Source: Dysgonomonas sp. PH5-45 (GTDB taxonomy: Bacteria; Bacteroidota; Bacteroidia; Bacteroidales; Dysgonomonadaceae). Taken from it: DNA of 64,000 bases. Shown here one piece after another: positions 1 through 64,000 of this stretch. Position 1 is the first letter of the stretch. Each line of letters starts with the position of its first letter. A program made the translations under genes and the position numbers. Below the pieces are notes generated by a model. It was not told the origin of the DNA, did no database searches, and worked only from the letters and a program-made list of their open reading frames with translations. The stretch lies in contig NZ_JARXWE010000005.1 of NCBI RefSeq assembly GCF_029893235.1, positions 1-64,000 of the forward strand. Direction: 5' to 3'.

Positions 1-82
1 AAGAGAACTGCTTACCGAATTTCAAGTCAATTCAAAACAAAATGTCAAAGAGCAATTGGATTTATTTAATTCAAATTTTTAA
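1..82 (+). CDS. 3' end of an unidentified protein (partial)
   Basis: An open frame enters at the left edge (codons start at base 2) and stops with TAA at 80-82. It encodes the last 26 residues of a protein, rich in Glu, Gln, Asn and Leu and ending in LFNSNF. The other forward frame I read stops earlier and gives a less protein-like composition. A strong hairpin terminator follows at 137-184, which fits the end of a forward transcript. The fragment is too short to name. Confidence 0.45.
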   Translation, partial: RELLTEFQVNSKQNVKEQLDLFNSNF

Positions 83-136
83 CGCATCAGTACTAATGCA
101 AAAATAACATTTTTCGGCAGATATGCAAGTATAAAT

Positions 137-184
137 ATAAAAACGGATGCATATTTCAAATAGAAATCGTGCATCCGTTTTTAT
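137..184. terminator. Bidirectional intrinsic terminator
   Basis: Perfect 15-bp inverted repeat (137-151 with 170-184) around a GC core (ACGGATGCA) flanked by A and T runs on the two sides. It lies between the forward gene ending at 82 and the reverse FISUMP gene ending at 253, so it can end both transcripts. Confidence 0.85.
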
Positions 185-252
185 ATTCGGAGTTAAATAG
201 TTAATAGCTTTTCTTACTAAATTTACTAACCATTACAATATTTTAATAAGCG

Positions 253-2250
253 TTAATCAATCCACGGATATGCTTTACTTCCGAAGTCTGTATTATCTGG
301 ATCTATAACACAGCGTATTGATCCGCCATAAGAACGATTTAGGGGGTCTTTAGCATCAATTTTCTTAGTAGGATAGCTGATGGTAAAAGCAACACCATAT
401 CCGCCGTTAATAATATTTATATTATTGTTCGAGCAAGTCCAATAAAGGGCAACTGGATTATCGTCTCTAACAGAGGCATCACTATTGTGACGGCGTCCCG
501 ATACCGGTAACATCATATTTCCATTTACCTTAATACCATAATATGTACCATTTTTTGTCCATTTCCAGCCATAGGCTCCGTTTCCGTCATCGGGGATATT
601 GCCGTCTTGAGTACTCGTTCCTCCAAAAATAGACATCATTTGTGCCATGGAAGGTATTTTCCAACCCACAGGACAAGGGTCTGATATAGTTTTTTTCGGA
701 TTAACGGTTTCCATATTACCATCTCCCCACAAGTTATTTATAACGGGATTAAGCCAACCGGTAGAATTAGTAGTTGTTATAAATTTACCGAATCTGTTAC
801 TTAAAGAAGGTAGCACCTGATAATTATTATCCACTTCTCCTTTAGCCGGATTAGAAGACACTCGCGCGCCATAAGTGCCGCTACCGCTGGTTTGGTGTCC
901 GTCAGCCCTACGCCCCCATTGGAACTTACCACCAATTAGACCTGCACTTGGCGTAAAAGGGTCAGCAGTATATGTTGCTCCAAGGTTATGGCACATAAAT
1001 GTAATCCAGTCACCATCAGAAGTATAAGCACCGCAAGGGCTCCATCCGGCAGTTTTGCTGACATTGCACGCCGCGGTAGCCGAATACACTCTACATGTAT
1101 ATTGAGTGAAATCTGCCGCCGTCATGTTCGATATAGTTACTGTCGGGGTGTTGCCTCCTATAATTACGCCGTTTTTCCTCCATTCGTAATTAAGTTCCAT
1201 ATTACCGATTGTGTTTACTATGGCAGCAAGGGTTACGGTAGAACCTATTGAAAGATTAGCCGCCGCAGGGCTTGACGAAATTGCTACTGTCATGTTTTCG
1301 TCGCAATCTTCAACAAAGGTTCCGGTTGAATGAACCATAATATAGCAAGTTGCATCCCCTATTGTTATGGGTATGGATATTATTCCAGTAATAGTTGCTT
1401 TTCCTTTCAATTGAATCTGAATTGTTCCTGAGGTTGCACTGGTACTTGCTGTATGATTTGTTTTAACTTCAATCCATAAACCATTAGCTGCTCCAAGTAC
1501 ATCTCCTGCCGAAAACGAGAATTCACCTCCAAGCTTTGTGTAATTAAGGTTTTTAGTTTCAAAAACAGTTATAGCTACACCATTTTCGACATTGCTAAAA
1601 TCAATAGACCCACAACCAGCATCTGTTACACTTGCAGCCGCTTGCCAGAAAGTATAATCACCACCTTGGTCGCAGTCGTCTCCTAATCTTACCGTAACAC
1701 TACGTCTCTCAAAATTGGGGTTAACTGCAAATTTAACTGTAAATTTTCCGTTAACTTTATTTACCGGGTCTAATGTAGCGTAAGTAGCCCCATCAATTAT
1801 GTCAATGTCAAATTCTTCAGTTGTACATCCCGATTCTATAGATATTTCAGGAGTGCTTCCTCCCCCTGCGCTCACATCGGGTACAGGATAGGGAGTAACG
1901 GTTAGTCCTATATCGGCACACATAGAAATCCATTTACTGCCATTCCAAGTTTCCAAACAATTTGTTTGTGTGTTAAAGATAGTAAGCCCTTTAGTAAGGA
2001 AATTTTTAGCTGCGGTGTTATAGGTCTGAAACTCTGTTGTTGCCACAAGTGCATCTCTTTCGGCAGTTGTAAGTTGAGGCATCCGCAAACCTTTAGCCTG
2101 ACTGGAGATAAGTTCCAAAACAGAAAAATCTTTCGGTGCTGCTCCGCTACCTATTGTTACTTGCGCACTAAGCCGGGGAGCAGTGGCAAAGCATACGATT
2201 AATAAAATTATGGACGATAGCCACAGTTTTGATTGTTGTTTGTTCTTCAT
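253..2250 (-). CDS. Secreted FISUMP-domain surface protein with Ig-like region
   Basis: A 665-residue exported protein. Residues 1-30 form a signal peptide (basic start, hydrophobic core, cleavage after LSAQ). An N-terminal segment beginning VTIGSGAAP and containing LTTAERDAL is common in Bacteroidota surface proteins. The middle (about 120-400) is beta-rich, with an Ig-like stretch near 320-400 (NYEWRKNGVIIGG, YTCRVYSATAAC). The C-terminal part (about 415-650) is a FISUMP domain (Fibrobacter succinogenes major paralogous domain), with landmarks FMCHNLGATY, KFQWGR, CPVGWKIPS, LYWTCS and SIRCV. I see no type IX sorting domain at the end. Function is unknown; the architecture suggests surface binding. 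It stands alone, with a long intergenic stretch upstream. Confidence 0.85.
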   Translation of the reverse strand: MKNKQQSKLWLSSIILLIVCFATAPRLSAQVTIGSGAAPKDFSVLELISSQAKGLRMPQLTTAERDALVATTEFQTYNTAAKNFLTKGLTIFNTQTNCLETWNGSKWISMCADIGLTVTPYPVPDVSAGGGSTPEISIESGCTTEEFDIDIIDGATYATLDPVNKVNGKFTVKFAVNPNFERRSVTVRLGDDCDQGGDYTFWQAAASVTDAGCGSIDFSNVENGVAITVFETKNLNYTKLGGEFSFSAGDVLGAANGLWIEVKTNHTASTSATSGTIQIQLKGKATITGIISIPITIGDATCYIMVHSTGTFVEDCDENMTVAISSSPAAANLSIGSTVTLAAIVNTIGNMELNYEWRKNGVIIGGNTPTVTISNMTAADFTQYTCRVYSATAACNVSKTAGWSPCGAYTSDGDWITFMCHNLGATYTADPFTPSAGLIGGKFQWGRRADGHQTSGSGTYGARVSSNPAKGEVDNNYQVLPSLSNRFGKFITTTNSTGWLNPVINNLWGDGNMETVNPKKTISDPCPVGWKIPSMAQMMSIFGGTSTQDGNIPDDGNGAYGWKWTKNGTYYGIKVNGNMMLPVSGRRHNSDASVRDDNPVALYWTCSNNNINIINGGYGVAFTISYPTKKIDAKDPLNRSYGGSIRCVIDPDNTDFGSKAYPWID

Positions 2251-2347
2251 GATTTGTAAAGTGTTACCAATCCCCGTCTATCGAAACAGACAGGAACTCT
2301 CATTATTAAAATTATTTGATTGTATTGTTTTTAATGAATATTTGGCG

Positions 2348-2475
2348 CAAAAAACGGAAGGGGAGTTCCTATTCAATTTGTACATATTGCCTGCTATTTT
2401 CACAAACGGCATAACAATTAAATCGAATTGAATGAAAGGCAAATAAAAAACAAGAACTCCCCAAACCCTTTTTTG
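2348..2475. repeat. Nested imperfect inverted repeat
   Basis: The outer arms are 2348-2368 and 2454-2475. They are inverted copies matching at both ends (CAAAAAA and GGGGAGTTC) with a differing centre. A second inverted pair lies inside (ATTCAATT at 2371-2378, AATTGAAT at 2426-2433). A third related copy of the GAACTC core at 2292-2299 pairs with 2363-2370 and is followed, as the 2454 copy is, by a GTAT-GTTTTTA-like stretch. This could be a structured RNA, a regulatory region or a remnant of a small repeat element. Confidence 0.55.
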
Positions 2476-2562
2476 TATAGTTTTTAGGTTTATGTTTGCG
2501 TGAAGAAAAAGGGATACTGGCTCTTTACCATTGGCGGGTACAGGGCATACAAACAGCGAATA

Positions 2563-2578
2563 TTTTTTCGCGAAAAAA
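2563..2578. repeat. Perfect 16-bp palindrome
   Basis: Six T, CGCG, six A: a symmetric site in the middle of the gap upstream of the FISUMP gene. It could be a protein-binding site; no function can be assigned. Confidence 0.4.
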
Positions 2579-2621
2579 AATACCCGAATCTTTTGTCTGA
2601 TAAAATTATTTGATAATTTGA

Positions 2622-2651
2622 CGCTATGCGTAAGCACACGCACGCATGGCG
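2622..2651. repeat. GC-rich hairpin in AT-rich gap
   Basis: Arms CGCTATGCGT (2622-2631) and ACGCATGGCG (2642-2651) pair over 10 bp, with one pair that is a wobble in RNA, around a 10-base loop. No T run follows, so it is not a typical terminator. Confidence 0.4.
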
Positions 2652-3026
2652 ATAATAGGCTGTAAATACATACTTTTATTAAAAAAATAAAAGTAGTAAT
2701 ACTCTGTATTTAAGTCTTTTATTGGAAAGTGTTATAAGTGAGGCTCTCTCTCTAACAAAACAGCCGAATTAATCAACCCTACGGAGTTAATTAATTCAAA
2801 AAAAGAGTTATATACCAGAGATCGACTCATCAGTTTTGCCTGTTTTAAATATTGACGAAGCAAAGTAAGATATTTTTTCTTTATGATACAAAAATATTTA
2901 AGTTTATTATTTTTAAACTACAAAAAAATACTGATTCGTAATTTTTAACAAAAACAAATTACACTATCCATAATCTCAATTGATGTTGTATTTGTGTGCC
3001 AATTTCAGTCCTATTTTCAGATTATT

Positions 3027-4307
3027 TTATTTATTTTTATTTTTCAGTTTTCCTATTTTCTCTTCCAAACGGTCAATTTCGGCTGCCTGATTGTGTATTG
3101 TTTCGAGCAGTGAGTTTAGTTCTTCGTTTTCAATATCGCTCGGGAATTCGGCTTTCACTCTTTCCTTGAAGTCGCTCAACACATTCATGTAATTGTTGAA
3201 TGCTTCGTAAGGCGAATTATATGGGCTGAAAGGCAAACTCTTTTTTGTTCCCATATAGTAGAAATGGTCGCTTGCCTGCAAATAAATCCAGTCTTGTATT
3301 ATCCGTCGCGACTGGCTTAGTTGCACACGTTCGGCCAATTCATAGAGTTTTTTTGAGGCCTCTTGTTGCAAAATATTCCCGAGCCACGCCGAGGTATCGC
3401 GCTCCTCATCTGCCCACGATATAGGGTGAGTTGAAGATATGCTGTCAACAGGTTTATAGTTTTCAAATATCTGAGAGGGTGTTGAAAACGAAATATTATT
3501 TTTTTCGGCAAATTGCGGAAGCACCTTCATAAATTCAAAAATGCCCGACTGTACAACCTGATTCCGCCCAAAGGTTTCGTAGTTCATAAACAAGTTAAAA
3601 ACATTTTCCTCCTTTGGTGTTGCCGCTATACCGTTTATCAGCTTATCGGCCGTGAGTGGGTATCCCGGCCATTTGTAGTCCGAAAAATGATATGCTATAT
3701 CGTTACTTAAGCGGGAGTTACGCAAAAGAAGTTTTAAGTTGGGTTGTGCAGCCGATTCGTACAAGTAATTAGGACTTTTCCACCCCAAGGTACGCTTAGC
3801 CCCTTCGGTGAGCATGCCTTTATATCCCATTTGGTAAACAAGCTCCGCAATATCATCCGAATACAGCAACTCTGTGTTCCTAAAAACCTTTGGCTCCTGA
3901 TCGAACAATTCCCTTATTTTTTTCCGGTGACTGTTTACTTGCCTTCTGAAACTTTCGGCATCGAAAAGCGATACCAAAGAATGGGCATAGGTTTCGGACA
4001 AAAATTCAATGCAGCCCGTTTTGGCAAGTTCCTTCAACCCATCTATTACTTCGGGGGCATAAATCTCCATTTGTTCGAGGGCTATACCCGAAACAGATAT
4101 CGAAGCCTTGAAGCGGCCTTCCGAATTTTTTATCATATCCAGCAGCATACGGTTTGCCGGAACATAAGACGTTTCGGCCACCTGTTGCATGATGTCCTCG
4201 TTCGAGAAATCGTCGTAATAATAGTGATCGCCACCGATATTAAAAAAGCGGTATCTTTTTAGCCTGAACGGTTGGTGTATCTGAAAATAAAAGCAAATCG
4301 TTTTCAT
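3027..4307 (-). CDS. GH57 alpha-amylase-like glycoside hydrolase
   Basis: A 426-residue protein of glycoside hydrolase family 57, which acts on alpha-1,4-glucans by a retaining mechanism. The start at 4307 is chosen because the family's first conserved block, HQPF (FYFQIHQPFRLKRY), comes a few residues later; the longer frame adds an implausible leader that runs into the upstream gene. Further landmarks are LTEGAKRTLGW near residue 180, where the nucleophile Glu is expected, and MNYETFGRNQ near 240. The last 35 residues form a coiled coil. It is the third gene of an operon, 38 bases after the glycosyltransferase. No signal peptide is seen, so it probably acts in the cytoplasm on glycogen or maltodextrin. 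This debranching enzyme/GT/GH57 trio is common in Bacteroidales. Confidence 0.9.
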   Translation of the reverse strand: MKTICFYFQIHQPFRLKRYRFFNIGGDHYYYDDFSNEDIMQQVAETSYVPANRMLLDMIKNSEGRFKASISVSGIALEQMEIYAPEVIDGLKELAKTGCIEFLSETYAHSLVSLFDAESFRRQVNSHRKKIRELFDQEPKVFRNTELLYSDDIAELVYQMGYKGMLTEGAKRTLGWKSPNYLYESAAQPNLKLLLRNSRLSNDIAYHFSDYKWPGYPLTADKLINGIAATPKEENVFNLFMNYETFGRNQVVQSGIFEFMKVLPQFAEKNNISFSTPSQIFENYKPVDSISSTHPISWADEERDTSAWLGNILQQEASKKLYELAERVQLSQSRRIIQDWIYLQASDHFYYMGTKKSLPFSPYNSPYEAFNNYMNVLSDFKERVKAEFPSDIENEELNSLLETIHNQAAEIDRLEEKIGKLKNKNK

Positions 4308-4345
4308 AATTTCCTGCTTATTTTGTTTTCTTGAACTATAAAAAT

Positions 4346-5605
4346 TTAATGGCACAGACTGTTGTAAATATCCCGCACTTTCTGTCCGGCGTCTTCCCAT
4401 CTGATGTTATCAACTTCGCGCTTCCCTTCGGTTTGCAGAAAGCGAGCCATTGCCGGATAGCGGCAAATGGAGTATATGGCATCGGCCATCGCCTCGGTAT
4501 CCCAATAATCCAGTTTAATGGCCTTACTCAATATTTCGGCACAGCCCGATTGCTTGGATATGATAGTAGGTATGCCACACTGCATGGCTTCGAGAGGCGA
4601 TATTCCGAACGGCTCCGATACCGAAGGCATTACGTAAACATCGCTCCGCTTCAGCATTTCGTACACCTGCTTTCCTCGCAGGAAACCGGGGAAATGAAAC
4701 CTGTCGGATATACCTTTGGTGGCAGCAAGGTAAATCATCTGCTCCATCATATCGCCACTGCCGGCCATCACAAAGCGCACGTTGTCTGTTTTGCGCAGCA
4801 CTTTGGCCGCTGTTTCAACAAAGTATTCCGGTCCTTTTTGCATAGTAATACGCCCAAGGAAGGTAACAATCTTATCCTTAACCCCTTTTTCGGGTTTTAT
4901 AGCTTCTATCTCGGGACTAAGCGGTTCTACCGCATTATGAACCGTACTTACCTTGCGGGGATCTTGGTGATATTTGTCGATAACGGTACGACGGGTAAGA
5001 TCGCTCACGCAAATTATATGGTCGGCATGGTCCATTCCATCCTTTTCTATATTATACACTTGCGGGTTCACTTTTCCGCGGCTGCGGTCGTAGTCCGTAG
5101 CATGCACATGGAGCACCAGTGGCTTGCCCGAAACGTTTTTGGCATGAATACCCGCCGGATAAGTGAGCCAGTCGTGCGAGTGTATTACGTCATAACCATA
5201 CGTCCGGGCTATAACGCCGGCAACTATCGAATAGTTATTGATTTCTTCCAACAAATTATCGGGGTACTTGCCCGAAAACTCTATACACCCAAAGTTGTTT
5301 GTACGTATATAATTGAAATCGGCATATATATGATCCCTCAAATTAAAATACTCTTGAGGGTCCATAAAGGACGAAAATTTTTCTTTCGCTTGATTGTAGT
5401 TTACATCGCGCCAAACAACAGGAACGTTGCATGCCCCAACGATTTTCAGAAAACTCTGATCTTCGTCGCCCCAAGGTTTAGGAATAACGAACGTTATGTC
5501 CATATCGGCCTGCGTCGACATGCCCCGCGTAAGCCCATAACTGGCTGTACCCAAGCCTCCCAGAATATGCGGAGGGAATTCCCATCCAAACATTAAAGCT
5601 TTCAT
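4346..5605 (-). CDS. Glycogen synthase-like GT4 glycosyltransferase
   Basis: A 419-residue glycosyltransferase of GT-B fold, expected to extend an alpha-glucan from a nucleotide sugar. It begins MKALMFGWEFPPH, followed by a glycine-rich acceptor/donor loop (ILGGLGTASYGL). The C-terminal nucleotide-binding half carries GRITMQKGPEYF near 275 and the EPFGISPLEAM motif near 350. The start at 5605 matches the typical N-terminus and leaves 19 bases after the debranching gene; the longer frame would overlap that gene by 134 bases. Its place between a debranching enzyme and GH57 suggests glycogen synthesis. The exact product, glycogen or another glucan, cannot be read from sequence alone. Confidence 0.85.
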   Translation of the reverse strand: MKALMFGWEFPPHILGGLGTASYGLTRGMSTQADMDITFVIPKPWGDEDQSFLKIVGACNVPVVWRDVNYNQAKEKFSSFMDPQEYFNLRDHIYADFNYIRTNNFGCIEFSGKYPDNLLEEINNYSIVAGVIARTYGYDVIHSHDWLTYPAGIHAKNVSGKPLVLHVHATDYDRSRGKVNPQVYNIEKDGMDHADHIICVSDLTRRTVIDKYHQDPRKVSTVHNAVEPLSPEIEAIKPEKGVKDKIVTFLGRITMQKGPEYFVETAAKVLRKTDNVRFVMAGSGDMMEQMIYLAATKGISDRFHFPGFLRGKQVYEMLKRSDVYVMPSVSEPFGISPLEAMQCGIPTIISKQSGCAEILSKAIKLDYWDTEAMADAIYSICRYPAMARFLQTEGKREVDNIRWEDAGQKVRDIYNSLCH

Positions 5606-5624
5606 AACTGTATCTCTATTGGCA

Positions 5625-7601
5625 TTAAACTTCTGTTTCGTATTCTCTTGCCCATTCTTCCTCCAAATCGGCATATAAACGCATAAGCCGCAGTACACTT
5701 GCCACACTTGTCGCATCCGATATAGCCCCCCTGCCCGTATACGGTGGGTTTCCGTCATACAGTTGCGACAAAGAGCCGATACAATCGTTCGTCATTTCTT
5801 CTTCCAGTCCTATAATCAACCGTTCTATAAAGGAGATGGAACTACGCTGATGCACCTTTATGTAAGCCTCAACAAACGGGGCTAAAAAGGCAGGCCACAC
5901 CACACCGTTCGAAAACGCGTAGTTGCGGCTGTCGATATCGCCGGTATAATAAGGCTGATAACCTTCGCTTTTGGGGCTCAATGTTCTGATTCCTTTGGGT
6001 GTAAGCAATTCCTTGGTAACCATATCAAGGATAAATTTGCTTTGACGGCGGGTCAGCAAAGGATGCTCCAAAACCAATGCAAAAAGCATATTGGGGCGTA
6101 CACTCCAATTGGGATATTCGCCGTCTACATAATCGAACAAATATCCGGCAGTATTTAGGAATGTATCTAAAAACGAAACCCTCACCGTTTCGGCTAATGC
6201 TGTCAGATTTCTTGTCTGAGCCGAATTTCCGTTTGCGCTGGCCATATCAAGGTTAAACATTATGAGGTCGTACCATATGGCGTTAAATTCAACCAAGCAA
6301 CCCGTACGGGGCGTTACCGGATGGTCTTTTATCATGGCATTCATCACACTTATAGGCTTATCCCTTCCGTCACAATAGAGCAATCCGTTTTCAAGAACCT
6401 TTAGTTCGGGATGGCGGTTTTTGCGGATAAATTCAAAAATGCGCACAACCAGATCGGCATACTTCTGCTTAAAAACATCAGGCGATATCTTTGCATAACG
6501 CATCAGCGACCAAACCACCCATAAAAGGGCATCGGGCTCTGTATCCAGACTTTTCAGGTGATGATTGGTTACAGTTTTTCTGCTTAGAAATTGTTTGATT
6601 GACGGTATGGCTGTGTCCATTATCCGTTCAAATGCTTCGGGCTTACCAATCCCGAAAGTTAATGCAGGCAAAGTAAGAAACTGTATCCGTGCGCTAACAC
6701 CCATCCACGGATATCCGGATTTTATATAAAGCTGGTCTGCATTAGGGCTAAAGTAAAACTGATGAGCCGAATTAGTCAAACAGTTCAGAAACGAAGATCG
6801 GGATGTACGTCTGTCGGTTTCTGTTTTAAAACTCTCAAGCAATTTCTTTGTCTCCACCAAGCTATCACTGCCCGAAAAGACGATGGTTTCATCTTTTTTT
6901 ATTGGCATTTCAAAGTATCCGGGGCTATAAAGATCTTCTTTATAGGGAAACCCGTCTTCCTGATCCTTCTGATACTCCACACCCTTATACCATGTAGGGG
7001 CAAAAACAAAATTATTGCTCTTGCTGAATTGCATGTAAATGTTAGGATAGCCGTTATACATGCTCAGGCTGATGCCGTTTTCTACCACATCGTAGGCTTG
7101 CGAAGCCCATTGGTTTTCGTACGTCAGGTCGTTAATACTCCTAAAAGCGAGCAACGGGCGAAACCGGATGGTGGTGGGCGAATGGGCATCAAGAAGCCTG
7201 TAGCGGATCATGATGCTGTTTTCTTTGAGTGCAAAAACCTTTTCTTTCGACAGTATTACGCCTCCAATCCGATACACGGTTTTAGGACACGAATCGCAAT
7301 CGAATTCGCGAATATATTTATGCCCCATAGGGCTATAATTTTCGCCATCGTATTTGTGTAATCCTAAATTAAACTCAACCCCACGTTGGATAATTGTTTC
7401 GTCGAACGACGAAAGCAAAACATGGTTCGAATCGTCAATTTCAGGTATAGGCATAACCAGCAGTCCATGCTGTTTCCGTGTGTTACATTCAACCAAGGTA
7501 GTGCAGTGATAGGCGCCTTTGCGGTTTGCCCTCAGAATTTCCCTGTCGAGAGAATATTCCAAGTTAACCATTCGTGTTTTATCAAACTTCAAATAACTCA
7601 T
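5625..7601 (-). CDS. Glycogen debranching enzyme (amylo-alpha-1,6-glucosidase)
   Basis: A 658-residue protein with the two-part architecture of bacterial and archaeal debranching enzymes. The N-terminal beta-sandwich domain (about 15-230) contains RANRKGAYHCTTL and KQHGLLVMP. The C-terminal (alpha/alpha)6 barrel (about 290-640) contains LPALTFG, LDTEPDALLWVVW, CLVEFNAIWYDLI and FSNGVVWPAFLAPF. It hydrolyses alpha-1,6 branch points of glycogen in the cytoplasm. It is the first gene of the three-gene glycogen operon. Length and motifs fit the family. Confidence 0.92.
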   Translation of the reverse strand: MSYLKFDKTRMVNLEYSLDREILRANRKGAYHCTTLVECNTRKQHGLLVMPIPEIDDSNHVLLSSFDETIIQRGVEFNLGLHKYDGENYSPMGHKYIREFDCDSCPKTVYRIGGVILSKEKVFALKENSIMIRYRLLDAHSPTTIRFRPLLAFRSINDLTYENQWASQAYDVVENGISLSMYNGYPNIYMQFSKSNNFVFAPTWYKGVEYQKDQEDGFPYKEDLYSPGYFEMPIKKDETIVFSGSDSLVETKKLLESFKTETDRRTSRSSFLNCLTNSAHQFYFSPNADQLYIKSGYPWMGVSARIQFLTLPALTFGIGKPEAFERIMDTAIPSIKQFLSRKTVTNHHLKSLDTEPDALLWVVWSLMRYAKISPDVFKQKYADLVVRIFEFIRKNRHPELKVLENGLLYCDGRDKPISVMNAMIKDHPVTPRTGCLVEFNAIWYDLIMFNLDMASANGNSAQTRNLTALAETVRVSFLDTFLNTAGYLFDYVDGEYPNWSVRPNMLFALVLEHPLLTRRQSKFILDMVTKELLTPKGIRTLSPKSEGYQPYYTGDIDSRNYAFSNGVVWPAFLAPFVEAYIKVHQRSSISFIERLIIGLEEEMTNDCIGSLSQLYDGNPPYTGRGAISDATSVASVLRLMRLYADLEEEWAREYETEV

Positions 7602-7699
7602 ACCCCTTCAATTTATTACTTTTTAACGCGAAACCTTCTACCTTATCTTCCAGTTTGTTTTTTTGCATTCATCCCAAAAGATAAAAAAAGCCTTCGTGA

Positions 7700-7730
7700 T
7701 AAAGATAAGTAAAAATTTAACAACTCCGAA
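7700..7730 (-). promoter_or_regulatory. Candidate promoter of the glycogen operon
   Basis: Read on the reverse strand: TTCG (7730-7727), 19 bases, then TATCTTTA (7707-7700), one base off the Bacteroidota -7 consensus TAnnTTTG. It lies about 100 bases before the debranching enzyme start. Confidence 0.35.
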
Positions 7731-7790
7731 AAACTTTTACGAAAAATGAATGCTCTAATCAGCAAAAATCACCTTATTTACATCAACATG

Positions 7791-7821
7791 TTGTAAATCT
7801 GTCATTTTATTTCTATTTTCG
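7791..7821 (+). promoter_or_regulatory. Candidate promoter of the lipoprotein gene
   Basis: TTG at 7791-7793, 20 bases, then TATTTTCG at 7814-7821, one base off TAnnTTTG. It lies about 48 bases before the ATG at 7869. Confidence 0.4.
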
Positions 7822-7868
7822 CACCTTAAGGAAATCATTTCAAACTCTTAATTTAGTAAAATATCATT

Positions 7869-8327
7869 ATGAAAAAAACAATCAGATTTGCATCTATTGC
7901 AGTCGTTGCCGCATTCCTGTTTTCGTGTGGTAACAAAGAAGCAGCACCAAACACCGAAGAAACTAAAGACACTACCGAAGTAGCCGCCGCGGAAGAACCT
8001 CAACCCGAGCCGGAAGTAGTTGTTGAAGAAATGACTCTAACCTTTGTAGCCGCCAAAGACCCTTGCTTTGGCAATGACGCGGAATACCTCATCATTAAGG
8101 GAGGAAAAGCTTTTGAAGACGAAAAGAAACCTTACAAAACATCGGCAAAAACGGGAGCGCAAAGCAGCGTTAGCTTTGGCAAATTCGTAAAAAACGAAGA
8201 CGGTTCGTTTAAGCTGGAGGTAATGAGCAATACAAACGACATAGATAGCGGCAAAACTACAATAACCGTAGTTGATGCCAACGGTACAGAAAAAACCGTT
8301 AGCTTCGAAATACCTTATTGCCCTTAA
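7869..8327 (+). CDS. Small acidic lipoprotein, function unknown
   Basis: A 152-residue lipoprotein. The signal peptide ends in a lipobox (FLFSC, Cys20). A Glu/Pro-rich linker (about 25-55) follows, then a beta-rich C-terminal domain of about 100 residues. That domain carries one Cys near its start (KDPCFG) and one at the end (PYCP), which could form a disulfide. I do not recognise the family. It is a single-gene unit with its own promoter candidate and a strong terminator at 8362-8392. It is probably anchored in the outer membrane, because no retention signal is evident after the Cys. Confidence 0.8.
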   Translation: MKKTIRFASIAVVAAFLFSCGNKEAAPNTEETKDTTEVAAAEEPQPEPEVVVEEMTLTFVAAKDPCFGNDAEYLIIKGGKAFEDEKKPYKTSAKTGAQSSVSFGKFVKNEDGSFKLEVMSNTNDIDSGKTTITVVDANGTEKTVSFEIPYCP

Positions 8328-8361
8328 CCATAGGCAAGTTATTGCTGTAAAAAATATCGAA

Positions 8362-8392
8362 GGGGCTGTCCGGTTTGGATAGCCCCTTTTTT
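8362..8392 (+). terminator. Intrinsic terminator after the lipoprotein gene
   Basis: GGGGCTGTCC (8362-8371) pairs with GGATAGCCCC (8377-8386) through ten pairs with one wobble around a five-base loop, followed by a run of T. Confidence 0.9.
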
Positions 8393-8535
8393 GCACCTAT
8401 TAAAAACATTAATTTTACTATAAAATCTTGTTAACGTTGGGTTTTATCCTGTGTTTTGTCTGAAAAAACGAACAATATTCAGTATATTTGCCATTCAAAA
8501 AAACAAACGCTGCATAAATCAAGAGATATAACAGA

Positions 8536-9384
8536 ATGCTTGCATCTATCACATGGGATGTTGATCCTGAAATTTTTAGTCTTTTCGGAAAACCAATAGT
8601 ATGGTATGGGCTTTTATGGGCTGTGGGGCTGATGTTTGCCATAGTAATTATCGGCAAAATATATAAGCACGAAGAACTGCCCGAAAAATGGTTCAACAAC
8701 CTTTTTTACTATGTTGTTATCAGTCTGATTATAGGAGCTCGCCTGGGGCATTGCCTGTTTTACAATCCCGAATATTATTTTACGCACCCTGCTAAATTCC
8801 TTGCCGTATGGGAAGGTGGACTGTCGAGCCACGGCGGAGCCATCGGTATTGTTATAGGCGTATGGCTCTATTCGAGAAAGATACACAAGAGCATGATTTG
8901 GACTCTGGACCGTGTTGTTGTTGCCGCCGGACTTACAGGAGCTTGCATACGCTTGGGAAACCTGCTGAACTCGGAAATATACGGAAAACCCACAACTTTG
9001 CCTTGGGGATTCAACTTTGTGAGAGACCCCCGATGGTCTGAACCACTGGGAGAACCATTTTTTGGTTCGGGAGGGTTGCCTTGCCACCCAACACAAATCT
9101 ACGAAGCGCTTATCTACTTGGCGGTATTCTGTTTGGCAATGTATATGTACTGGAAAACCGATGCCTCAAAAAAACAAGGGCTGATATTCGGCACTTGCAT
9201 ATCCTTGATTTTCGTTGCCCGTATATTGCTCGAATATCTGAAAAACGTTCAGGAACCGTTCGAAATCCAGATGCGTGCCAATTATGGGCTGGATATGGGG
9301 CAACTGCTTAGCATTCCGTTTGTCGTATGGGGTATCTGGCTTGTATGGAATGCACTCAAGAAAAAGCCCGCCACCGAAAAATAA
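8536..9384 (+). CDS. lgt: Prolipoprotein diacylglyceryl transferase
   Basis: A 282-residue polytopic inner-membrane enzyme that moves diacylglycerol from phosphatidylglycerol onto the lipobox cysteine of prolipoproteins, the first step of lipoprotein maturation. Family landmarks are visible in order: YGLLWAVGL in the first helices, GARLGHCLFYNPEYY near 72, GGLSSHGGAIG near 95, the signature RLGNLLNSEIYGKP near 137, and HPTQIYEAL near 180. Length is typical. A TATATTTG -7-like box lies at 8483-8490, though its upstream element is spaced loosely. The flavodiiron gene follows after 21 bases, so the two are probably co-transcribed. Confidence 0.96.
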   Translation: MLASITWDVDPEIFSLFGKPIVWYGLLWAVGLMFAIVIIGKIYKHEELPEKWFNNLFYYVVISLIIGARLGHCLFYNPEYYFTHPAKFLAVWEGGLSSHGGAIGIVIGVWLYSRKIHKSMIWTLDRVVVAAGLTGACIRLGNLLNSEIYGKPTTLPWGFNFVRDPRWSEPLGEPFFGSGGLPCHPTQIYEALIYLAVFCLAMYMYWKTDASKKQGLIFGTCISLIFVARILLEYLKNVQEPFEIQMRANYGLDMGQLLSIPFVVWGIWLVWNALKKKPATEK

Positions 9385-9405
9385 ACAACATCAGAAAAAA
9401 AAGCT

Positions 9406-10614
9406 ATGCTCAAGCCAATACAAATAAAAGAGAATTTATATTACGTAGGTGTTAACGACCGTTCAAAGGAATTGTTCGAAAACCTGTGGCCGTTGCCCAA
9501 AGGCGTGTCTTACAATTCTTATCTGATTGTTGACGAAAAAACAGCGCTCTTCGACACGGTCGATATCTGTTATTCCGACCGTTTCTTTCAAAAACTCGAA
9601 ACGGCTTTAGACGGACGTCAGTTAGACTACGTAGTTATCAATCATATGGAACCCGACCATTCGGGCTCGCTGGGCCTGCTGAAGGCCAAATATCCCAACG
9701 TGCAGGTTGTAGGGAATAAACGCACGGCCGATATGATACAAGGCTTTCACGGAATTACGGACAACGTGATGCTTGTTTCGGACGGCGACCAACTTCCGTT
9801 GGGCAAACACAATCTGGTGTTTTACCTGACACCGATGGTACATTGGCCCGAAACGATGATGACCTACGAAACTACGGATAAGATTATATTCTCGGGCGAT
9901 GCCTTTGGTACTTTCGGCACGCTGGACGGTGGTATTACCGACGCACAATTGCACCCCGAACGATATTACGACGAAATGATTCGTTATTATTCCAACATAG
10001 TCGGTAAATTCGGGTCGCCGGTACAAAAGGCTTTAGAGAAACTTAACAACCTGGACATAAACTATATATGCTCAACACATGGCCCTGTATGGACCTTGCC
10101 TCAACAGATTGAAAAAGTAGTAAACATTTACGACAAGCTAAGCCGCTACGAAGGCAACGAAGGCGTTGTTATAGCCTACGGAACAATGTATGGCAATACC
10201 GAACAGATGGCCGAAACCATTGCGCACGAATTAGCCGTACAGGGAATAAAAGAAGTTATTGTACATAACGTATCCAAGCGTTCAGACTCTTATATTCTCC
10301 GCGATATATTCAAATACCGGGGGCTGATTGTAGGCTCGCCAACATACAACAACAAACTGTATCCCAACATAGAATATCTGCTTTCTAAAATAGAGAGTCG
10401 CGAAATGAAAAACCGCTATTTCGGTTATTTTGGCTCATTCACATGGGCAGGGGCAGCAGTTAAGCGGTTGGCGCAATTTGCCGAAGACACCAAGTTTGAA
10501 GTAGTTGGCACTCCCGTCGAAATGAAACAGTCTATGCAACTTGACAATTACACAGCCTGTGTAGAATTAGGCAAAGCAATGGCTGCCAGATTGATACTCG
10601 ACAGAAAACAATAA
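9406..10614 (+). CDS. Flavodiiron protein (O2/NO reductase)
   Basis: A 402-residue A-type flavodiiron protein that reduces O2 to water or NO to N2O in the cytoplasm of anaerobes. The metallo-beta-lactamase-like domain carries the diiron ligands in the expected order: His80, Glu82, Asp84 and His85 in HMEPDHSGS, His146 (VHWPETM), Asp165 (FSGDAFG) and His225 (STHGPVW). The C-terminal flavodoxin domain starts near 255 with the FMN loop YGTMYGNTEQMAE. No rubredoxin domain is fused, so an external donor is needed. It sits between lgt and an M3 peptidase in one direction with short gaps and serves as an oxygen defence in an anaerobe. Confidence 0.95.
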   Translation: MLKPIQIKENLYYVGVNDRSKELFENLWPLPKGVSYNSYLIVDEKTALFDTVDICYSDRFFQKLETALDGRQLDYVVINHMEPDHSGSLGLLKAKYPNVQVVGNKRTADMIQGFHGITDNVMLVSDGDQLPLGKHNLVFYLTPMVHWPETMMTYETTDKIIFSGDAFGTFGTLDGGITDAQLHPERYYDEMIRYYSNIVGKFGSPVQKALEKLNNLDINYICSTHGPVWTLPQQIEKVVNIYDKLSRYEGNEGVVIAYGTMYGNTEQMAETIAHELAVQGIKEVIVHNVSKRSDSYILRDIFKYRGLIVGSPTYNNKLYPNIEYLLSKIESREMKNRYFGYFGSFTWAGAAVKRLAQFAEDTKFEVVGTPVEMKQSMQLDNYTACVELGKAMAARLILDRKQ

Positions 10615-10667
10615 ATTAAATATATAACAACAAAAAAAATCAAGACAAAAATTAAGTAAATTAAACC

Positions 10668-12767
10668 ATGAAGAAATTATTAATTGTTCTTAGCCTGCTT
10701 ATTATGATGTATTCGTGCGACAGTAAGAAGAAGGATAATCCTTTCTTTGCTGAATATGAAACACCGAACCAACTTCCACCCTTCGACCTTATCGAAATAG
10801 AGCACTACAAACCTGCTTTCGAAGAGGGTATGAAACAACAATTAGCCGAAATAGACTCTATCGTAAACAATACCGAAGCTCCTACTTTCGAGAACACGGT
10901 TCTTGCCTTAGACGAAACAGGCCGTTTGCTCGATAAAGTATCGTCTGTTTTTTATTCTGTTCTCGAAGCCGACTCCGACTCTACAATGCAAAGTTTGGCC
11001 GAAGAACTTTCGCCCATATTATCGACTCACGCCGATAACATAAATCTGAACGAAAAACTCTTTGCTCGCATAAAAACTGTTTATGACGACACCACACGGA
11101 AAGATTTAACAACAGAGCAAAAACGCCTGACTGAGAAATTTTATAAATCTTTTGTACGTTCCGGAATCATGCTCGATGCAGCCCAAAAAGACCGCATGAG
11201 AGAGATTAATAAAGAACTCGATTTGCTGAGCTTGAATTTCGGGAACAACCTTCTTGCCGAAAACAACAACTTCATCCTAATCGTTGACAAAAAGGACGAT
11301 TTGGCGGGTCTGCCCGAAGATGTTGTTGCCGCTGCTGCCGAAGCTGCAAAAGCAAAAGGACATGAAGGCAAATGGGTGTTCACGTTGAGTAAAACAAGCT
11401 GGATTCCTTTCTTGCAATATGCCGATAACCGTGATTTAAGAGAAAAACTTTATAAAGCAATGTACAATCGTGGCGATAACGACAATGAGTTCGACAATAA
11501 AGCTATCATCAGCAAAATTGTAAACCTTCGCCTCGAAAAAGCTAACCTTTTAGGTTACAAAACTTATGCTGACTTTGCTCTTGAAGAAACAATGGCAAAA
11601 ACTCCGGAAAATGCAATGAATCTATTGAACAGTATCTGGAAATATGCCTTACCACAAGCTAAAAAAGAAGCTGCCGAACTACAAAGCATCATAGACCGCG
11701 AAGGCGGAAACTTTAAATTAGAGTCGTGGGACTGGTGGTATTATACCGAAAAACTGCGTAAAGAAAAATATGACTTGAACGAACAAGCCCTTAAACCTTA
11801 CTTTGCAGTAGATAACGTACGCGAAGGCGTGTTCATGGTAGCCAACAAACTATATGGTTTGAACTTCAAAGAAATAACCAAAGATGTACCTGTATATCAC
11901 AAAGACGTTAAGGCCTTTGAAGTATCGGATGCCAACGGATACATCGGTACTATCTATATCGACAACTTTGCCCGTCCTTCTAAAAGAGGTGGTGCATGGA
12001 TGGGTGTCTTCCGCGAACAAGAAGTTTATAAAGGACAGTTTATTACTCCTATCGTTTACAACGTGGGTAACTACCCTGCACCGGTAGGCGATGAACCATC
12101 GTTGCTTTCGCTTGATGAGGTTACAACAATTTTCCACGAATTCGGACACGGATTGCACGGATTGCTGTCTAAATGTACTTACAAAACTTTAGCCGGAACA
12201 AACGTCTCGCGCGACTTTGTGGAGCTTCCATCGCAAGTACTTGAACACTGGGCTTTGCATCCTGAAGTATTGAAAATGTATGCCAAACATTATAAAACAG
12301 GCGAAGTTATCCCTGAGGAGTTAATCAACAAGATACAGGAAACAGCAACCTTCAACCAAGGGTTCATTACAACCGAAATTGTTGCAGCCGCTATCTTGGA
12401 TATGAAATGGTACACCATAACACAAAAAGGCGATATTGATGTCAGAGCATTCGAGAAAAATGCTTTAGAAGGAATAGGCCTTATCCCTGAAATCATTGTT
12501 CGTTACCGCAGCACCTACTTCAACCATATATTTGCAGGTGGCTACTCGGCCGGATATTACAGCTACTTGTGGTCTGAAGTATTGGATTCGGATGCTTTCC
12601 AAGCTTTCGAAGAGAAAGGTATCTTTGACCAAGCAACAGCCAAATCTTTCAGAGAAAATGTTCTGTCGAAAGGTAATACTGACGATCCTGTGAACCTTTA
12701 CAGAAAATTCAGAGGAGCTGATCCTAACCCAATCTATATGCTAAAAAGCAGAGGATTTGTGAAATAA
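10668..12767 (+). CDS. dcp: M3 family peptidyl-dipeptidase (Dcp-like) lipoprotein
   Basis: A 699-residue zinc metallopeptidase of the thimet oligopeptidase family that trims dipeptides from the C-terminus of peptides. The zinc motif HEFGH is at 490-494. The N-terminus is a lipoprotein signal (LLIMMYSC, Cys17), so the enzyme works outside the cytoplasm, unlike E. coli Dcp. The long helical N-terminal half (30-270) and the GNYPAP and SGYYSYLWSEVLDSD blocks fit the family. It follows the flavodiiron gene by 53 bases with no terminator between, and ends at a hairpin shared with the converging gene. Confidence 0.92.
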   Translation: MKKLLIVLSLLIMMYSCDSKKKDNPFFAEYETPNQLPPFDLIEIEHYKPAFEEGMKQQLAEIDSIVNNTEAPTFENTVLALDETGRLLDKVSSVFYSVLEADSDSTMQSLAEELSPILSTHADNINLNEKLFARIKTVYDDTTRKDLTTEQKRLTEKFYKSFVRSGIMLDAAQKDRMREINKELDLLSLNFGNNLLAENNNFILIVDKKDDLAGLPEDVVAAAAEAAKAKGHEGKWVFTLSKTSWIPFLQYADNRDLREKLYKAMYNRGDNDNEFDNKAIISKIVNLRLEKANLLGYKTYADFALEETMAKTPENAMNLLNSIWKYALPQAKKEAAELQSIIDREGGNFKLESWDWWYYTEKLRKEKYDLNEQALKPYFAVDNVREGVFMVANKLYGLNFKEITKDVPVYHKDVKAFEVSDANGYIGTIYIDNFARPSKRGGAWMGVFREQEVYKGQFITPIVYNVGNYPAPVGDEPSLLSLDEVTTIFHEFGHGLHGLLSKCTYKTLAGTNVSRDFVELPSQVLEHWALHPEVLKMYAKHYKTGEVIPEELINKIQETATFNQGFITTEIVAAAILDMKWYTITQKGDIDVRAFEKNALEGIGLIPEIIVRYRSTYFNHIFAGGYSAGYYSYLWSEVLDSDAFQAFEEKGIFDQATAKSFRENVLSKGNTDDPVNLYRKFRGADPNPIYMLKSRGFVK

Positions 12768-12795
12768 GAACAAATAAAACACATTCATAAACAAG

Positions 12796-12829
12796 AAAGA
12801 GGCATTTCAAAGTTTTGAAGTGCCTCTTT
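12796..12829. terminator. Bidirectional terminator
   Basis: AAAGAGGCATTTCAAA (12796-12811) pairs with TTTGAAGTGCCTCTTT (12814-12829) with one mismatch; the innermost bases form the loop. It sits between the converging M3 peptidase and cytochrome genes. Confidence 0.8.
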
Positions 12830-12856
12830 TGTATTCTAAAACTACGTTGTCACAGC

Positions 12857-13204
12857 CTAAAAATGACGATGTGCAAAAAGAAATCCTATAAGGATAATAA
12901 TGGCTACCAGAAGAACACCCCAAACAGCTTCCCGGCTTACAGTCACTCCCTTGTTTTTTATATAAGCCTTCAATGACCGCCAGTTTGTTACAGTATGCAG
13001 AACAGCCAACACAGCAAAAACAAGCCCTGCCAGAACATGAACAGCCGTGAAAAAGTGTATCGAAACACCTTCTTCAAACCTTTCAAATACCTGAATCAAT
13101 ATTCCTGTAATAATCAGAATTAACAATGTAAGAAACAATCCTATTGACACGAACTTACGTCTGCTAAACGATTTTTTTTGCAATACTTCCATATTTTTTT
13201 TCAT
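12857..13204 (-). CDS. DUF4405-like membrane cytochrome
   Basis: A 115-residue integral membrane protein with three hydrophobic helices (about 18-40, 50-72 and 92-112). Histidines within or near helix 2 (HFFTAVHVLAG, AVLHTVTNW) are suited to bind b-type heme. The pattern resembles DUF4405, the flavinylation-associated cytochrome family, related to cytochrome b561 and formate dehydrogenase gamma subunits. The start codon overlaps the stop of the ferredoxin gene by one base (TAATG), which indicates translational coupling and a joint complex. I infer that it passes electrons between the ferredoxin and the quinone pool or an external acceptor; the partner is not visible. Confidence 0.75.
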   Translation of the reverse strand: MKKNMEVLQKKSFSRRKFVSIGLFLTLLILIITGILIQVFERFEEGVSIHFFTAVHVLAGLVFAVLAVLHTVTNWRSLKAYIKNKGVTVSREAVWGVLLVAIIILIGFLFAHRHF

Positions 13205-13431
13205 TATTGGTGATTAAATACCCCGTAAGGACAAACTTTAATACATTTCTTACAGCCTGTACAATTATCCGAATTTTTGAAAACGACATGTTTATGCCAA
13301 AGAAAACTAACTTTACCGATTACCTGTTTCGGACAGGTTTCCACACACATCCAACATGCTTTGCATTTACGCGGATTCATCCAGATATAAGGGGTTCGTA
13401 TTTTTTTCAATTTATCTGCTCCTTTCACCAT
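13204..13431 (-). CDS. Two-cluster [4Fe-4S] ferredoxin
   Basis: A 75-residue iron-sulfur protein with two complete four-cysteine motifs, CKACWMCVETCPKQ and CTGCKKCIKVCPYG. The start at 13431 (MVKGADKLKK) gives a typical small ferredoxin. An alternative start at 13479 would add a short hydrophobic leader (LLLYFVFNLIQIG) that could anchor it to the membrane; the bases do not decide this. It is the middle gene of a three-gene set: AraC regulator, ferredoxin, DUF4405-like cytochrome. It probably transfers electrons to or from the cytochrome. Confidence 0.85.
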   Translation of the reverse strand: MVKGADKLKKIRTPYIWMNPRKCKACWMCVETCPKQVIGKVSFLWHKHVVFKNSDNCTGCKKCIKVCPYGVFNHQ

Positions 13432-13510
13432 CCCAATTTGTATTAAGTTAAACACAAAGTAAAGTAAAAGAACAGGCATACGAAATGGATAAAAAGAGGC
13501 AAGAATTGGA

Positions 13511-14362
13511 TTATTCGAGGTATTTCTTTTTGAATTGTGTAGGTGATAGTTTGGCTGTTTTAGTAAACAGGCGTGTAAAGTAAGCCCAATCTTCGTATCC
13601 CAACTCCAAAGCAATTTCTTTCACGCTCATGTTTGTGTAGAACAACAAGCGTTTAGCCTGAATCACAATTTCGTTGCGGATATAATTGCTCGCGCTCTGT
13701 TCGGTAGTTTCTTTTACGGCTTCATATAAATACACAGCCGAAATATTCAACTTGGCCGCATACTGCGAAGGGCGCTTCATTGAGCGATAATGAGTTGATA
13801 ATAAATTCTTAAATTTGTATGTGATAACAGCAGAACGTTTGTTTATCGTAGCAGGCAATTCATTTTGATAAACCTCCGCAATCATCCCGATATAAGACGA
13901 AAGCAAATCCCGTAGAATATGTTGCCCTGTGTTTTCACTGCCGGCTTTAAGCCGCTTATAAATAATGGAAGCGCAATTCTTTAAATTGTTAATTGTTTCT
14001 TCATCCGTCTTTACACTGTTTCCTGCCATAACAGACTTTTCAAACACTCCTTTATATTCGTCTCTCACCACCATACTATCAACAGCAAGAAACCAGCCGC
14101 AACCGCTGACACCGGTTCCCGGAAGATGCACTTGTCCCGGCAAAATACAGAAAATGCTTTTCCCGGTTAACTCTTGTTCTTCAAAATCTATCAATACCTT
14201 TCCTTTACCTTCTTCTATCAGCAGAAAAATATAATAATCGTCTCTGTGTGCATAAGTTTTGGAAGGAAGTGTTTGTTCCTTAACCTCCTCCGAGAAATAG
14301 CGCATTTGGGCAATTTCCCCCTGAAAGTGTTCCGATGTTTTACGTGTAGGAATATTGTCCAT
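13511..14362 (-). CDS. AraC-family transcriptional regulator
   Basis: A 283-residue regulator. The N-terminal half (about 1-160) looks like a cupin-type sensing arm, with GKVLIDFEEQELTGKSIFCILPG typical of AraC arm domains. The C-terminal 100 residues hold two helix-turn-helix motifs, the second being MSVKEIALELGYEDWAYFTR followed by FTKTAKLSPTQFKKKY. The start at 14362 is preferred to 14389 because a well-spaced promoter at 14387-14418 overlaps the longer start. It lies upstream of the ferredoxin and cytochrome genes on the same strand, so it probably regulates its own operon. The ligand is unknown. Confidence 0.88.
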   Translation of the reverse strand: MDNIPTRKTSEHFQGEIAQMRYFSEEVKEQTLPSKTYAHRDDYYIFLLIEEGKGKVLIDFEEQELTGKSIFCILPGQVHLPGTGVSGCGWFLAVDSMVVRDEYKGVFEKSVMAGNSVKTDEETINNLKNCASIIYKRLKAGSENTGQHILRDLLSSYIGMIAEVYQNELPATINKRSAVITYKFKNLLSTHYRSMKRPSQYAAKLNISAVYLYEAVKETTEQSASNYIRNEIVIQAKRLLFYTNMSVKEIALELGYEDWAYFTRLFTKTAKLSPTQFKKKYLE

Positions 14363-14386
14363 CAATATATAAAAAAAGATATATTG

Positions 14387-14418
14387 CAAAAATAGGATTT
14401 TTCGATGTATTCCCCAAA
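14387..14418 (-). promoter_or_regulatory. Bacteroidota-type promoter of the AraC-ferredoxin-cytochrome operon
   Basis: On the reverse strand: TTTG (14418-14415), 20 bases, TATTTTTG (14394-14387). The -7 element matches TAnnTTTG exactly. Confidence 0.65.
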
Positions 14419-14459
14419 GTATCGTTTAAAGGCTGAATTGTATAATCAAGATTGAGGAG

Positions 14460-14930
14460 TTAATCTACCTTTTCTTGTTTTTTCTTGAAGATAACGAGCT
14501 TGCTAAGCACAAACTGAATCATTGCCACTATCACAATAGCTATAATCTTAGCCAACATGGCGTTGAGCATAAGATAGTCGAGCATAAAGGTGAGCAACAA
14601 GGTACTGATACACATACCCATAAGCACCATCAAGGCATAAGGCACAAAACGTTTCAGAATCTTGTCATGAACCTTAAATGTAAAAAAGCTATTCCAGATA
14701 AAGTTATTTATTGCCCCAAGAGACGAACTTACAATACTGGAAACAAGTGCATCGGCAGTATCTACATTAGCCCGTCCGCCCAATGATTCGAAAAATGATG
14801 AAATGGCTCCCGAAAAAGAATAATGAACAGCAAACATATCTACAAGCAAATAATACACGCCTGCGTCTATCACAACGCCTATAACGCCTACTATCCCGTA
14901 TTTTATCAGTTCCTTAAAAGTTTGTCCCAT
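14460..14930 (-). CDS. GtrA-like membrane protein
   Basis: A 156-residue GtrA-family protein with four hydrophobic helices. It shows the family pattern FKELIKYGIVGVIGVVIDAGVYYLL at the start and NFIWNSFFTFK in the middle. Members take part in lipid-linked sugar transfer, often flipping undecaprenyl- or polyprenyl-linked sugars. The start at 14930 (MGQTFKEL) is the family-like one. A CAAAGATA box (reverse TATCTTTG) at 14952-14959 could be its -7 element, but no good -33 is seen. It is not in an evident operon, so its sugar substrate is open. Confidence 0.85.
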   Translation of the reverse strand: MGQTFKELIKYGIVGVIGVVIDAGVYYLLVDMFAVHYSFSGAISSFFESLGGRANVDTADALVSSIVSSSLGAINNFIWNSFFTFKVHDKILKRFVPYALMVLMGMCISTLLLTFMLDYLMLNAMLAKIIAIVIVAMIQFVLSKLVIFKKKQEKVD

Positions 14931-15063
14931 TCCAAATAAAATTTCAGAGTGCAAAGATAATCTTTATTCCTCTTTTTTGATGGAAATTCAATATAATCGT
15001 TCAAAAATGGATAAAATAAAATAAAAACGCTATTTTTGTAGTAATCAGGTAAAAAAGGTTCTG

Positions 15064-15681
15064 GTGGAAGCAAAAGTTAAATTATCGGTATTAGGGTTTT
15101 CTTTCAATCAAAGTAAATCGGGCACATATGGGCTTGTTCTTTCGGAAGAAGATGGATTACGGAGGCTTATGATTGTTGTAGGTACTCCTGAGGCTCAATC
15201 TATTGCCTTTAAGCTTCATAATACAAACCCACCCAGACCCCTGTCGCACGATTTGGTTCAGTCTATCCTAAAAAGATTTGCCATTACACTCAAGGAAATA
15301 TTTATTTATAAATACGACGATGGTATATTTTTCTCTCACTTGGTGTTTAACCAAAACGGACAGGTTATAGAAATAGAATCGCGAACGTCTGATGCCATAG
15401 CCATAGCTTTGCGTACAGATTCGCCCATTTATACAACAGAAGATATTATGCGCAGACTTGCCGTTGTGGTGCAGGACGCTGACGAAGAAAGTAAAGACAC
15501 GCACAATGTTGCCCCGACAGCCGAAGAAATACAAGAAAACGAGATAAACTATTACTCTGTAATGTCGGACGAAGAACTGAACAGTTTGCTGAATGATGCT
15601 CTTGCCATAGAAGATTACGAATTAGCTTCGATAATCAGAGACGAAATACGAAAAAAGAAAACAAAAAGAAAAAAAGCCTGA
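15064..15681 (+). CDS. Bifunctional nuclease domain protein with UvrB/C motif
   Basis: A 205-residue protein. Residues 1-140 form a BFN/DUF151 domain (KLSVLGFSFNQSKSGTYGLVL, GTPEAQSIAF, PPRPLSHDL, IEIESRTSDAIAIALR). This family was described with RNase and DNase activity in plants and occurs widely in bacteria. Residues about 165-200 form a UvrB/UvrC-type helical hairpin (LNSLLNDALAIEDYELASIIRDEI). The start is GTG at 15064; no in-frame ATG gives the full domain. A TATTTTTG box lies at 15031-15038. rsmE follows 41 bases downstream. The physiological role in Bacteroidota is not established. Confidence 0.85.
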   Translation: MEAKVKLSVLGFSFNQSKSGTYGLVLSEEDGLRRLMIVVGTPEAQSIAFKLHNTNPPRPLSHDLVQSILKRFAITLKEIFIYKYDDGIFFSHLVFNQNGQVIEIESRTSDAIAIALRTDSPIYTTEDIMRRLAVVVQDADEESKDTHNVAPTAEEIQENEINYYSVMSDEELNSLLNDALAIEDYELASIIRDEIRKKKTKRKKA

Positions 15682-15722
15682 TATTTCAGCCCATTAAAAT
15701 TCTGTCAGGGTAAATTAAAACA

Positions 15723-16427
15723 ATGGAAAAAAATATTTTTTTTGCTCCCGATATTCTTGCAAACCTTGAACTTCCCGAAGAAGAAGCAAAGCACTGTACA
15801 AGAGTTTTAAGGAAAACCGAAGGCGATATGATTCTCATAACCGACGGGAAAGGTCATTTCTTTGCCGCAGAAATTATCTCTGCAAATGTGAAACACTGCT
15901 TAGTACAGATCATCGAAACAATACCTCAAAGCACAGGTAGGGATTTCCGTCTGCAAATTGCTTTCGCTCCCACTAAAAATATGGATCGTGTAGAATGGTT
16001 TGCCGAAAAAGCTACCGAGATAGGCATAGACAGCTTTACACCCCTATTGTGCCAACACTCCGAAAGAAAAGAGATAAAGCATCACCGGTTAGAGAAGATT
16101 CTTGTTTCGGCTATGAAACAATCGCAAAAAGCCACCTTGCCTTTGTTAGATAAGATGACAAGTTTTTCTTCTTTCATTAAAAAAGATTTCCATGGCCGTA
16201 AATTTATAGCTCACTGTCACCCTTCCGGCAAAGAACTGATAAAGAAAATATATAACCAAGGCGAAGATGCTTTGATACTGATTGGTCCTGAGGGCGATTT
16301 CAGCGAAGAGGAAGTAAACCAAGCCATAACCTACGGTTTTGAACCCATCAGCCTTGGCCAAAGCCGCCTACGGACGGAAACAGCAGCCCTTGTAGCATGC
16401 CATACAATTCATGTGCTGAATCAATAA
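15723..16427 (+). CDS. rsmE: 16S rRNA m3U1498 methyltransferase
   Basis: A 234-residue SPOUT-family methyltransferase that methylates N3 of uridine 1498 in 16S rRNA using SAM. Visible landmarks are an N-terminal PUA-like domain (HCTRVLRKTEGD), KNMDRVEWFAEKATEIGI near 80, QSQKA near 130, and the SAM-binding knot LIGPEGDFSEEEV near 180 with LGQSRLRTETAAL near 212. Length is typical. It ends before a bidirectional terminator. Confidence 0.95.
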   Translation: MEKNIFFAPDILANLELPEEEAKHCTRVLRKTEGDMILITDGKGHFFAAEIISANVKHCLVQIIETIPQSTGRDFRLQIAFAPTKNMDRVEWFAEKATEIGIDSFTPLLCQHSERKEIKHHRLEKILVSAMKQSQKATLPLLDKMTSFSSFIKKDFHGRKFIAHCHPSGKELIKKIYNQGEDALILIGPEGDFSEEEVNQAITYGFEPISLGQSRLRTETAALVACHTIHVLNQ

Positions 16428-16502
16428 ATGTCACTAACCGTTGAGCCTTGAAATCTGCTTAACGCCTTTTACGATAATATACTGAAAAAAGGTAACGATA
16501 CC

Positions 16503-16542
16503 AAAAAATAAAGGCTGCTAAAAAAAGCAGCCTTTATTTTTT
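16503..16542. terminator. Bidirectional intrinsic terminator
   Basis: Perfect 17-bp inverted repeat (16503-16519 with 16526-16542) with core AGGCTGCT, a six-base loop and A/T runs on the outer sides. It lies between rsmE and the reverse RRM gene. Confidence 0.92.
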
Positions 16543-16565
16543 AAGTCTCGATAATATATTTTTGG

Positions 16566-16877
16566 TTATCTGTTATATCTATCGTTGTTCCTGTTGCGGT
16601 TGAATCCGCCACCGTTGTTTTGTCTTGGACCTTCGGCGCGAGGGCGAGCCACAGATACAAAGATTTGTTTTCCATCATATTCAGCACCGTTCAATTCGTC
16701 AATAGCTTTTTGTCCAGAAGCGTCATCATTCATTTCTACAAAGCCGTATCCTTTAGAACGTCTTGTATCTCTGTCCATAATAACTTTAGCCGAATTGATT
16801 TCACCATATTCGCCAAACAAATCCAATAGGTCAGCATCTGTAATACTATTGCTTAACCCTGCAATAAAAATGTTCAT
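16566..16877 (-). CDS. RRM-domain RNA-binding protein
   Basis: A 103-residue protein that is one RNA recognition motif plus a short tail. RNP2 is IFIAGL at residues 3-8 and RNP1 is KGYGFVEM near 43-50, with the aromatic residues needed for RNA stacking. The tail (about 80-103) is rich in Gly, Arg and Asn, as in cold-inducible RNA-binding proteins. Such proteins are abundant global RNA binders in Bacteroidota. A promoter at 17006-17035 implies a 5' leader of about 120 bases, a possible site for self-regulation. Confidence 0.92.
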   Translation of the reverse strand: MNIFIAGLSNSITDADLLDLFGEYGEINSAKVIMDRDTRRSKGYGFVEMNDDASGQKAIDELNGAEYDGKQIFVSVARPRAEGPRQNNGGGFNRNRNNDRYNR

Positions 16878-17005
16878 GTAAAATAAAAATTAAAAAAAAT
16901 AATAAATAATCTCTGCAAAAGAAAGTCTATAAAAGGCAGAAATAAAACACTTACACATCAAAGAGAAGTAAATTTAGTAATGCTGTATAAAAATCTAGTG
17001 CAATG

Positions 17006-17035
17006 CAAATATAACATTATATTAATTAAGACAAA
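17006..17035 (-). promoter_or_regulatory. Bacteroidota-type promoter of the RRM gene
   Basis: On the reverse strand: TTTG (17035-17032), 18 bases, TATATTTG (17013-17006), an exact -7 match. It lies about 130 bases before the start codon, giving a long leader. Confidence 0.65.
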
Positions 17036-17128
17036 GGTTTTTACCAATTTATTTTATCAAATTATTCTCCATAACACCTAATCTCCCCTATCCTTTCATA
17101 CTAATAGCTCTGTGGAGAAGCAAAAAAA

Positions 17129-17161
17129 AGAGACTATCTCCATTCTCGGAAATAGTCTCTT
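17129..17161 (-). terminator. Intrinsic terminator of serC-serA
   Basis: AAGAGACTAT...ATAGTCTCTT hairpin with a partly paired inner part. On the reverse strand a run of T follows (the A run at 17122-17129). Confidence 0.85.
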
Positions 17162-17183
17162 TAATATTATAAAAGAGGATTTC

Positions 17184-18104
17184 TTATTTGTTCACACGGA
17201 AACGTTCGTTGCCTGTTGCAAAGAAATCAACAATTTGTTTCGCGGCAGCAATACCTGCATTAACGTTTGCTTCAGCAGTTTGAGCTCCCATCTTTTTAGG
17301 AGTTGAGAAATATCTGCCTTCAAATTTTTCCGCAAGTTCAGCATGATTACCAGGCATAATGTCGGTAACATATTTGAAGTCTGCACGGTCTGTCAACAAT
17401 TTCACCATTTCGGCTTCGTTGATAACTTCTTTACGAGCAGTGTTGATAAGAACCGCTTTTTTAGGCATCTTGTTCAACAAATCGTAATTGATTGAGTTTT
17501 TAGTCTCGGCAGTTGCAGGGATGTGCAAAGAAATGAACTGACATGTTTTGTACAATTCTTCTGCACTGGCAACAGCTTTCACACCTTCTTTCTCAATAGC
17601 TTCGGCCGAAAGGAATGGGTCGTAAGCATAAACTTCCATGTTGAACCCTTTAGCTATACGAGCTACATTGCGGCCAACATTTCCGTAGGCATGGATACCC
17701 AATTTTTTACCTCCAAGCTCAGAGCCCGATGTTCCGTTAAACATATTACGAACAGCATATACAGCCAAACCTAAAGCAAGTTCCGCAACAGCGTTTGCAT
17801 TTTGTCCGGGAGTGTTCATAACACAGATTTTATTTGCGGTAGCAGTCTCAAGGTCTACATTATCGAAGCCTGCACCTGCGCGAACCACAATCTTTAGGTT
17901 TTTGCCTGCATCAAGAACCGCTTTGTCGAATATATCGCTGCGAATGATAGCAGCATCAGCCGTAGCAACAGCATCCAATAGCTGTTGTTTGTCAGTATAT
18001 TTTTCGAGCAAGGCAAGTTCGTGACCAGCTTTTTCAATTTCTGCTCTAATTCCGTTCACAGCCTCAGCTGCAAAAGGTTTGTCGGTTGCAATAAGTACTT
18101 TCAT
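17184..18104 (-). CDS. serA: D-3-phosphoglycerate dehydrogenase, short lysine-type
   Basis: A 306-residue D-2-hydroxyacid dehydrogenase that oxidises 3-phosphoglycerate to 3-phosphohydroxypyruvate, the first step of serine synthesis. The NAD-binding fold shows GIHAYGNVGRNVARIA near 134, the substrate loop VVRAGAGFDNVD near 75 and the catalytic Arg in INTARKEV near 222. The usual catalytic His in TPHxGA is absent: the matching segment reads STPKKMGAQT (267-276), with Lys270 and Lys271 in its place. I recall this as the lysine variant shared with Bacteroidales and Entamoeba homologs. No ACT domain is present, so feedback by serine is not expected through one. It follows serC by 23 bases. Confidence 0.9.
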   Translation of the reverse strand: MKVLIATDKPFAAEAVNGIRAEIEKAGHELALLEKYTDKQQLLDAVATADAAIIRSDIFDKAVLDAGKNLKIVVRAGAGFDNVDLETATANKICVMNTPGQNANAVAELALGLAVYAVRNMFNGTSGSELGGKKLGIHAYGNVGRNVARIAKGFNMEVYAYDPFLSAEAIEKEGVKAVASAEELYKTCQFISLHIPATAETKNSINYDLLNKMPKKAVLINTARKEVINEAEMVKLLTDRADFKYVTDIMPGNHAELAEKFEGRYFSTPKKMGAQTAEANVNAGIAAAKQIVDFFATGNERFRVNK

Positions 18105-18127
18105 AACTAACTATTCTATACTTATTA

Positions 18128-19198
18128 TTATTTAATTTTCTTTTCAAATTCTTGCATGCAGTCAACCAAAGCTTGTACGCTTTCGATAGGGCAAGCATTG
18201 TAAGTAGAAGCACGGAAGCCACCAACCGAACGGTGTCCTTTGATACCAACCATTCCTCTTTCTTTAGCAAATGCCATGAAATCGGCTTCTTTGTCTTTAT
18301 AACCTTCGGCCATAACGAAGCAGATATTCATCAAAGAACGGTCTTCTTTCTTAGCTGTACCCACAAACACAGAGTTACGATCAATTTCGTTATAAAGAAG
18401 ATCGGCTTTTTGTTTGTTGATTTTGTACATCGCTTCCAATCCACCAAGTTCTTTTACCCATTTCAATGTTTCGTGCATCACGAAAATAGGGAATACAGGA
18501 GGTGTATTGAACATAGAATCTTCTTTCATGTGTGTGCGATAGTCAAGCATTGTAGGAATTTGACGATCTACTTTTCCTAAAATATCTTCACGAATGATGA
18601 TGAAAGTAACACCGGCTGGACCTACGTTCTTTTGTGCACCACCATAAATCATAGCATATTTAGAAACATCTACCGGACGGCTCATGATATCAGACGACAT
18701 GTCGGCGATCAAGTTTACAGGGCAATCCATATCTGTATGGATTTCTGTTCCGTAGATAGTATTGTTTGTAGTGATGTGGAAATAATCCGCATCAGTTGGT
18801 ATCTTATAATCTTTAGGAATATAAGAATAGTTTGCGTCTTCAGAAGAAGCAACGATTTCTACTTCGCCAAACAATTTAGCTTCTTTTGCCGCTTTCTTTG
18901 CCCAAACACCTGTTTGCAAATAGGCTGCTTTTTTGTTCAAAAGATTGAAAGGCACATAGCAGAATTGTGTGCTGGCACCACCACCAACAAAGATTACTCT
19001 GTAACCTTCGGGTATGTTTAACAAATCTTTCCATAATTGTTCAGTTTCTGCCATAATACGTTCCCAACCTGGTGTACGGTGAGAAATTTCTAAAAGACCG
19101 ATACCTGTTCCGTCGAAATCTTTTATTGCCGCAATTGCAGAATCAATTGCTGATTTTGGTAAAACACAAGGTCCTGCGTTAAAATTATGCTTCTTCAT
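18128..19198 (-). CDS. serC: Phosphoserine aminotransferase
   Basis: A 356-residue PLP-dependent class V aminotransferase that converts 3-phosphohydroxypyruvate and glutamate to phosphoserine. The start at 19198 gives the hallmark N-terminus [13 protein letters not shown]; the longer frame has an implausible leader. The phosphate-binding loop GGGASTQF is near 70, and the PLP lysine lies in [12 protein letters not shown] near 193. The C-terminal [10 protein letters not shown] is also typical. It is the first gene of the serC-serA operon. Confidence 0.95.
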
Positions 19199-19442
19199 AA
19201 CTGTAGAAAAATTAATAATTGTTTTATATGTTTTAAAATAACAAAGTTCAAAATTAATAAATATTCCGCTACTTGCCTCCGAAAAATCGAAAACAATTAC
19301 GCAGAATATTTTACTGCAAAGGTTAAACAAATTTGTTTCAAAAGCATCTTTACAAACATGCTTTTAAGCACTTTTCACTTTCATTATGACAGCAAACAAC
19401 TCTCTGAGCATTGTTTCTCTTTTGAAAAATCAGAAAAAAAAT

Positions 19443-20369
19443 CTAATTATCCGCCTTTTTTGTAGCACAAATCCAAGCTGTAAGATATTCCATTTGGTTC
19501 CGAGATCCTTTAAAATCCTTATTGAGATATCTTTTCATCGAAGAAAACATTTCCTCGCCTAAAATATTATTCGAATAAACAGAAATATTTTCCCAACCAA
19601 ATTCCGAAAGAGCTTCTTCATATTTATATGGTCTTGTCCTGTTTGGTGTACTTTGCGTACTCAATAAGCTATAGAGCCATTGCGGATAACGATATATATT
19701 GTTAGGATCTTTTTCTCGTATCCATCTTGAATGGGTTTGCAAATCAACCAGAATTATAAACTTACCACCCGGACCAACCACCGAACTTACATTTTTTATC
19801 GTTTCCTTAACATTGTCGAAATGTTCAAATGCCGCATTACTAAAAATAATATCTACTTTCTCCTCGTCATCTAACGCTTTCTTTATATCAAAATCTTTTC
19901 TGCATACATAATTAAGCCTACTTTTTTCTTTATTTTTAAGTTTGACAAACTCTTCTTGTAAAGGAACGGTATCGATATTCATTGTTTTTTTAAAATAGAC
20001 GAATAATTGTTCATAAAATTTATCGGGTACATTCGCTACTAAATCATAAATATCGACAGCCGTATATTTTTTTGCCCCTTTTGCCAAAAGAGATAGTCCT
20101 ATACCTAAATCTGACCCCGGACCTAATTCCAATATACTTTTATCTTTTAGTAAATCTCCTTCAGATTTTGTATAATTCTTCAATTGTTTTAACCAATCGT
20201 CTACAATGTTCAGATCGTATTCAATACAACGTTGAACTTCTTCAGTAGTAAATGGTTTAGGTGTATATCCATAAATAGATTTTCGCACTTTTGCCAAAAG
20301 AAGAAATAAGATTCCGGCAAAAAAATGGAAATAATTAATGAGTAAGTTTTTCATTTTCGAGTTTTTCAT
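19443..20369 (-). CDS. SAM-dependent methyltransferase
   Basis: A 308-residue class I methyltransferase. Motif I is ILELGPGSDLGIGL near 80, the acidic residue after strand 2 is in YTAVDIYD, and post-I/IV elements such as VDIIFSNAAFEHFDNV lie near 170. A hydrophobic N-terminus (about 8-28) may attach it to the membrane. Its ATG overlaps the stop of the DPP IV gene (ATGA), so its translation is coupled to the peptidase, an odd pairing. The later part (PPNRTRPYKY-like region and Trp-rich loops) resembles methyltransferases in glycan clusters, but the substrate is unknown. The sequence is more AT-rich by eye than its neighbours, which may hint at transfer. Confidence 0.78.
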   Translation of the reverse strand: MKNSKMKNLLINYFHFFAGILFLLLAKVRKSIYGYTPKPFTTEEVQRCIEYDLNIVDDWLKQLKNYTKSEGDLLKDKSILELGPGSDLGIGLSLLAKGAKKYTAVDIYDLVANVPDKFYEQLFVYFKKTMNIDTVPLQEEFVKLKNKEKSRLNYVCRKDFDIKKALDDEEKVDIIFSNAAFEHFDNVKETIKNVSSVVGPGGKFIILVDLQTHSRWIREKDPNNIYRYPQWLYSLLSTQSTPNRTRPYKYEEALSEFGWENISVYSNNILGEEMFSSMKRYLNKDFKGSRNQMEYLTAWICATKKADN

Positions 20370-22546
20370 TTTAAAAAGTTATCAAAATAACGTGTTATAT
20401 GCTCATGCAGATGCACACGATCCTTTCCTCTCATGTTATGTCCATGGCCGGGATAGACAAAAAAATCGGGATGCGTTCCATTACTGATAGCCGATTTCAG
20501 GAACTGTAAACTATGCTGCATCACCACAGTAGGGTCTTCGTCGCCATGTATTATCAACAGGCGGCCACTTAAATCGCCCGCGCGGTCTACCATGTTTGTT
20601 TCTTTATATCCTTCAGGATTTTCTTGGGGCGAATCCATGTAGCGTTCGCCATACATTATTTCGTAATACTTCCAATCGGTAACAGGACCTCCGGCAACAC
20701 CTACTTTAAATGTTTCCGGATGGCGAAGCATGAGGTTTAGGGTCATAAAACCGCCAAAACTCCAACCATGCACACCTATGCGGTTCGCATCAACATAGGG
20801 CAAAGATTTCAGGTATTCAACTCCCGTCATCTGATCTTGTGTTTCTACGATACCCAACCGGCGATGGGTTATGCTTTCAAAATCGTGCCCCCTATAAGAC
20901 GTCCCTCTATTGTCAAGAGTGAAAACAATATATCCTTTCTGCGCCATATAGATATCCCAGCCACGCACAGAATTCCATCCGTTATTTACCATTTGCGAAT
21001 GAGGGCCTCCATATACATAAATAACAACGGGATATTTCTCGGACGGATTAAAATCTGTTGGTTTAACCATACGGTAATACAAATCGGTTTTTCCGTCATT
21101 GGCTTTAAGGTGCGAAACCGTTATCTCCGGCATATCAATTCCCTCGAAAGGATTTTTTGCCTCATGAACGATATGTACCTTATCCGATTTAGTATCTATC
21201 ACCGCCACTTTGCCCGGAATGGCCAGCGACGAATACGTATCGCAAATGTAGCGACCCGACACACTTAACAGAGCGGTGTGCATTCCGGCTTCTCCCGATA
21301 ATTTTGTACGGATTCCTGTTTTTATATTTAACTTGTAAATATGGTTTTCTATTGGCGACTCTTCGGCCGAAACAATAAACAGGTTCTCTCCTTTTTCGTC
21401 AAAACCTACAACAGAAAGAACGTCCCAACGACCCGATGTTATTTGCTTCAACAACTTACCATCCGTATTATACAAATAAAGATGATTGTGCCCGTCGCGT
21501 TCGCTTTGCCAAACAAATTGCGAAGGAGTATTTTTAAGGAATAGAACAGGATGTTCGGGCTCAACATACCGGCTATTGGTTTCAGTAAACAGGGTGGCTT
21601 CAAGTTCGCCTGTTTCCGCATTATACCGGTTCAGCAGGCATGTATCCTGCCCACGGTTCACTTCAGCCACATAAATACTTTTCTCGTCAGGGCTCCACGC
21701 TATATTGGTCAGGTATTTTTCTTTCGGAAGTCCCGTTTTCAGATAAATTACTGTCCTATTAGCTGGATTATAAACACCAACTGTAACTTCATGGCTATTC
21801 ATACCCGCCATCGGATATTTTATGTTTTTTAGTTTTGCTTCCCTGGCCGATATATCGACCAACGGATAATCGCCGACCATTGTCTGATCCATGCGATAAA
21901 AAGCCAACATTGTTCCTTTGGGCGACCAGGAAGTGCCCTTCGTTATTCCAAATTCATTACGATGCACGTCTGCCCCACCATAAGTAATATACTCTTCCTC
22001 CTCGGCCGAAACCGCCAAGGGAGACACAACTCCGGCAAGCGATACAAACAAGTTATTATCTACGGTATAAGCCAACCTATTGCTTTGAGGCGAAAAATCA
22101 AGATTCCCTGCATTCTTTGGGTAAACGAACGAAGCTATAAAATCTCGTTTTTCGAGGTCAAAAAGAAGCTTCTCCATCATGCCATTATCCGTTTCCGTAT
22201 CGAAAGCGATGATATTATCTTTATCGGGATACGGAAAACTAAGGGCATTTATAGTGGATATCTTCTTATTTTTTGATTGAAACAAACCGTTAAGACCTTC
22301 CAACGTAAAAAGAACTTCCTTTTTACCTTTCTCCGTGAGGGAGACTGATATTACAGAATCACCTTCGACACACAGCAGTTTATCGCCCCACCAACGCAAA
22401 TTGTGTGGCATTTGCGGGCGGTAATTATTATAGGTACTCCCACCGGGGATAAGGTCGTCCAAGCTTAAGGAATAACCTCCGGACTGTTGTGCAGGGATAG
22501 TCAATGTCATCAATAAACAAATTAAAGAAATGGTTCTTTTCAGCAT
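20366..22546 (-). CDS. Dipeptidyl peptidase IV (S9B)
   Basis: A 726-residue exported serine peptidase that removes X-Pro or X-Ala dipeptides. It has a short signal peptide ending near residue 20 (LTIPAQQ). The N-terminal eight-bladed beta-propeller domain spans about 60-460 (GTSWSPKGTMLAFYRMDQ, IAWSPDEKSIYVAEVNR). The C-terminal alpha/beta-hydrolase shows the triad Ser596 in GWSFGG, Asp671 in HGDEDPT and His703 in GHGHNM. It matches periodontal and gut Bacteroidales DPP IV enzymes that digest peptides in the periplasm. A promoter candidate lies at 22584-22615, and a methyltransferase gene overlaps its stop. Confidence 0.93.
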   Translation of the reverse strand: MLKRTISLICLLMTLTIPAQQSGGYSLSLDDLIPGGSTYNNYRPQMPHNLRWWGDKLLCVEGDSVISVSLTEKGKKEVLFTLEGLNGLFQSKNKKISTINALSFPYPDKDNIIAFDTETDNGMMEKLLFDLEKRDFIASFVYPKNAGNLDFSPQSNRLAYTVDNNLFVSLAGVVSPLAVSAEEEEYITYGGADVHRNEFGITKGTSWSPKGTMLAFYRMDQTMVGDYPLVDISAREAKLKNIKYPMAGMNSHEVTVGVYNPANRTVIYLKTGLPKEKYLTNIAWSPDEKSIYVAEVNRGQDTCLLNRYNAETGELEATLFTETNSRYVEPEHPVLFLKNTPSQFVWQSERDGHNHLYLYNTDGKLLKQITSGRWDVLSVVGFDEKGENLFIVSAEESPIENHIYKLNIKTGIRTKLSGEAGMHTALLSVSGRYICDTYSSLAIPGKVAVIDTKSDKVHIVHEAKNPFEGIDMPEITVSHLKANDGKTDLYYRMVKPTDFNPSEKYPVVIYVYGGPHSQMVNNGWNSVRGWDIYMAQKGYIVFTLDNRGTSYRGHDFESITHRRLGIVETQDQMTGVEYLKSLPYVDANRIGVHGWSFGGFMTLNLMLRHPETFKVGVAGGPVTDWKYYEIMYGERYMDSPQENPEGYKETNMVDRAGDLSGRLLIIHGDEDPTVVMQHSLQFLKSAISNGTHPDFFVYPGHGHNMRGKDRVHLHEHITRYFDNFLK

Positions 22547-22583
22547 TTTCTCCTAAGTATTAAGATTCTTTTTAAGTTACGAG

Positions 22584-22615
22584 CAAAATTAAACATTTTG
22601 AATGTGCGCCGCAAC
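22584..22615 (-). promoter_or_regulatory. Candidate promoter of the DPP IV operon
   Basis: On the reverse strand: GTTG (22615-22612), 20 bases, TAATTTTG (22591-22584), an exact -7 match with a partial -33. Confidence 0.45.
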
Positions 22616-22705
22616 AATCCTTTCGTATTTTACGATACACAAAACTCCTATTTATTTTCTGATAAAAATTATGCTAAAATATCCATTTTTAATGAGTAAC
22701 TGTTT

Positions 22706-22713
22706 TACTTTTG
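22706..22713 (+). promoter_or_regulatory. -7 element close to a GTG start
   Basis: TACTTTTG matches the Bacteroidota -7 consensus 13 bases before the GTG at 22727. No clear -33 element is seen. If used, the leader would be under ten bases. Confidence 0.4.
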
Positions 22714-22726
22714 TTGAAAATTATTT

Positions 22727-23803
22727 GTGCCCGTGTGTAACAAAAAAATAAATTTCATCCTTCCTTTCAAACCCCGCCGTCCGGCAGGAGGTTTCAGGGT
22801 AATGTATGAATATGCAAATCGTTTGGCTAAGAAAGGCTATTGTGTGCATCTCACATTTCCCATCTTTACGCCATACATGAATTACAGGCTTCCTTATTTC
22901 GTAAGGCTTATGCTTTCCAAATTAGAAGGTTTCGGGCGAAACAAGTGGTTCGACTTCGATCCTTCAATAACGATGTCGTACGTGCCCAGAGTAGAAGAAA
23001 AATATATACCCGATGCCGATATTGTTATAGCCACTTGGTGGTCTACGGTTTTGGAGATGGGAGCTTTAAGCCCCAGTAAAGGCCGAAAGATAAACCTGAT
23101 ACAGGGCTTCGAGAACTGGGAAGGGCACGAGGATTTGCTTTATTCGTCGTACAACATAAAAAACACTACCAACATTGTGGTTGCCTCCTACCTTAAAGAC
23201 ATAGTGAGCCAACATACAAGCAACAGAGTGGAGCTGATAACAAACGGTATAGACAACTCGGTGTTTCACATCACCAAACAAATAAACGCCCGAAAACCCT
23301 CAACAGTGGCCATGTTGTATTCCGAACAAGAGATAAAAGGTTCTAAATACGGCCTTGAGGCCTTAAAGCTGGTAAAGGAGAGAGTTCCCGAATTAGAAGT
23401 AGAGTTATTCGGAATATCGCCCCCTCCCGATTCTTTGCCCGGTTGGATAAAGTACAATCGCGATCCTGCCGATTTATGCAGTGTTTACAACGGCAATGCT
23501 ATATTCATATCCAACAGTTTTACCGAAGGGTTCGGACTGGTGTCGGTCGAAGCCATGCTTTGCGGCTGCGCATTGGTTTGCACAAACATTGATGGGCACA
23601 AAGAATACGCCTTCGACGGTAAAACCGCCCTGCTTACCGAAGTGCGTAATCCGGAGCAGATGGCCGAAAAAATAATTTCCCTGATAGAAAACACCGACTA
23701 CCGCATAAAACTTGCCCAACAAGGGCATGACTACGCTCAAATATTTGATTGGAAAAATTCTATCGAAAAAATGGAAGCCGTTATAAAAAGTTTATTACCC
23801 TAA
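22727..23803 (+). CDS. GT4 family glycosyltransferase
   Basis: A 358-residue GT-B glycosyltransferase. The donor-binding half shows NSFTEGFGLVSVEAMLCG near 265 (the EGFG...EAM motif) and NIDGHKEYAFDGKTALL. The N-terminal segment, with PRRPAGGFRVMYEYANRL, is typical of a subfamily in surface polysaccharide synthesis. There is no upstream ATG in frame. The start is GTG at 22727 or at 22733, and the first ATG (Met26) would cut into the conserved N-terminus. It stands alone rather than in a glycan cluster. The sugar and acceptor are unknown. Confidence 0.85.
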   Translation: MPVCNKKINFILPFKPRRPAGGFRVMYEYANRLAKKGYCVHLTFPIFTPYMNYRLPYFVRLMLSKLEGFGRNKWFDFDPSITMSYVPRVEEKYIPDADIVIATWWSTVLEMGALSPSKGRKINLIQGFENWEGHEDLLYSSYNIKNTTNIVVASYLKDIVSQHTSNRVELITNGIDNSVFHITKQINARKPSTVAMLYSEQEIKGSKYGLEALKLVKERVPELEVELFGISPPPDSLPGWIKYNRDPADLCSVYNGNAIFISNSFTEGFGLVSVEAMLCGCALVCTNIDGHKEYAFDGKTALLTEVRNPEQMAEKIISLIENTDYRIKLAQQGHDYAQIFDWKNSIEKMEAVIKSLLP

Positions 23804-24018
23804 ACAACGCTAATACATATTTCATAATCGTACCCCTCTTGCGGAAAATATTTAACCCCGGTATTCGTTTACAATAAACGGGCGGTAATAGCTGTTTTAC
23901 TCATTCGCAATTAGTTAAAGTTGCCTTTAGGGTAAACAAAATGAAGAAAAATTTGTTTTAATTAACATAAATAACGAAAAATTAATATCTTTGTATTTTC
24001 TAATTATCTGAAGAAGCA

Positions 24019-25152
24019 ATGAAAATAACCAAACATATACTCTACTGTACTGTAATCTTGTTGGCACTAATACTTCTTGTATCAGCCTGCAAGAAAGAGA
24101 ACGGCAAGATATTTTCGATAGAAGGTAAGCTCGAAAACACGAACGGATCTTATCTTTTGTTTATAAAAGAATTGCCAACCGATACACTTGCCATTGATAC
24201 CATTAAAATAGACAAAGACGGAAGTTTTTCGTTTAAATCGGAAATCGACACTTTAACTTTTGCCCGTTTATTTTTTAATCAGCAAGGTCGTGCCATAAGT
24301 GTGTTTGTAGACAAAGGATGGAAAATAAAAATATCGGGCGATGCAAGCACCCCCGACCTTGTGGAGGTAAGCGGTGGCGAAGCCAACGACGACCTCACCG
24401 ACTTTAAGAAAAAGAACAAAAGCCTTCTGGCAAAAAGAAACCGGATATATAAGGATTTAGAGAATAAAAAAGGTGATTCAGAATCGCTGCAAACAGAACT
24501 GATGAATATAAGTTTTGAACTGACTGGCAAAGCCCGCGACTATATAAAAAAGAATCCGGCCAAGATAGCCAGTGTTGTCATCATTCACCATTTCTATAAA
24601 GACAATTCTATGGCCGACCGTCTTGAAGAACAGTTGAATTCACTGCAAAGTCCCGCCAAAAGCTTTTACCTGACAGAAGAATTGCATTTGTTCAATCAGT
24701 CGATAAAACAATCGAGGGTGGGTGCGCAGGCTCCCTATTTTTCGCTACCCGATATTAACGGTAAGCGAATGTCCTTGAACGACTTTAGGGGTAAGTATGT
24801 TCTATTATCATTCCTATCGGCTGTATGCCCTGTATGCGAGGCTAATATGCCATATCTATTGGATGCCTCAAAGGCTTTGAAGCAAAAGAAAATGGATGTG
24901 AAATTTATGTCCATATATCTCGATTCGGATAAAAAAGTTGTGAAGGATAAAAAAAACTCACTGCCTGCCGATTGGATAACACTTATTGACGTACAGGAAT
25001 GGGCTGCCGAACCGGTAAGCACTTATAATATAACCGAAATACCGTATAGCATCTTGATTTCGCCCGAAGGCAAGATCGTAGAACGGGGAATCTCCGCAAC
25101 CGAACTCGTCTCCAAACTTGAAGAGCTGATTAAAAATAACAATAAACAGTAA
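24019..25152 (+). CDS. TlpA-like thiol-disulfide oxidoreductase lipoprotein
   Basis: A 377-residue lipoprotein. The signal peptide ends with lipobox LVSAC (Cys24). Residues 30-125 resemble the DUF4369 beta-domain common in Bacteroidota thioredoxin-like lipoproteins. A helical spacer (130-230) follows, then a thioredoxin/AhpC-TSA fold (235-375) with active site CPVC at 270-273 and a cis-Pro loop at ITEIPYSIL. It probably reduces or isomerises disulfides, or serves cytochrome maturation, in the periplasm. A TATCTTTG box at 23986-23993 is a plausible -7 element. An unrelated-looking barrel protein follows 17 bases downstream. Confidence 0.88.
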   Translation: MKITKHILYCTVILLALILLVSACKKENGKIFSIEGKLENTNGSYLLFIKELPTDTLAIDTIKIDKDGSFSFKSEIDTLTFARLFFNQQGRAISVFVDKGWKIKISGDASTPDLVEVSGGEANDDLTDFKKKNKSLLAKRNRIYKDLENKKGDSESLQTELMNISFELTGKARDYIKKNPAKIASVVIIHHFYKDNSMADRLEEQLNSLQSPAKSFYLTEELHLFNQSIKQSRVGAQAPYFSLPDINGKRMSLNDFRGKYVLLSFLSAVCPVCEANMPYLLDASKALKQKKMDVKFMSIYLDSDKKVVKDKKNSLPADWITLIDVQEWAAEPVSTYNITEIPYSILISPEGKIVERGISATELVSKLEELIKNNNKQ

Positions 25153-25169
25153 CCTCGAGTATGTAGTCT

Positions 25170-26051
25170 ATGAAGAAGACATTAATCAATATCTTTTTGG
25201 TTTTTATTCTTATAACCAGCGTTTCCATTTCGGGTTATTCGTTACATTTGCCTCTATCCACTCCTTTATATGTCCCCATCGATTCTCTCTCGAAAGAACA
25301 TTTATACTATGATGTCGAACCGGACTTTAAAGGAGACTTTTTTACTTATGAAATAGACGGAAAGAACTTCTCATTCAAAACAAAAACTGATTTTAAATAT
25401 CATCCCGCGATTTCAGCTGACACTATTCAACACACAAGAAATGAAACTCGTTTATTTTTTAATAAGCTTGTTTCCTTCACCAAAGATTCAATTTACGTAT
25501 CGGCTTATTATCAAAAACATTCTATTCATAACAATGAGACAGGCAAATTAGTCAAAATAAGAAGTATTGGCATCAACAAACAAGATTTAATAGGCTTGCA
25601 ATTACTTTTTTACCCGGAAGGCTCAAAGTCGGTACAAAACCATTTGGCTGCTGGATACTCCATTATTCCCGGAAAGAAAAAAGGCATTACCAACCACATA
25701 GTGGAACTTGGTTTTTCGAGAATTACATCTCATGACAGAATATTTGCAACTTCTTACTATGCATCTAATGAATTTGCATTTAATAAAAACAAGTTTTATA
25801 TCGGCCCCAAAATTGGAGGACAGATTTCTTTTCTTTTTTTGGGGTTAGGAAGCGAATTTGTGTATTATACCGACTTTAAAAACACATCCTTGCAATGGGT
25901 TCCGTTCTTTTACTTAGGGTTTGGAAACTATAAACTACATTTCGATGGGCGTGTACCAATATACAATAAAAAATTTCAGAACATGAATAACTTTTCTATT
26001 GGCTTCTCTATGCCTATTTTCCCCTTATCAAAAAGAAAAGCCAAATTATAG
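25170..26051 (+). CDS. Exported protein of unknown function, possibly barrel-like
   Basis: A 293-residue protein with a signal peptide (about 1-25, GYSLHLP). I do not recognise a family. The second half has alternating hydrophobic and polar residues, with several Gly- and aromatic-rich strands (FYIGPKIGGQISFLFLGLGSEFVYY, WVPFFYLGFGNYKLHF, FSIGFSMPIF). The chain is mostly basic (many Lys). This suggests a small outer-membrane beta-barrel, but the last residue is not the usual aromatic: the chain ends with a Lys-rich tail after SMPIFPLS. It is co-directional with the TlpA-like gene, 17 bases away, so the two may act together. Confidence 0.6.
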   Translation: MKKTLINIFLVFILITSVSISGYSLHLPLSTPLYVPIDSLSKEHLYYDVEPDFKGDFFTYEIDGKNFSFKTKTDFKYHPAISADTIQHTRNETRLFFNKLVSFTKDSIYVSAYYQKHSIHNNETGKLVKIRSIGINKQDLIGLQLLFYPEGSKSVQNHLAAGYSIIPGKKKGITNHIVELGFSRITSHDRIFATSYYASNEFAFNKNKFYIGPKIGGQISFLFLGLGSEFVYYTDFKNTSLQWVPFFYLGFGNYKLHFDGRVPIYNKKFQNMNNFSIGFSMPIFPLSKRKAKL

Positions 26052-26152
26052 TATTGTATTACATAAATAACAAACCATAGCTCCTTTTCTTTTTTCTGTG
26101 GCGATTTCTTTTTACATTTGCTTGTATAACCAAGAATTATAACTCTATTTAA

Positions 26153-27694
26153 ATGCTCGCAAAAGTATTTGGCGCTGCCGTTCAAGGCATTAACGCAAAC
26201 ATCATAACCATAGAAGTAAACTGTTCTAAAGGCATAAAATTTATGCTCGTTGGCTTGCCCGATGCTTCGGTGAAAGAGAGTCACGAACGCATTATTTCCG
26301 CATTACAGGTAAACGGCTATAAATTTCCACGGCAACAGGTGGTCATAAATATGTCGCCCGCCGATATCCGCAAAGAAGGTTCGGCCTACGATTTGCCTTT
26401 AGCAATCGGAATTTTAGCTGCCTCCGAAAGTGTATCGACTCAGAAACTCGAAGAATATATCATCATGGGCGAACTTTCGCTCGACGGAACCATTCTGCCC
26501 ATAAAAGGCGTCTTGCCGATAGCCATAAAAGCTCGTGAGCAAGGCTTCAAAGGATTCATCCTACCCCGGAGCAATGCCCGCGAAGCAGCCGTTGTAAACA
26601 ATATGGACGTTTATGGGGTAGACAACATAAAAGAAGTTATAGATTTTTTCAATGACCAATCAACGCTACAACCAACAGTCATAGATACAAGAGCCGAATT
26701 TAACCGTACGGGCAACAACTTTGAATTCGATTTTTCGGACGTGAAAGGTCAGGAAAACGTGAAACGTGCTCTCGAAGTAGCTGCCGCAGGTGGCCATAAT
26801 GCCATAATGATAGGTCCACCCGGAGCCGGTAAGTCAATGATGGCAAAGCGCATACCCTCAATATTACCGCCATTTACTTTGCACGAAGCACTCGAAACAA
26901 CCAAAATACACAGCGTTGCCGGAAAGATAGGCATAGAAACTTCTTTGATGAAGCAACGCCCCTTCAGGGCGCCACACCATACCATTTCGGACGTTGCAAT
27001 GGTGGGAGGCGGTGCATATCCGCAACCGGGCGAAATAAGCCTTGCCCATAATGGAGTACTTTTTCTGGATGAACTACCCGAATTCAACCGCAGTGTACTT
27101 GAAGTAATGCGTCAGCCACTCGAGGATAGGAAGATAAATATATCACGTTCCAAATTTTCGGTCGAATATCCGTCCGGATTTATGTTGATAGCATCCATGA
27201 ACCCTTGTCCGTGCGGTTACTATAACCACCCTGACAAAGACTGTATTTGCCCGCAGGGAGCCGTACACAAATACCTGAATAAAATATCAGGCCCATTGCT
27301 GGACCGTATAGATATACAGATTGAAATAACACCCGTACCTTTCGAAAAAATATCGGACAAAACATCCGCCGAAAGCAGTTCCCATATCAGGGAGAGGGTA
27401 ATAAAAGCCCGCGAAATACAATCCGTACGTTATAGCAGTGAAGATGGCATTTATTGCAATGCGCAAATGACCAGCAAGCATCTGCAAGAGTACGCCTCGC
27501 CCGACGAGGCCGGTCTTAAACTCTTAAAAACAGCCATGAACAGGTTTAACCTATCGGCCAGAGCCTACGACCGTATCCTTAAAGTAGCCCGTACAATAGC
27601 CGACCTTGAAGAGTCAGCAACAATTAAGTCCACCCACTTGGCCGAAGCAATTAATTATCGGAATCTGGACAGGGAAAATTGGGCAAATCAATAA
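26153..27694 (+). CDS. YifB/ComM family AAA ATPase
   Basis: A 513-residue Mg-chelatase-like ATPase. It has an N-terminal Lon-like S5 fold (LVGLPDASVKESHERI), a Walker A (IGPPGAGKSMMAKR) near 222, a Walker B (VLFLDELPEFN) near 305, an arginine-finger region (LDRIDIQIEI) and a C-terminal helical domain. A cysteine-rich insert (NPCPCGYYNHPDKDCICP) near 350 fits the family. ComM in proteobacteria is a hexameric helicase that extends homology branches during natural transformation; the role in Bacteroidota is not shown. A TACATTTG -7-like box lies at 26113-26120. Confidence 0.93.
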   Translation: MLAKVFGAAVQGINANIITIEVNCSKGIKFMLVGLPDASVKESHERIISALQVNGYKFPRQQVVINMSPADIRKEGSAYDLPLAIGILAASESVSTQKLEEYIIMGELSLDGTILPIKGVLPIAIKAREQGFKGFILPRSNAREAAVVNNMDVYGVDNIKEVIDFFNDQSTLQPTVIDTRAEFNRTGNNFEFDFSDVKGQENVKRALEVAAAGGHNAIMIGPPGAGKSMMAKRIPSILPPFTLHEALETTKIHSVAGKIGIETSLMKQRPFRAPHHTISDVAMVGGGAYPQPGEISLAHNGVLFLDELPEFNRSVLEVMRQPLEDRKINISRSKFSVEYPSGFMLIASMNPCPCGYYNHPDKDCICPQGAVHKYLNKISGPLLDRIDIQIEITPVPFEKISDKTSAESSSHIRERVIKAREIQSVRYSSEDGIYCNAQMTSKHLQEYASPDEAGLKLLKTAMNRFNLSARAYDRILKVARTIADLEESATIKSTHLAEAINYRNLDRENWANQ

Positions 27695-27699
27695 AATAT

Positions 27700-27730
27700 T
27701 TTGAAACAACATTAATTAATCCTACTTTTG
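27700..27730 (+). promoter_or_regulatory. Bacteroidota-type promoter of the DUF4254-GT9-GT4 operon
   Basis: TTTG (27700-27703), exactly 19 bases, TACTTTTG (27723-27730). Both elements match the consensus. It starts right after the comM stop codon and lies about 34 bases before the DUF4254 ATG. Confidence 0.75.
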
Positions 27731-27763
27731 TAAAATAAATTTAATTTAATAGACCCCTTAGAG

Positions 27764-28369
27764 ATGAGCTTTACAGATTTGAGCAATAATATATTCGATA
27801 CCGTAATTGCAGATTATCATCATAACGACCATGTGGATACTCCCATCAAAAACCCTTATGAGGTAAGATCGATCGAATATTATTTATATCTCAAAAATTG
27901 GATTGACACAGTTCAATGGCACTTGGAGGATATTATACGAAATCCTCAAATAGATCCTGTTGAAGCTCTTGCTCTGAAACGCCGTATAGACAAATCGAAT
28001 CAAGATAGAACCGATCTGGTAGAACTGATAGACAGCTATTTCCTTGACAAATACAAAGAAGTAAAACCCAAGGCTAATGCTCAGATAAACACAGAAAGCC
28101 CGGCTTGGGCCATAGACCGCCTGTCTATCCTTGCCTTGAAAATATACCATATGCAGCAAGAGGCAAACCGTACAGATGCTGATGCAGCCCATCGCGAAGT
28201 ATGTAAAAAGAAACTCGATGTATTGCTCGAACAGCGCACCGATCTATCGACTGCCATCAACGAATTGCTTGCTGATATAGAGAACGGCAATAAATACATG
28301 AAAGTTTACAAACAGATGAAAATGTATAACGACCCTACATTAAACCCTGTTTTGTACGAAAAGAAATAA
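27764..28369 (+). CDS. DUF4254 protein
   Basis: A 201-residue, largely alpha-helical protein matching the DUF4254 pattern (HHNDHVD near 21, IEYYLYLKNWIDTVQWHLEDIIR near 45, NQDRTDLVELID near 85). The family has no proven function and, as far as I recall, travels with GT9 heptosyltransferase-like genes in Bacteroidota, as here: a GT9 gene begins 20 bases downstream and a GT4 gene follows. The conserved His and Asp residues (HHNDH) could bind metal or act catalytically, but this is inference. It is the first gene of the operon, behind a consensus promoter. Confidence 0.85.
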   Translation: MSFTDLSNNIFDTVIADYHHNDHVDTPIKNPYEVRSIEYYLYLKNWIDTVQWHLEDIIRNPQIDPVEALALKRRIDKSNQDRTDLVELIDSYFLDKYKEVKPKANAQINTESPAWAIDRLSILALKIYHMQQEANRTDADAAHREVCKKKLDVLLEQRTDLSTAINELLADIENGNKYMKVYKQMKMYNDPTLNPVLYEKK

Positions 28370-28388
28370 ATTTACAAAACTATTCTGA

Positions 28389-29423
28389 ATGCCAAGAATA
28401 TTAGTTGTTCGTATATCTTCTTTTGGCGATGTGGCAATGCTTGTTCCAGTTATTACCTCTGTTGCCGCAAGATATCCTCAATCCCGATTTTCAGTACTGA
28501 CACGTCCTGCTTTCACGCCGCTATTCAACAATTTAGGGTTTAATATTAATACTATTCCCCTCGATACGGATAAGCGTCACAAAGGCTTTCGTTTTTTAAA
28601 GATATTGGGCAAATTACATAGAAAACGCTTTACTGAAGTTGTAGACGTTCACGATGTGCTTCGCTCAAAGGTTATACGAAGAAGCTTATGGCTGACAGGT
28701 GTAAAAACAGCCTATATAGATAAGGGCCGCTTAGAAAAAGCCGAGATGGTAAGCACCAAACGGACACAACCACCCCTCAAGTCGACTATCGAAAGGTACT
28801 TCGAAGTATTTGAACGGGCTGGTTATAAGGCCGATATGTCTTTTTCAAACTTTTTCGATTTCTCTAATACCGACTTCTACCAGCTGCGGAGTGTTGTTGC
28901 TGAAAAAAAGGGACGTTGGATTGCAATAGCTCCGTTTGCTAAACACAGAGAAAAGATATATCCTCTCGAAAAAATGGAAAAGGTGATAGCGACCCTATCG
29001 AAAAACCCGGAAAATAATATATTCCTTTTTGTTGGTGGCAAAGGCGAATCGGAGGTTGCCAACAAGTGGTGTGCTAAATATCCCAATACAATCAATACAG
29101 CCCAAAAGCTAAACCTCAGCAACGAACTCTTGCTGATGTATTATATGGATGTTATGATATCCATGGATTCGGCCAATATGCACTTGGCGTCTATCGTGCA
29201 AGTTCCTGTTGTTTCCATATGGGGAGCTACCCACCCCAGTTTAGGGTTTTACGGGTTTAAGCAAGACCCCGACAACGCCATTCAGATAGACCTTGATTGC
29301 CGTCCATGTTCTGTTTACGGAGAAATTCCGTGTGTGAGAGGCGATTACGCCTGCATGAACGGAATAAACGAACAGGTGATTGTTGATAAAGTGGAAGATA
29401 TTCTGGCTAAGAAACAAAAGTAG
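28389..29423 (+). CDS. GT9 family (heptosyltransferase-like) glycosyltransferase
   Basis: A 344-residue GT-B transferase of the ADP-heptose:LPS heptosyltransferase family. It begins with the RISSFGDVAMLVPV motif and has GRWIAIAPFAKHREKIYPLEKMEKVI near 180. The C-terminal donor site contains MDSANMHLASIVQVPVVSIWGATHPSLGFYG near 265. Cysteines DCRPCSVYGEIPC near 305 are a usual feature. It probably adds a core sugar to lipopolysaccharide at the inner membrane. It sits between DUF4254 and a GT4 gene that starts seven bases later. Confidence 0.92.
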   Translation: MPRILVVRISSFGDVAMLVPVITSVAARYPQSRFSVLTRPAFTPLFNNLGFNINTIPLDTDKRHKGFRFLKILGKLHRKRFTEVVDVHDVLRSKVIRRSLWLTGVKTAYIDKGRLEKAEMVSTKRTQPPLKSTIERYFEVFERAGYKADMSFSNFFDFSNTDFYQLRSVVAEKKGRWIAIAPFAKHREKIYPLEKMEKVIATLSKNPENNIFLFVGGKGESEVANKWCAKYPNTINTAQKLNLSNELLLMYYMDVMISMDSANMHLASIVQVPVVSIWGATHPSLGFYGFKQDPDNAIQIDLDCRPCSVYGEIPCVRGDYACMNGINEQVIVDKVEDILAKKQK

Positions 29424-29429
29424 ACTGCC

Positions 29430-30545
29430 ATGAAAATAGCTATTCTTTCTCCTTTCTATCCTTTTCGTGGAGGGATTGCTTCGTTTAGCGATTGTTTGTA
29501 CACAGAGCTAAGCAAAGAGGATGAAGTAGAAGCATTTTCATATACAACCATGTATCCGTCTTTTCTTTTTCCGGGAAAGACACAATATGTAGATAACCCC
29601 GATAGTGGAAAGTCGAAAGCCAGCACGGTTCTGAGCAGTGTAAATCCACTGTCGTACATATCTGCCGCAAAAAAAATAAACAAGTACCATCCCGATATAC
29701 TTATCGTTGCTTATTGGATGCCTTTTATGGCTCCTGCCTTGGGTAGCGTTTGCCGGCTTATAAAAAAAGACATTAAAATACTGGCATTGGTTCACAATGC
29801 TATCCCTCACGAAAGGAGTTTCATAGATGTTCCTTTTGCCAAATATTTCTTCGGCCGATGCGATGGTTTTATTGCTATGAGCCAACCTGTTAAGCAAGAC
29901 TTAGAACAGTTGATGCCGCATGCGCGCGTTTTGTTGAATCCGCACCCTATATACGACCAGTATGGCGACCGCTTCCACAAAGCAGAAGCCTGCAAGCAAC
30001 TGGGTGTAAAACCTGAAAAGAAAACGCTTCTGTTTTTCGGGCTTATCCGCGATTACAAAGGACTTGATTTGCTTATCCAGGCTATGTCATATCTGAACGA
30101 CAGCTACCAACTGATTATCGGCGGAGAATGTTACGGCGACTTCAAGAAATATCAGGATCTGATAGATGCTTCGCCCCTGAAAGATAATATAAAGATATTT
30201 GAACAATATATTCCCGACGAAATGGTATCGCCTCTGTTTTCGGCTTCCGATGCACTTGTGCTACCCTACCGTTCGGCTACTCAGAGCGGAGTTGTTGCCC
30301 TTGCATATCAACTGGAACTACCTATGGTAGCAACCGATGTGGGAGCCTTGGGACAAGCCATCAGAGAATCGAATACAGGGATTGTGGTTGAAGAAATCGC
30401 ACCCGAAGCTATTGCCTGCGGAATAAAACAGTATTTCGAAGTTGATGGGAAATCGTCTTTCCTACCGGGGATTCTTTCCGAAAAGAAGAGGCTTTCGTGG
30501 TCGTCTTTCGCCCAATCGTTCAGAAAATTCGCGCAAGATTTATAA
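29430..30545 (+). CDS. GT4 family glycosyltransferase
   Basis: A 371-residue GT-B transferase. The N-terminal loop is FYPFRGGIASFSD and the C-terminal nucleotide-binding half contains LLFFGLIRDYKGLDLLIQAM near 200. The donor motif region is ASDALVLPYRSATQSGVVALAYQLELPMVATDVGALG near 275, in which the usual EPFG is replaced by ATQSG, a known variant in this group. It is the third gene of the DUF4254-GT9-GT4 operon. The job is probably LPS core or surface glycan assembly. It converges on mutS with only 18 bases between. Confidence 0.9.
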   Translation: MKIAILSPFYPFRGGIASFSDCLYTELSKEDEVEAFSYTTMYPSFLFPGKTQYVDNPDSGKSKASTVLSSVNPLSYISAAKKINKYHPDILIVAYWMPFMAPALGSVCRLIKKDIKILALVHNAIPHERSFIDVPFAKYFFGRCDGFIAMSQPVKQDLEQLMPHARVLLNPHPIYDQYGDRFHKAEACKQLGVKPEKKTLLFFGLIRDYKGLDLLIQAMSYLNDSYQLIIGGECYGDFKKYQDLIDASPLKDNIKIFEQYIPDEMVSPLFSASDALVLPYRSATQSGVVALAYQLELPMVATDVGALGQAIRESNTGIVVEEIAPEAIACGIKQYFEVDGKSSFLPGILSEKKRLSWSSFAQSFRKFAQDL

Positions 30546-30563
30546 ATTCGTACTCTTCCCTGT

Positions 30564-33176
30564 TTATTTTCCTTTCACTATTTTCTTTATTTCATTGAGT
30601 TTATTCAAGGCATCGACTGGTGTCAGGTTGTTCACATCGAGCGAGAGTATTTCGTCGCGCACCTGACTCAAAACGGGATCGTCCAACTGGAAGAAACTCA
30701 ACTGCAAGCCTTCGCGCTGTTCTCTGATTGCTTTCATCGGTTTTGCTATGCCCTGTTTACGGTTATCGGTCTCTAACTGAGCTAAAATATCGGATGCACG
30801 CTTCACTATGCTTGGAGGCATTCCCGCCATTTTTGCCACATGGATACCAAAACTGTGTTCGCTTCCGCCTTTCACCAGCTTACGCAAAAAGATTACCTTA
30901 TTATCTATTTCCTTTACAGACACATTGTAATTTTTTATCCGTTTGAACGATTTTTCCATTTCGTTCAGTTCGTGATAATGTGTTGCAAAAAGTGTCTTCG
31001 CTTTTGCTTTAGGGTGTTCATGGATATGCTCCACTATTGCCCAAGCGATAGATATACCGTCGTAAGTACTGGTACCACGCCCCAATTCGTCGAAAAGCAC
31101 AAGGCTTCTGTCCGAAAGGTTATTCAAGATATCGGCTGCTTCGTTCATCTCTACCATGAAGGTCGATTCGCCCAACGATATATTATCGGAAGCCCCCACA
31201 CGGGTAAATATCTTGTCTACAAGTCCTATCCGGGCCGATTCGGCAGGAACAAAACTTCCGGCCTGCGCCATCAGTGTTATCAAAGCCGTTTGCCGCAACA
31301 ATGCCGACTTACCCGCCATGTTTGGCCCCGTTATGATGATAATTTGCTGCGCCTTACTGTCAAGATGCACATCATTGGCGATGTATGGCTCGCCAAGCGG
31401 CAATTGCTTTTCTATAACAGGGTGGCGACCTGCTTTTATATCCAACACATCCGAATCTATAACATCAGGACGCACGTATTTATTCTCCCCGGCTACCTTT
31501 GCAAACGAAAGCAAACAATCTATGCGGGCTATAAGGTTTGCATTGCGCTGTATAACAGGTATATATTCCGTTATACTCTCTACCAGATTGTTGTACAAGG
31601 TTGTTTCGAGCGCCAGTATTTTTTCTTCCGCCCCCAAAATCTTTTCTTCGTAATCTTTCAGTTCTTGTGTAATATACCGTTCGGCGTTGACGAGCGTTTG
31701 CTTACGTATCCAGTCGGCAGGAACTTTATCCTTATGGGTATTGCGGACTTCTATATAATAACCGAAAACATTATTGAAACTTATTTTGAGCGAAGAAATT
31801 CCTGTTGCTTCCGTTTCGCGCTGCTGTATCTGCATCAGGTAATCTTTGCCCGAGAAAGCTATTTCGCGCAGGCTATCCAACTCTTCGTTAACACCTTTGC
31901 GAATTATATTTCCACGATTTACCTGCGCCGGAGGATCGTTTTGTATCTCACGTTCTATCCGGTCTCTTACCGGAGGGCAAAAGTCCAATTGTTCTCCAAT
32001 TTTCCTCAAGGTGTGTTCTTCCAAATCCAGAAAAGCATTGCGCACAGGCTCAATAGCATTGAGAGCAACCTTAAGTTGAACCACTTCGCGGGGAGTGACG
32101 CGCCCAACGGCCACTTTCGATACGATACGCTCCAAATCGCCAATCAGCGATAGCTGTTCCTCCAAAAGCTGCTTCAATTGCGGGTCACGAAAAAAATATT
32201 CCACCACATTCAGCCTATCGTTAATAGGCTCTACCTCTTTGAGTGGAAAAACCAGCCAACGACGCAACATACGCGCACCCATAGGCGAAACCGTACGATC
32301 TAAAACATTCAACAGCGACTTGCCCCCTTCGTTCATCGTGGAAATCACTTCCAAGCTACGCACCGTGAATTTGTCTAAACGCACATAGCGGTCTTCTTCT
32401 ATTCGCGAGAGTGTTGTTATATGTCTTATCTGGCAATGCTGTGTAATGTCCAGATAATGCAGTATTGTTCCCGCAGCAATGATTCCGTCGTAAAGTTGAG
32501 CCACACCAAAACCTTTCAGGTTTTTTGTCTCAAAATGCTTCAATAGCCTGTCGTTTGCGGCATCGGCAGTAAAAACCCAATCTTCGAGCTCGAAGGTAAA
32601 AAAACGTGAACCGAAATATTCTTCAAACGGTTTTTTCTTGTCGCGCTCTATCAGCACCTCTTTGGGCGAGAAATTGGCCAGTAGTTTGTCTATATACTCC
32701 TGCTGTCCCTCGGTTACAAGAAATTCACCTGTCGAAATATCAAGAAATGAAATACCTATATTTTTTTTCGCAAAATGAATAGCACAGAGAAAATTATTCT
32801 CTTTGTGGTTCAACACATTGTCATTGATAGATACTCCGGGAGTAACCAGTTCGGTGATACCTCTTTTAACAAGAGTCTTTGTCATCTTGGGGTCTTCCAA
32901 CTGATCGCAAATAGCTACACGCCTACCCGCACGGACAAGTTTTGGCAGATAAGTATCCAACGCATGATGTGGAAAGCCGGCAAGTTCAACAAACTGGGCC
33001 GCCCCGTTAGAACGTTGGGTAAGAGTAATACCCAGAATATTGGAAGTATCGATAGCGTCCTGCAAAAAAGTCTCGTAAAAGTCGCCTACACGAAAAAGTA
33101 ATATTGCGTCAGGATGTTTACTTTTAATCTCGAAATACTGCTTCATCAGCGGGGTTTCTGCAACTTTTTTCGCCAC
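30564..33176 (-). CDS. mutS: DNA mismatch repair protein MutS
   Basis: An 870-residue MutS. The N-terminal mismatch-reading domain has the Phe-X-Glu motif (GDFYETF). Connector, lever and clamp domains follow. The ATPase has Walker [16 protein letters not shown] near 615, [14 protein letters not shown], Walker [23 protein letters not shown] and [12 protein letters not shown]. The C-terminal helix-turn-helix for dimerisation is visible. Length is typical for Bacteroidales. A CAAAGGTA box (reverse TACCTTTG) at 33202-33209 is a likely -7 element, without a well-spaced -33. Confidence 0.97.
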
Positions 33177-33243
33177 GGTTCTATCGTTTTATGTGAATAA
33201 ACAAAGGTAGAAAAACTTTTTAAAGATTCCATCGCTCAAAACA

Positions 33244-33275
33244 AAGTCCCTTTGCAAAAAATTGCAAAGGGACTT
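33244..33275 (-). terminator. Hairpin ending the mce-mmdA-BCCP operon
   Basis: Perfect 14-bp inverted repeat AAGTCCCTTTGCAA / TTGCAAAGGGACTT (33244-33257 with 33262-33275). On the reverse strand it is followed by TGTTTTG, a modest T run. Confidence 0.75.
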
Positions 33276-33302
33276 CACATCCATATAACTAAATATAGTT
33301 TT

Positions 33303-33716
33303 TTACTCTATTGTAAGGATAGTTACACCTTCAAGGATAGAATCACCGGCATTAACGCTGATAGAAGCAACTTTACCCGAAACAGGGGCGTTGATTGCGT
33401 TTTCCATCTTCATAGCTTCAAGCACGGCAACAACATCGCCCTTATTTACAGCATCGCCCACCTTAACCTTGATATCAACAATGATACCGGGAAGTGGCGA
33501 TTTGATAGTACCGGCACCCGAACCTGCGGCAGCAGGAGCCGAAGACGCGCTTGCAACAGGACGTTGTATTTTTGGCGCGGCGGCAGGCTCTTCTTTTTTC
33601 TCCAACTCTACCTTATAAGAAGCTCCGTTTACGGTTACTTCCGCCAACTGGTCTTCAAACTTGTCAACGGCTACTTCGTACTCTTTGCCGTTTATTTTAT
33701 ATTTAAACGTTTTCAT
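33303..33716 (-). CDS. Biotin carboxyl carrier subunit
   Basis: A 137-residue biotin carrier protein. An N-terminal segment (1-40) common to decarboxylase carriers is followed by an Ala/Pro-rich flexible linker (40-70). The biotinyl domain (70-137) has the acceptor Lys103 in EAMKMEN. It carries CO2 between two carboxyltransferase sites in the methylmalonyl-CoA/oxaloacetate enzyme family. It is the last gene of the mce-mmdA-small-subunit operon, 15 bases after the small gene. The distant PycB-like protein has lost its own biotin lysine, so this carrier is its best candidate partner. Confidence 0.93.
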   Translation of the reverse strand: MKTFKYKINGKEYEVAVDKFEDQLAEVTVNGASYKVELEKKEEPAAAPKIQRPVASASSAPAAAGSGAGTIKSPLPGIIVDIKVKVGDAVNKGDVVAVLEAMKMENAINAPVSGKVASISVNAGDSILEGVTILTIE

Positions 33717-33731
33717 ATATCTAACTCGTTT

Positions 33732-33905
33732 TTACATTTTGTTTGGTTGTTGTCTAAACAGCAATTCTTTGGCCGCCCATGGCAGATACTCCTGTGGCTG
33801 TCTCTTAATTGTCAGCACATTGCTTTCCACATCATGCACTTCGTCCTGAAGCTCATAGATAGCCATTGCAATAGCTGCTAAGACATCGTTATTAATTTCG
33901 CTCAT
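33732..33905 (-). CDS. 57-residue subunit like the C-terminal part of OadG/MmdD
   Basis: A small gene that starts with ATG at 33905 and stops with TAA at 33732-33734; it lies exactly in the operon gap, 29 bases after mmdA and 15 before the BCCP gene. The 57-residue product begins MSEINNDVLAAIAMAIYELQ. It then has a short acidic stretch, VLTIKR, and a YLPWAAKELLF segment. This order resembles the cytoplasmic C-terminal end of Na+-pumping decarboxylase gamma/delta subunits (LTIKR...YSPWSSK), which holds the complex together, but the N-terminal membrane helix is missing. The resemblance is from memory of the family and was not aligned. It is probably a soluble assembly subunit. Confidence 0.75.
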   Translation of the reverse strand: MSEINNDVLAAIAMAIYELQDEVHDVESNVLTIKRQPQEYLPWAAKELLFRQQPNKM

Positions 33906-33934
33906 AATTTTCTTTCTTTTTTCTCGGTTAGAAA

Positions 33935-35494
33935 TTATAGAGGCAGGTTATCATGCTTTTTAGCAGGATTAACTTGTTGTTTTGTTCTCAATTGCTCTAA
34001 AGCGCGAATCACACGGAAACGAGTGTTACGAGGTTCAATAACATCGTCGATATAACCATAACGGGCTGCATTGTAAGGATTGCAGAACAGTTTGTTATAC
34101 TCATCTTTCTTAGCGGCTGCCACTTCTGCTTGTTTAGCAGGATCGGTTTCGGCTTTAATTTCTTTAGCATACAATACTTCTGCCGCTCCATCGGCACCCA
34201 TAACTGCAATTTCGGCAGTTGGCCATGCGTAGTTGATGTCGCCACGAAGTTGTTTACAGCTCATCACGATGTGCGAACCTCCGTACGATTTACGCAAAGT
34301 AACTGTTACTTTTGGCACAGTAGCCTCACCGTAAGCATAAAGGAGTTTTGCTCCGTGAGTGATAACACCGCCGTATTCTTGTCCTGTTCCGGGAAGGAAT
34401 CCGGGAACGTCTACCAAAGTTACGAGAGGAATATTGAAAGCATCGCAGAAACGTACAAAACGTGCAGCCTTACGCGAAGCATTGATGTCAAGAACACCAG
34501 CCATATATTTAGGCTGATTGGCTACAATACCCACTGACTGTCCGTTCATACGAGAGAAACCTACGATAATATTTTTAGCATAGTTTGCATGTACTTCAAG
34601 GAACTCGCCGTTGTCAACAACAGAACCTATTACGTCATACATATCGTATGCCTTGTTAGGATTGTCAGGAATGATATCGTTCAACAAATCGTCCATACGG
34701 GCAATCGGGTCGGTACATTCTTTGCGTGGAGCTTCTTCGCGGTTGTTAGAAGGAAGGAAGCTGTATAGTTTCTTGATAAGTTCTATACCTTCGTCTTCGT
34801 TAGCAACAGAGAACTGAGCAACCCCCGATTTTGTTGTATGCACACCTGCACCACCAAGTTCTTCTTGGGTTACATCTTCGCCTGTTACGGTTTTAACAAC
34901 TTTTGGTCCTGTAAGGAACATATAAGAGCTACCTTCTGTCATCAAAATGAAGTCGGTAAGAGCAGGAGAGTAAACAGCACCACCGGCACAAGGACCAAAG
35001 ATTGCTGAAATCTGAGGAATAACTCCCGAAGCAAGGATATTGCGTTGGAAGATTTCAGAATATCCCGCCAATGCGTTCACACCTTCTTGTATACGCGCAC
35101 CACCCGAGTCGTTGATACCGATGCAAGGAGCACCTACTTTCATTGCCATATCCATTACTTTACAGATTTTCATTGCCATTGTTTCGGACAACGAACCACC
35201 TATAACCGTGAAGTCTTGAGCAAACACATAAACCAAACGACCGTCCATAGTTCCGCAACCGGTTACAACACCATCGCCCAAGAATTTAATTTTTTCCTGA
35301 CCAAAGTTTGTGCAACGATGCTCTACAAACATATCGAACTCTTCGAAACTGCCTTCGTCTAACAACAAGGCAACACGTTCACGCGCAGTGTACTTTCCTT
35401 TTGCATGTTGGGCTTCAATTCTTTTTTCACCACCACCAAGGCGGGCTTTTGCACGAAGCTCAATAAGCTCTTTTACTTTTTCAAGTTGGCTCAT
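33935..35494 (-). CDS. mmdA: Methylmalonyl-CoA carboxyltransferase subunit (MmdA / 12S-like)
   Basis: A 519-residue acyl-CoA carboxyltransferase of the crotonase fold. The N half has [27 protein letters not shown] and the oxyanion-type loop [24 protein letters not shown] near 122. The C half has [35 protein letters not shown] near 365 and [11 protein letters not shown]. It transfers a carboxyl group between methylmalonyl-CoA or propionyl-CoA and biotin. Bacteroidales use it in propionate formation from succinate. It follows the epimerase by 43 bases and precedes the small subunit and the biotin carrier. Confidence 0.93.
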
Positions 35495-35537
35495 ATTCTT
35501 TTATTTTGATTCTAAGAAATTAATTTTCAGTAAGTTT

Positions 35538-35951
35538 TTATTTTTTAGGGTCTTCGCACAGCTCTGTAAGCACGCTGCATGTTGATTTAGGATGAAGGAA
35601 AGCAATATTCAAACCTTCGGCTCCGCCACGAGGCGCTTTATCTATAAGCTGAACGCCTTTTGCTTCAAGTTCGCCCAAAGCATTGGCAACACCATCGGCT
35701 ACCGCAAAAGCAAGGTGATGGATACCTTCGCCTTTTTTCTCGATAAACTTAGCGATAGTACTGTCTGGACTGGTTGGTTCAAGAAGCTCTATTTTTGTTT
35801 GTCCTACCTTAAAGAAGGCAGTTTTCACTTTCTGGTCTTCAACAACTTCAATGTTATAACACTTCATGCCCAACACTCCTTCGTAGTATGGAAGGCTTTC
35901 TTCAATGCTTTTCACAGCAATACCAAGATGTTCAATATGCGAAATATTCAT
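35538..35951 (-). CDS. mce: Methylmalonyl-CoA epimerase
   Basis: A 137-residue vicinal-oxygen-chelate protein that interconverts (R)- and (S)-methylmalonyl-CoA. Metal ligands are expected at the N-terminal His ([11 protein letters not shown]), at Glu in [12 protein letters not shown], at His in GIHHLAFAV and near the end. Length and motif order are standard. It is the first gene of the four-gene propionate operon, which agrees with a succinate-to-propionate route. Confidence 0.95.
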
Positions 35952-36358
35952 GATCTATTTTATTATAAATAAGTTAGTATTTTGAATTAATGCCTGCAAA
36001 TTTACTATTAAATTATCAAAGAACGGGAAAATATAAGCAGGAAAAAAAGATGCTTTTGATTATGTCATTATGCTTTTCACTTTATTTAAGTTCTAACATT
36101 ATAATCCTCTATATTTTCCATTGGAGGGAATAACCCACCGTTTTTGCTTACTTTTTGATTATGCGCCAACAAAAACAGCCCCTTATCCGGTTGGTTTATC
36201 TCTATTATTACCTCAAATAGGAACTATATCTTGAAAAACATAGTTTCCCGTCTCGTTTCATCCCGAAAAAAATTATACCTTGCATAATTATGGCGGCGCA
36301 TACCATAAAACACACTGCGCTTCAAAAGCCCGTTAACATTACCCGAAATTGTAGTAAA
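35952..36358. other. Divergent intergenic stretch between mce and ppk
   Basis: Must hold the promoters of both divergent operons. A CAAATTTA box (reverse TAAATTTG) at 35997-36004 may be the mce -7 element, without a well-spaced -33. A TACCTTGC at 36276-36283 is a weak ppk candidate. A small hairpin (36220-36248) with arms GGAACTAT and ATAGTTTCC is visible. No gene seen. Confidence 0.55.
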
Positions 36359-38419
36359 ATGATTATAAACAACCGTGAATTAAGTTGGCTCACGTTCAAC
36401 GACAGAGTGCTTCAGGAAGCACAAGACATGAATGTGCCCTTGCTGGAAAGGCTTCGCTTTCTGGGGATTTTCTCTAACAATCACGATCAGTTTGTTAAGG
36501 TACGTGTAGCAAATGTTGTGCGTCAGGCACGAACAAAAGGAAAACTGTCTGTAAAAAACACAGACAACTTTTTGCCCAAAGAATTGCTGCAAAAAATAAA
36601 CGAACACACCAAAAACGCCCAATCTATATTCATAGACACATACTACAATGTTTTGTCTGAAATGGAAAAGCAAGGCATTTATGTGGTGAACGAAACACAG
36701 CTCAACAATAAGCAAATAAAGTTTTGCCGTGAGTATTTTTCTAACATCATCAGTCCTCGCTTGGTTTTGCTCATTATCCGTAAATCCATACAACTGCCTT
36801 TTCTCAAAGACGACAATGTGTATCATGCCGTTAAAATGAGTTCGGGCAAAACCGACGGCAACAAATACGCAATCATACAGATACCTGTCAGTTCTGCCTG
36901 TCCGCGTTTTGTTGTACTGCCATCGAAAAAGAATAAAAACAAAATCATCTTTATTGACGACATCATCCGCTTGTGTCTGGACGAAATATTCTTTATGTTC
37001 TCCTACAAGGAAATATCGGCCTATGCCTTCAAAATCATGCGTGATGCCCAATTGACATTCAACGACGATATATCAAAAAGCATCATTGATAAAATGAAAG
37101 AAGGCTTGGAAGATCGTTTACACGGACAACCTATACGCCTGATCTACGATAAGGAGATGCCGCAAGATTTATTCTCCATCATTGCCACCAAACTGAAGTT
37201 AGCCGACAGCAAGTACCTCGAAGCAGGCGACCGCTACCATATGTTGAAAGATTTGATGAGATTTCCCAAAGTGCGCCCTTCGCTCGAATACTGCAACCCT
37301 ACTCCACTCACCCACCCCGACATAAAACCTTTTTCGAGCATACTGAAAGTTATTGAGAAAAAAGATATATTGCTCAATTATCCATACCATACATTCAATC
37401 ACTTTCTCGATTTTCTGCGCGAAGCAGCTATCGACCCCAAGGTGAAAAGCATATATATAACCCTTTACCGTACTGCCGAACGGTCGAAAGTAATACGTAC
37501 CCTCATCAATGCCGCAAAAAATGGTAAGGAAGTAGTGGTATTGGTTGAGCTGACAGCCCGTTTTGACGAAGAGCAGAATATAGAAAGCACCGATATGTTA
37601 CAAAAAAGAGGTGTAAAGGTTATCCATGGCATAAACGGCATAAAAGTACATAGCAAACTGGTACTTGTGGAACGTAAGGAAGGAAGCGCAACAAAAGGTT
37701 ATGCGTACATCGGCACAGGAAACTTCAACGAATCGTCGGCACAGATATATAGCGATCTCGGCCTGTTTACCGCCAACCAACATATAGTAAACGACGCGCG
37801 TGCTATATTCGACTTTTTCCGGAATACCCACAAACGTTTCGTTTGCAAGAAACTGCTTGTATCGCCCTACCATATGCGCTCCCAATTAAAAGACCTTATA
37901 GACCAAGAAATAAGCAATGCCCGCCGGAACAAACCGGCTTCGATATGTGCCAAACTGAACAACTTGACCGACGAAACCATGATAAAACATCTTTACAAGG
38001 CCAGTCAGGCAGGAGTAAAGATTAGGCTTATTGTGCGGAGTGCCTGCTGTTTGCAACCACAGGTAAAAGGACTGAGCGAAAATATAGAAGTAATAAGTAT
38101 TGTAGATAAGTATCTGGAACATTCGCGCCTCGCCATTTTTCATAACAACGGCAAAGAACAGGTATATATAATGAGTGCCGATTGGATGCCTCGCAACCTT
38201 GATAGGCGTGTAGAAGTGGGAACACCCATCTTCGATGACAAAATACGCCAAACAATAAAAGATATTTTTGAAATACAGTGGGCCGATAATGTTAAGGCTC
38301 GCAACCTAACTGTATTTGGCAATAACAATTATGTACATAGGGAATATAATACTAAGATACGGCGCTCTCAAACCGAACTGTACGAGTATTATCGCCTCAA
38401 AACAGAAATAAAAAAATGA
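36359..38419 (+). CDS. ppk: Polyphosphate kinase 1
   Basis: A 686-residue PPK1 that polymerises the gamma phosphate of ATP into polyphosphate. The start at 36359 (MIINNRELSWLTFNDRVL) matches the family N-terminus; the ATG at 36290 adds 23 residues without similarity. The two active-site histidines are expected in IKVHSKL (autophosphorylated) and in YLEHSRLAIF, with GTGNFNESSAQIYSDLG and SADWMPRNLDRRVEVGTP beside them. The usual NLDEF motif after FLGIFSNN reads NHDQF here, an uncommon variant. Its stop overlaps the next gene (ATGA), which encodes the opposing exopolyphosphatase. Confidence 0.94.
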   Translation: MIINNRELSWLTFNDRVLQEAQDMNVPLLERLRFLGIFSNNHDQFVKVRVANVVRQARTKGKLSVKNTDNFLPKELLQKINEHTKNAQSIFIDTYYNVLSEMEKQGIYVVNETQLNNKQIKFCREYFSNIISPRLVLLIIRKSIQLPFLKDDNVYHAVKMSSGKTDGNKYAIIQIPVSSACPRFVVLPSKKNKNKIIFIDDIIRLCLDEIFFMFSYKEISAYAFKIMRDAQLTFNDDISKSIIDKMKEGLEDRLHGQPIRLIYDKEMPQDLFSIIATKLKLADSKYLEAGDRYHMLKDLMRFPKVRPSLEYCNPTPLTHPDIKPFSSILKVIEKKDILLNYPYHTFNHFLDFLREAAIDPKVKSIYITLYRTAERSKVIRTLINAAKNGKEVVVLVELTARFDEEQNIESTDMLQKRGVKVIHGINGIKVHSKLVLVERKEGSATKGYAYIGTGNFNESSAQIYSDLGLFTANQHIVNDARAIFDFFRNTHKRFVCKKLLVSPYHMRSQLKDLIDQEISNARRNKPASICAKLNNLTDETMIKHLYKASQAGVKIRLIVRSACCLQPQVKGLSENIEVISIVDKYLEHSRLAIFHNNGKEQVYIMSADWMPRNLDRRVEVGTPIFDDKIRQTIKDIFEIQWADNVKARNLTVFGNNNYVHREYNTKIRRSQTELYEYYRLKTEIKK

Positions 38420-39330
38420 ACACAAGCACATTTGCAGCCATAGATATAGGTTCGAACGCCGTTCGGTTACTTATAAATAACAAAGAAGAACTCCCCGAAA
38501 ACAGCGACTTTAAAAAAGTTGCTTACCTGCGTGTACCTATCCGCTTAGGCGAAGATGTTTTCACCTCAGGGTATATAAGCGACGAAAAATGTTCGCTGTT
38601 ATGTGAAACCATGAAAGGCTTTGCGCTTATTTTAAAAGCCTATAATGTTGACTATTACAGGGGATGTGCCACCAGTGCTATGCGTGATGCAAAGAATGGA
38701 GCAGAGGTAATAGATGCTATACACCAAAAATCCGGACTAAATATAGAAATAATCAGCGGTAGTGAAGAAGCTGACATCATTCACGAAGCCGGGGGCCTGC
38801 AAAAGTTTAAGACACTCAATCTGACAAAGAACCTGCTCTATATTGATGTAGGTGGTGGCAGCACAGAAGCATTAGCTTATAGCAGCGAAAAAAAAGTTGC
38901 CGGCTATTCTTTCCAGGTAGGTACGGTGCGAATGTTGGCTAATGCGGTACAAACCAATGTTTGCAGCAATTTTAAAGAAAAAATAACCGATATCTATAAT
39001 CAATACGGTCCCTTCAATATTATTGCCTCAGGCGGAAATATCAACAAAGTATATAAAATTCTGAAAAAACGGGAAGGAGAATCCATCAAGAAATCCGAAC
39101 TGGAAGAGCTTTATCAATCTTTAAGCAACATGACTTACGAAGAACGCATGCTCAATTATCAGCTTAACTCATATCGTGCCGATGTTATTATTCCCGCAAT
39201 CCATATTTTCCTTACTATTATACAAATATGCCAAGTAAGCGAAATATATGTACCTAAAATCGGCTTGGTAGATGGCATTATTCGTAGATTATACAAAATG
39301 GAACATCCCCGGTTAGAAAGTTTGGATTAA
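38416..39330 (+). CDS. ppx: Ppx/GppA-type exopolyphosphatase
   Basis: A 304-residue sugar-kinase/actin-fold phosphatase. It has the phosphate-1 loop AIDIGSNAVRLLI at the start, RGCATSAMRDAKNG near 77, a phosphate-2 loop LLYIDVGGGSTEALAYS near 138, and ASGGNINKVY near 213. It is the short form without a C-terminal HD domain. It hydrolyses polyphosphate ends and/or pppGpp. The ATGA overlap with ppk couples translation of the polyphosphate-making and -degrading enzymes. Confidence 0.92.
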   Translation: MNTSTFAAIDIGSNAVRLLINNKEELPENSDFKKVAYLRVPIRLGEDVFTSGYISDEKCSLLCETMKGFALILKAYNVDYYRGCATSAMRDAKNGAEVIDAIHQKSGLNIEIISGSEEADIIHEAGGLQKFKTLNLTKNLLYIDVGGGSTEALAYSSEKKVAGYSFQVGTVRMLANAVQTNVCSNFKEKITDIYNQYGPFNIIASGGNINKVYKILKKREGESIKKSELEELYQSLSNMTYEERMLNYQLNSYRADVIIPAIHIFLTIIQICQVSEIYVPKIGLVDGIIRRLYKMEHPRLESLD

Positions 39331-39341
39331 AGTAAGATAAG

Positions 39342-40103
39342 TCATCTTACAAATACATATTCATTTCCGTTCGACAGGCGTGGAGAGAAAGTATAGCCTT
39401 CGTAATCGAAAGCTTTTACCGACTCCGTATCTTCAATTCTATTAACCAGAACGAACCGTGCCAACAATCCACGGGCTTTTTTGGTGTGTACCACCACTTG
39501 CCTGTATCCGGAATCGGTTTGTTGCTTAAACACAGGGGTTATTATTTGCGAATGTTTCGATATAGTTTTAACGTCAATTGCTTTTGTATATTCGTCCGAC
39601 GCCAGATTCAGCCATACATTCCCATTCTCACCAAGGGCTTTACTCAAATATTGAGTAGTAGCCTCCCTCCAATAAGCATACAGGTTTTCTCCTGAACTAT
39701 TTCGCAGTTTTGCTTGCATCTCCAACCGATATGGCTTTATCGCATCTAACGGACGCAAAACGCCATACAAGCCCGACTGAATAAGCAATCGACTCTGAGC
39801 ATAATGCAAATCGGAGGCTGTCATGCTGCCTGCACCCAATCCCGAAAAAGCAATTCCGTTGTAAGCAAATACCGCTTGTTTGCGGGGAGTACGTTCATCA
39901 TCAAAACCATGTATGTATTGGAAAACCTCAATAGCCTGAGTCGGATTTATCTTCATCAGCCTTTTTATTGCATCCATATCAAGCCGCATCAACAAGGTAT
40001 TCAGGTCCTCCGCTTTTTCTTGAAAAGGCGCAACTGTCAACTCTTGCATCAGGGCAGGAGTTCCGAAGTTCATCAATTTGGCAGGCGAAAGGGTTATTAT
40101 CAT
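39342..40103 (-). CDS. yaaA: YaaA family peroxide stress protein
   Basis: A 253-residue UPF0246/YaaA protein. The start at 40103 gives the typical MIITLSPAKLMNF. Further conserved blocks are AVFAYNGIAFSGLGAGSMT near 85, RLLIQSGLYGVLRPLDAIKPYRLEM near 115, and WLNLASDEYTKAID near 165. E. coli YaaA limits free iron and DNA damage under H2O2; the C-terminal helix-hairpin-helix part binds DNA. It converges with ppx and seems to be a single-gene unit. Confidence 0.93.
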   Translation of the reverse strand: MIITLSPAKLMNFGTPALMQELTVAPFQEKAEDLNTLLMRLDMDAIKRLMKINPTQAIEVFQYIHGFDDERTPRKQAVFAYNGIAFSGLGAGSMTASDLHYAQSRLLIQSGLYGVLRPLDAIKPYRLEMQAKLRNSSGENLYAYWREATTQYLSKALGENGNVWLNLASDEYTKAIDVKTISKHSQIITPVFKQQTDSGYRQVVVHTKKARGLLARFVLVNRIEDTESVKAFDYEGYTFSPRLSNGNEYVFVR

Positions 40104-40154
40104 AAAGCCATCAGATATTCTATAGACTCCAAAAATACACAAAAAGCCCTGCGG

Positions 40155-40790
40155 TTAATCATAAAACAGTCTGTATTTCAAGAGTAAACCTTCTTTCGGA
40201 CTAATATTAAGCGGTGCATATTGACATGTATTGCAATGCCCCTTTACAAACGAATAGTTTACCTTCTTACTTGTACCTAACGTTATATTAAAGTCCTCAA
40301 CAGGCGAAGTTCCCCGTTTTTCAACAAACTCTACTCCAATAAAAAAAGAAGAAAGGTTTCCTACAAAAGCAGGAGCTTCCGAGAAATCACAATAGACCCG
40401 TTGCCCTACTTTTTTTGTCACAAAGTAATCGTAACCTCGGTACAAAACAGTATTCCCGGGCTTGTTATTCACCGAATTAACTATAATAGGTCTAAGATAG
40501 AACCCTTCGTTCTTTGAGTCGCTCCATTTATTATTAAAGAAAAATTCTATTCCTTTTACATATTGGGCATTTTTTGTAGGTGTTACCAATGAAATTACCG
40601 AAGCAAATCCTTTACACGAAGTTTTAACTTCTTTCTTTATATTAGATTTCAATATCTTTGCTTTCGTAGGATATATAATAACCTCATCTAATATAATAAC
40701 TTTTTCTGCTGCTTCATCTTGTGCGTAAACCATACTAAAGGAATAGCATAAGCAAAAAACAAGTAGGATGGTTTTCTTTAAAATATTCAT
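40155..40790 (-). CDS. Exported protein of unknown function
   Basis: A 211-residue protein with a signal peptide (cleavage after VYAQ, about residue 24). The mature N-terminus carries ILDEVIIYPTKAK, which resembles the short plug/linker sequence (LDEVVV) found after carboxypeptidase-regulatory-like domains in Bacteroidota. The rest is beta-rich with three cysteines (CKGFA, CDFSEA, CNTC region), and I do not recognise a family. The YKGIEFFFNN-type strand and the RPIIVNSVN stretch suggest a surface-exposed beta-sandwich. It is isolated between yaaA and the PycB-like gene. Confidence 0.6.
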   Translation of the reverse strand: MNILKKTILLVFCLCYSFSMVYAQDEAAEKVIILDEVIIYPTKAKILKSNIKKEVKTSCKGFASVISLVTPTKNAQYVKGIEFFFNNKWSDSKNEGFYLRPIIVNSVNNKPGNTVLYRGYDYFVTKKVGQRVYCDFSEAPAFVGNLSSFFIGVEFVEKRGTSPVEDFNITLGTSKKVNYSFVKGHCNTCQYAPLNISPKEGLLLKYRLFYD

Positions 40791-40944
40791 TTCTTCTAAT
40801 TCACTTTATGGTATTATCATTACTTTTTCCAAGTAATAAATTTTTATTGATATCGCCAAATATTTATTTCCTTAAATAATAATGTGACTTATATGCTTAC
40901 ATTGCATCAAATATATACCAGAAAATCAAACTGTTAAAACAGCA

Positions 40945-40979
40945 GAAAGCCCTGCGGTTGCAACAACCACAGGGCTTTC
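40945..40979 (-). terminator. Terminator of the PycB-like gene
   Basis: GAAAGCCCTGCGGTTG (40945-40960) pairs with CAACCACAGGGCTTTC (40964-40979) with one mismatch. On the reverse strand the run after it is a modest TTTTA. Confidence 0.75.
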
Positions 40980-41002
40980 TTATTTGAAAATAATATTGTC
41001 TT

Positions 41003-42784
41003 TTAGTTGATATAAGCCAATACTTGGTTTTTCTGTACTTTATCGCCTTGTTTAGTTTCGATTTGTACAATCTTACCAGAAGTCAATGCTTTAACTTCTT
41101 CAATACCATAATATGTTTGAACGAAGCACACTACATCACCTTCTTTTACTGTTGTACCTACAACAGGTGCTGTTGAAACATCGTCAACATCAACTTGCCA
41201 AAGAACCTGTCCGCTAACTGTTGCCTGCAATGGTTTAGCATCCGGATACTTAGCCTGGATAGCTTCCGCGTCGAAACGAGGAACTTCAACCACCTCGCGT
41301 GTAACAACGATTGGCGCACCGGCTTTAGCTCTTGCAGCCTCAACTTCTTTGTTGAAACGTTCTTTTGCAAGACCCGATTTATAGTCACGGTATTGACGGT
41401 CGTGCATAGCAAGTTCGAACAATTCTTCATCGTCCTGACCATAATCCCAACCGTTTTCGTCCATTTCTTTGCGGTATTTATCCAATTCGTCAGGATACTC
41501 GTCTTGAGGATTTCCTGTATAGAATTCCATTCCTTTCGATTTAGCCAATTCAACGATTTCGTCGTCCAATTTGCCAGGAAGTTTACCAGCTTTACCAAGA
41601 ATCATACCCCAACTGTCTTTGTCGATGTTAGAGAAACGAGGTTGACCTTGAGCCATTGCAAAGATATTCATCAACGCGATGTTCTTAACATATTGGCTGA
41701 ATGGTGTTACCAATGGAGGATAACCAAGTTTAGGCCATACATATTCTACTTCTTGGAATAGTTGAACCACAAGGTCGTTGAGCGACACTTCCGATTTACC
41801 ATTATTACGAAGAGCCATGTTGATAGCAGGGTGCATAGTGCGCAAGTCGGCCATCATAGAACCCATCATACCACCAGGAAGACCACAACCTACAAGAAGC
41901 GAATTCATTTGCTTGTTAGATGGGTCGATAAAATATCCCAAGAAATCGTCGATGAAAGATTGTGTTAAAGCACGAGCTTCCATATAGGCATTCATATTGA
42001 TTTCAGGAACAGAGAAACCTGCGTCCTTCAACATTGCCTGTATTGTGATAACATCGGGATGAATCATACCCCACGATAGAGGGTCGATAGCTGTATCCAG
42101 ATAATCGGCTCCGGCTTTTGCTACTTCCAACATAGAAGCAACAGAGAATCCCGGACCTGTATGACCGTGATATTCAATAGGAATATTTGGGTGACGGTCT
42201 TTAAGGGCTTTTGTTAGTTTACCCAAGAATGCAGGACGACCAACACCGGCCATGTCTTTCAAACAAAACTCATCGGCACCGAAGTCTACTAACTTATCGG
42301 CCAAGTCAACATAATAGTCTACTGTATGAACAGGAGAACTAGTGATACAAAGAGCAGTTTGTGAAATCATTCCTGCTTCTTTGGCATATTTTACAGAAAG
42401 TTCAAGGTTACGAGGGTCATTCAATCCGCAGAAAGAACGAGATATATTTGTACCCTGAGCACATTTTACTTTAAACATTAATTGGCGTACATCCTTTGGT
42501 ACAGGATACATACGCAAGGCATTAAGACCACGTTCCAACATATGAGTTTGGATACCCACTTTGTTGAAAGGCGCTGTCCATTCGCGAACCGCTTTATTTG
42601 GGTTCTCGCCATACATAAGGTTAACCTGCTCAAAAGCACCACCATTGGTTTCTACACGAGCAAAGCAGCCCATATCGATGATAACGGGTGCGATTTGTGT
42701 CAATTGGTCTACACGGGGCTGGTATTTACCAGAAGATTGCCACATGTCCCGATAGACAAGACTAAATTTGATTTCTCTTCCCAT
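41003..42784 (-). CDS. PycB/OadA-like carboxyltransferase with a non-biotinylated carrier domain
   Basis: A 593-residue protein. Residues 1-280 form the HMGL-like TIM barrel, with FSLVYRDMWQSSGKYQ, the likely carbamylated Lys in CLKDMAG near 181 and a metal site in EYHGHTGPGFS near 205. Residues 280-470 are the conserved carboxylase (PYC_OADA) region. The C-terminal biotinyl-like domain (about 520-593) lacks the AMKM motif: the matching segment reads VQTYYGIEEVKAL, with Tyr559 in place of Lys. This is seen directly in the sequence. It therefore cannot carry biotin in the usual way and probably relies on the separate carrier at 33303-33716. It is a single gene, with a terminator after it. Confidence 0.9.
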   Translation of the reverse strand: MGREIKFSLVYRDMWQSSGKYQPRVDQLTQIAPVIIDMGCFARVETNGGAFEQVNLMYGENPNKAVREWTAPFNKVGIQTHMLERGLNALRMYPVPKDVRQLMFKVKCAQGTNISRSFCGLNDPRNLELSVKYAKEAGMISQTALCITSSPVHTVDYYVDLADKLVDFGADEFCLKDMAGVGRPAFLGKLTKALKDRHPNIPIEYHGHTGPGFSVASMLEVAKAGADYLDTAIDPLSWGMIHPDVITIQAMLKDAGFSVPEINMNAYMEARALTQSFIDDFLGYFIDPSNKQMNSLLVGCGLPGGMMGSMMADLRTMHPAINMALRNNGKSEVSLNDLVVQLFQEVEYVWPKLGYPPLVTPFSQYVKNIALMNIFAMAQGQPRFSNIDKDSWGMILGKAGKLPGKLDDEIVELAKSKGMEFYTGNPQDEYPDELDKYRKEMDENGWDYGQDDEELFELAMHDRQYRDYKSGLAKERFNKEVEAARAKAGAPIVVTREVVEVPRFDAEAIQAKYPDAKPLQATVSGQVLWQVDVDDVSTAPVVGTTVKEGDVVCFVQTYYGIEEVKALTSGKIVQIETKQGDKVQKNQVLAYIN

Positions 42785-42846
42785 AATATTTTTCTATATT
42801 GTTTTTATTAGATTTTAAACACGGATATCAACATAAAGTTCTCTCT

Positions 42847-42877
42847 AAACTATTACCGACTGTGCCAATAATAGTTT
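42847..42877 (-). promoter_or_regulatory. Hairpin in the leader of the PycB-like gene
   Basis: Perfect 9-bp inverted repeat AAACTATTA / TAATAGTTT around a 13-base loop, between the likely -7 box (42894-42901) and the start codon at 42784. It would form in the transcript leader. Confidence 0.35.
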
Positions 42878-43079
42878 CATTTCTAAAATCCCACAAATTT
42901 AGGATTTTCATTTCAATTAATCTCCATAAAAAAGACTTATAAAATGTCAATTTGCTATAAAACATTTAGACAATGCAAAAATTGCACAAAGAGAAAAGAA
43001 ATGAGCAATCAGTAAAATTTATATCAATCTTTCTTTTTGATATTTTTCGCAAAATTATTTAAACATTATAATACACAAA

Positions 43080-43109
43080 AAGCGATCCATTAAAAAAAAT
43101 AGACCGCTT
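43080..43109 (-). terminator. Probable terminator after dnaA
   Basis: On the reverse strand AAGCGGTC pairs with GATCGCTT (one wobble) around a 14-base loop of mostly T, followed by TTTTTG. Weak by stem length but well placed. Confidence 0.45.
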
Positions 43110-43135
43110 AACTTATAATTAAGTTGTTTTTACCA

Positions 43136-44539
43136 CTATCGTTTCAATATTTTTTCTATTTCTTCAACTTCGTCCCGGAACGATTTGTCGACCTCTATCT
43201 GGTCTTTCACTGTCCGGCAGGCATGAAGCACGGTTGCATGGTTTTTCTTACCTATCACAGAACCTATCTGAGCCAACGAAAGGTCGGTATATTGTTTCGT
43301 CAGGTACATAGCCACTTGCCGCGCCTGAACAATCTCCCGCTTACGGGATGCTGTATGTATCAGTTCCTTCTTTATATTAAAATAATTGCATACCGCTTCC
43401 GAAATATCGTATGCCGTAAGGCTTTTCTTTTCCGATTTTTTGATAGCCTGCCCTATTACACGTTTTGCCAACGACAAGTCAACATCCCGGTTATAGATAA
43501 CAGAATGTGCCATAAGCGAAACGATTACCCCCTCAAGGTCACGAATATTATCGACAACATTCTCGGCAACATATTCAATAACATCATCCGATATAGACAA
43601 GCCGTCTTGCAACACTTTGCTCTGCAATAGCTTTATGCGAAGATCGTAATCGGGAGCTTCCAAACGGGTTGTCAATCCCCAGCGGAAACGAGTCAGCAAG
43701 CGTTCTTCAACCCCAAGCAGCTCCGAAGGACATCTGTCGGATGTAAGAATCAATTGCTTATTGTTTTGATGCAAATGGTTGAATATATGGAAAAAAGTAT
43801 TCTGGGTTTTTTCCAATCCCGATAGTTCATGGATATCGTCAATTATAAGTACATCTATGCCCTGATAGAAATTGATAAAATCGTTTACCGTATTGAATCT
43901 CGTGGCATCGGTGTACTGTATTTTGAACAAATGCGCAGAAACGTACAAAACACGTTTTTCGGGATATAGTTCTTTTATCTTTACCCCGATAGCATGGCAA
44001 AGATGGGTTTTGCCAACACCACATACTCCATGTACAAACAAGGGGCTGAAAGCCGTTTTTCCGGGATTTTTAGCAACTGTTTCGCCAGCCGTACGAGCTA
44101 ATTTGTTGCTAACTCCTTCAAAAAAATTATCGAAAGTATATTTAGGATTTAACTGGGAGTCGAAATCGGCAGGAACAGCAACATTCTGAAAAGGACTGGC
44201 CACCTTGCCCGCCACTTTAGACCGCGAAACATCTACTCCGGTCGACTTTGCCTCTCCCCGGTAGTCTACATGTGTATTGGAAGTATTCTCTACCAAGATA
44301 CGATAATTAAGCACCGCTTTTTCACCTATCTCCCGGTGAAGGGTCATTCGTAGCAAATCGATGAATTTATCTTCAAGATATTCGTAGAAAAACTGACTCG
44401 GAACCTGAATAGTGAACACATTATCCTCGAACAATAATGGTACTATCGGAGCAAACCATGTGTTGAAAGTTACATCCGACACATTGTCTTTTATAACCTT
44501 CAAACAATTATTCCATAGTAATTCTACTTTGTTATTCAT
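43136..44539 (-). CDS. dnaA: Chromosomal replication initiator DnaA
   Basis: A 467-residue DnaA. Domain I (1-85) has ELLWNNCLKVIKDNV and TFNTWFAPI. A variable linker spans 90-135. The AAA+ domain begins with NPKYTFDNFFEGVSN and has Walker A GVCGVGKTH (171-179) and Walker B VLIIDDIHEL near 232. Sensor and arginine-finger segments lie at RFRWGLTTRLEAPD. Domain IV (about 375-467) carries the DNA-binding signature KNHATVLHACRTV. It opens replication at oriC. No dnaN or gyrB is beside it in this window, and a clear cluster of DnaA boxes is not seen. Confidence 0.96.
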   Translation of the reverse strand: MNNKVELLWNNCLKVIKDNVSDVTFNTWFAPIVPLLFEDNVFTIQVPSQFFYEYLEDKFIDLLRMTLHREIGEKAVLNYRILVENTSNTHVDYRGEAKSTGVDVSRSKVAGKVASPFQNVAVPADFDSQLNPKYTFDNFFEGVSNKLARTAGETVAKNPGKTAFSPLFVHGVCGVGKTHLCHAIGVKIKELYPEKRVLYVSAHLFKIQYTDATRFNTVNDFINFYQGIDVLIIDDIHELSGLEKTQNTFFHIFNHLHQNNKQLILTSDRCPSELLGVEERLLTRFRWGLTTRLEAPDYDLRIKLLQSKVLQDGLSISDDVIEYVAENVVDNIRDLEGVIVSLMAHSVIYNRDVDLSLAKRVIGQAIKKSEKKSLTAYDISEAVCNYFNIKKELIHTASRKREIVQARQVAMYLTKQYTDLSLAQIGSVIGKKNHATVLHACRTVKDQIEVDKSFRDEVEEIEKILKR

Positions 44540-44882
44540 CGAGCCTTTTATTTTTATACACTTTGTTATTCTTTAAGAAGTATCCCTTTTCTGCTATACA
44601 AAATTTCAAAATATTTATTACAAAAACAAATCGTTTTTAATTTGCATTTTCGCAAACTACTATAACATTTTAGTAAACAAAGGGTTAAAACCTTATTAAA
44701 AAATACAAATAAAACACGCCATCAAACACCAATAAATAGCTGTCAAACAACAATATACACACAAACAACTCATTCTACCTATTACAAAAAAAATAAGGAG
44801 GCTATTGTAATAACCCCCCTATTTTTAGGCACTATATCGTTTTTTGTAAATTAATTGTTATTTATAATCGATCTAAATAACA
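44540..44882. other. Intergenic stretch upstream of dnaA
   Basis: AT-rich, with the terminator of the amidase-MCE operon at 44791-44824. Two near-matches to the DnaA box TTATNCACA are present: TTATACACT at 44554-44562 and ATATACACA at 44753-44761. This is not enough to call an origin. No consensus promoter was recognised. Confidence 0.5.
44784..44824 (-). terminator. Intrinsic terminator of the amidase-MCE operon
   Basis: On the reverse strand the 15-base arms (44824-44810 and 44805-44791) pair fully when three G-U wobbles are allowed, around a four-base loop, followed by a T run. The three mismatches on the plus strand all become wobbles in the reverse transcript, which supports that direction. 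Confidence 0.8.
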
Positions 44883-45773
44883 TCAGAAAACTTTTACGTT
44901 TATATACTTGCCCGGATTCTCTTTCACGTCCTTGAGCAGTAAAGAAGCGTTACCTATCGTTACATTGAGGCTATCGTACAATTGGCGGTCATTAAGAAGC
45001 AAACCTAAAGAGTTATCTTTTTGGTTCAGCTTAACCGACAGTTGTTCAACATTTTTCAGTGTTGCATCCAAAGAATTGTATGTAGAATTCAAATCCATAG
45101 CATTCAGCTTAGAACCCATCGCGGCTACATCGTTCGAGACGGTTTTCAGATTGCCTGTAATTACAGGCACATCTTTATTGACCGATGCCATCAGCACATT
45201 TAGTTGCTGCGTAGATTGCTTAATATTTTCGGTAATTGCCTCCGCATTGTTTACAGACTGCATCAAAGCCGGACTATTCACAATATTGTTTACCCCAACC
45301 AAGATAGAATCTATTTTGGGCAACAGAGCCACAAATTCGGGTATCATTTGTGTAGAAACAGCTTCCATGGCTCCATGTACGCGCGAACCTTCTATTATAT
45401 CGTCGGTTGTGTACATTTCGGTTGTAGCCAAGTTTTGCTCTATCATAAGGGAGGCATTTCCCAACAACGACACATCAAGCCTCACCTTGCTGCCTTTAGG
45501 TATCCGCACTCCTTTATTAAGGTTCATTTCTACATTTACCTTGTTCGTTTTTTCGTCCAAATGCATAGACGAAACCAAGCCAACTTGAAATCCGTTAACA
45601 ACAACCGGACTCGAAAGTGTTAAACCGGTAACATCATCAAAAGCCACAATGTACGAGTTTGTGGGCTTAAAAATATTTACACCTTTCAGAAAGTTAATCC
45701 CGAAATACAATATAAACAAGCTTACTACAAAAGCAATTCCTATTTTTACTTCTTTCGATGCAAGATTTTTCAT
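44883..45773 (-). CDS. MCE/MlaD family lipid-transport protein
   Basis: A 296-residue protein anchored by one N-terminal helix (12-30, IGIAFVVSLFILYFGINFL). The MCE domain spans about 36-115 (YIVAFDDVTGLTLSSPVVVNGFQVGLV). A long helical C-terminal region (140-285) is rich in Asn and Ser. MCE proteins form rings that move phospholipids or hydrophobic molecules across the periplasm with an ABC permease (MlaE/F), which is not in this window. It starts 12 bases after the amidase gene, so the two are one transcript. Confidence 0.9.
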   Translation of the reverse strand: MKNLASKEVKIGIAFVVSLFILYFGINFLKGVNIFKPTNSYIVAFDDVTGLTLSSPVVVNGFQVGLVSSMHLDEKTNKVNVEMNLNKGVRIPKGSKVRLDVSLLGNASLMIEQNLATTEMYTTDDIIEGSRVHGAMEAVSTQMIPEFVALLPKIDSILVGVNNIVNSPALMQSVNNAEAITENIKQSTQQLNVLMASVNKDVPVITGNLKTVSNDVAAMGSKLNAMDLNSTYNSLDATLKNVEQLSVKLNQKDNSLGLLLNDRQLYDSLNVTIGNASLLLKDVKENPGKYINVKVF

Positions 45774-45785
45774 AAATTTTTATAT

Positions 45786-47042
45786 CTATTTGATTCTGAC
45801 TCCATTCTTAAATTTAACAATAAAAGCATCAGTAAATTTTTTGCGAACCTCCTTCTGGATACGCTGTGCCTCTGCTATATCGGTGGTTGCTCCATAAGTA
45901 TATTTATATGCCGCCCCATCTTTATAGCAACTAACTGGGGTTAACCCCTTTAATTGACTTGAGTTGACCGGTAACTTAGAATTCGCAACAAGAAATTGCA
46001 CACGATATTCTATTGCATCGATGGCAACCTTAGAGCTATTTGCTTTTTTTGTTTTAGGCTCTTCCGTTTTCGCTTTTTGTGCTTTATTTTCTTTCCGTGA
46101 TTCCACAGGTACAGAAGAGGCACTTGATTTGGCATTTTTATTTTTAAGCGCTTTAGAAAAAGTGCCGCTATCCTTACCGGCCGACGATATCTTTACTTCC
46201 TTTGGGGAAGTATCTTCTACCGAATCTATTGCTATTGGCTTATTCTCTTTTACTGTTTTAGCAGAAGGTATTCCACCTTTTTTCTTGTCAAATTCTTTTT
46301 TATACTTTATAAAAGCATTGTAGATAGAAGTTGCAAAAACACGTTTTCCCGACTCGGATGTAAGATAAGCAGCATCCGTAGGGTTATTTATAAAGCCTAA
46401 TTCTACCAATACACTTGGCATGCTTGTTTGTTTCAAAACCCAAAAACCAGACTGACGAACCCCCCTGTTTCCTTTCTTCGACATAGAAACCATTTGCTTC
46501 TGTACCATTTCGGCAAAATCGAGGCTTTGTTCCATGTATTTATTTGTCATAAACTCAAATATGATGTACGACTCGGGCGACTGCGGGTCAAAGCCTTCAT
46601 ATCTGGTTTTATAATCGCTTTCCAACAAGATAACCGAGTTTTCGCGCTTAGCGACAGCAAGATTTTCTTTTGTTTTAGCTAATCCCAACAGGTAAGTTTC
46701 GATACCCGTAGCACTGGTGGTTTTCGCATCGGTTGCATTCACATGAATGGAAATAAACAAATTAGCTTTTGCTTTATTAGCAATAACAGGGCGTTTATAT
46801 AAATCGACCGTGATATCGGTTTTGCGTGTATATACCACCTTTACATCAGGGCAGTTGCTTTCTATAAGTTTGCCAAGTTTGAGCGCTACATCGAGCGTTA
46901 TATCCTTTTCCTTTATTTTTCCTCTGGTGGCTCCACCATCCGCCCCTCCATGTCCGGGGTCTATAACAAGAATAAATTTATCGTTAGCCAACAAAGAAAA
47001 CGACATCAGAAAACAAAAAAAGAATGAAAGTAATTTTTTCAT
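45786..47042 (-). CDS. N-acetylmuramoyl-L-alanine amidase with SPOR-like C-terminus
   Basis: A 418-residue exported cell-wall hydrolase that cuts the bond between muramic acid and the peptide stem. A signal peptide (1-19, ending SLLAND) precedes the Amidase_3 domain (20-245). The zinc and catalytic residues are visible in IDPGHGGADGG, KEKDITLD, SIHVNAT and LVELGFINN. A Lys/Ser/Ala-rich linker (255-340) is followed by a C-terminal SPOR-like domain (345-418, YRVQFLVANSKL ... YKYTYG) that would bind denuded glycan at the division septum. A TATCTTTG box on the reverse strand (47059-47066) may be its -7 element. Confidence 0.93.
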   Translation of the reverse strand: MKKLLSFFFCFLMSFSLLANDKFILVIDPGHGGADGGATRGKIKEKDITLDVALKLGKLIESNCPDVKVVYTRKTDITVDLYKRPVIANKAKANLFISIHVNATDAKTTSATGIETYLLGLAKTKENLAVAKRENSVILLESDYKTRYEGFDPQSPESYIIFEFMTNKYMEQSLDFAEMVQKQMVSMSKKGNRGVRQSGFWVLKQTSMPSVLVELGFINNPTDAAYLTSESGKRVFATSIYNAFIKYKKEFDKKKGGIPSAKTVKENKPIAIDSVEDTSPKEVKISSAGKDSGTFSKALKNKNAKSSASSVPVESRKENKAQKAKTEEPKTKKANSSKVAIDAIEYRVQFLVANSKLPVNSSQLKGLTPVSCYKDGAAYKYTYGATTDIAEAQRIQKEVRKKFTDAFIVKFKNGVRIK

Positions 47043-47131
47043 ACGTTACGAATTAAGACAAAGATAAATAATTGATTATTACTTTTTGATACCCTACTTC
47101 ATCTTCAATTCTTTATTCATAAGCTTATAAA

Positions 47132-47172
47132 AAAGCACAAGAGAACTTTCTTCCTAAGAACTCTTGTACTTT
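47132..47172 (-). terminator. Intrinsic terminator of rny
   Basis: On the reverse strand AAAGTACAAGAG (47172-47161) pairs with CTCTTGTGCTTT (47143-47132), 12 bp with one wobble, followed by a T run. It sits just after the rny stop. Confidence 0.8.
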
Positions 47173-47182
47173 CATACCTATT

Positions 47183-48712
47183 TTATTTGGCAAAACTTAC
47201 AGCCCGGGTTTCTCTGATTACTGTAATCTTAACCTGTCCGGGGTAAGTCATTTCATCCTGAATTTTCTTAGCTATTTCGGTCGATAGGCTTTCCGTTTCT
47301 GTATCGCTTATTTTATCTGCGCCCACAATAACCCTCAACTCGCGCCCTGCCTGAATGGCATAAGTTTTCAGCACACCGGGGTACGAAAGGGCCAATTGTT
47401 CCAAATCGTTCAGACGTTTGATGTATGCTTCCACTATTTCGCGGCGGGCTCCCGGGCGAGCTCCAGATATTGCATCACACACCTGAACGATAGGTGCAAG
47501 CAAGCTGGTCATTTCAACCTCGTCGTGGTGCGCTCCTATGGCGTTGCAGATATCCGGTTTTTCCTTGTATTTCTCGGCCAACCTCATACCCAATATTGCG
47601 TGAGGCAATTCCGGTTCGTCGTCAGGCACTTTACCTATATCGTGCAGAAGTCCGGCACGTTTCGCTTTCTTGACATTCAAGCCAAGTTCGGCGGCCATTA
47701 TGGCACAAAGATTTGCCGTTTCGCGAGCGTGCTGTAACAGATTCTGTCCGTAAGACGAACGGTATTTCATTCTACCTACCATACGTATCAGTTCCGGATG
47801 CAATCCGTGGATACCTAAGTCGATAGTAGTGCGTTTACCTGTTTCTATAATCTCTTCTTCAATTTGCTTCCTTACTTTAGCAACCACCTCTTCGATACGA
47901 GCCGGATGTATACGTCCATCGGCCACCAGTTGATGCAAAGCCAAACGTGCCACTTCGCGGCGAACAGGATCGAACCCTGAAAGTATTATTGCCTCAGGCG
48001 TATCGTCTACTATGATTTCAATGCCCGTAGCCGCTTCAAGGGCGCGGATATTCCGGCCTTCGCGACCAATGATACGGCCTTTTATCTCGTCCGATTCGAT
48101 ATGGAATACAGTGATCGCGTTTTCAATCGCTGTTTCGGTTGCTACACGTTGTATTGATTGGATAACAATCTTTTTAGCTTCCTTGTTTGCCGTCATTTTA
48201 GCCTCTTCCATTATTTCATTAACGTAAGACTGGGCATTAGTTTGCGCCTCGTCTTTGAGGGCTTCAACAAGTTTTTCCTTAACTTCTTCGGCCGACAAAC
48301 CGGATAGGGCTTCCAGGCGTTCAACCTCTTGTTTGTGTAGTTTTTCGAGTTCTTGCTTTCTTTTTTCAACAATTTCGAGCTGTGCATCCAGATTTTCTTT
48401 TACAGCCTCTACTTCTCCTTTGCGGCGTTGCAATTCTTCCTGACGTTGGTTGAGTGTCATTTCCCGCTGCTTATTTTTGTTTTCGGCAGCTTGCATTTTT
48501 GCGTTTCGTGAGGTGGCCATCCGTTCAAATTCAGACTTCATTTCTATTGCCTGATTTTTCACTTCCAACAGCTTATTTTTCTTTATTACCTCAGCTTCGC
48601 GCTCAGCTTCTTCAAGTCTTTTCTTCACCTTCGAATTCGACACAAAGTTCAGCAGAACCCATGCCACAGCAATTCCTACAATGAAGGCTACTACACCTAT
48701 TATTATTTCCAT
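47183..48712 (-). CDS. rny: Ribonuclease Y
   Basis: A 509-residue membrane-anchored endoribonuclease that starts mRNA decay. It has an N-terminal transmembrane helix (1-22) and a long coiled coil (25-195) rich in Glu, Lys and Arg. A KH RNA-binding domain (about 200-265) contains [17 protein letters not shown]. The HD domain (about 325-420) carries the metal motif [19 protein letters not shown] and GAHHDEVEM. Length and order are the family's. It is expressed separately from the zapA operon, from which a hairpin divides it. Confidence 0.96.
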
Positions 48713-48757
48713 AAATTATTTATTCTATAAAATGTTTTTAATTAATGTATATAAAAA

Positions 48758-48806
48758 GCACTAACCGAAAGATGAAAAATTTCTTTGCTCATCTCGCAAT
48801 TAGTGC
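48758..48806 (-). terminator. Hairpin between zapA and rny, probable terminator
   Basis: On the reverse strand the 18-base arms 48806-48789 and 48775-48758 pair over nearly all positions (several wobbles, one mismatch; GCACTAA...TTAGTGC at the base) around a 13-base loop, followed by a T run (GCTTTTTAT). It ends the zapB-like/zapA transcript. Confidence 0.7.
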
Positions 48807-48827
48807 ATCTGTTTTTTAAGTAAAACC

Positions 48828-49136
48828 TTAAATAAATTTCTTCAAAAAAGCATCCAGTTCTTCGGTCAACAATTGTATTCTGGATTCAAATAGAAGACTT
48901 CTGTCTTCTAAGGCCGAATTTTCGGCAAGAGCCTGTATGGTTGTCATAGCCATACAGTCTTTCTCTTCCAGTCGTTCCCCTTTTATTCCCGAAAAGTGGG
49001 TTCTATACTGATTTGTTTTTTTCTCAATCGCATCTGCGGCATCTCGGTATTTCTTCTCTTCCGATCGTTTTATCCTTAACCGATATATTCTGTCTGCAAC
49101 CCGCAGTTTAATTATGAAATATTCTCCCACTGCCAT
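48828..49136 (-). CDS. zapA: Cell division protein ZapA
   Basis: A 102-residue FtsZ-associated protein. The N-terminal head (1-45) has the ZapA pattern (IIKLRVADRIYRLRIKRSEEKKYRDAADAI), and the long C-terminal helix (50-102) is the dimerising coiled coil. It bundles FtsZ filaments at the division site. It starts six bases after a small coiled-coil gene that probably encodes its partner. A hairpin ends the transcript before rny. Confidence 0.88.
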   Translation of the reverse strand: MAVGEYFIIKLRVADRIYRLRIKRSEEKKYRDAADAIEKKTNQYRTHFSGIKGERLEEKDCMAMTTIQALAENSALEDRSLLFESRIQLLTEELDAFLKKFI

Positions 49137-49142
49137 AACTTA

Positions 49143-49439
49143 TTACATTTTCAACAATGAGATACATTTATCAACATCTTGCACTAATTTCAACAACTTT
49201 GCTTTTGCCTTCTCAATATCAGCCTTATTGGCCGATGTGTATGACCGGGCAAACTTCACGTTGTTGTATTCCGATTGCATATCAGTAAACATAAGAGAAA
49301 TAGACTCGGCTTCTTTTTCTTTCTTTTTCAACTCCTCTTTAAGGGTATTATTTTCTTCCCTCAGAGAATCACAAAGAAACATTAACTGCCGCATTCTCAA
49401 CTCCAAATTCTGAAGAAGTTTTTCGTACTTATCTTCCAT
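49143..49439 (-). CDS. Small coiled-coil protein, ZapB-like by context
   Basis: A 98-residue helical protein with strong heptads (LLQNLELRMRQLMFLCDSL, ENNTLKEELKKKEKE). The start at 49439 (MEDKYEKLL) is chosen because a consensus promoter at 49458-49488 lies just upstream and falls inside the longer frame. It is next to zapA, six bases apart, and so probably works with it at the septum. The sequence is too generic to prove ZapB homology. It is conserved in position in Bacteroidales as far as I recall. Confidence 0.75.
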   Translation of the reverse strand: MEDKYEKLLQNLELRMRQLMFLCDSLREENNTLKEELKKKEKEAESISLMFTDMQSEYNNVKFARSYTSANKADIEKAKAKLLKLVQDVDKCISLLKM

Positions 49440-49457
49440 ACGCAACCAAAATGCATA

Positions 49458-49488
49458 CAAAAATAAAAATTGATTACGAATTGGCAAA
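49458..49488 (-). promoter_or_regulatory. Bacteroidota-type promoter of the zapB-like/zapA operon
   Basis: On the reverse strand: TTTG (49488-49485), exactly 19 bases, TATTTTTG (49465-49458). Both elements match the consensus; the start codon follows 19 bases later. Confidence 0.75.
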
Positions 49489-49522
49489 ATTATTACCCTT
49501 AAATTAAAGTTATAAAACAAAA

Positions 49523-49558
49523 GCTCCCCCAATATCATACAAAGATATTTGGAGGAGC
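49523..49558 (-). terminator. Intrinsic terminator of the winged-helix gene
   Basis: GCTCCCCCAATATC (49523-49536) pairs with GATATTTGGAGGAGC (49544-49558) with a small bulge. On the reverse strand TTTTGTTTT follows. Confidence 0.8.
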
Positions 49559-49583
49559 AATTTATTATCAGATATACAGCAAA

Positions 49584-49781
49584 CTACATAAGCCTCACTG
49601 TGATATCTTTACCTACTTTTCCGAATTCAACTTTATTTTCTCTGGCTAACCATCCCAGAGCTAAATGCAATTCTTTTTCAGGCACTTTTAATGCCACTTT
49701 AATGCCCCGCACAGTTTGTTCTCCTTTTGTTTCCAAAAAATCCCAAACCATACCGGCATTGTTACCAATCGTACTTTTCAT
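49584..49781 (-). CDS. Small winged helix-turn-helix protein (DUF2582-like)
   Basis: A 65-residue protein (start 49781) with a compact winged helix: helices IGNNAGMVWDFLETKG and TVRGIKVALKVPEKELHLALGWLARE, then a beta-wing KVEFGKVGKDITVRL. This matches the short DUF2582 family, common in Bacteroidota and of unknown function. The longer frame is excluded by a consensus promoter at 49827-49857. It is a single-gene transcript with its own terminator. DNA binding is likely but not shown. Confidence 0.8.
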   Translation of the reverse strand: MKSTIGNNAGMVWDFLETKGEQTVRGIKVALKVPEKELHLALGWLARENKVEFGKVGKDITVRLM

Positions 49782-49826
49782 GATTTTACCTAATTTATAA
49801 AATTTAACCACACTACAACAATAACA

Positions 49827-49857
49827 CAAAGATAGCAAAATATCCGATATAAACAAA
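49827..49857 (-). promoter_or_regulatory. Bacteroidota-type promoter of the winged-helix gene
   Basis: On the reverse strand: TTTG (49857-49854), exactly 19 bases, TATCTTTG (49834-49827). Both match the consensus; the ATG follows about 45 bases later. Confidence 0.75.
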
Positions 49858-49955
49858 TATACACGCTATAAAAAACATATTCCTTATCAAAAAGTCATAA
49901 ATATACAGAAATCACAAAAGAATCTGGCTTACACTTAGTATATCATATTTTATTA

Positions 49956-49963
49956 TATCTTTG
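49956..49963 (+). promoter_or_regulatory. -7 element upstream of the YhcH gene
   Basis: TATCTTTG matches TAnnTTTG exactly, about 110 bases before the YhcH ATG. A clear -33 element is not seen. Confidence 0.4.
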
Positions 49964-50073
49964 TTATTATATTCATAGCCGTACATGTGGTTAAACAATA
50001 GAGTTTTTTAACTATAAGTCAATAAATTAAACAGTTGAAACCATTGGTACGTTAAAAATTAAAACCTTGCTTT

Positions 50074-50526
50074 ATGATATTAGACAGCATTAAAAATTCG
50101 GATCGTTATAATAGTCTGCATCCGCTTTTCTCAAAAGCTTTTGAGTACATACGATCTTTAGATTTTTCGAATTTGGAGACAGGGAAAACTGAAATTCAAG
50201 GACGAGATTTGTTTGTGAGCATCAGCGAAAGCAATCTGAATAACGAAGAAGATGCTAAACTTGAAGTTCACAATAAATACATAGACATTCAAATCCCTGT
50301 AAGTAAACCCGAAGGATTTGGTTGGATAAGCCGTAAGGACATGAAAAATCCCAAAGACGATTTCAACACCGAAAAAGACGTACAATTTTTCAGCGACAAA
50401 CCCGAATCGTATTTCGATGTATGTCCCGGCAGTTTTGTTATCTTCTTCCCTGAAGATGGGCATGCGCCATGTATAGGGCAAGGGTCGGTGCTGAAAATAG
50501 TTGTTAAGGTTTTAGTAAAGGAATAA
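50074..50526 (+). CDS. YhcH/YjgK/YiaL family protein
   Basis: A 150-residue cupin-like beta-barrel protein (DUF386). It shows the N-terminal MILDSIKNSDRYNSLHPLF and a metal-site region with EVHNKYIDIQIPVS and FFPEDGHAP. Members take part in handling sugar acids such as sialic acid or in isomerising sugars, but the exact reaction differs between subfamilies. It begins a run of three sugar-related genes (YhcH, glgB, manA); the next ATG is 33 bases downstream. Confidence 0.9.
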   Translation: MILDSIKNSDRYNSLHPLFSKAFEYIRSLDFSNLETGKTEIQGRDLFVSISESNLNNEEDAKLEVHNKYIDIQIPVSKPEGFGWISRKDMKNPKDDFNTEKDVQFFSDKPESYFDVCPGSFVIFFPEDGHAPCIGQGSVLKIVVKVLVKE

Positions 50527-50559
50527 CCGCAAGAAAAAACCTATCCAGCACAACCCCGC

Positions 50560-52569
50560 ATGATGAACCTGATAAAGAACGACCCGTGGCTTAAACCTTA
50601 CAAAGAAGCTATCGAGGGCAGATGTAACTATGTTGCAGACAGAAAAAAAGCCATAACCCAAAACGGGAGGCTTTCTTTATCTGACTTTGCTTCGGGACAT
50701 CTTTATTTTGGATTACACAAAACATCAGATGGGTGGACATTTAGAGAATGGGCGCCAAATGCTACGGCTATTTATCTGATTGGTTCGTTTAACAATTGGA
50801 CAAAAGATGAAGAATACCGCCTCTCTAAGATTGACAACGGAAACTGGGAAATAAAACTACCGGCAGATAAACTTCGCCACGAAGATATTTTCAAACTGCT
50901 TATAGAATGGGAGGGCGGATGCGGTGAACGTATCCCGGCTTGGGCTACAAGAGTGATTCAAGACGCAGACTCTAATATTTTTAATGCTCAGGTATGGGCT
51001 CCCGAAAATCCGTATAGGTTTTCGGTAAAGCAGTTCAGACCCGACACCAACCCTCTGCTCATTTACGAATGCCACATCGGTATGGCTACGCAAAGCGAAC
51101 AAGTGGGTTCGTACAACGAATTCCGCATCAACGTGCTGCCACGCATCAAGGCCGACGGTTACAATGCCATACAAATAATGGCCATACAGGAGCATCCCTA
51201 CTATGGCTCTTTTGGCTATCATGTATCCAGTTTCTTTGCACCTTCGTCACGCTTTGGAACGCCCGACGATCTGAAACAACTGATAGACGAAGCCCATGCG
51301 ATGGGCATTGCCGTCATCATGGATATTGTTCATTCGCATGCGGTAAAGAACGAAGTTGAAGGCTTAGGCCGTTTTGATGGCTCATACAATCAATACTTCC
51401 ACCAAGGAGAAAGACGTGAGCATAAGTTGTGGGACTCGCTTTGTTTCGATTACGGCAAACAGGAAGTAATGCACTTTCTGCTCTCGAACTGTAAATACTG
51501 GATTGACGAATACCGTTTCGACGGTTTCCGTTTTGATGGCGTTACCTCCATGCTCTATTATAGTCATGGTTTATCTGACAACTTTACCAACTATCAGGAT
51601 TATTATAATGGTAACGAAGACGACGATGCCATCAGTTACCTCACTATTGCCAATCAGCTTATCCATGAAGTCAATCCCCATGCCATAACCATAGCCGAAG
51701 AGGTGAGTGGAATGCCGGGACTTGCCGCAAAAATAAAAGATGGCGGCTACGGGTTCGATTACCGCATGGCAATGAACATACCCGACTATTGGATAAAATC
51801 CATAAAGGAACTGAAAGACGAGGAGTGGAAGCCCTCGTCAATATTCTGGGAACTGACAAATAGGCGAAGCGATGAAAAAACAATTTCGTATGCCGAAAGT
51901 CACGACCAAGCTTTGGTGGGCGATAAAACAATCATATTCCGGCTTATCGACTCCGATATGTACTGGTATATGTCAAAACTGTACGGAAGTTCGCTTCGCA
52001 CCGACAGAGGCATTGCCCTGCATAAAATGATACGCCTTATTACCATATCAACAATAAATGGCGGATATCTTAACTTTATGGGCAATGAATTCGGGCATCC
52101 CGAATGGATAGACTTCCCGCGCGAAGGAAACGGATGGTCGCACAAATATGCCCGCCGCCAATGGAATCTGGTGGACGACCCCAACCTAAGGTATAAAGCT
52201 CTTGCCGATTTCGACAAAACAATGATAGAAACGGTGAAATCGGTAAAGGATTTTCAAAATACAACAATCTGCAAATTGTGGGATAGCGATTCTGACCAGA
52301 TATTAGCTTATCGCCGCGAAGATTTGATTTTTGTATTCAACTTCAGCCCCCATAAATCGTTCTCCAATTACGGGATATTGACTCCGCAAGGCGAATATGT
52401 AGTGCTGCTGAATACAGACAGCTCGGTATTTGGAGGTAACAACCTTGCCGACGATACCATCCATCATTTTACTCAATACGACCCGTTGTACGAGAAAGAT
52501 AACAAAGGTTGGTTGCAACTGTATCTGCCCGCGCGAACGGGAATGGTTTTAAGACTGCACAAAAAATAA
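50560..52569 (+). CDS. glgB: 1,4-alpha-glucan branching enzyme
   Basis: A 669-residue GH13 branching enzyme that makes alpha-1,6 links in glycogen. An N-terminal CBM48-like domain (about 50-160, WTFREWAPNATAIYLIGSFNNW) is followed by the catalytic barrel. The nucleophile Asp is in YRFDGFRFDGVTSM near 325, the acid Glu in ITIAEEVSGMPG near 382, and the third Asp in SHDQALVGDKT near 450. The C-terminal beta-domain follows. The start may be 50560 or 50563 (MMN). It completes the set with the debranching enzyme and glycosyltransferase at 4-7.6 kb. Confidence 0.95.
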   Translation: MMNLIKNDPWLKPYKEAIEGRCNYVADRKKAITQNGRLSLSDFASGHLYFGLHKTSDGWTFREWAPNATAIYLIGSFNNWTKDEEYRLSKIDNGNWEIKLPADKLRHEDIFKLLIEWEGGCGERIPAWATRVIQDADSNIFNAQVWAPENPYRFSVKQFRPDTNPLLIYECHIGMATQSEQVGSYNEFRINVLPRIKADGYNAIQIMAIQEHPYYGSFGYHVSSFFAPSSRFGTPDDLKQLIDEAHAMGIAVIMDIVHSHAVKNEVEGLGRFDGSYNQYFHQGERREHKLWDSLCFDYGKQEVMHFLLSNCKYWIDEYRFDGFRFDGVTSMLYYSHGLSDNFTNYQDYYNGNEDDDAISYLTIANQLIHEVNPHAITIAEEVSGMPGLAAKIKDGGYGFDYRMAMNIPDYWIKSIKELKDEEWKPSSIFWELTNRRSDEKTISYAESHDQALVGDKTIIFRLIDSDMYWYMSKLYGSSLRTDRGIALHKMIRLITISTINGGYLNFMGNEFGHPEWIDFPREGNGWSHKYARRQWNLVDDPNLRYKALADFDKTMIETVKSVKDFQNTTICKLWDSDSDQILAYRREDLIFVFNFSPHKSFSNYGILTPQGEYVVLLNTDSSVFGGNNLADDTIHHFTQYDPLYEKDNKGWLQLYLPARTGMVLRLHKK

Positions 52570-52578
52570 AATACTAAA

Positions 52579-53553
52579 ATGAATTTATATCCGCTGAAAT
52601 TTGAACCCATCCTGAAATCTCTCATCTGGGGAGGTTCTGAGATATGTCCCTTTAAAGGGATTACCCCTCCGCTAAACGGTATTGGCGAAAGCTGGGAAAT
52701 ATCGGGCGTGAAAGACAATGTATCGGTAGTTGCCAACGGCAGCCACAAAGGCCGGAATCTGGAAGATCTGATTGCCCATTATAAGGAGAAACTGGTAGGC
52801 AAAAAAGTTTTTGAGAGATTCGGCTCTACGTTTCCTCTGCTCATTAAATTTATTGACGCACAAGATAATTTGTCGATACAGGTACACCCCAACGACGCAT
52901 TGGCAAAGGCAAGGCACAACTCCTTCGGGAAAACCGAAATGTGGTACGTAATAAACGCAAAACCCGATGCTTTCCTTTATTCCGGTTTTGAAAAACAATT
53001 AAACCCTGACTGCTATGCGCAAACCGTAGCCGATAATACATTTATCGATTACCTTGCCAAACAACCCATAAAAAAGGGTGATGTGTTTTTTTTACCCGCC
53101 GGACGTGTGCATGCCATCGGGGCAGGCTCATTCATTGCCGAGATACAGCAAACATCAGATATTACATACCGGATATACGATTACGGACGCCTCGACAAAG
53201 ACGGAAATCAACGTGAGCTTCACACCCAACTGGCCAAAGATGCTATCGACTTCAAGGTATACAGTTCGTACAAAACCCAGTACACTCCCCACACCAACGA
53301 AGCCGTACTTGTGGAATCTTGTCCGTACTTCACTACAAACATCATTAATCTGAATAAGTCGCTAACAAGAGATTATTCGCAAACAGATTCTTTTGTTATA
53401 TACATCTGTACCGAAGGTGCTTGCAATATCACCGACAATAATGGCAACAAGTTGACAATAAAAAGAGGAGAATCTGTACTTATACCAGCCAGCGCGCAAA
53501 CTGTAAAAATTGAGACTGATGAAAGTGTTAATATCATAGAAACATTCGTTTAA
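52579..53553 (+). CDS. manA: Mannose-6-phosphate isomerase, class I
   Basis: A 324-residue zinc-dependent isomerase that interconverts fructose-6-phosphate and mannose-6-phosphate. Ligands are visible in SIQVHPNDALA (Gln and His near 95) and KTEMWYVINA (Glu near 117). The fourth ligand is in GRVHAIGAGSFIAEIQQTSDITYRIYDY near 175. It follows glgB by nine bases. It feeds mannose into glycolysis or GDP-mannose for glycans. Confidence 0.94.
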   Translation: MNLYPLKFEPILKSLIWGGSEICPFKGITPPLNGIGESWEISGVKDNVSVVANGSHKGRNLEDLIAHYKEKLVGKKVFERFGSTFPLLIKFIDAQDNLSIQVHPNDALAKARHNSFGKTEMWYVINAKPDAFLYSGFEKQLNPDCYAQTVADNTFIDYLAKQPIKKGDVFFLPAGRVHAIGAGSFIAEIQQTSDITYRIYDYGRLDKDGNQRELHTQLAKDAIDFKVYSSYKTQYTPHTNEAVLVESCPYFTTNIINLNKSLTRDYSQTDSFVIYICTEGACNITDNNGNKLTIKRGESVLIPASAQTVKIETDESVNIIETFV

Positions 53554-53574
53554 AAAATATTTAAACTATCTTTG
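53545..53574 (+). promoter_or_regulatory. Bacteroidota-type promoter of hemH
   Basis: TTCG (53545-53548), 18 bases, TATCTTTG (53567-53574). The -7 match is exact and lies 30 bases before the hemH ATG, partly after the manA stop. Confidence 0.55.
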
Positions 53575-53604
53575 TTATTCTTAAAAAAGTAATAAGCGTG
53601 TGCT

Positions 53605-54576
53605 ATGAGAGGTATTCTCATCGTAAATACAGGAACTCCCAACAGTCCCAACAAAAAAGACGTGGAAGAGTTTATCGGGACAATGCTCTCCGACCCGATG
53701 CTTATGTCTGCCGTACCCGATTGGTTCAGGCCTATTTTGGCTAAAAGAATAATAGCACCGGTGCGAGCTCCCAAATCGGCGGCGCACTATTCGCTTATCT
53801 GGAACAAAGAGCCTTTCGCTTCTCCTCTTATTTTGCATACTCAAAATCTGGCAAAAAAAGTAGAAGAAAGTTCCGGCTTGCCCGTTGTATATGCTATGCG
53901 GTATGGTATGCCCGATGTATCTTTGGCCTTAGACCTCTTGGAGGAGAAATGCAGTACACTGCACGAAGTGGTGGTAGTCCCGATGTTTCCTCATTACGCA
54001 CAGTCGTCGTACCAAACAACTGTTGATGAGGTTGCCAAACATTTTTATAAACAACCCCGCCCATTCAAACTAAAGATAGCAGAGCCTTTTTACAATCATA
54101 TCGGATACATAAAGGCATTGGCCGAAAGTTTACGCCCTTTCGTCCGTAAGGAGTACGACCGATTGATATTCAGTTTTCACAGCCTACCCCTTGCACACGT
54201 AGACGCCGCTTGGCACAAAGGCAAGGCCTTCGATTACGTTTATCAGATAAAAGAAACTATCCGACTGGTAAGTAAGGAGTTAGAGTTAGACGTTAAAAAA
54301 AACCGGATTCTGTACTCATCGGCAATAGGCAATAAATGGCTCAAGCCGGGCTTAGACGAAACTATGCGCACTTTGCCATCGTTGGGCGCAAAAAAAATTA
54401 TAGTCCTTACAGCAGGTTTTCCGGCCGACAATCTGGAGTCGTTGTTTGATGTAGACATAAACGCCCGCGAGATATTTATGAAACATGGCGGAGAAGACTT
54501 TCAGTTCGTTCCCGGATTGAATAGTACCGAACCGTGGGTTGAAGGCGTTATCAAGATTGTAACAAGTATGATCTGA
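53605..54576 (+). CDS. hemH: Ferrochelatase
   Basis: A 323-residue ferrochelatase that inserts Fe2+ into protoporphyrin (or coproporphyrin) in the last steps of heme synthesis. It has an N-terminal NTGTPNSPNKKDVEEFI block, MRYGMPDVSLALDLL near 93, PMFPHYAQSSYQTTVDEV near 125, the catalytic His in FSFHSLPLAHV near 190, and the Glu in PADNLESLFDVD near 270. A separate promoter is likely. Many Bacteroidales lack early heme genes and use taken-up porphyrin, so ferrochelatase alone is common. Confidence 0.94.
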   Translation: MRGILIVNTGTPNSPNKKDVEEFIGTMLSDPMLMSAVPDWFRPILAKRIIAPVRAPKSAAHYSLIWNKEPFASPLILHTQNLAKKVEESSGLPVVYAMRYGMPDVSLALDLLEEKCSTLHEVVVVPMFPHYAQSSYQTTVDEVAKHFYKQPRPFKLKIAEPFYNHIGYIKALAESLRPFVRKEYDRLIFSFHSLPLAHVDAAWHKGKAFDYVYQIKETIRLVSKELELDVKKNRILYSSAIGNKWLKPGLDETMRTLPSLGAKKIIVLTAGFPADNLESLFDVDINAREIFMKHGGEDFQFVPGLNSTEPWVEGVIKIVTSMI

Positions 54577-54633
54577 TTTCTACGGGTAACAATGCCAAAA
54601 ATGGTGGTGCTTAAATCCAAAACAGCAGATTAT

Positions 54634-55956
54634 TTACAGCCCGCTGAAATTAATATCATCAAAAACCATAGACGGGAACCGCCACGAAGAGTTATCGCGC
54701 GGGTCGCAACCTATCTCCATCAGGTTTTGCCACAACTGCAACATATTTCCAGTGATATTCATTTCGCTCACAGGCTGTGTGGCTACACCGTTTTCCACCA
54801 AGTAACCTTCTATTCCAAAAGAAAAATCGCCCGTGGTAGAGTTTGTATTTCCCCCGTTAAAACCTGTGATCCATATCCCTTTGTTGAGCGACTGCAACAG
54901 TTCCGTAAAGTTGCGGGTTCCCAATTCGGCAGATATTACCGACGGCGATGATATGGTGGGTTCGGTATTCATTTTCAGGGAGTGATATGTGTCAATAAAA
55001 TACATATCCAAAACTCCTTTGTTTATGATTGTTTGCCGCTTCGTGGCAACACCTTCTCCATCAAACCAGCGAGACCCAAAAGCACGGTGGATATGAGGAT
55101 CGTCAATCACAGTCAACTTGTCCGATACCACCTGTTGGCCAAGCCTGTTTATAAGGAAAGAACTTTTTTGTTGCAAAGCCGATCCATACATAGCCGAAAC
55201 AAGCGGAGCAAAAAGCCTCAATGAAACAGTATTGTCGAGCAACATAGTGTATCGCCCCGATTTTATCTTCTTTTGTCCTATTTTTCGTATCGCCCGTCCC
55301 AATGCTTTTTTTGCAATACCCGACTTTTGTAAATCAGAGAAATAAACGCGGCTGTCGTACCAATACGATTCGGGACGGGCATCGCTTTCTGTTTTCAGGG
55401 CAACTTCGGCTGTGAGGCTAAAAGCCGAATCGCGGCTCTCTCCTTCAAAACCATTACTGGCAACAAAATACTCCGAGCCACAGCCATCGTCAAAACTTGC
55501 CATGACGGATACAATGCGGCTGTCGGTCTGATATACTTCTTCGACCGTAGCACGAGCCAAATCCAGTTTCTGATCTATTGTATAATCGTAGTACGAAGCA
55601 TCAAACAAATCTAAATCATCGTCTTTCGTGGCTTTATAGTACCTATCCGAATGGGGCAACTGCCTGAAAATATCTTCTGCAAGAAAGCGGGTCGACGCAA
55701 TACCGTTTTTGATCGACATTTCCAACTCCGCTTTCTCAATCCTGTTTGTAGAAAATGAGCCATACCGTCCATTCACAAAAAACTCTATGAACAGTTTGTT
55801 TTCGGAACTCTGTTGCAGTTTATCCAACTGGGTGTTGCGGTATTCAATAGAATTGTTTTGCCCTGTAACCACCGATACACGCGAGGCATTGCAGCCGTTT
55901 TTCAACGCGAATTCCATTGCCCATCGGGCTATCTCTTTATGCTTATTTTCTATCAT
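54634..55956 (-). CDS. pmbA: PmbA/TldE-type metalloprotease subunit
   Basis: A 440-residue PmbA/TldE protein. It has an N-terminal half with AMEFALKNGCNASRVSVVTG and a C-terminal half with GYLVENGVATQPVSEMNITGNMLQLWQNL near 410. It lacks the HExxxH zinc motif, as PmbA/TldE proteins do; the zinc site is in its TldD partner (58091-59527). Together they form a heterodimeric protease that unfolds and cuts peptides such as microcin precursors and CcdA in E. coli. It is the last gene of a four-gene operon, separated from tldD by a purine permease and a channel protein. Confidence 0.93.
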   Translation of the reverse strand: MIENKHKEIARWAMEFALKNGCNASRVSVVTGQNNSIEYRNTQLDKLQQSSENKLFIEFFVNGRYGSFSTNRIEKAELEMSIKNGIASTRFLAEDIFRQLPHSDRYYKATKDDDLDLFDASYYDYTIDQKLDLARATVEEVYQTDSRIVSVMASFDDGCGSEYFVASNGFEGESRDSAFSLTAEVALKTESDARPESYWYDSRVYFSDLQKSGIAKKALGRAIRKIGQKKIKSGRYTMLLDNTVSLRLFAPLVSAMYGSALQQKSSFLINRLGQQVVSDKLTVIDDPHIHRAFGSRWFDGEGVATKRQTIINKGVLDMYFIDTYHSLKMNTEPTISSPSVISAELGTRNFTELLQSLNKGIWITGFNGGNTNSTTGDFSFGIEGYLVENGVATQPVSEMNITGNMLQLWQNLMEIGCDPRDNSSWRFPSMVFDDINFSGL

Positions 55957-55976
55957 TGACTTTCTCTCTTAAAATT

Positions 55977-57314
55977 TTATCCTATCAAATGCAAGGCATC
56001 CAAAACTATCTTCAAGGCAAAAAGAACGGACACCACGTAAACCGTTACCGAAACATCTTTGGCTTTTCCCGAAAACAGTTTTATGAATGTAAAACTCAAC
56101 ATACCAAAAACTATACCCTCGGCAATGCTGTATGTGAAAGGCATAAAAACCATTGTTATGAACGCAGGTAAGCCTTCGCTCATGTCGTTGAAGTTAATTT
56201 TACCAACCGACGAAACCATGAATAACCCTACAATAATCAGTGCCGGAGCAGTTGCGGCAGCAGGAACCATCAAAAACAACGGTGCAAAAAACAAAGCCAA
56301 AGCAAAAAACAAAGCTGTGCTAACCGCCGTCAGTCCTGTACGCCCGCCATAAGCTACACCAGAGGCACTTTCTACGTAGGAGGTAATGGTACTCGTGCCC
56401 AATATTGCGCCGAATGTTGTTCCAAGAGCATCCGAAAACAAGGCTTTTTTCATTTGAGGGAAGTTGCCTTCTTCGTCGGTCAACCCGATTTTCGAAACCA
56501 CGCCAATAAGCGTACCAACAGTATCGAACAAATTGACAAACAAGAATGTAAAGACTACAATCAACATGTCGAGCGAGAATATCTTACTCCACCCCTCAGC
56601 TGTAAGCATCGGTTCTATGGCTTTTCCGAATATTGGCTCCACCGATGGAGGTAAACTAACAATAGATCCGCTTGGCAGAGCAACGTCGCCCAACACGAAG
56701 CCAAAAACGGTAGCAAAGATAATACCTACCAGTATTGCACCATTTACATTGCGAACGTATAAAACCGCCGTCACAACTAAGCCCAAAAGGGCTATCCAGA
56801 TGCTATGTTGCGAAAAATCGCCAAGCCCCACCAATGTTGCCGGATTAGCAACAATTATACCGGCGTTTTTCAGACCTATCAACGTGATAAAAAGCCCTAT
56901 ACCAATCGGGATAGCATCTTTTATTACCTTAGGAATGCTTTTTACTATCAGTTCCCTGACATTGAACATTGTAAGTAATATAAAAATAATACCTTCTATA
57001 AACACTGCCGTAAGAGCAAACTGCCAAGTATAACCCATACCCAACACTACCGAAAACGCAAAAAAGCTATTCAACCCCATACCGGGCGCCTGAGCTATCG
57101 GCAATTTTGCCAGCAAAGCCATCAACAGGGTAGCTATAACAGTGGCCAATGCCGTGGCCGTAAACAAGGCTCCTGTGTCCATACCCGTTGCACCGAGGAT
57201 ACTCGGATTCACAATCAGTACGTACGACATGGTAAGGAAAGTAATGAGACCAGCCACAAACTCTTTGCGGATAGTTGTCCGATTTTCGGTCAGTTTAAAA
57301 TATTTATCTAACAT
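55977..57314 (-). CDS. NCS2 family purine permease (AzgA-like)
   Basis: A 445-residue inner-membrane transporter with about 12-14 helices. The N-terminus RKEFVAGLITFLTMSYVLIVNPSIL and the APGMGLNSFFAFSVVLGMGY block near 78 are typical of the AzgA/GhxP branch for adenine, guanine and hypoxanthine. SALGTTFGAILGTSTITSYVESASGVAYGGRTGL near 300 is the other hallmark. It sits in the tldD operon, 25 bases after the DUF5020 channel gene, which suggests paired outer- and inner-membrane steps of nucleobase uptake. Confidence 0.92.
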   Translation of the reverse strand: MLDKYFKLTENRTTIRKEFVAGLITFLTMSYVLIVNPSILGATGMDTGALFTATALATVIATLLMALLAKLPIAQAPGMGLNSFFAFSVVLGMGYTWQFALTAVFIEGIIFILLTMFNVRELIVKSIPKVIKDAIPIGIGLFITLIGLKNAGIIVANPATLVGLGDFSQHSIWIALLGLVVTAVLYVRNVNGAILVGIIFATVFGFVLGDVALPSGSIVSLPPSVEPIFGKAIEPMLTAEGWSKIFSLDMLIVVFTFLFVNLFDTVGTLIGVVSKIGLTDEEGNFPQMKKALFSDALGTTFGAILGTSTITSYVESASGVAYGGRTGLTAVSTALFFALALFFAPLFLMVPAAATAPALIIVGLFMVSSVGKINFNDMSEGLPAFITMVFMPFTYSIAEGIVFGMLSFTFIKLFSGKAKDVSVTVYVVSVLFALKIVLDALHLIG

Positions 57315-57339
57315 AGTTTAAAATATTTATCTCTATTTC

Positions 57340-58050
57340 TTAAAACGTCCATTTAGCGGCCAACGTTGGACAAACGTACACCTTGTTATCGTAGTGCGAA
57401 TAGAAATTATTGCTGATCTCTATCTCTGTTCCCACCGATAAGTGTTTATTGTAGTTATACCAGAACTGGGGTTCTGTCAATAAAACAACTTTTTTACCCC
57501 CTTTGCCTGTATCACGGTTTTTATTTTCGGTCCATACATCCACAAATCCTGTGAGGGTAACCTTGCCTTGGCACAGGTTAGCGGTATATGTACCTGTCCA
57601 CTGTACATCGTTACTTACTTTATTGAAAGCATTGTATTTATAAGCCAGATATGTTTCAAAAAACAAATCCTTGCTGAAGGCATGAACAAACGAGGCTCCC
57701 ACCAGATAAGCATTTGGCACGGAAAATCCCGATGTATTTTCGCCCAACACAAGTCCGCCATTATACTCTATATGTGCTTTGATAGGGCTTTTCCCTAAAT
57801 TGAAGTTACGGGCAATTTCCATATAAGCCAAACCTATGTTTCCACGGCTTTGATTAAAGTCTAAGTCTACAAACATGAATGTTGAGCCCCATTTGTCAGG
57901 CTTGAACATCTGAAAAGTAGCTGTCAGGTAATTGCGGGGAGCAACATCGCTATGCAGGCCATGACGTGGATCGAAGTGTAATTGCAATTCTTGTGAATAA
58001 GTAGACATACCACCAAGCAATACAATAAGAGTAAAGATTATTCTTTTCAT
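57340..58050 (-). CDS. DUF5020 protein, Tsx-like outer-membrane channel
   Basis: A 236-residue exported protein with a signal peptide (1-20, MSTYSQ). The mature part reads as antiparallel beta-strands (YLTATFQMFKPDKWGSTFMFVDLDF, FFETYLAYKYNAFNKV, VLLTEPQFWYNYNKHLSVGTEIEIS) and ends in Phe (LAAKWTF), as outer-membrane barrels do. It matches the DUF5020 family, which resembles nucleoside-specific channels (Tsx). Its neighbour is a purine permease, so it probably lets nucleosides or bases through the outer membrane. Confidence 0.83.
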   Translation of the reverse strand: MKRIIFTLIVLLGGMSTYSQELQLHFDPRHGLHSDVAPRNYLTATFQMFKPDKWGSTFMFVDLDFNQSRGNIGLAYMEIARNFNLGKSPIKAHIEYNGGLVLGENTSGFSVPNAYLVGASFVHAFSKDLFFETYLAYKYNAFNKVSNDVQWTGTYTANLCQGKVTLTGFVDVWTENKNRDTGKGGKKVVLLTEPQFWYNYNKHLSVGTEIEISNNFYSHYDNKVYVCPTLAAKWTF

Positions 58051-58090
58051 AAATCAAGACGTTATAAAATTAGTATTTTTAGTTTTATAT

Positions 58091-59527
58091 TTATTCCCCG
58101 CCAACGGTGAGCTTACTGACCAACACCGATGGTAGTCCTTGCCCTACGGGAACGCTTTGCCCATCCTTTCCGCAGGTCCAAGCTCCTTCGTCAATTTTCA
58201 GGTTATTGCCCACCATCGTTATATCGGCAAGGGCTTGCGGCCCGTTACCTATTATATTTATATCTTTTATAGGTTGAGTAAGTTTTCCTTTTTCTATCAG
58301 GTAGCCCGATTTCACGAAGAAAGTAAAATCGCCCGCCCCGATTTGTACCTGTCCGTTAGTGAAGTTATCGACATATACGCCATACTCCACACTCTTTATC
58401 ATATCTTCCTCCGGCACGTTGCCCGACTCCATATACGTCACCCTCATACGTGGCAAAGGTGTGTAGCGGAACGATTGACGCCGCCCGTTTCCCGTAGATT
58501 GCACTCCGTAATGGCGGGCACTGATACGGTCGTGAAGATAGCTTTCCAAGACACCATCTTTTACTATATATGTTTTTTGACCGGCAACACCTTCGTCATC
58601 AACGTTTATTGCCCCTCGGGCGTTTTCGACCGTCCCGTCGTCCACTACATTTATATGCGGGTTGCACACCTGTTTGCCTAATTGATCTGAAAATATAGAA
58701 ACATTCTTCCGATTGAAATCGGCTTCAAAAGCATGCCCTATCGCTTCGTGCAACAGAATGCCCGACCCTCCGGCTCCCATCACAACAGGCATTTCGCCTC
58801 CTTTAGGTTTTATGGCCTCAAACATGAGCGAGGTTTGCGCAACCGCTTCGTGGGCAAGTGTTTCTATAAGATGGAGCGTCAAGAATTCAAATCCTTTCCG
58901 ATAGGCTCGCGAAGCATAACCACTCTCCAAACTACCGTTCTGTTCCATCGTACAGGATACGGCAAGAATGCCCATAGGGCGATAATCGGACGATAAAACT
59001 CCCTGCGAATTGAAGAATAATACGTATGAAGTCGAATCTGTCAGACTGACAGAAGCTTTCACCACACGTCGGTCTAAATCAAAAACACGGTCGTTGAGCT
59101 GCTGTACAAACCGCTTCTTGTCTTCAACCGAAACATCCGGCCATTCTTTCCGGATCTTATAATAATTGTTGAACGTTAAAGGGGTTACATTTATAGGATT
59201 TTGTTCTTTCGGCATGTTGGCTATACCTGCCGCCGTTCGGGCAGCTCGGAGCATATCGTCAAGGCGTGTATTTTCCACATAGGCATATCCTGTCTGGTCG
59301 CCAATAACGACACGTATTCCTACTCCATAATCTATGTTCGACGAAGCCCGGTTTACCTCTCCGTCCCTCAAACTTATATTATTGCTGAAAGTATGTTCAA
59401 AAAAAAGATCGGCATAATCTCCCCCTTTGGAAAGAGCTTCGCTTATAACCTTTTGTAAATCATCTGTCGACACCTTAAAATGGTGCAACATATTTTGTAT
59501 CGCTGTGCTGTTGCCTATATCGCGCAT
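58091..59527 (-). CDS. tldD: TldD metalloprotease
   Basis: A 478-residue TldD. The zinc motif HEAIGH is at 260-265 (LLHEAIGHAFEAD). The N-terminal half has SNNISLRDGEVNRASSNIDYGVGIRVV near 48 and the C-terminal domain has VEYGVYVDNFTNGQVQIGAGDFTFFVKSGYLIEKGK near 390. It is the catalytic partner of PmbA/TldE and starts the operon tldD-DUF5020-NCS2-pmbA, with a promoter at 59557-59588. Gaps in the operon are 40, 25 and 20 bases. Confidence 0.94.
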   Translation of the reverse strand: MRDIGNSTAIQNMLHHFKVSTDDLQKVISEALSKGGDYADLFFEHTFSNNISLRDGEVNRASSNIDYGVGIRVVIGDQTGYAYVENTRLDDMLRAARTAAGIANMPKEQNPINVTPLTFNNYYKIRKEWPDVSVEDKKRFVQQLNDRVFDLDRRVVKASVSLTDSTSYVLFFNSQGVLSSDYRPMGILAVSCTMEQNGSLESGYASRAYRKGFEFLTLHLIETLAHEAVAQTSLMFEAIKPKGGEMPVVMGAGGSGILLHEAIGHAFEADFNRKNVSIFSDQLGKQVCNPHINVVDDGTVENARGAINVDDEGVAGQKTYIVKDGVLESYLHDRISARHYGVQSTGNGRRQSFRYTPLPRMRVTYMESGNVPEEDMIKSVEYGVYVDNFTNGQVQIGAGDFTFFVKSGYLIEKGKLTQPIKDINIIGNGPQALADITMVGNNLKIDEGAWTCGKDGQSVPVGQGLPSVLVSKLTVGGE

Positions 59528-59556
59528 CTTGATTACCGCTTATTTTCGTTTAAAAA

Positions 59557-59588
59557 GCCAAAGGTAATAAAAGTTATTTTTGCCCGAA
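59557..59588 (-). promoter_or_regulatory. Candidate promoter of the tldD operon
   Basis: On the reverse strand: TTCG (59588-59585), 20 bases, TACCTTTG (59564-59557), an exact -7 match. Confidence 0.55.
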
Positions 59589-59852
59589 AACGCTCAAAGA
59601 TTTAAGTTCCATCTCTAAAAAAACGACAATGGGCGAAGTTTGATTTTATTGATACAGTTTCGTCTTTTCGGAACTCTTTTTTCATTGTAACTTTTATTTT
59701 AGCCGTTAAATACAGACTAAAGACACTTTCACATTATCATGAATTTACATAATATCATATATATTATAATACATATAGGCATGATAAAAAGACAATATGC
59801 AAATGAATAAGCACACTTAACAAACAATAACTTTTATTTTATATAAAAAATA

Positions 59853-59883
59853 TTTGTTATTATTGATGCGAACTTTATCTTTG
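59853..59883 (+). promoter_or_regulatory. Bacteroidota-type promoter of the type IX secreted protein
   Basis: TTTG (59853-59856), exactly 19 bases, TATCTTTG (59876-59883). Both elements fit the consensus. The ATG is 90 bases downstream, leaving a leader of about 80 bases. Confidence 0.75.
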
Positions 59884-59972
59884 CGTAGGGACCTAAGGAA
59901 TTTTTACTCGGGTTTCAAAAATAAAACAAATAACTTAATTATTTATCTAACACTACTTAAAACGAGAAAAGA

Positions 59973-61886
59973 ATGAAAAAACTTATTTTACTCTTATGTT
60001 TGTGTGTTTCGGCCAGTTCTTATGCCGGAACAGGATTTTTAAAGAAAAATCTATCTAATGAAAATCCGGTAAAGGAGTCAGCTTTTACTAAAGCACAAAA
60101 AACAAGAAACGAATTACCTGTCTTGAAAACAATCAAAGCGGATAACAAATTTGATACTAAACTGCACCTAAAAGCGGAAAAAACAACCTCTGATTTAACT
60201 AAATACCGCCTTGATAGTGTATCTAAAGTAACATTCGAAGGCATTACAAAAGAGCATACCGAGTTCTATTACAACGACAGGGATTTTCTTGCTAAACAGA
60301 TTACCTATGAATGGAATACGGATTTGTCAGTATTAAATAAAATACAAGAACAAGAGTTCGCTTATGCCGATGGCGATCCCGGATATCTGATTTCACAAAT
60401 TGCATACAATTTTACTCCATATGGAACAGAAGGCCTAAAAACAGAGTGGATATATGACGAAAACGGCAACGAGATTGGTTGGGTTGTCTCTATGCTTGAC
60501 GGTGACAATTGGATGCCTTTAGAAAAACTAAGCGGTAGAATCTTTGACCATTTTGGTAATATAACTTACGAAGAAAAATTCATGTGGAATGGTGAAGGCT
60601 GGGATCCCAGTGAAAAATTTATAGTAGAATTTGATGAATACAACAACGTTACTCTAAATGAGTTTTATTCATGGGATGGTGCCGACTGGATGGGGAGTAA
60701 ATATGAAACAGCTTCATATCTACCTGATGGACATCAACTTACTTATGGAAAGAAAGTGTGGAGCTATACCACAAAAGAGTGGATTGACGATATGAGATTT
60801 ACGATGACTTACGAAAACGGGGTTGTTACACGAGAACTTACAGAATTCTGGAACAAAACAAATCAAGATTGGAACGGAAATGTACCGTCTGAATGGGGAG
60901 GAGACCCATTATATAACAGCGATGTAGTATTGACCTACAACAACTTAAGCAGAGAAATTCACCAAACTCACAGCAACCTTATAGGCGACAAATGGATTCC
61001 AAGAACTGTATACGAAACAACTTGGACTGATTTGACTAACGATAGTATTCTATCAGTTAGAACCTGTCGCATGGTTTTAGATATAGATAACCCTGACGTA
61101 CTTACACATACCAAAACTCTTGCTATTAAATACGACTCTATGGACAGAGAAGTATATATGAAAGAATCTTCGTCTATGACTGGCACTAACTTTGTGTCTG
61201 ATTTCGAATACTTTTATGTATATGATGAATACGGGAATGAAGTAGAGCAAAAAGTTTTTGGAAAAAATGGGGCAGAAGACCATTGGAATGTGTACACTTT
61301 CGATACTGAGTCAGACAATCCAAATCGACTATTAGAACAAACATCCTATTTAGGGCATATAGATGGAGGTTGGTTAGAATTTAACCATTTTGTATCTCAA
61401 TACGATTCAAACGGTGAAAGAAACAGAAAATATGCTTTCCTTTGGGCTGTAGGTGACGATTGGGCTGCCGATTGGGGCTTAGGAGACGACATTGATTATA
61501 ATGTGCATATATCGGATATGATTCTTCCATTTGGATACGCTTCCGATTATAAACTACTTGCAAACTACAATTATGCAGGAAATGGCTCTTTAGGTAAAGA
61601 TTTAGCAAACTTCATTACCGCTGATACTCAAACATATTTTTATTCGGAACACCAGCTTCTAAGTATTGATAATGAAGACAAAAGCATTACTGTTTCGGTA
61701 TTCCCTAACCCAACAGCAGGCATACTTAACATAAATACTCCAGAAGACGTGAAAGTATCTATCTTCAACATGCAGGGAATCGTGATGCTACAAACAACAG
61801 CTAAGCAAGTTGATATATCAGGATTCGCTTCCGGAGTTTACATTGTTGACGTAAACGGTACTAAAACAAAAGTTGTGAAAAAATAA
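59973..61886 (+). CDS. Repeat-rich secreted protein with type A type-IX sorting domain
   Basis: A 637-residue secreted protein. A signal peptide (1-18, ending SSYA) and a Lys/Thr-rich pro-region (20-75) lead into a long middle (80-550) of degenerate repeats of about 30-40 residues. The repeats alternate W-x-G/D-x-x-W with a F/Y-D-E/N-x-G-N turn (examples DGDNWMPLEK, WNGEGWDPSEK, WDGADWMGSK, YDENGNEIGW, YDEYGNEVEQ). The last 75 residues are a type A sorting domain (SVFPNPTAG, VKVSIFNMQGIVMLQ, SGFASGVYIVDV and a Lys-rich tail KTKVVKK). It would be exported by the Sec system and the type IX apparatus to the surface. The function of the repeats is unknown. A consensus promoter and a strong terminator frame it. 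Confidence 0.88.
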   Translation: MKKLILLLCLCVSASSYAGTGFLKKNLSNENPVKESAFTKAQKTRNELPVLKTIKADNKFDTKLHLKAEKTTSDLTKYRLDSVSKVTFEGITKEHTEFYYNDRDFLAKQITYEWNTDLSVLNKIQEQEFAYADGDPGYLISQIAYNFTPYGTEGLKTEWIYDENGNEIGWVVSMLDGDNWMPLEKLSGRIFDHFGNITYEEKFMWNGEGWDPSEKFIVEFDEYNNVTLNEFYSWDGADWMGSKYETASYLPDGHQLTYGKKVWSYTTKEWIDDMRFTMTYENGVVTRELTEFWNKTNQDWNGNVPSEWGGDPLYNSDVVLTYNNLSREIHQTHSNLIGDKWIPRTVYETTWTDLTNDSILSVRTCRMVLDIDNPDVLTHTKTLAIKYDSMDREVYMKESSSMTGTNFVSDFEYFYVYDEYGNEVEQKVFGKNGAEDHWNVYTFDTESDNPNRLLEQTSYLGHIDGGWLEFNHFVSQYDSNGERNRKYAFLWAVGDDWAADWGLGDDIDYNVHISDMILPFGYASDYKLLANYNYAGNGSLGKDLANFITADTQTYFYSEHQLLSIDNEDKSITVSVFPNPTAGILNINTPEDVKVSIFNMQGIVMLQTTAKQVDISGFASGVYIVDVNGTKTKVVKK

Positions 61887-61924
61887 AAAACTTCAATACA
61901 AAGTTGAATTGAAACTTATACGAT

Positions 61925-61961
61925 AAAATGGGCTGCCCCGAATGGAGCAGCCTATTTTGTT
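61925..61961 (+). terminator. Intrinsic terminator of the type IX secreted protein
   Basis: AAAATGGGCTGC (61925 on) pairs with GCAGCCTATTTT (to about 61958) with an inner CCC/GG part and few mismatches, ending in a TTTT run. Confidence 0.85.
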
Positions 61962-62040
61962 TCTTAATTATTGAACAGGGAACAATTTTATTTTATAGAA
62001 GTAAGTTTTATTGAATGGTTATTTCAACAAGATTCATCCC

Positions 62041-63342
62041 TTATTTACTCCGCAGAATATTTATATCTCCAGCTTTCTTATACTTTTTGCCATCAGCTCC
62101 AAGGGCTTCTATAACATAGAAATACACCCCTGTGTCTACAAACTTACCTTTGTATTTGCCGTCCCATCCTTTATCGGGGTCTGAAAACTCATACAACTTG
62201 TTTCCCCATCGGTTAAATATGGTACATTTAAATTTAAGCAACGAACGGTGTACCACCTTAAATTCGTCATTCACACCGGGCGAGGCATCGGGCGTAAAAA
62301 AGTTGGGGACATCGAGTCTCGATTCCGATATAGAGAATTTTATAGAATCGGTGCTGACACATGCCGAACCTTCGCTGGCCGTTTCGAGAATAATACGATA
62401 ATTGCCTGCTGCCGTAAATGTATACGTTATATTTTTATCGGTGTAACGAAGCATATAGTTGTCTGGATCTACCTTTTCGTTATAAATAAACCAAGTATAA
62501 TACGTGGTTGTTGGTTCGTTTCCATGTCCGTAAAGTTCCACTTCAAACGGAGCAGGGTAAATATCAGAATCGCCTGCATTGTTTGAAATTTGTGTAGAGT
62601 CTATTTCCATTTCTATATGAGCCTCGGTGGCTATCGCCGTGTATACCTCGGAACTAACAGAAGAGGGAGACAGATTCAACTTTTCGGCAAAATGATCGCC
62701 CGAAAGGGTAAAAATGGTATTCTTTAAAGGTTGGCTGATGTTTGTTTCAACGCCTATCTCCTTGGTTGTAGAATTAATTTGAGTGATAAACGAATTTGTG
62801 TTCCCGTCCCATTTCAGGTCATCGTAGCTGATTGTGTATTTACGACCCAGTTCTTTCTGCGTTCTTGAGGGTGTATAATAGAAAAGACGGTCGTCTTTGT
62901 TTATTAATAGTTTCAGATAATAACACTTGTCTTCATCGTCCGAATCTGACTTAGCCGAAATAGAGTGCAGTATGGGTTTATGCTGCAGATAATCAATTAT
63001 CCAGATAGCTTTTTCTGTTATCAGGTCTGCTTTGGCATAATATCCTTTACTGTCTTCAAGATTATAAACATGATACGTTGTTGTATTGCCGCTTTGCGAA
63101 GTTTGTATATCGGACGATGGAACAGGCAGAGTAGCCCCAAACTCGTCGTACTTATAAAACTCCACAGTTGTAGCACTACTCGAATATACAAGATAAGCTC
63201 CCGACAGAGATGTTACCATTCCTATCCTCATGTCCTGCACATCTTCGATGTACGACGAACCACTTGGCGTCTGCAAACTGTATTGAGCATGAGAAAACAA
63301 GAATGAATAAAGAAAAACAGTAAGAATGAGCAAACGTTTCAT
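62041..63342 (-). CDS. Secreted protein with type B (gliding-motility) type-IX sorting domain
   Basis: A 433-residue exported protein. The start at 63342 (MKRLLILTVFLYSFLFSHAQ) gives a clear signal peptide; the longer frame adds ten residues before it. The middle is beta-rich, with an Ig/PKD-like part near 260-345 (YTWFIYNEKVDPDNY, YTFTAAGNYRIILETAS). The last 90 residues are the type B/CHU_C domain: VPNFFTPDASPGVNDEFKV, IFNRWGNKLYE, GWDGKYKGKFVDTGVYFYVIEA. Type B proteins are secreted by the type IX system and often stay attached by other means than the type A anchor. The cargo function is unknown. Confidence 0.88.
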   Translation of the reverse strand: MKRLLILTVFLYSFLFSHAQYSLQTPSGSSYIEDVQDMRIGMVTSLSGAYLVYSSSATTVEFYKYDEFGATLPVPSSDIQTSQSGNTTTYHVYNLEDSKGYYAKADLITEKAIWIIDYLQHKPILHSISAKSDSDDEDKCYYLKLLINKDDRLFYYTPSRTQKELGRKYTISYDDLKWDGNTNSFITQINSTTKEIGVETNISQPLKNTIFTLSGDHFAEKLNLSPSSVSSEVYTAIATEAHIEMEIDSTQISNNAGDSDIYPAPFEVELYGHGNEPTTTYYTWFIYNEKVDPDNYMLRYTDKNITYTFTAAGNYRIILETASEGSACVSTDSIKFSISESRLDVPNFFTPDASPGVNDEFKVVHRSLLKFKCTIFNRWGNKLYEFSDPDKGWDGKYKGKFVDTGVYFYVIEALGADGKKYKKAGDINILRSK

Positions 63343-63374
63343 CCGGATATACACTTTTATACTAAAAAACAAAA

Positions 63375-63403
63375 ACCCTCTAAAAACTTAAACGATTAGA
63401 GGG
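63375..63403 (-). terminator. Intrinsic terminator of the serine palmitoyltransferase-like gene
   Basis: On the reverse strand CCCTCTAA...TTAGAGGG (63403-63396 with 63383-63376) around a 12-base loop, followed by a long T run. It sits between the reverse gene ending at 63448 and the next reverse gene starting at 63342. Confidence 0.8.
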
Positions 63404-63447
63404 CTTATTTATTATAAATCAGGCTTTAATTTACCAATAGCTTTTTT

Positions 63448-64000
63448 TTATTTTACCATCACATTAGGTAACACTTCCATTTTTCTGAATACAGAATGGA
63501 TGCTTTCAAGGGCATGATCTACCTGCTCTTTGGTATGCGTTGCCATCAACGAAAAACGTATCAATGTATCGTTTGGGGCAACACCGGGCGAAACCACCGG
63601 ATTCACAAACACACCTGCATCGAACAACATTTTGGTGATAAGGAATGTTTTTTCATTATCACGTATAAAAAGAGGAATAATAGGTGTAGAAGTATGTCCT
63701 ATTTCACAACCCATCTGGCGGAAGCCTTCAAGGGCGTAATGGGTAATATCCCACAAAGCTTTTACCCGTTCGGGTTCGGCTTTCAATATATCAAGGGCGG
63801 TGCTTGCAGCGGCAGTGGCTCCGGGAGTAATACTTGCACTGAATATATATGGGCGGGAGTTATGGCGTAGATAGTCAATGGCAGCACTATCGCCGGCTAT
63901 AAATCCACCAATGGATGCCAACGATTTGCTGAATGTGCCCATAATCAAATCGACTTCGTCGGTCAAGCCATAATAATCGTGAACACCCTTTCCGTTATAG
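63448..64000 (-). CDS. Serine palmitoyltransferase-like PLP enzyme (3' part)
   Basis: The open frame continues past the right edge; the visible part is about 184 C-terminal residues. It is an alpha-oxoamine synthase of aminotransferase fold I. The PLP lysine is in GTFSKSLASIGGFIAG, and RPYIFSASITPGATAAASTALDIL, STPIIPLFIRDNEKTFLITKMLFDAGVFVNPV and RFSLMATHTKEQVDHAL follow. This is much closer to what I remember of Bacteroides serine palmitoyltransferase (start of sphingolipid synthesis) than to 8-amino-7-oxononanoate or 2-amino-3-ketobutyrate enzymes, but the substrate-deciding N-terminal half is outside. The apparent Met at 63966 is a TTG codon inside the gene. Confidence 0.85.
   Translation of the reverse strand, partial: YNGKGVHDYYGLTDEVDLIMGTFSKSLASIGGFIAGDSAAIDYLRHNSRPYIFSASITPGATAAASTALDILKAEPERVKALWDITHYALEGFRQMGCEIGHTSTPIIPLFIRDNEKTFLITKMLFDAGVFVNPVVSPGVAPNDTLIRFSLMATHTKEQVDHALESIHSVFRKMEVLPNVMVK

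Follow-up and report, generated by a model that had tools for sequence, protein, structure and literature searches.

Background

In the accessible parts of the published work, haem b spectra are reported for a full-size DUF4405 protein, an Oscillospiraceae member, and for FezC (PMC11334425). The model of the published DUF4405 has six transmembrane (TM) helices with four histidines at their centre, and proteins of this kind occur together with apbE. The haem sites of FezC were modelled through homodimerisation (PMC11334425), from which we infer that FezC is half-size. Archaeal arCOG04002/DUF4405 corresponds to about half of a cytochrome b561 and has two histidines (PMC5898192), and SMUL_1540 of Sulfurospirillum has 111 residues, three TM helices and two conserved histidines (PMC7755780). 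The accessible parts of the DUF4405 literature (PMC11334425, PMC5898192, PMC7755780, PMC12727194, PMC8865925) do not describe a ferredoxin-DUF4405 cassette, and the arrangement reported here was not found described in the literature searched, which also took in accessible parts of PMC10434189.

Such a cassette is present in the window, the stretch of 64,000 nucleotides of Dysgonomonas sp. PH5-45 that was analysed (NZ_JARXWE010000005.1, positions 1 to 64,000; host genome 2.65 Mb in 75 contigs). It is real, recurrent and sensor-switched, with parts of known kinds. As a whole it is probably a self-contained outlet, switched by its own sensor, that leads electrons from ferredoxin to the membrane.

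Gene content of the locus

Three consecutive minus-strand genes, encoding an AraC-type regulator, a two-cluster ferredoxin and a DUF4405 protein, make up the set (Table 1). The earlier note had read these three reverse genes as one redox cassette, and Pfam assigns all three to the families it named. A GtrA-like gene lies upstream and a converging M3 peptidase gene downstream (Pfam); neither looks like part of the set. No Rfam family at gathering score and no tRNA was found within the window. A flavodiiron-type protein (ODP + flavodoxin, Pfam) is encoded on the opposite strand at window positions 9406-10614, about 2 kb downstream of the cassette.

A one-base overlap between the ferredoxin stop and the DUF4405 start had also been described. 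The TAATG is literally present, but relatives start DUF4405 at the residue that matches ATG 13192, so that the overlap does not hold for the conserved start. From the ferredoxin stop to this start there are 5 nt in L003, L045 and L069 and 11 nt in the window.

Table 1. Features of the regulator, ferredoxin and DUF4405 set, in window coordinates.
Feature	Position	Strand	Basis
AraC gene promoter: TTTG 14418-14415, 20 bp, TATTTTTG 14394-14387	14387-14418	-	sequence
AraC-type regulator, cupin-like sensor domain and AraC-type HTH domain, 283 aa	13511-14362	-	Pfam
Predicted operator half-site 1 (TCCA-N7-CC), first base directly after AraC stop codon	13498-13510	-	comparison
Predicted operator half-site 2 (TCCATTT...), 21 bp from half-site 1; length drawn by analogy with half-site 1	13477-13489	-	comparison
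-7 element TTACTTTG of the putative ferredoxin-DUF4405 promoter	13455-13462	-	conserved columns
Basic 2[4Fe-4S] ferredoxin, 75 aa, net charge +12	13204-13431	-	Pfam, conserved start
Half-size DUF4405 protein, 111-115 residues	12857-13192 (ORF opens 13204)	-	Pfam, conserved start 13192
Terminator-like hairpin at set end, before the converging peptidase gene	12785-12845	-	-19.5 kcal/mol, z -5.1

Distribution of the cassette

The spread of the cassette is patchy. DUF4405 relatives are found in 16 of 101 genomes of the family and in neither of the two other genomes of the genus, AraC relatives (E 1e-30) in 9 of the 101, and ferredoxin relatives (E 1e-12) at 28 loci in 25 of 393 genomes of the order. 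The nearest named relatives are Prevotellaceae, Tannerellaceae and Parabacteroides records, plus one labelled Campylobacteraceae. On that Campylobacteraceae-labelled contig (L021:5080-5726) a ferredoxin 60% identical to that of the window accompanies a half-size DUF4405 gene, with no regulator of AraC, Crp or MarR kind beside them; this is either a transfer or a mislabelled contig.

A search for the trio in other genomes had been proposed, and the set does recur. The order AraC, ferredoxin, DUF4405 is seen in the window, in L003 and L088 (one genome; the L003 AraC has a stop), in L007 and L018 (one genome), in L051, in L045 and L069 (one genome, of another family), in L083, where the last gene is DUF4405-like by BLAST only, and in L015, where AraC and ferredoxin are broken. 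In L083 (95-1495) the next gene after these is of the Flavodoxin_2 family and NAD(P)H oxidoreductase-like. Ferredoxin and DUF4405 form one open frame in L048, L053, L064 and L067, in L048 behind an AraC gene; of the two fusions run against Pfam, L053 passes the DUF4405 cut-off and L048 fails. In all, 21 of the 28 order-level loci have DUF4405 beside the ferredoxin or fused with it, and seven have the ferredoxin without DUF4405 within the fetched stretch (L046, L047, L050, L052, L055, L071, and L049, which is cut by the contig end). Close ferredoxin relatives in L019 (6016-7268), L020 (6067-7230) and L046 (1063-2848) represent a third setting of the same ferredoxin: in place of DUF4405, their neighbours are an ECF sigma factor and a small membrane protein whose tail is MTPEQR-like.

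AraC is followed by DUF4405 with no ferredoxin between them in L002 and L082. No ferredoxin of the cassette kind (E 1e-9) was found in G022, G035, G019, G007 or G024, the five genomes searched among those whose DUF4405 gene has no ferredoxin next to it (G019 is 82% complete), and G022 and G035 keep AraC, the repeat described below and DUF4405. Thus, the cytochrome can do without the cassette ferredoxin or uses another. The proposal of a minimal module stands insofar as the cassette is recurrent and self-standing, but the notion of an obligatory pair is weakened by G022 and G035. No larger enzyme is present within the set, as had been noted, and none recurs beside the cassette in 27 regions of 9 to 19.5 kb, counting families seen in at least three loci. 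Apart from the cassette itself, the families reaching that count are LytTR regulators and kinases, integrase-like, sigma-like and membrane-fusion-like proteins (named by eye); integrase-looking genes, also by eye, lie within the fetched part of 4 of 11 AraC regions (L091, L092, L096, L100).

The AraC regulator and the two predicted promoters

The AraC protein belongs to AraC/XylS by its AraC-type HTH domain (HTH_18, 65.7 bits; HTH_AraC is also above cut-off), and AraC_binding scores 28.7. Its start at 14362 is common to relatives, and H39, D41, Y44 and P75-G76-Q77 are invariant in 13 aligned proteins. Stop codons interrupt the AraC frame in G033 and, in G055, in one of its two copies. The promoter of the AraC gene is presumably of Bacteroides type (TTTG/TAnnTTTG), and a stretch ATCGAAAA.TCCTAT.TTTGCA likewise lies upstream of AraC in L003. 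A scan with the sigma-70 consensus, which is uninformative for the host lineage, returned 6 promoter-like sites against 8.4 expected.

One promoter had been suggested for the whole set. However, the 79-bp gap between AraC and ferredoxin holds a second conserved promoter-like element together with an AraC-type direct repeat, so a single promoter for the three genes is not the best reading. The repeat, TCCA-N17-TCYATT with a 21-bp period, begins at the base after the AraC stop; the gaps read TCCA, 21 bp on TCCATTT or TCTATTT and, in most loci, 31 bp further TTTG. The columns AraC stop+53 to +56 are T, T, T and G in 16, 16, 14 and 13 of 16 gaps. The strict repeat is found in 13 of the 16 AraC gaps (12 genomes), or in 9 of 12 without the four gaps (L018, L081, L084, L085) that were first placed by the repeat itself; when these four were re-placed by the AraC frame, the repeat began right after the stop in all of them. 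The strict repeat is absent from L048, L088 and L089; L086 carries it, but no clear TTTG is seen there. Dinucleotide shuffles give 0.0003 strict repeats per sequence, and a spacing of 17 is the only one between 5 and 40 that is found at more than one locus. The AraC loci share descent, as do the Crp loci discussed below, and their gaps therefore do not count as independent cases. The same repeat and TTTG also stand right after the stop of a distant AraC relative (L087:1492-2373), where the next gene has no BLAST match to ferredoxin or DUF4405.

In the window, half-site 2 covers the -33 position of the ferredoxin promoter, which reads TTTC there, not TTTG. This points to an activator-dependent promoter layout. 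The control by AraC that the earlier note had assumed is supported by the conserved predicted operator.

An extended form of the repeat pattern, searched in 8 of the 12 AraC genomes (G033, G014, G006 and G355 were left out), gave 11 matches, 10 at the cassette gap and one elsewhere in G035, against 0 for its reversed control; since the pattern was drawn from these very gaps, what is informative is that other sites are almost absent. As the repeat is near-unique in the genome, it looks like a dedicated local switch. A larger regulon was considered and rejected: TCCAN17TCCATTT matches the window's genome 7 times, as often as its reversed control (7), and the extended pattern matches it once, so no regulon is seen.

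Regulators upstream of the same ferredoxin are interchangeable to judge from gene order. At the 28 order-level loci the upstream gene is of Crp type in 16 (L062 by Pfam cNMP_binding, the remainder by BLAST to L062), AraC in five, MarR-type in two (L066 and L049, the latter Pfam-confirmed and about 410 bp away) and none of these in five (L046, L047, L055, L067, L071). All 16 Crp gaps carry the palindrome TAACAATTGTTATCG (10 exact, 4 with one mismatch, 2 with two), and in all 16 a TTTG lies 24-25 bp behind it, a count made without a shuffle control. Exact TAACAATTGTTATCG is single-copy, at the cassette, in 8 of 8 genomes searched, which were taken from 15 with Crp loci and chosen for an exact cassette site; the reversed control has 1 match, in G196. 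In this one gap, then, each of two unrelated sensor families seems to have an operator of its own.

It appears very unlikely that the repeat is a relic and that the AraC promoter alone drives transcription of the whole set. The distance is short and the gap has no stable hairpin (z -1.2), which would suit such a single transcript, but the rigid repeat and the TTTG are kept in diverged relatives, even with a different downstream gene or a missing ferredoxin, and the Crp loci have a parallel design. Some read-through from the AraC promoter into ferredoxin and DUF4405 may nevertheless occur beside the second promoter.

The ferredoxin

The two-cluster nature of the ferredoxin is borne out by Fer4_7 (39.7 bits) and by two CxxCxxCxxxC motifs, with WHKH between the clusters. 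Relatives were compared at 39 chosen loci, of which one is broken and four were trimmed from fusions, L024, L066 and distant matches being left out. Both cluster motifs are present in 38 of these (Ser allowed as the fourth cysteine of the first motif), H[KRS]H between the clusters in 37 (the misses are L015, which is truncated, and L067), and the net charge is +3 to +13 (mean +9.0). The G033 ferredoxin is truncated. Elsewhere in the window's genome there are 8 other distinct two-cluster stretches, mostly within larger proteins; their core charges run from -3 to +2, as against +6 for the cassette ferredoxin. This count excludes 5 of the 14 other Fer4_7 matches, whose sequences depart from the motif. 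The one small ferredoxin among the 8 has a net charge of +1 versus +12 for that of the cassette.

It had been suggested that the ferredoxin, if it started at 13479, would have its own membrane anchor. The conserved start is 13431, and the hydrophobic translation from 13479 is T-rich operator and promoter DNA read as protein: this ATG sits at the end of half-site 2 as drawn, upstream of the -7 element. Among 11 loci where a ferredoxin gene follows the repeat (one of these genes is broken), an in-frame stop separates the repeat from the conserved start in 6, and the window is the only one with an in-frame ATG there. In place of an anchor, the ferredoxin may dock on the membrane by charge.

A search of solved-structure sequences with the ferredoxin returned 41 sequences, iron-sulphur subunits of several complexes, with the polyferredoxin MvhB as best match and many PsaC; the WHKH stretch is not kept in the four alignments examined. 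A structure model of the ferredoxin was set aside (mean pLDDT 54.2). In the accessible parts of the literature, TAACAATTGTTA appears in two papers of unrelated title.

The DUF4405 protein

The membrane protein matches DUF4405 (PF14358) at 32.4 bits against a cut-off of 26.7, and falls short of the cut-off for prokaryotic cytochrome b561 (PF01292; 14.9 against 30.1 bits). It has three hydrophobic stretches, modelled as helices, with H56 and H70 in TM2 (numbering from ATG 13204), in keeping with the three-helix, histidine-bearing protein described before. Relatives in L021 (26.0), L048 (23.9) and L051 (17.7) fall below the DUF4405 cut-off, and the DUF4405 proteins of L007 and L018 are even smaller and show two hydrophobic stretches instead of three.

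The TM2 His pair is present in 43 of 44 aligned rows (one protein counted twice, as L006 = L017), the miss being L054, which is cut by the contig end before TM2. Both histidines are found in all of a first set of 29, of which 25 were picked with strings containing the first TM2 histidine and four were fusions found by the ferredoxin motif, and in 14 of 15 rows added by BLAST match without histidine strings. A second His pair lies in a later helix in 18 of the 29, the longer proteins, and is absent in the 11 half-size ones including that of the window, which accordingly does not have four core histidines in one chain. With one His pair, two bis-His haems would require a homodimer, and by analogy with the model of FezC a homodimer is the likely form. 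In the first set, H50 is found in all 11 half-size proteins and in 2 of the 18 longer ones. Among added rows it occurs in L005, L006, L008, L012 and L066; it is missing in L009, L010, L011, L013 and L016, which lack the second pair too and so rule it out as a mark of all half-size proteins. The frames of L010, L011, L013 and L016 (about 158-160 aa) carry a C-terminal stretch of ~60 residues behind a half-size DUF4405 domain, and in L013 and L016 a Crp-type gene lies upstream of DUF4405.

An AlphaFold monomer (3-row alignment, pLDDT 79.7) has helices at 2-43, 48-73, 75-85 and 91-114. A fold search with this single chain gave no match at E 0.001 or better, and no cytochrome b family is prominent among the best 50 fold matches listed per program, which is not informative either way.

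Proposed function and alternatives

The cassette most likely moves electrons from ferredoxin to the membrane. Comparison of relatives supports a scheme in which the AraC gene would be read from its own promoter, its product most likely binds the 21-bp direct repeat after its own stop codon, and a second promoter, with its -33 overlapped by the repeat, would make the ferredoxin-DUF4405 mRNA. A small effector on the cupin-like domain may turn AraC into an activator. The basic ferredoxin would take electrons from cytosolic metabolism, dock on the membrane by its charge and pass them to a haem that H70 would hold near the cytoplasmic side; a haem near the outer face, bound by H56, could receive them next and hand them on to menaquinone or an extracytoplasmic acceptor.

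It is unlikely that DUF4405 and ferredoxin are two separate tools, co-induced by one switch and serving different partners. The genomes that keep only AraC and DUF4405 (G022, G035), and the ferredoxins without DUF4405 in L046, L047, L050, L052, L055 and L071, would fit such a division, but the one-frame fusions at four loci and the adjacency of the two genes at most loci speak against it. Rather unlikely, too, is a metal reductase, a half-size cytochrome like FezC or a ferric/cupric reductase that is fed by the ferredoxin, with extra histidines on the outer side, H50 and, close to the C-terminus, H112/H114, handling the metal. FezC, a haem protein resembling DUF4405, is linked to iron storage (PMC11334425), and H50 is shared by the half-size proteins of the first set and by five added rows. 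The neighbours of the ferredoxin relatives in L046, L019 and L020 include an ECF sigma factor as well as a small membrane protein, and L046 further adjoins an apparent heavy-metal efflux gene. Against a metal reductase, H50 is missing in five added rows that have no second pair, His occurs at H112 and at H114 in 5 of 44 rows each, no P-type ATPase is encoded on the window's contig, and no metal gene recurs beside the cassette in the 27 regions.

Returning to an outlet from ferredoxin to the membrane, a broader reading is possible, though held more tentatively: a constant pair of basic WHKH ferredoxin and half- or full-size DUF4405 haem protein may be an autonomous plug-in cassette that passes from genome to genome and comes under unrelated one-component sensors (AraC, Crp-type, perhaps MarR), each bringing its own near-single-copy operator into the gap upstream of the pair. 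In anaerobes, the passage of electrons from ferredoxin to the membrane is generally attributed to large complexes, of which Rnf is an example. If the plug-in reading is true, anaerobes would dump ferredoxin electrons into the membrane or an outside acceptor only upon a given signal. An outlet of two genes and fewer than 200 residues in total, controlled by a dedicated sensor through a near-single-copy operator, would be unusually small for a device of this sort, and would give DUF4405 haem proteins a defined soluble partner.

Comparison with known systems

The archaeal arCOG04002 proteins and SMUL_1540 resemble the window protein, but a dedicated ferredoxin and regulator do not appear in the accessible parts of their descriptions (PMC5898192, PMC7755780). 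With the Oscillospiraceae DUF4405, as far as its accessible description goes, the window protein shares the Pfam match and a His pair in a TM helix, and it differs in its three helices and single TM2 His pair and in coming with a ferredoxin partner and a regulator of its own. FezC, compared by its accessible description only, is part of the ferrosome, whose iron transporter FezB is a P-type ATPase. For the cassette of the window no ferrosome setting was found: the PF00122 matches of the genome lie on contigs C2, C14 and C15 and none on C5, so that no P-type ATPase gene stands next to the cassette or elsewhere on its contig.

AraC binds at araI to a direct-repeat operator with a 21-bp period that overlaps the -33 position. 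The AraC protein of the window shares with the AraC/XylS regulators the domain make-up and a predicted direct-repeat operator with a 21-bp period over -33, and differs from them in having a redox target directly downstream.
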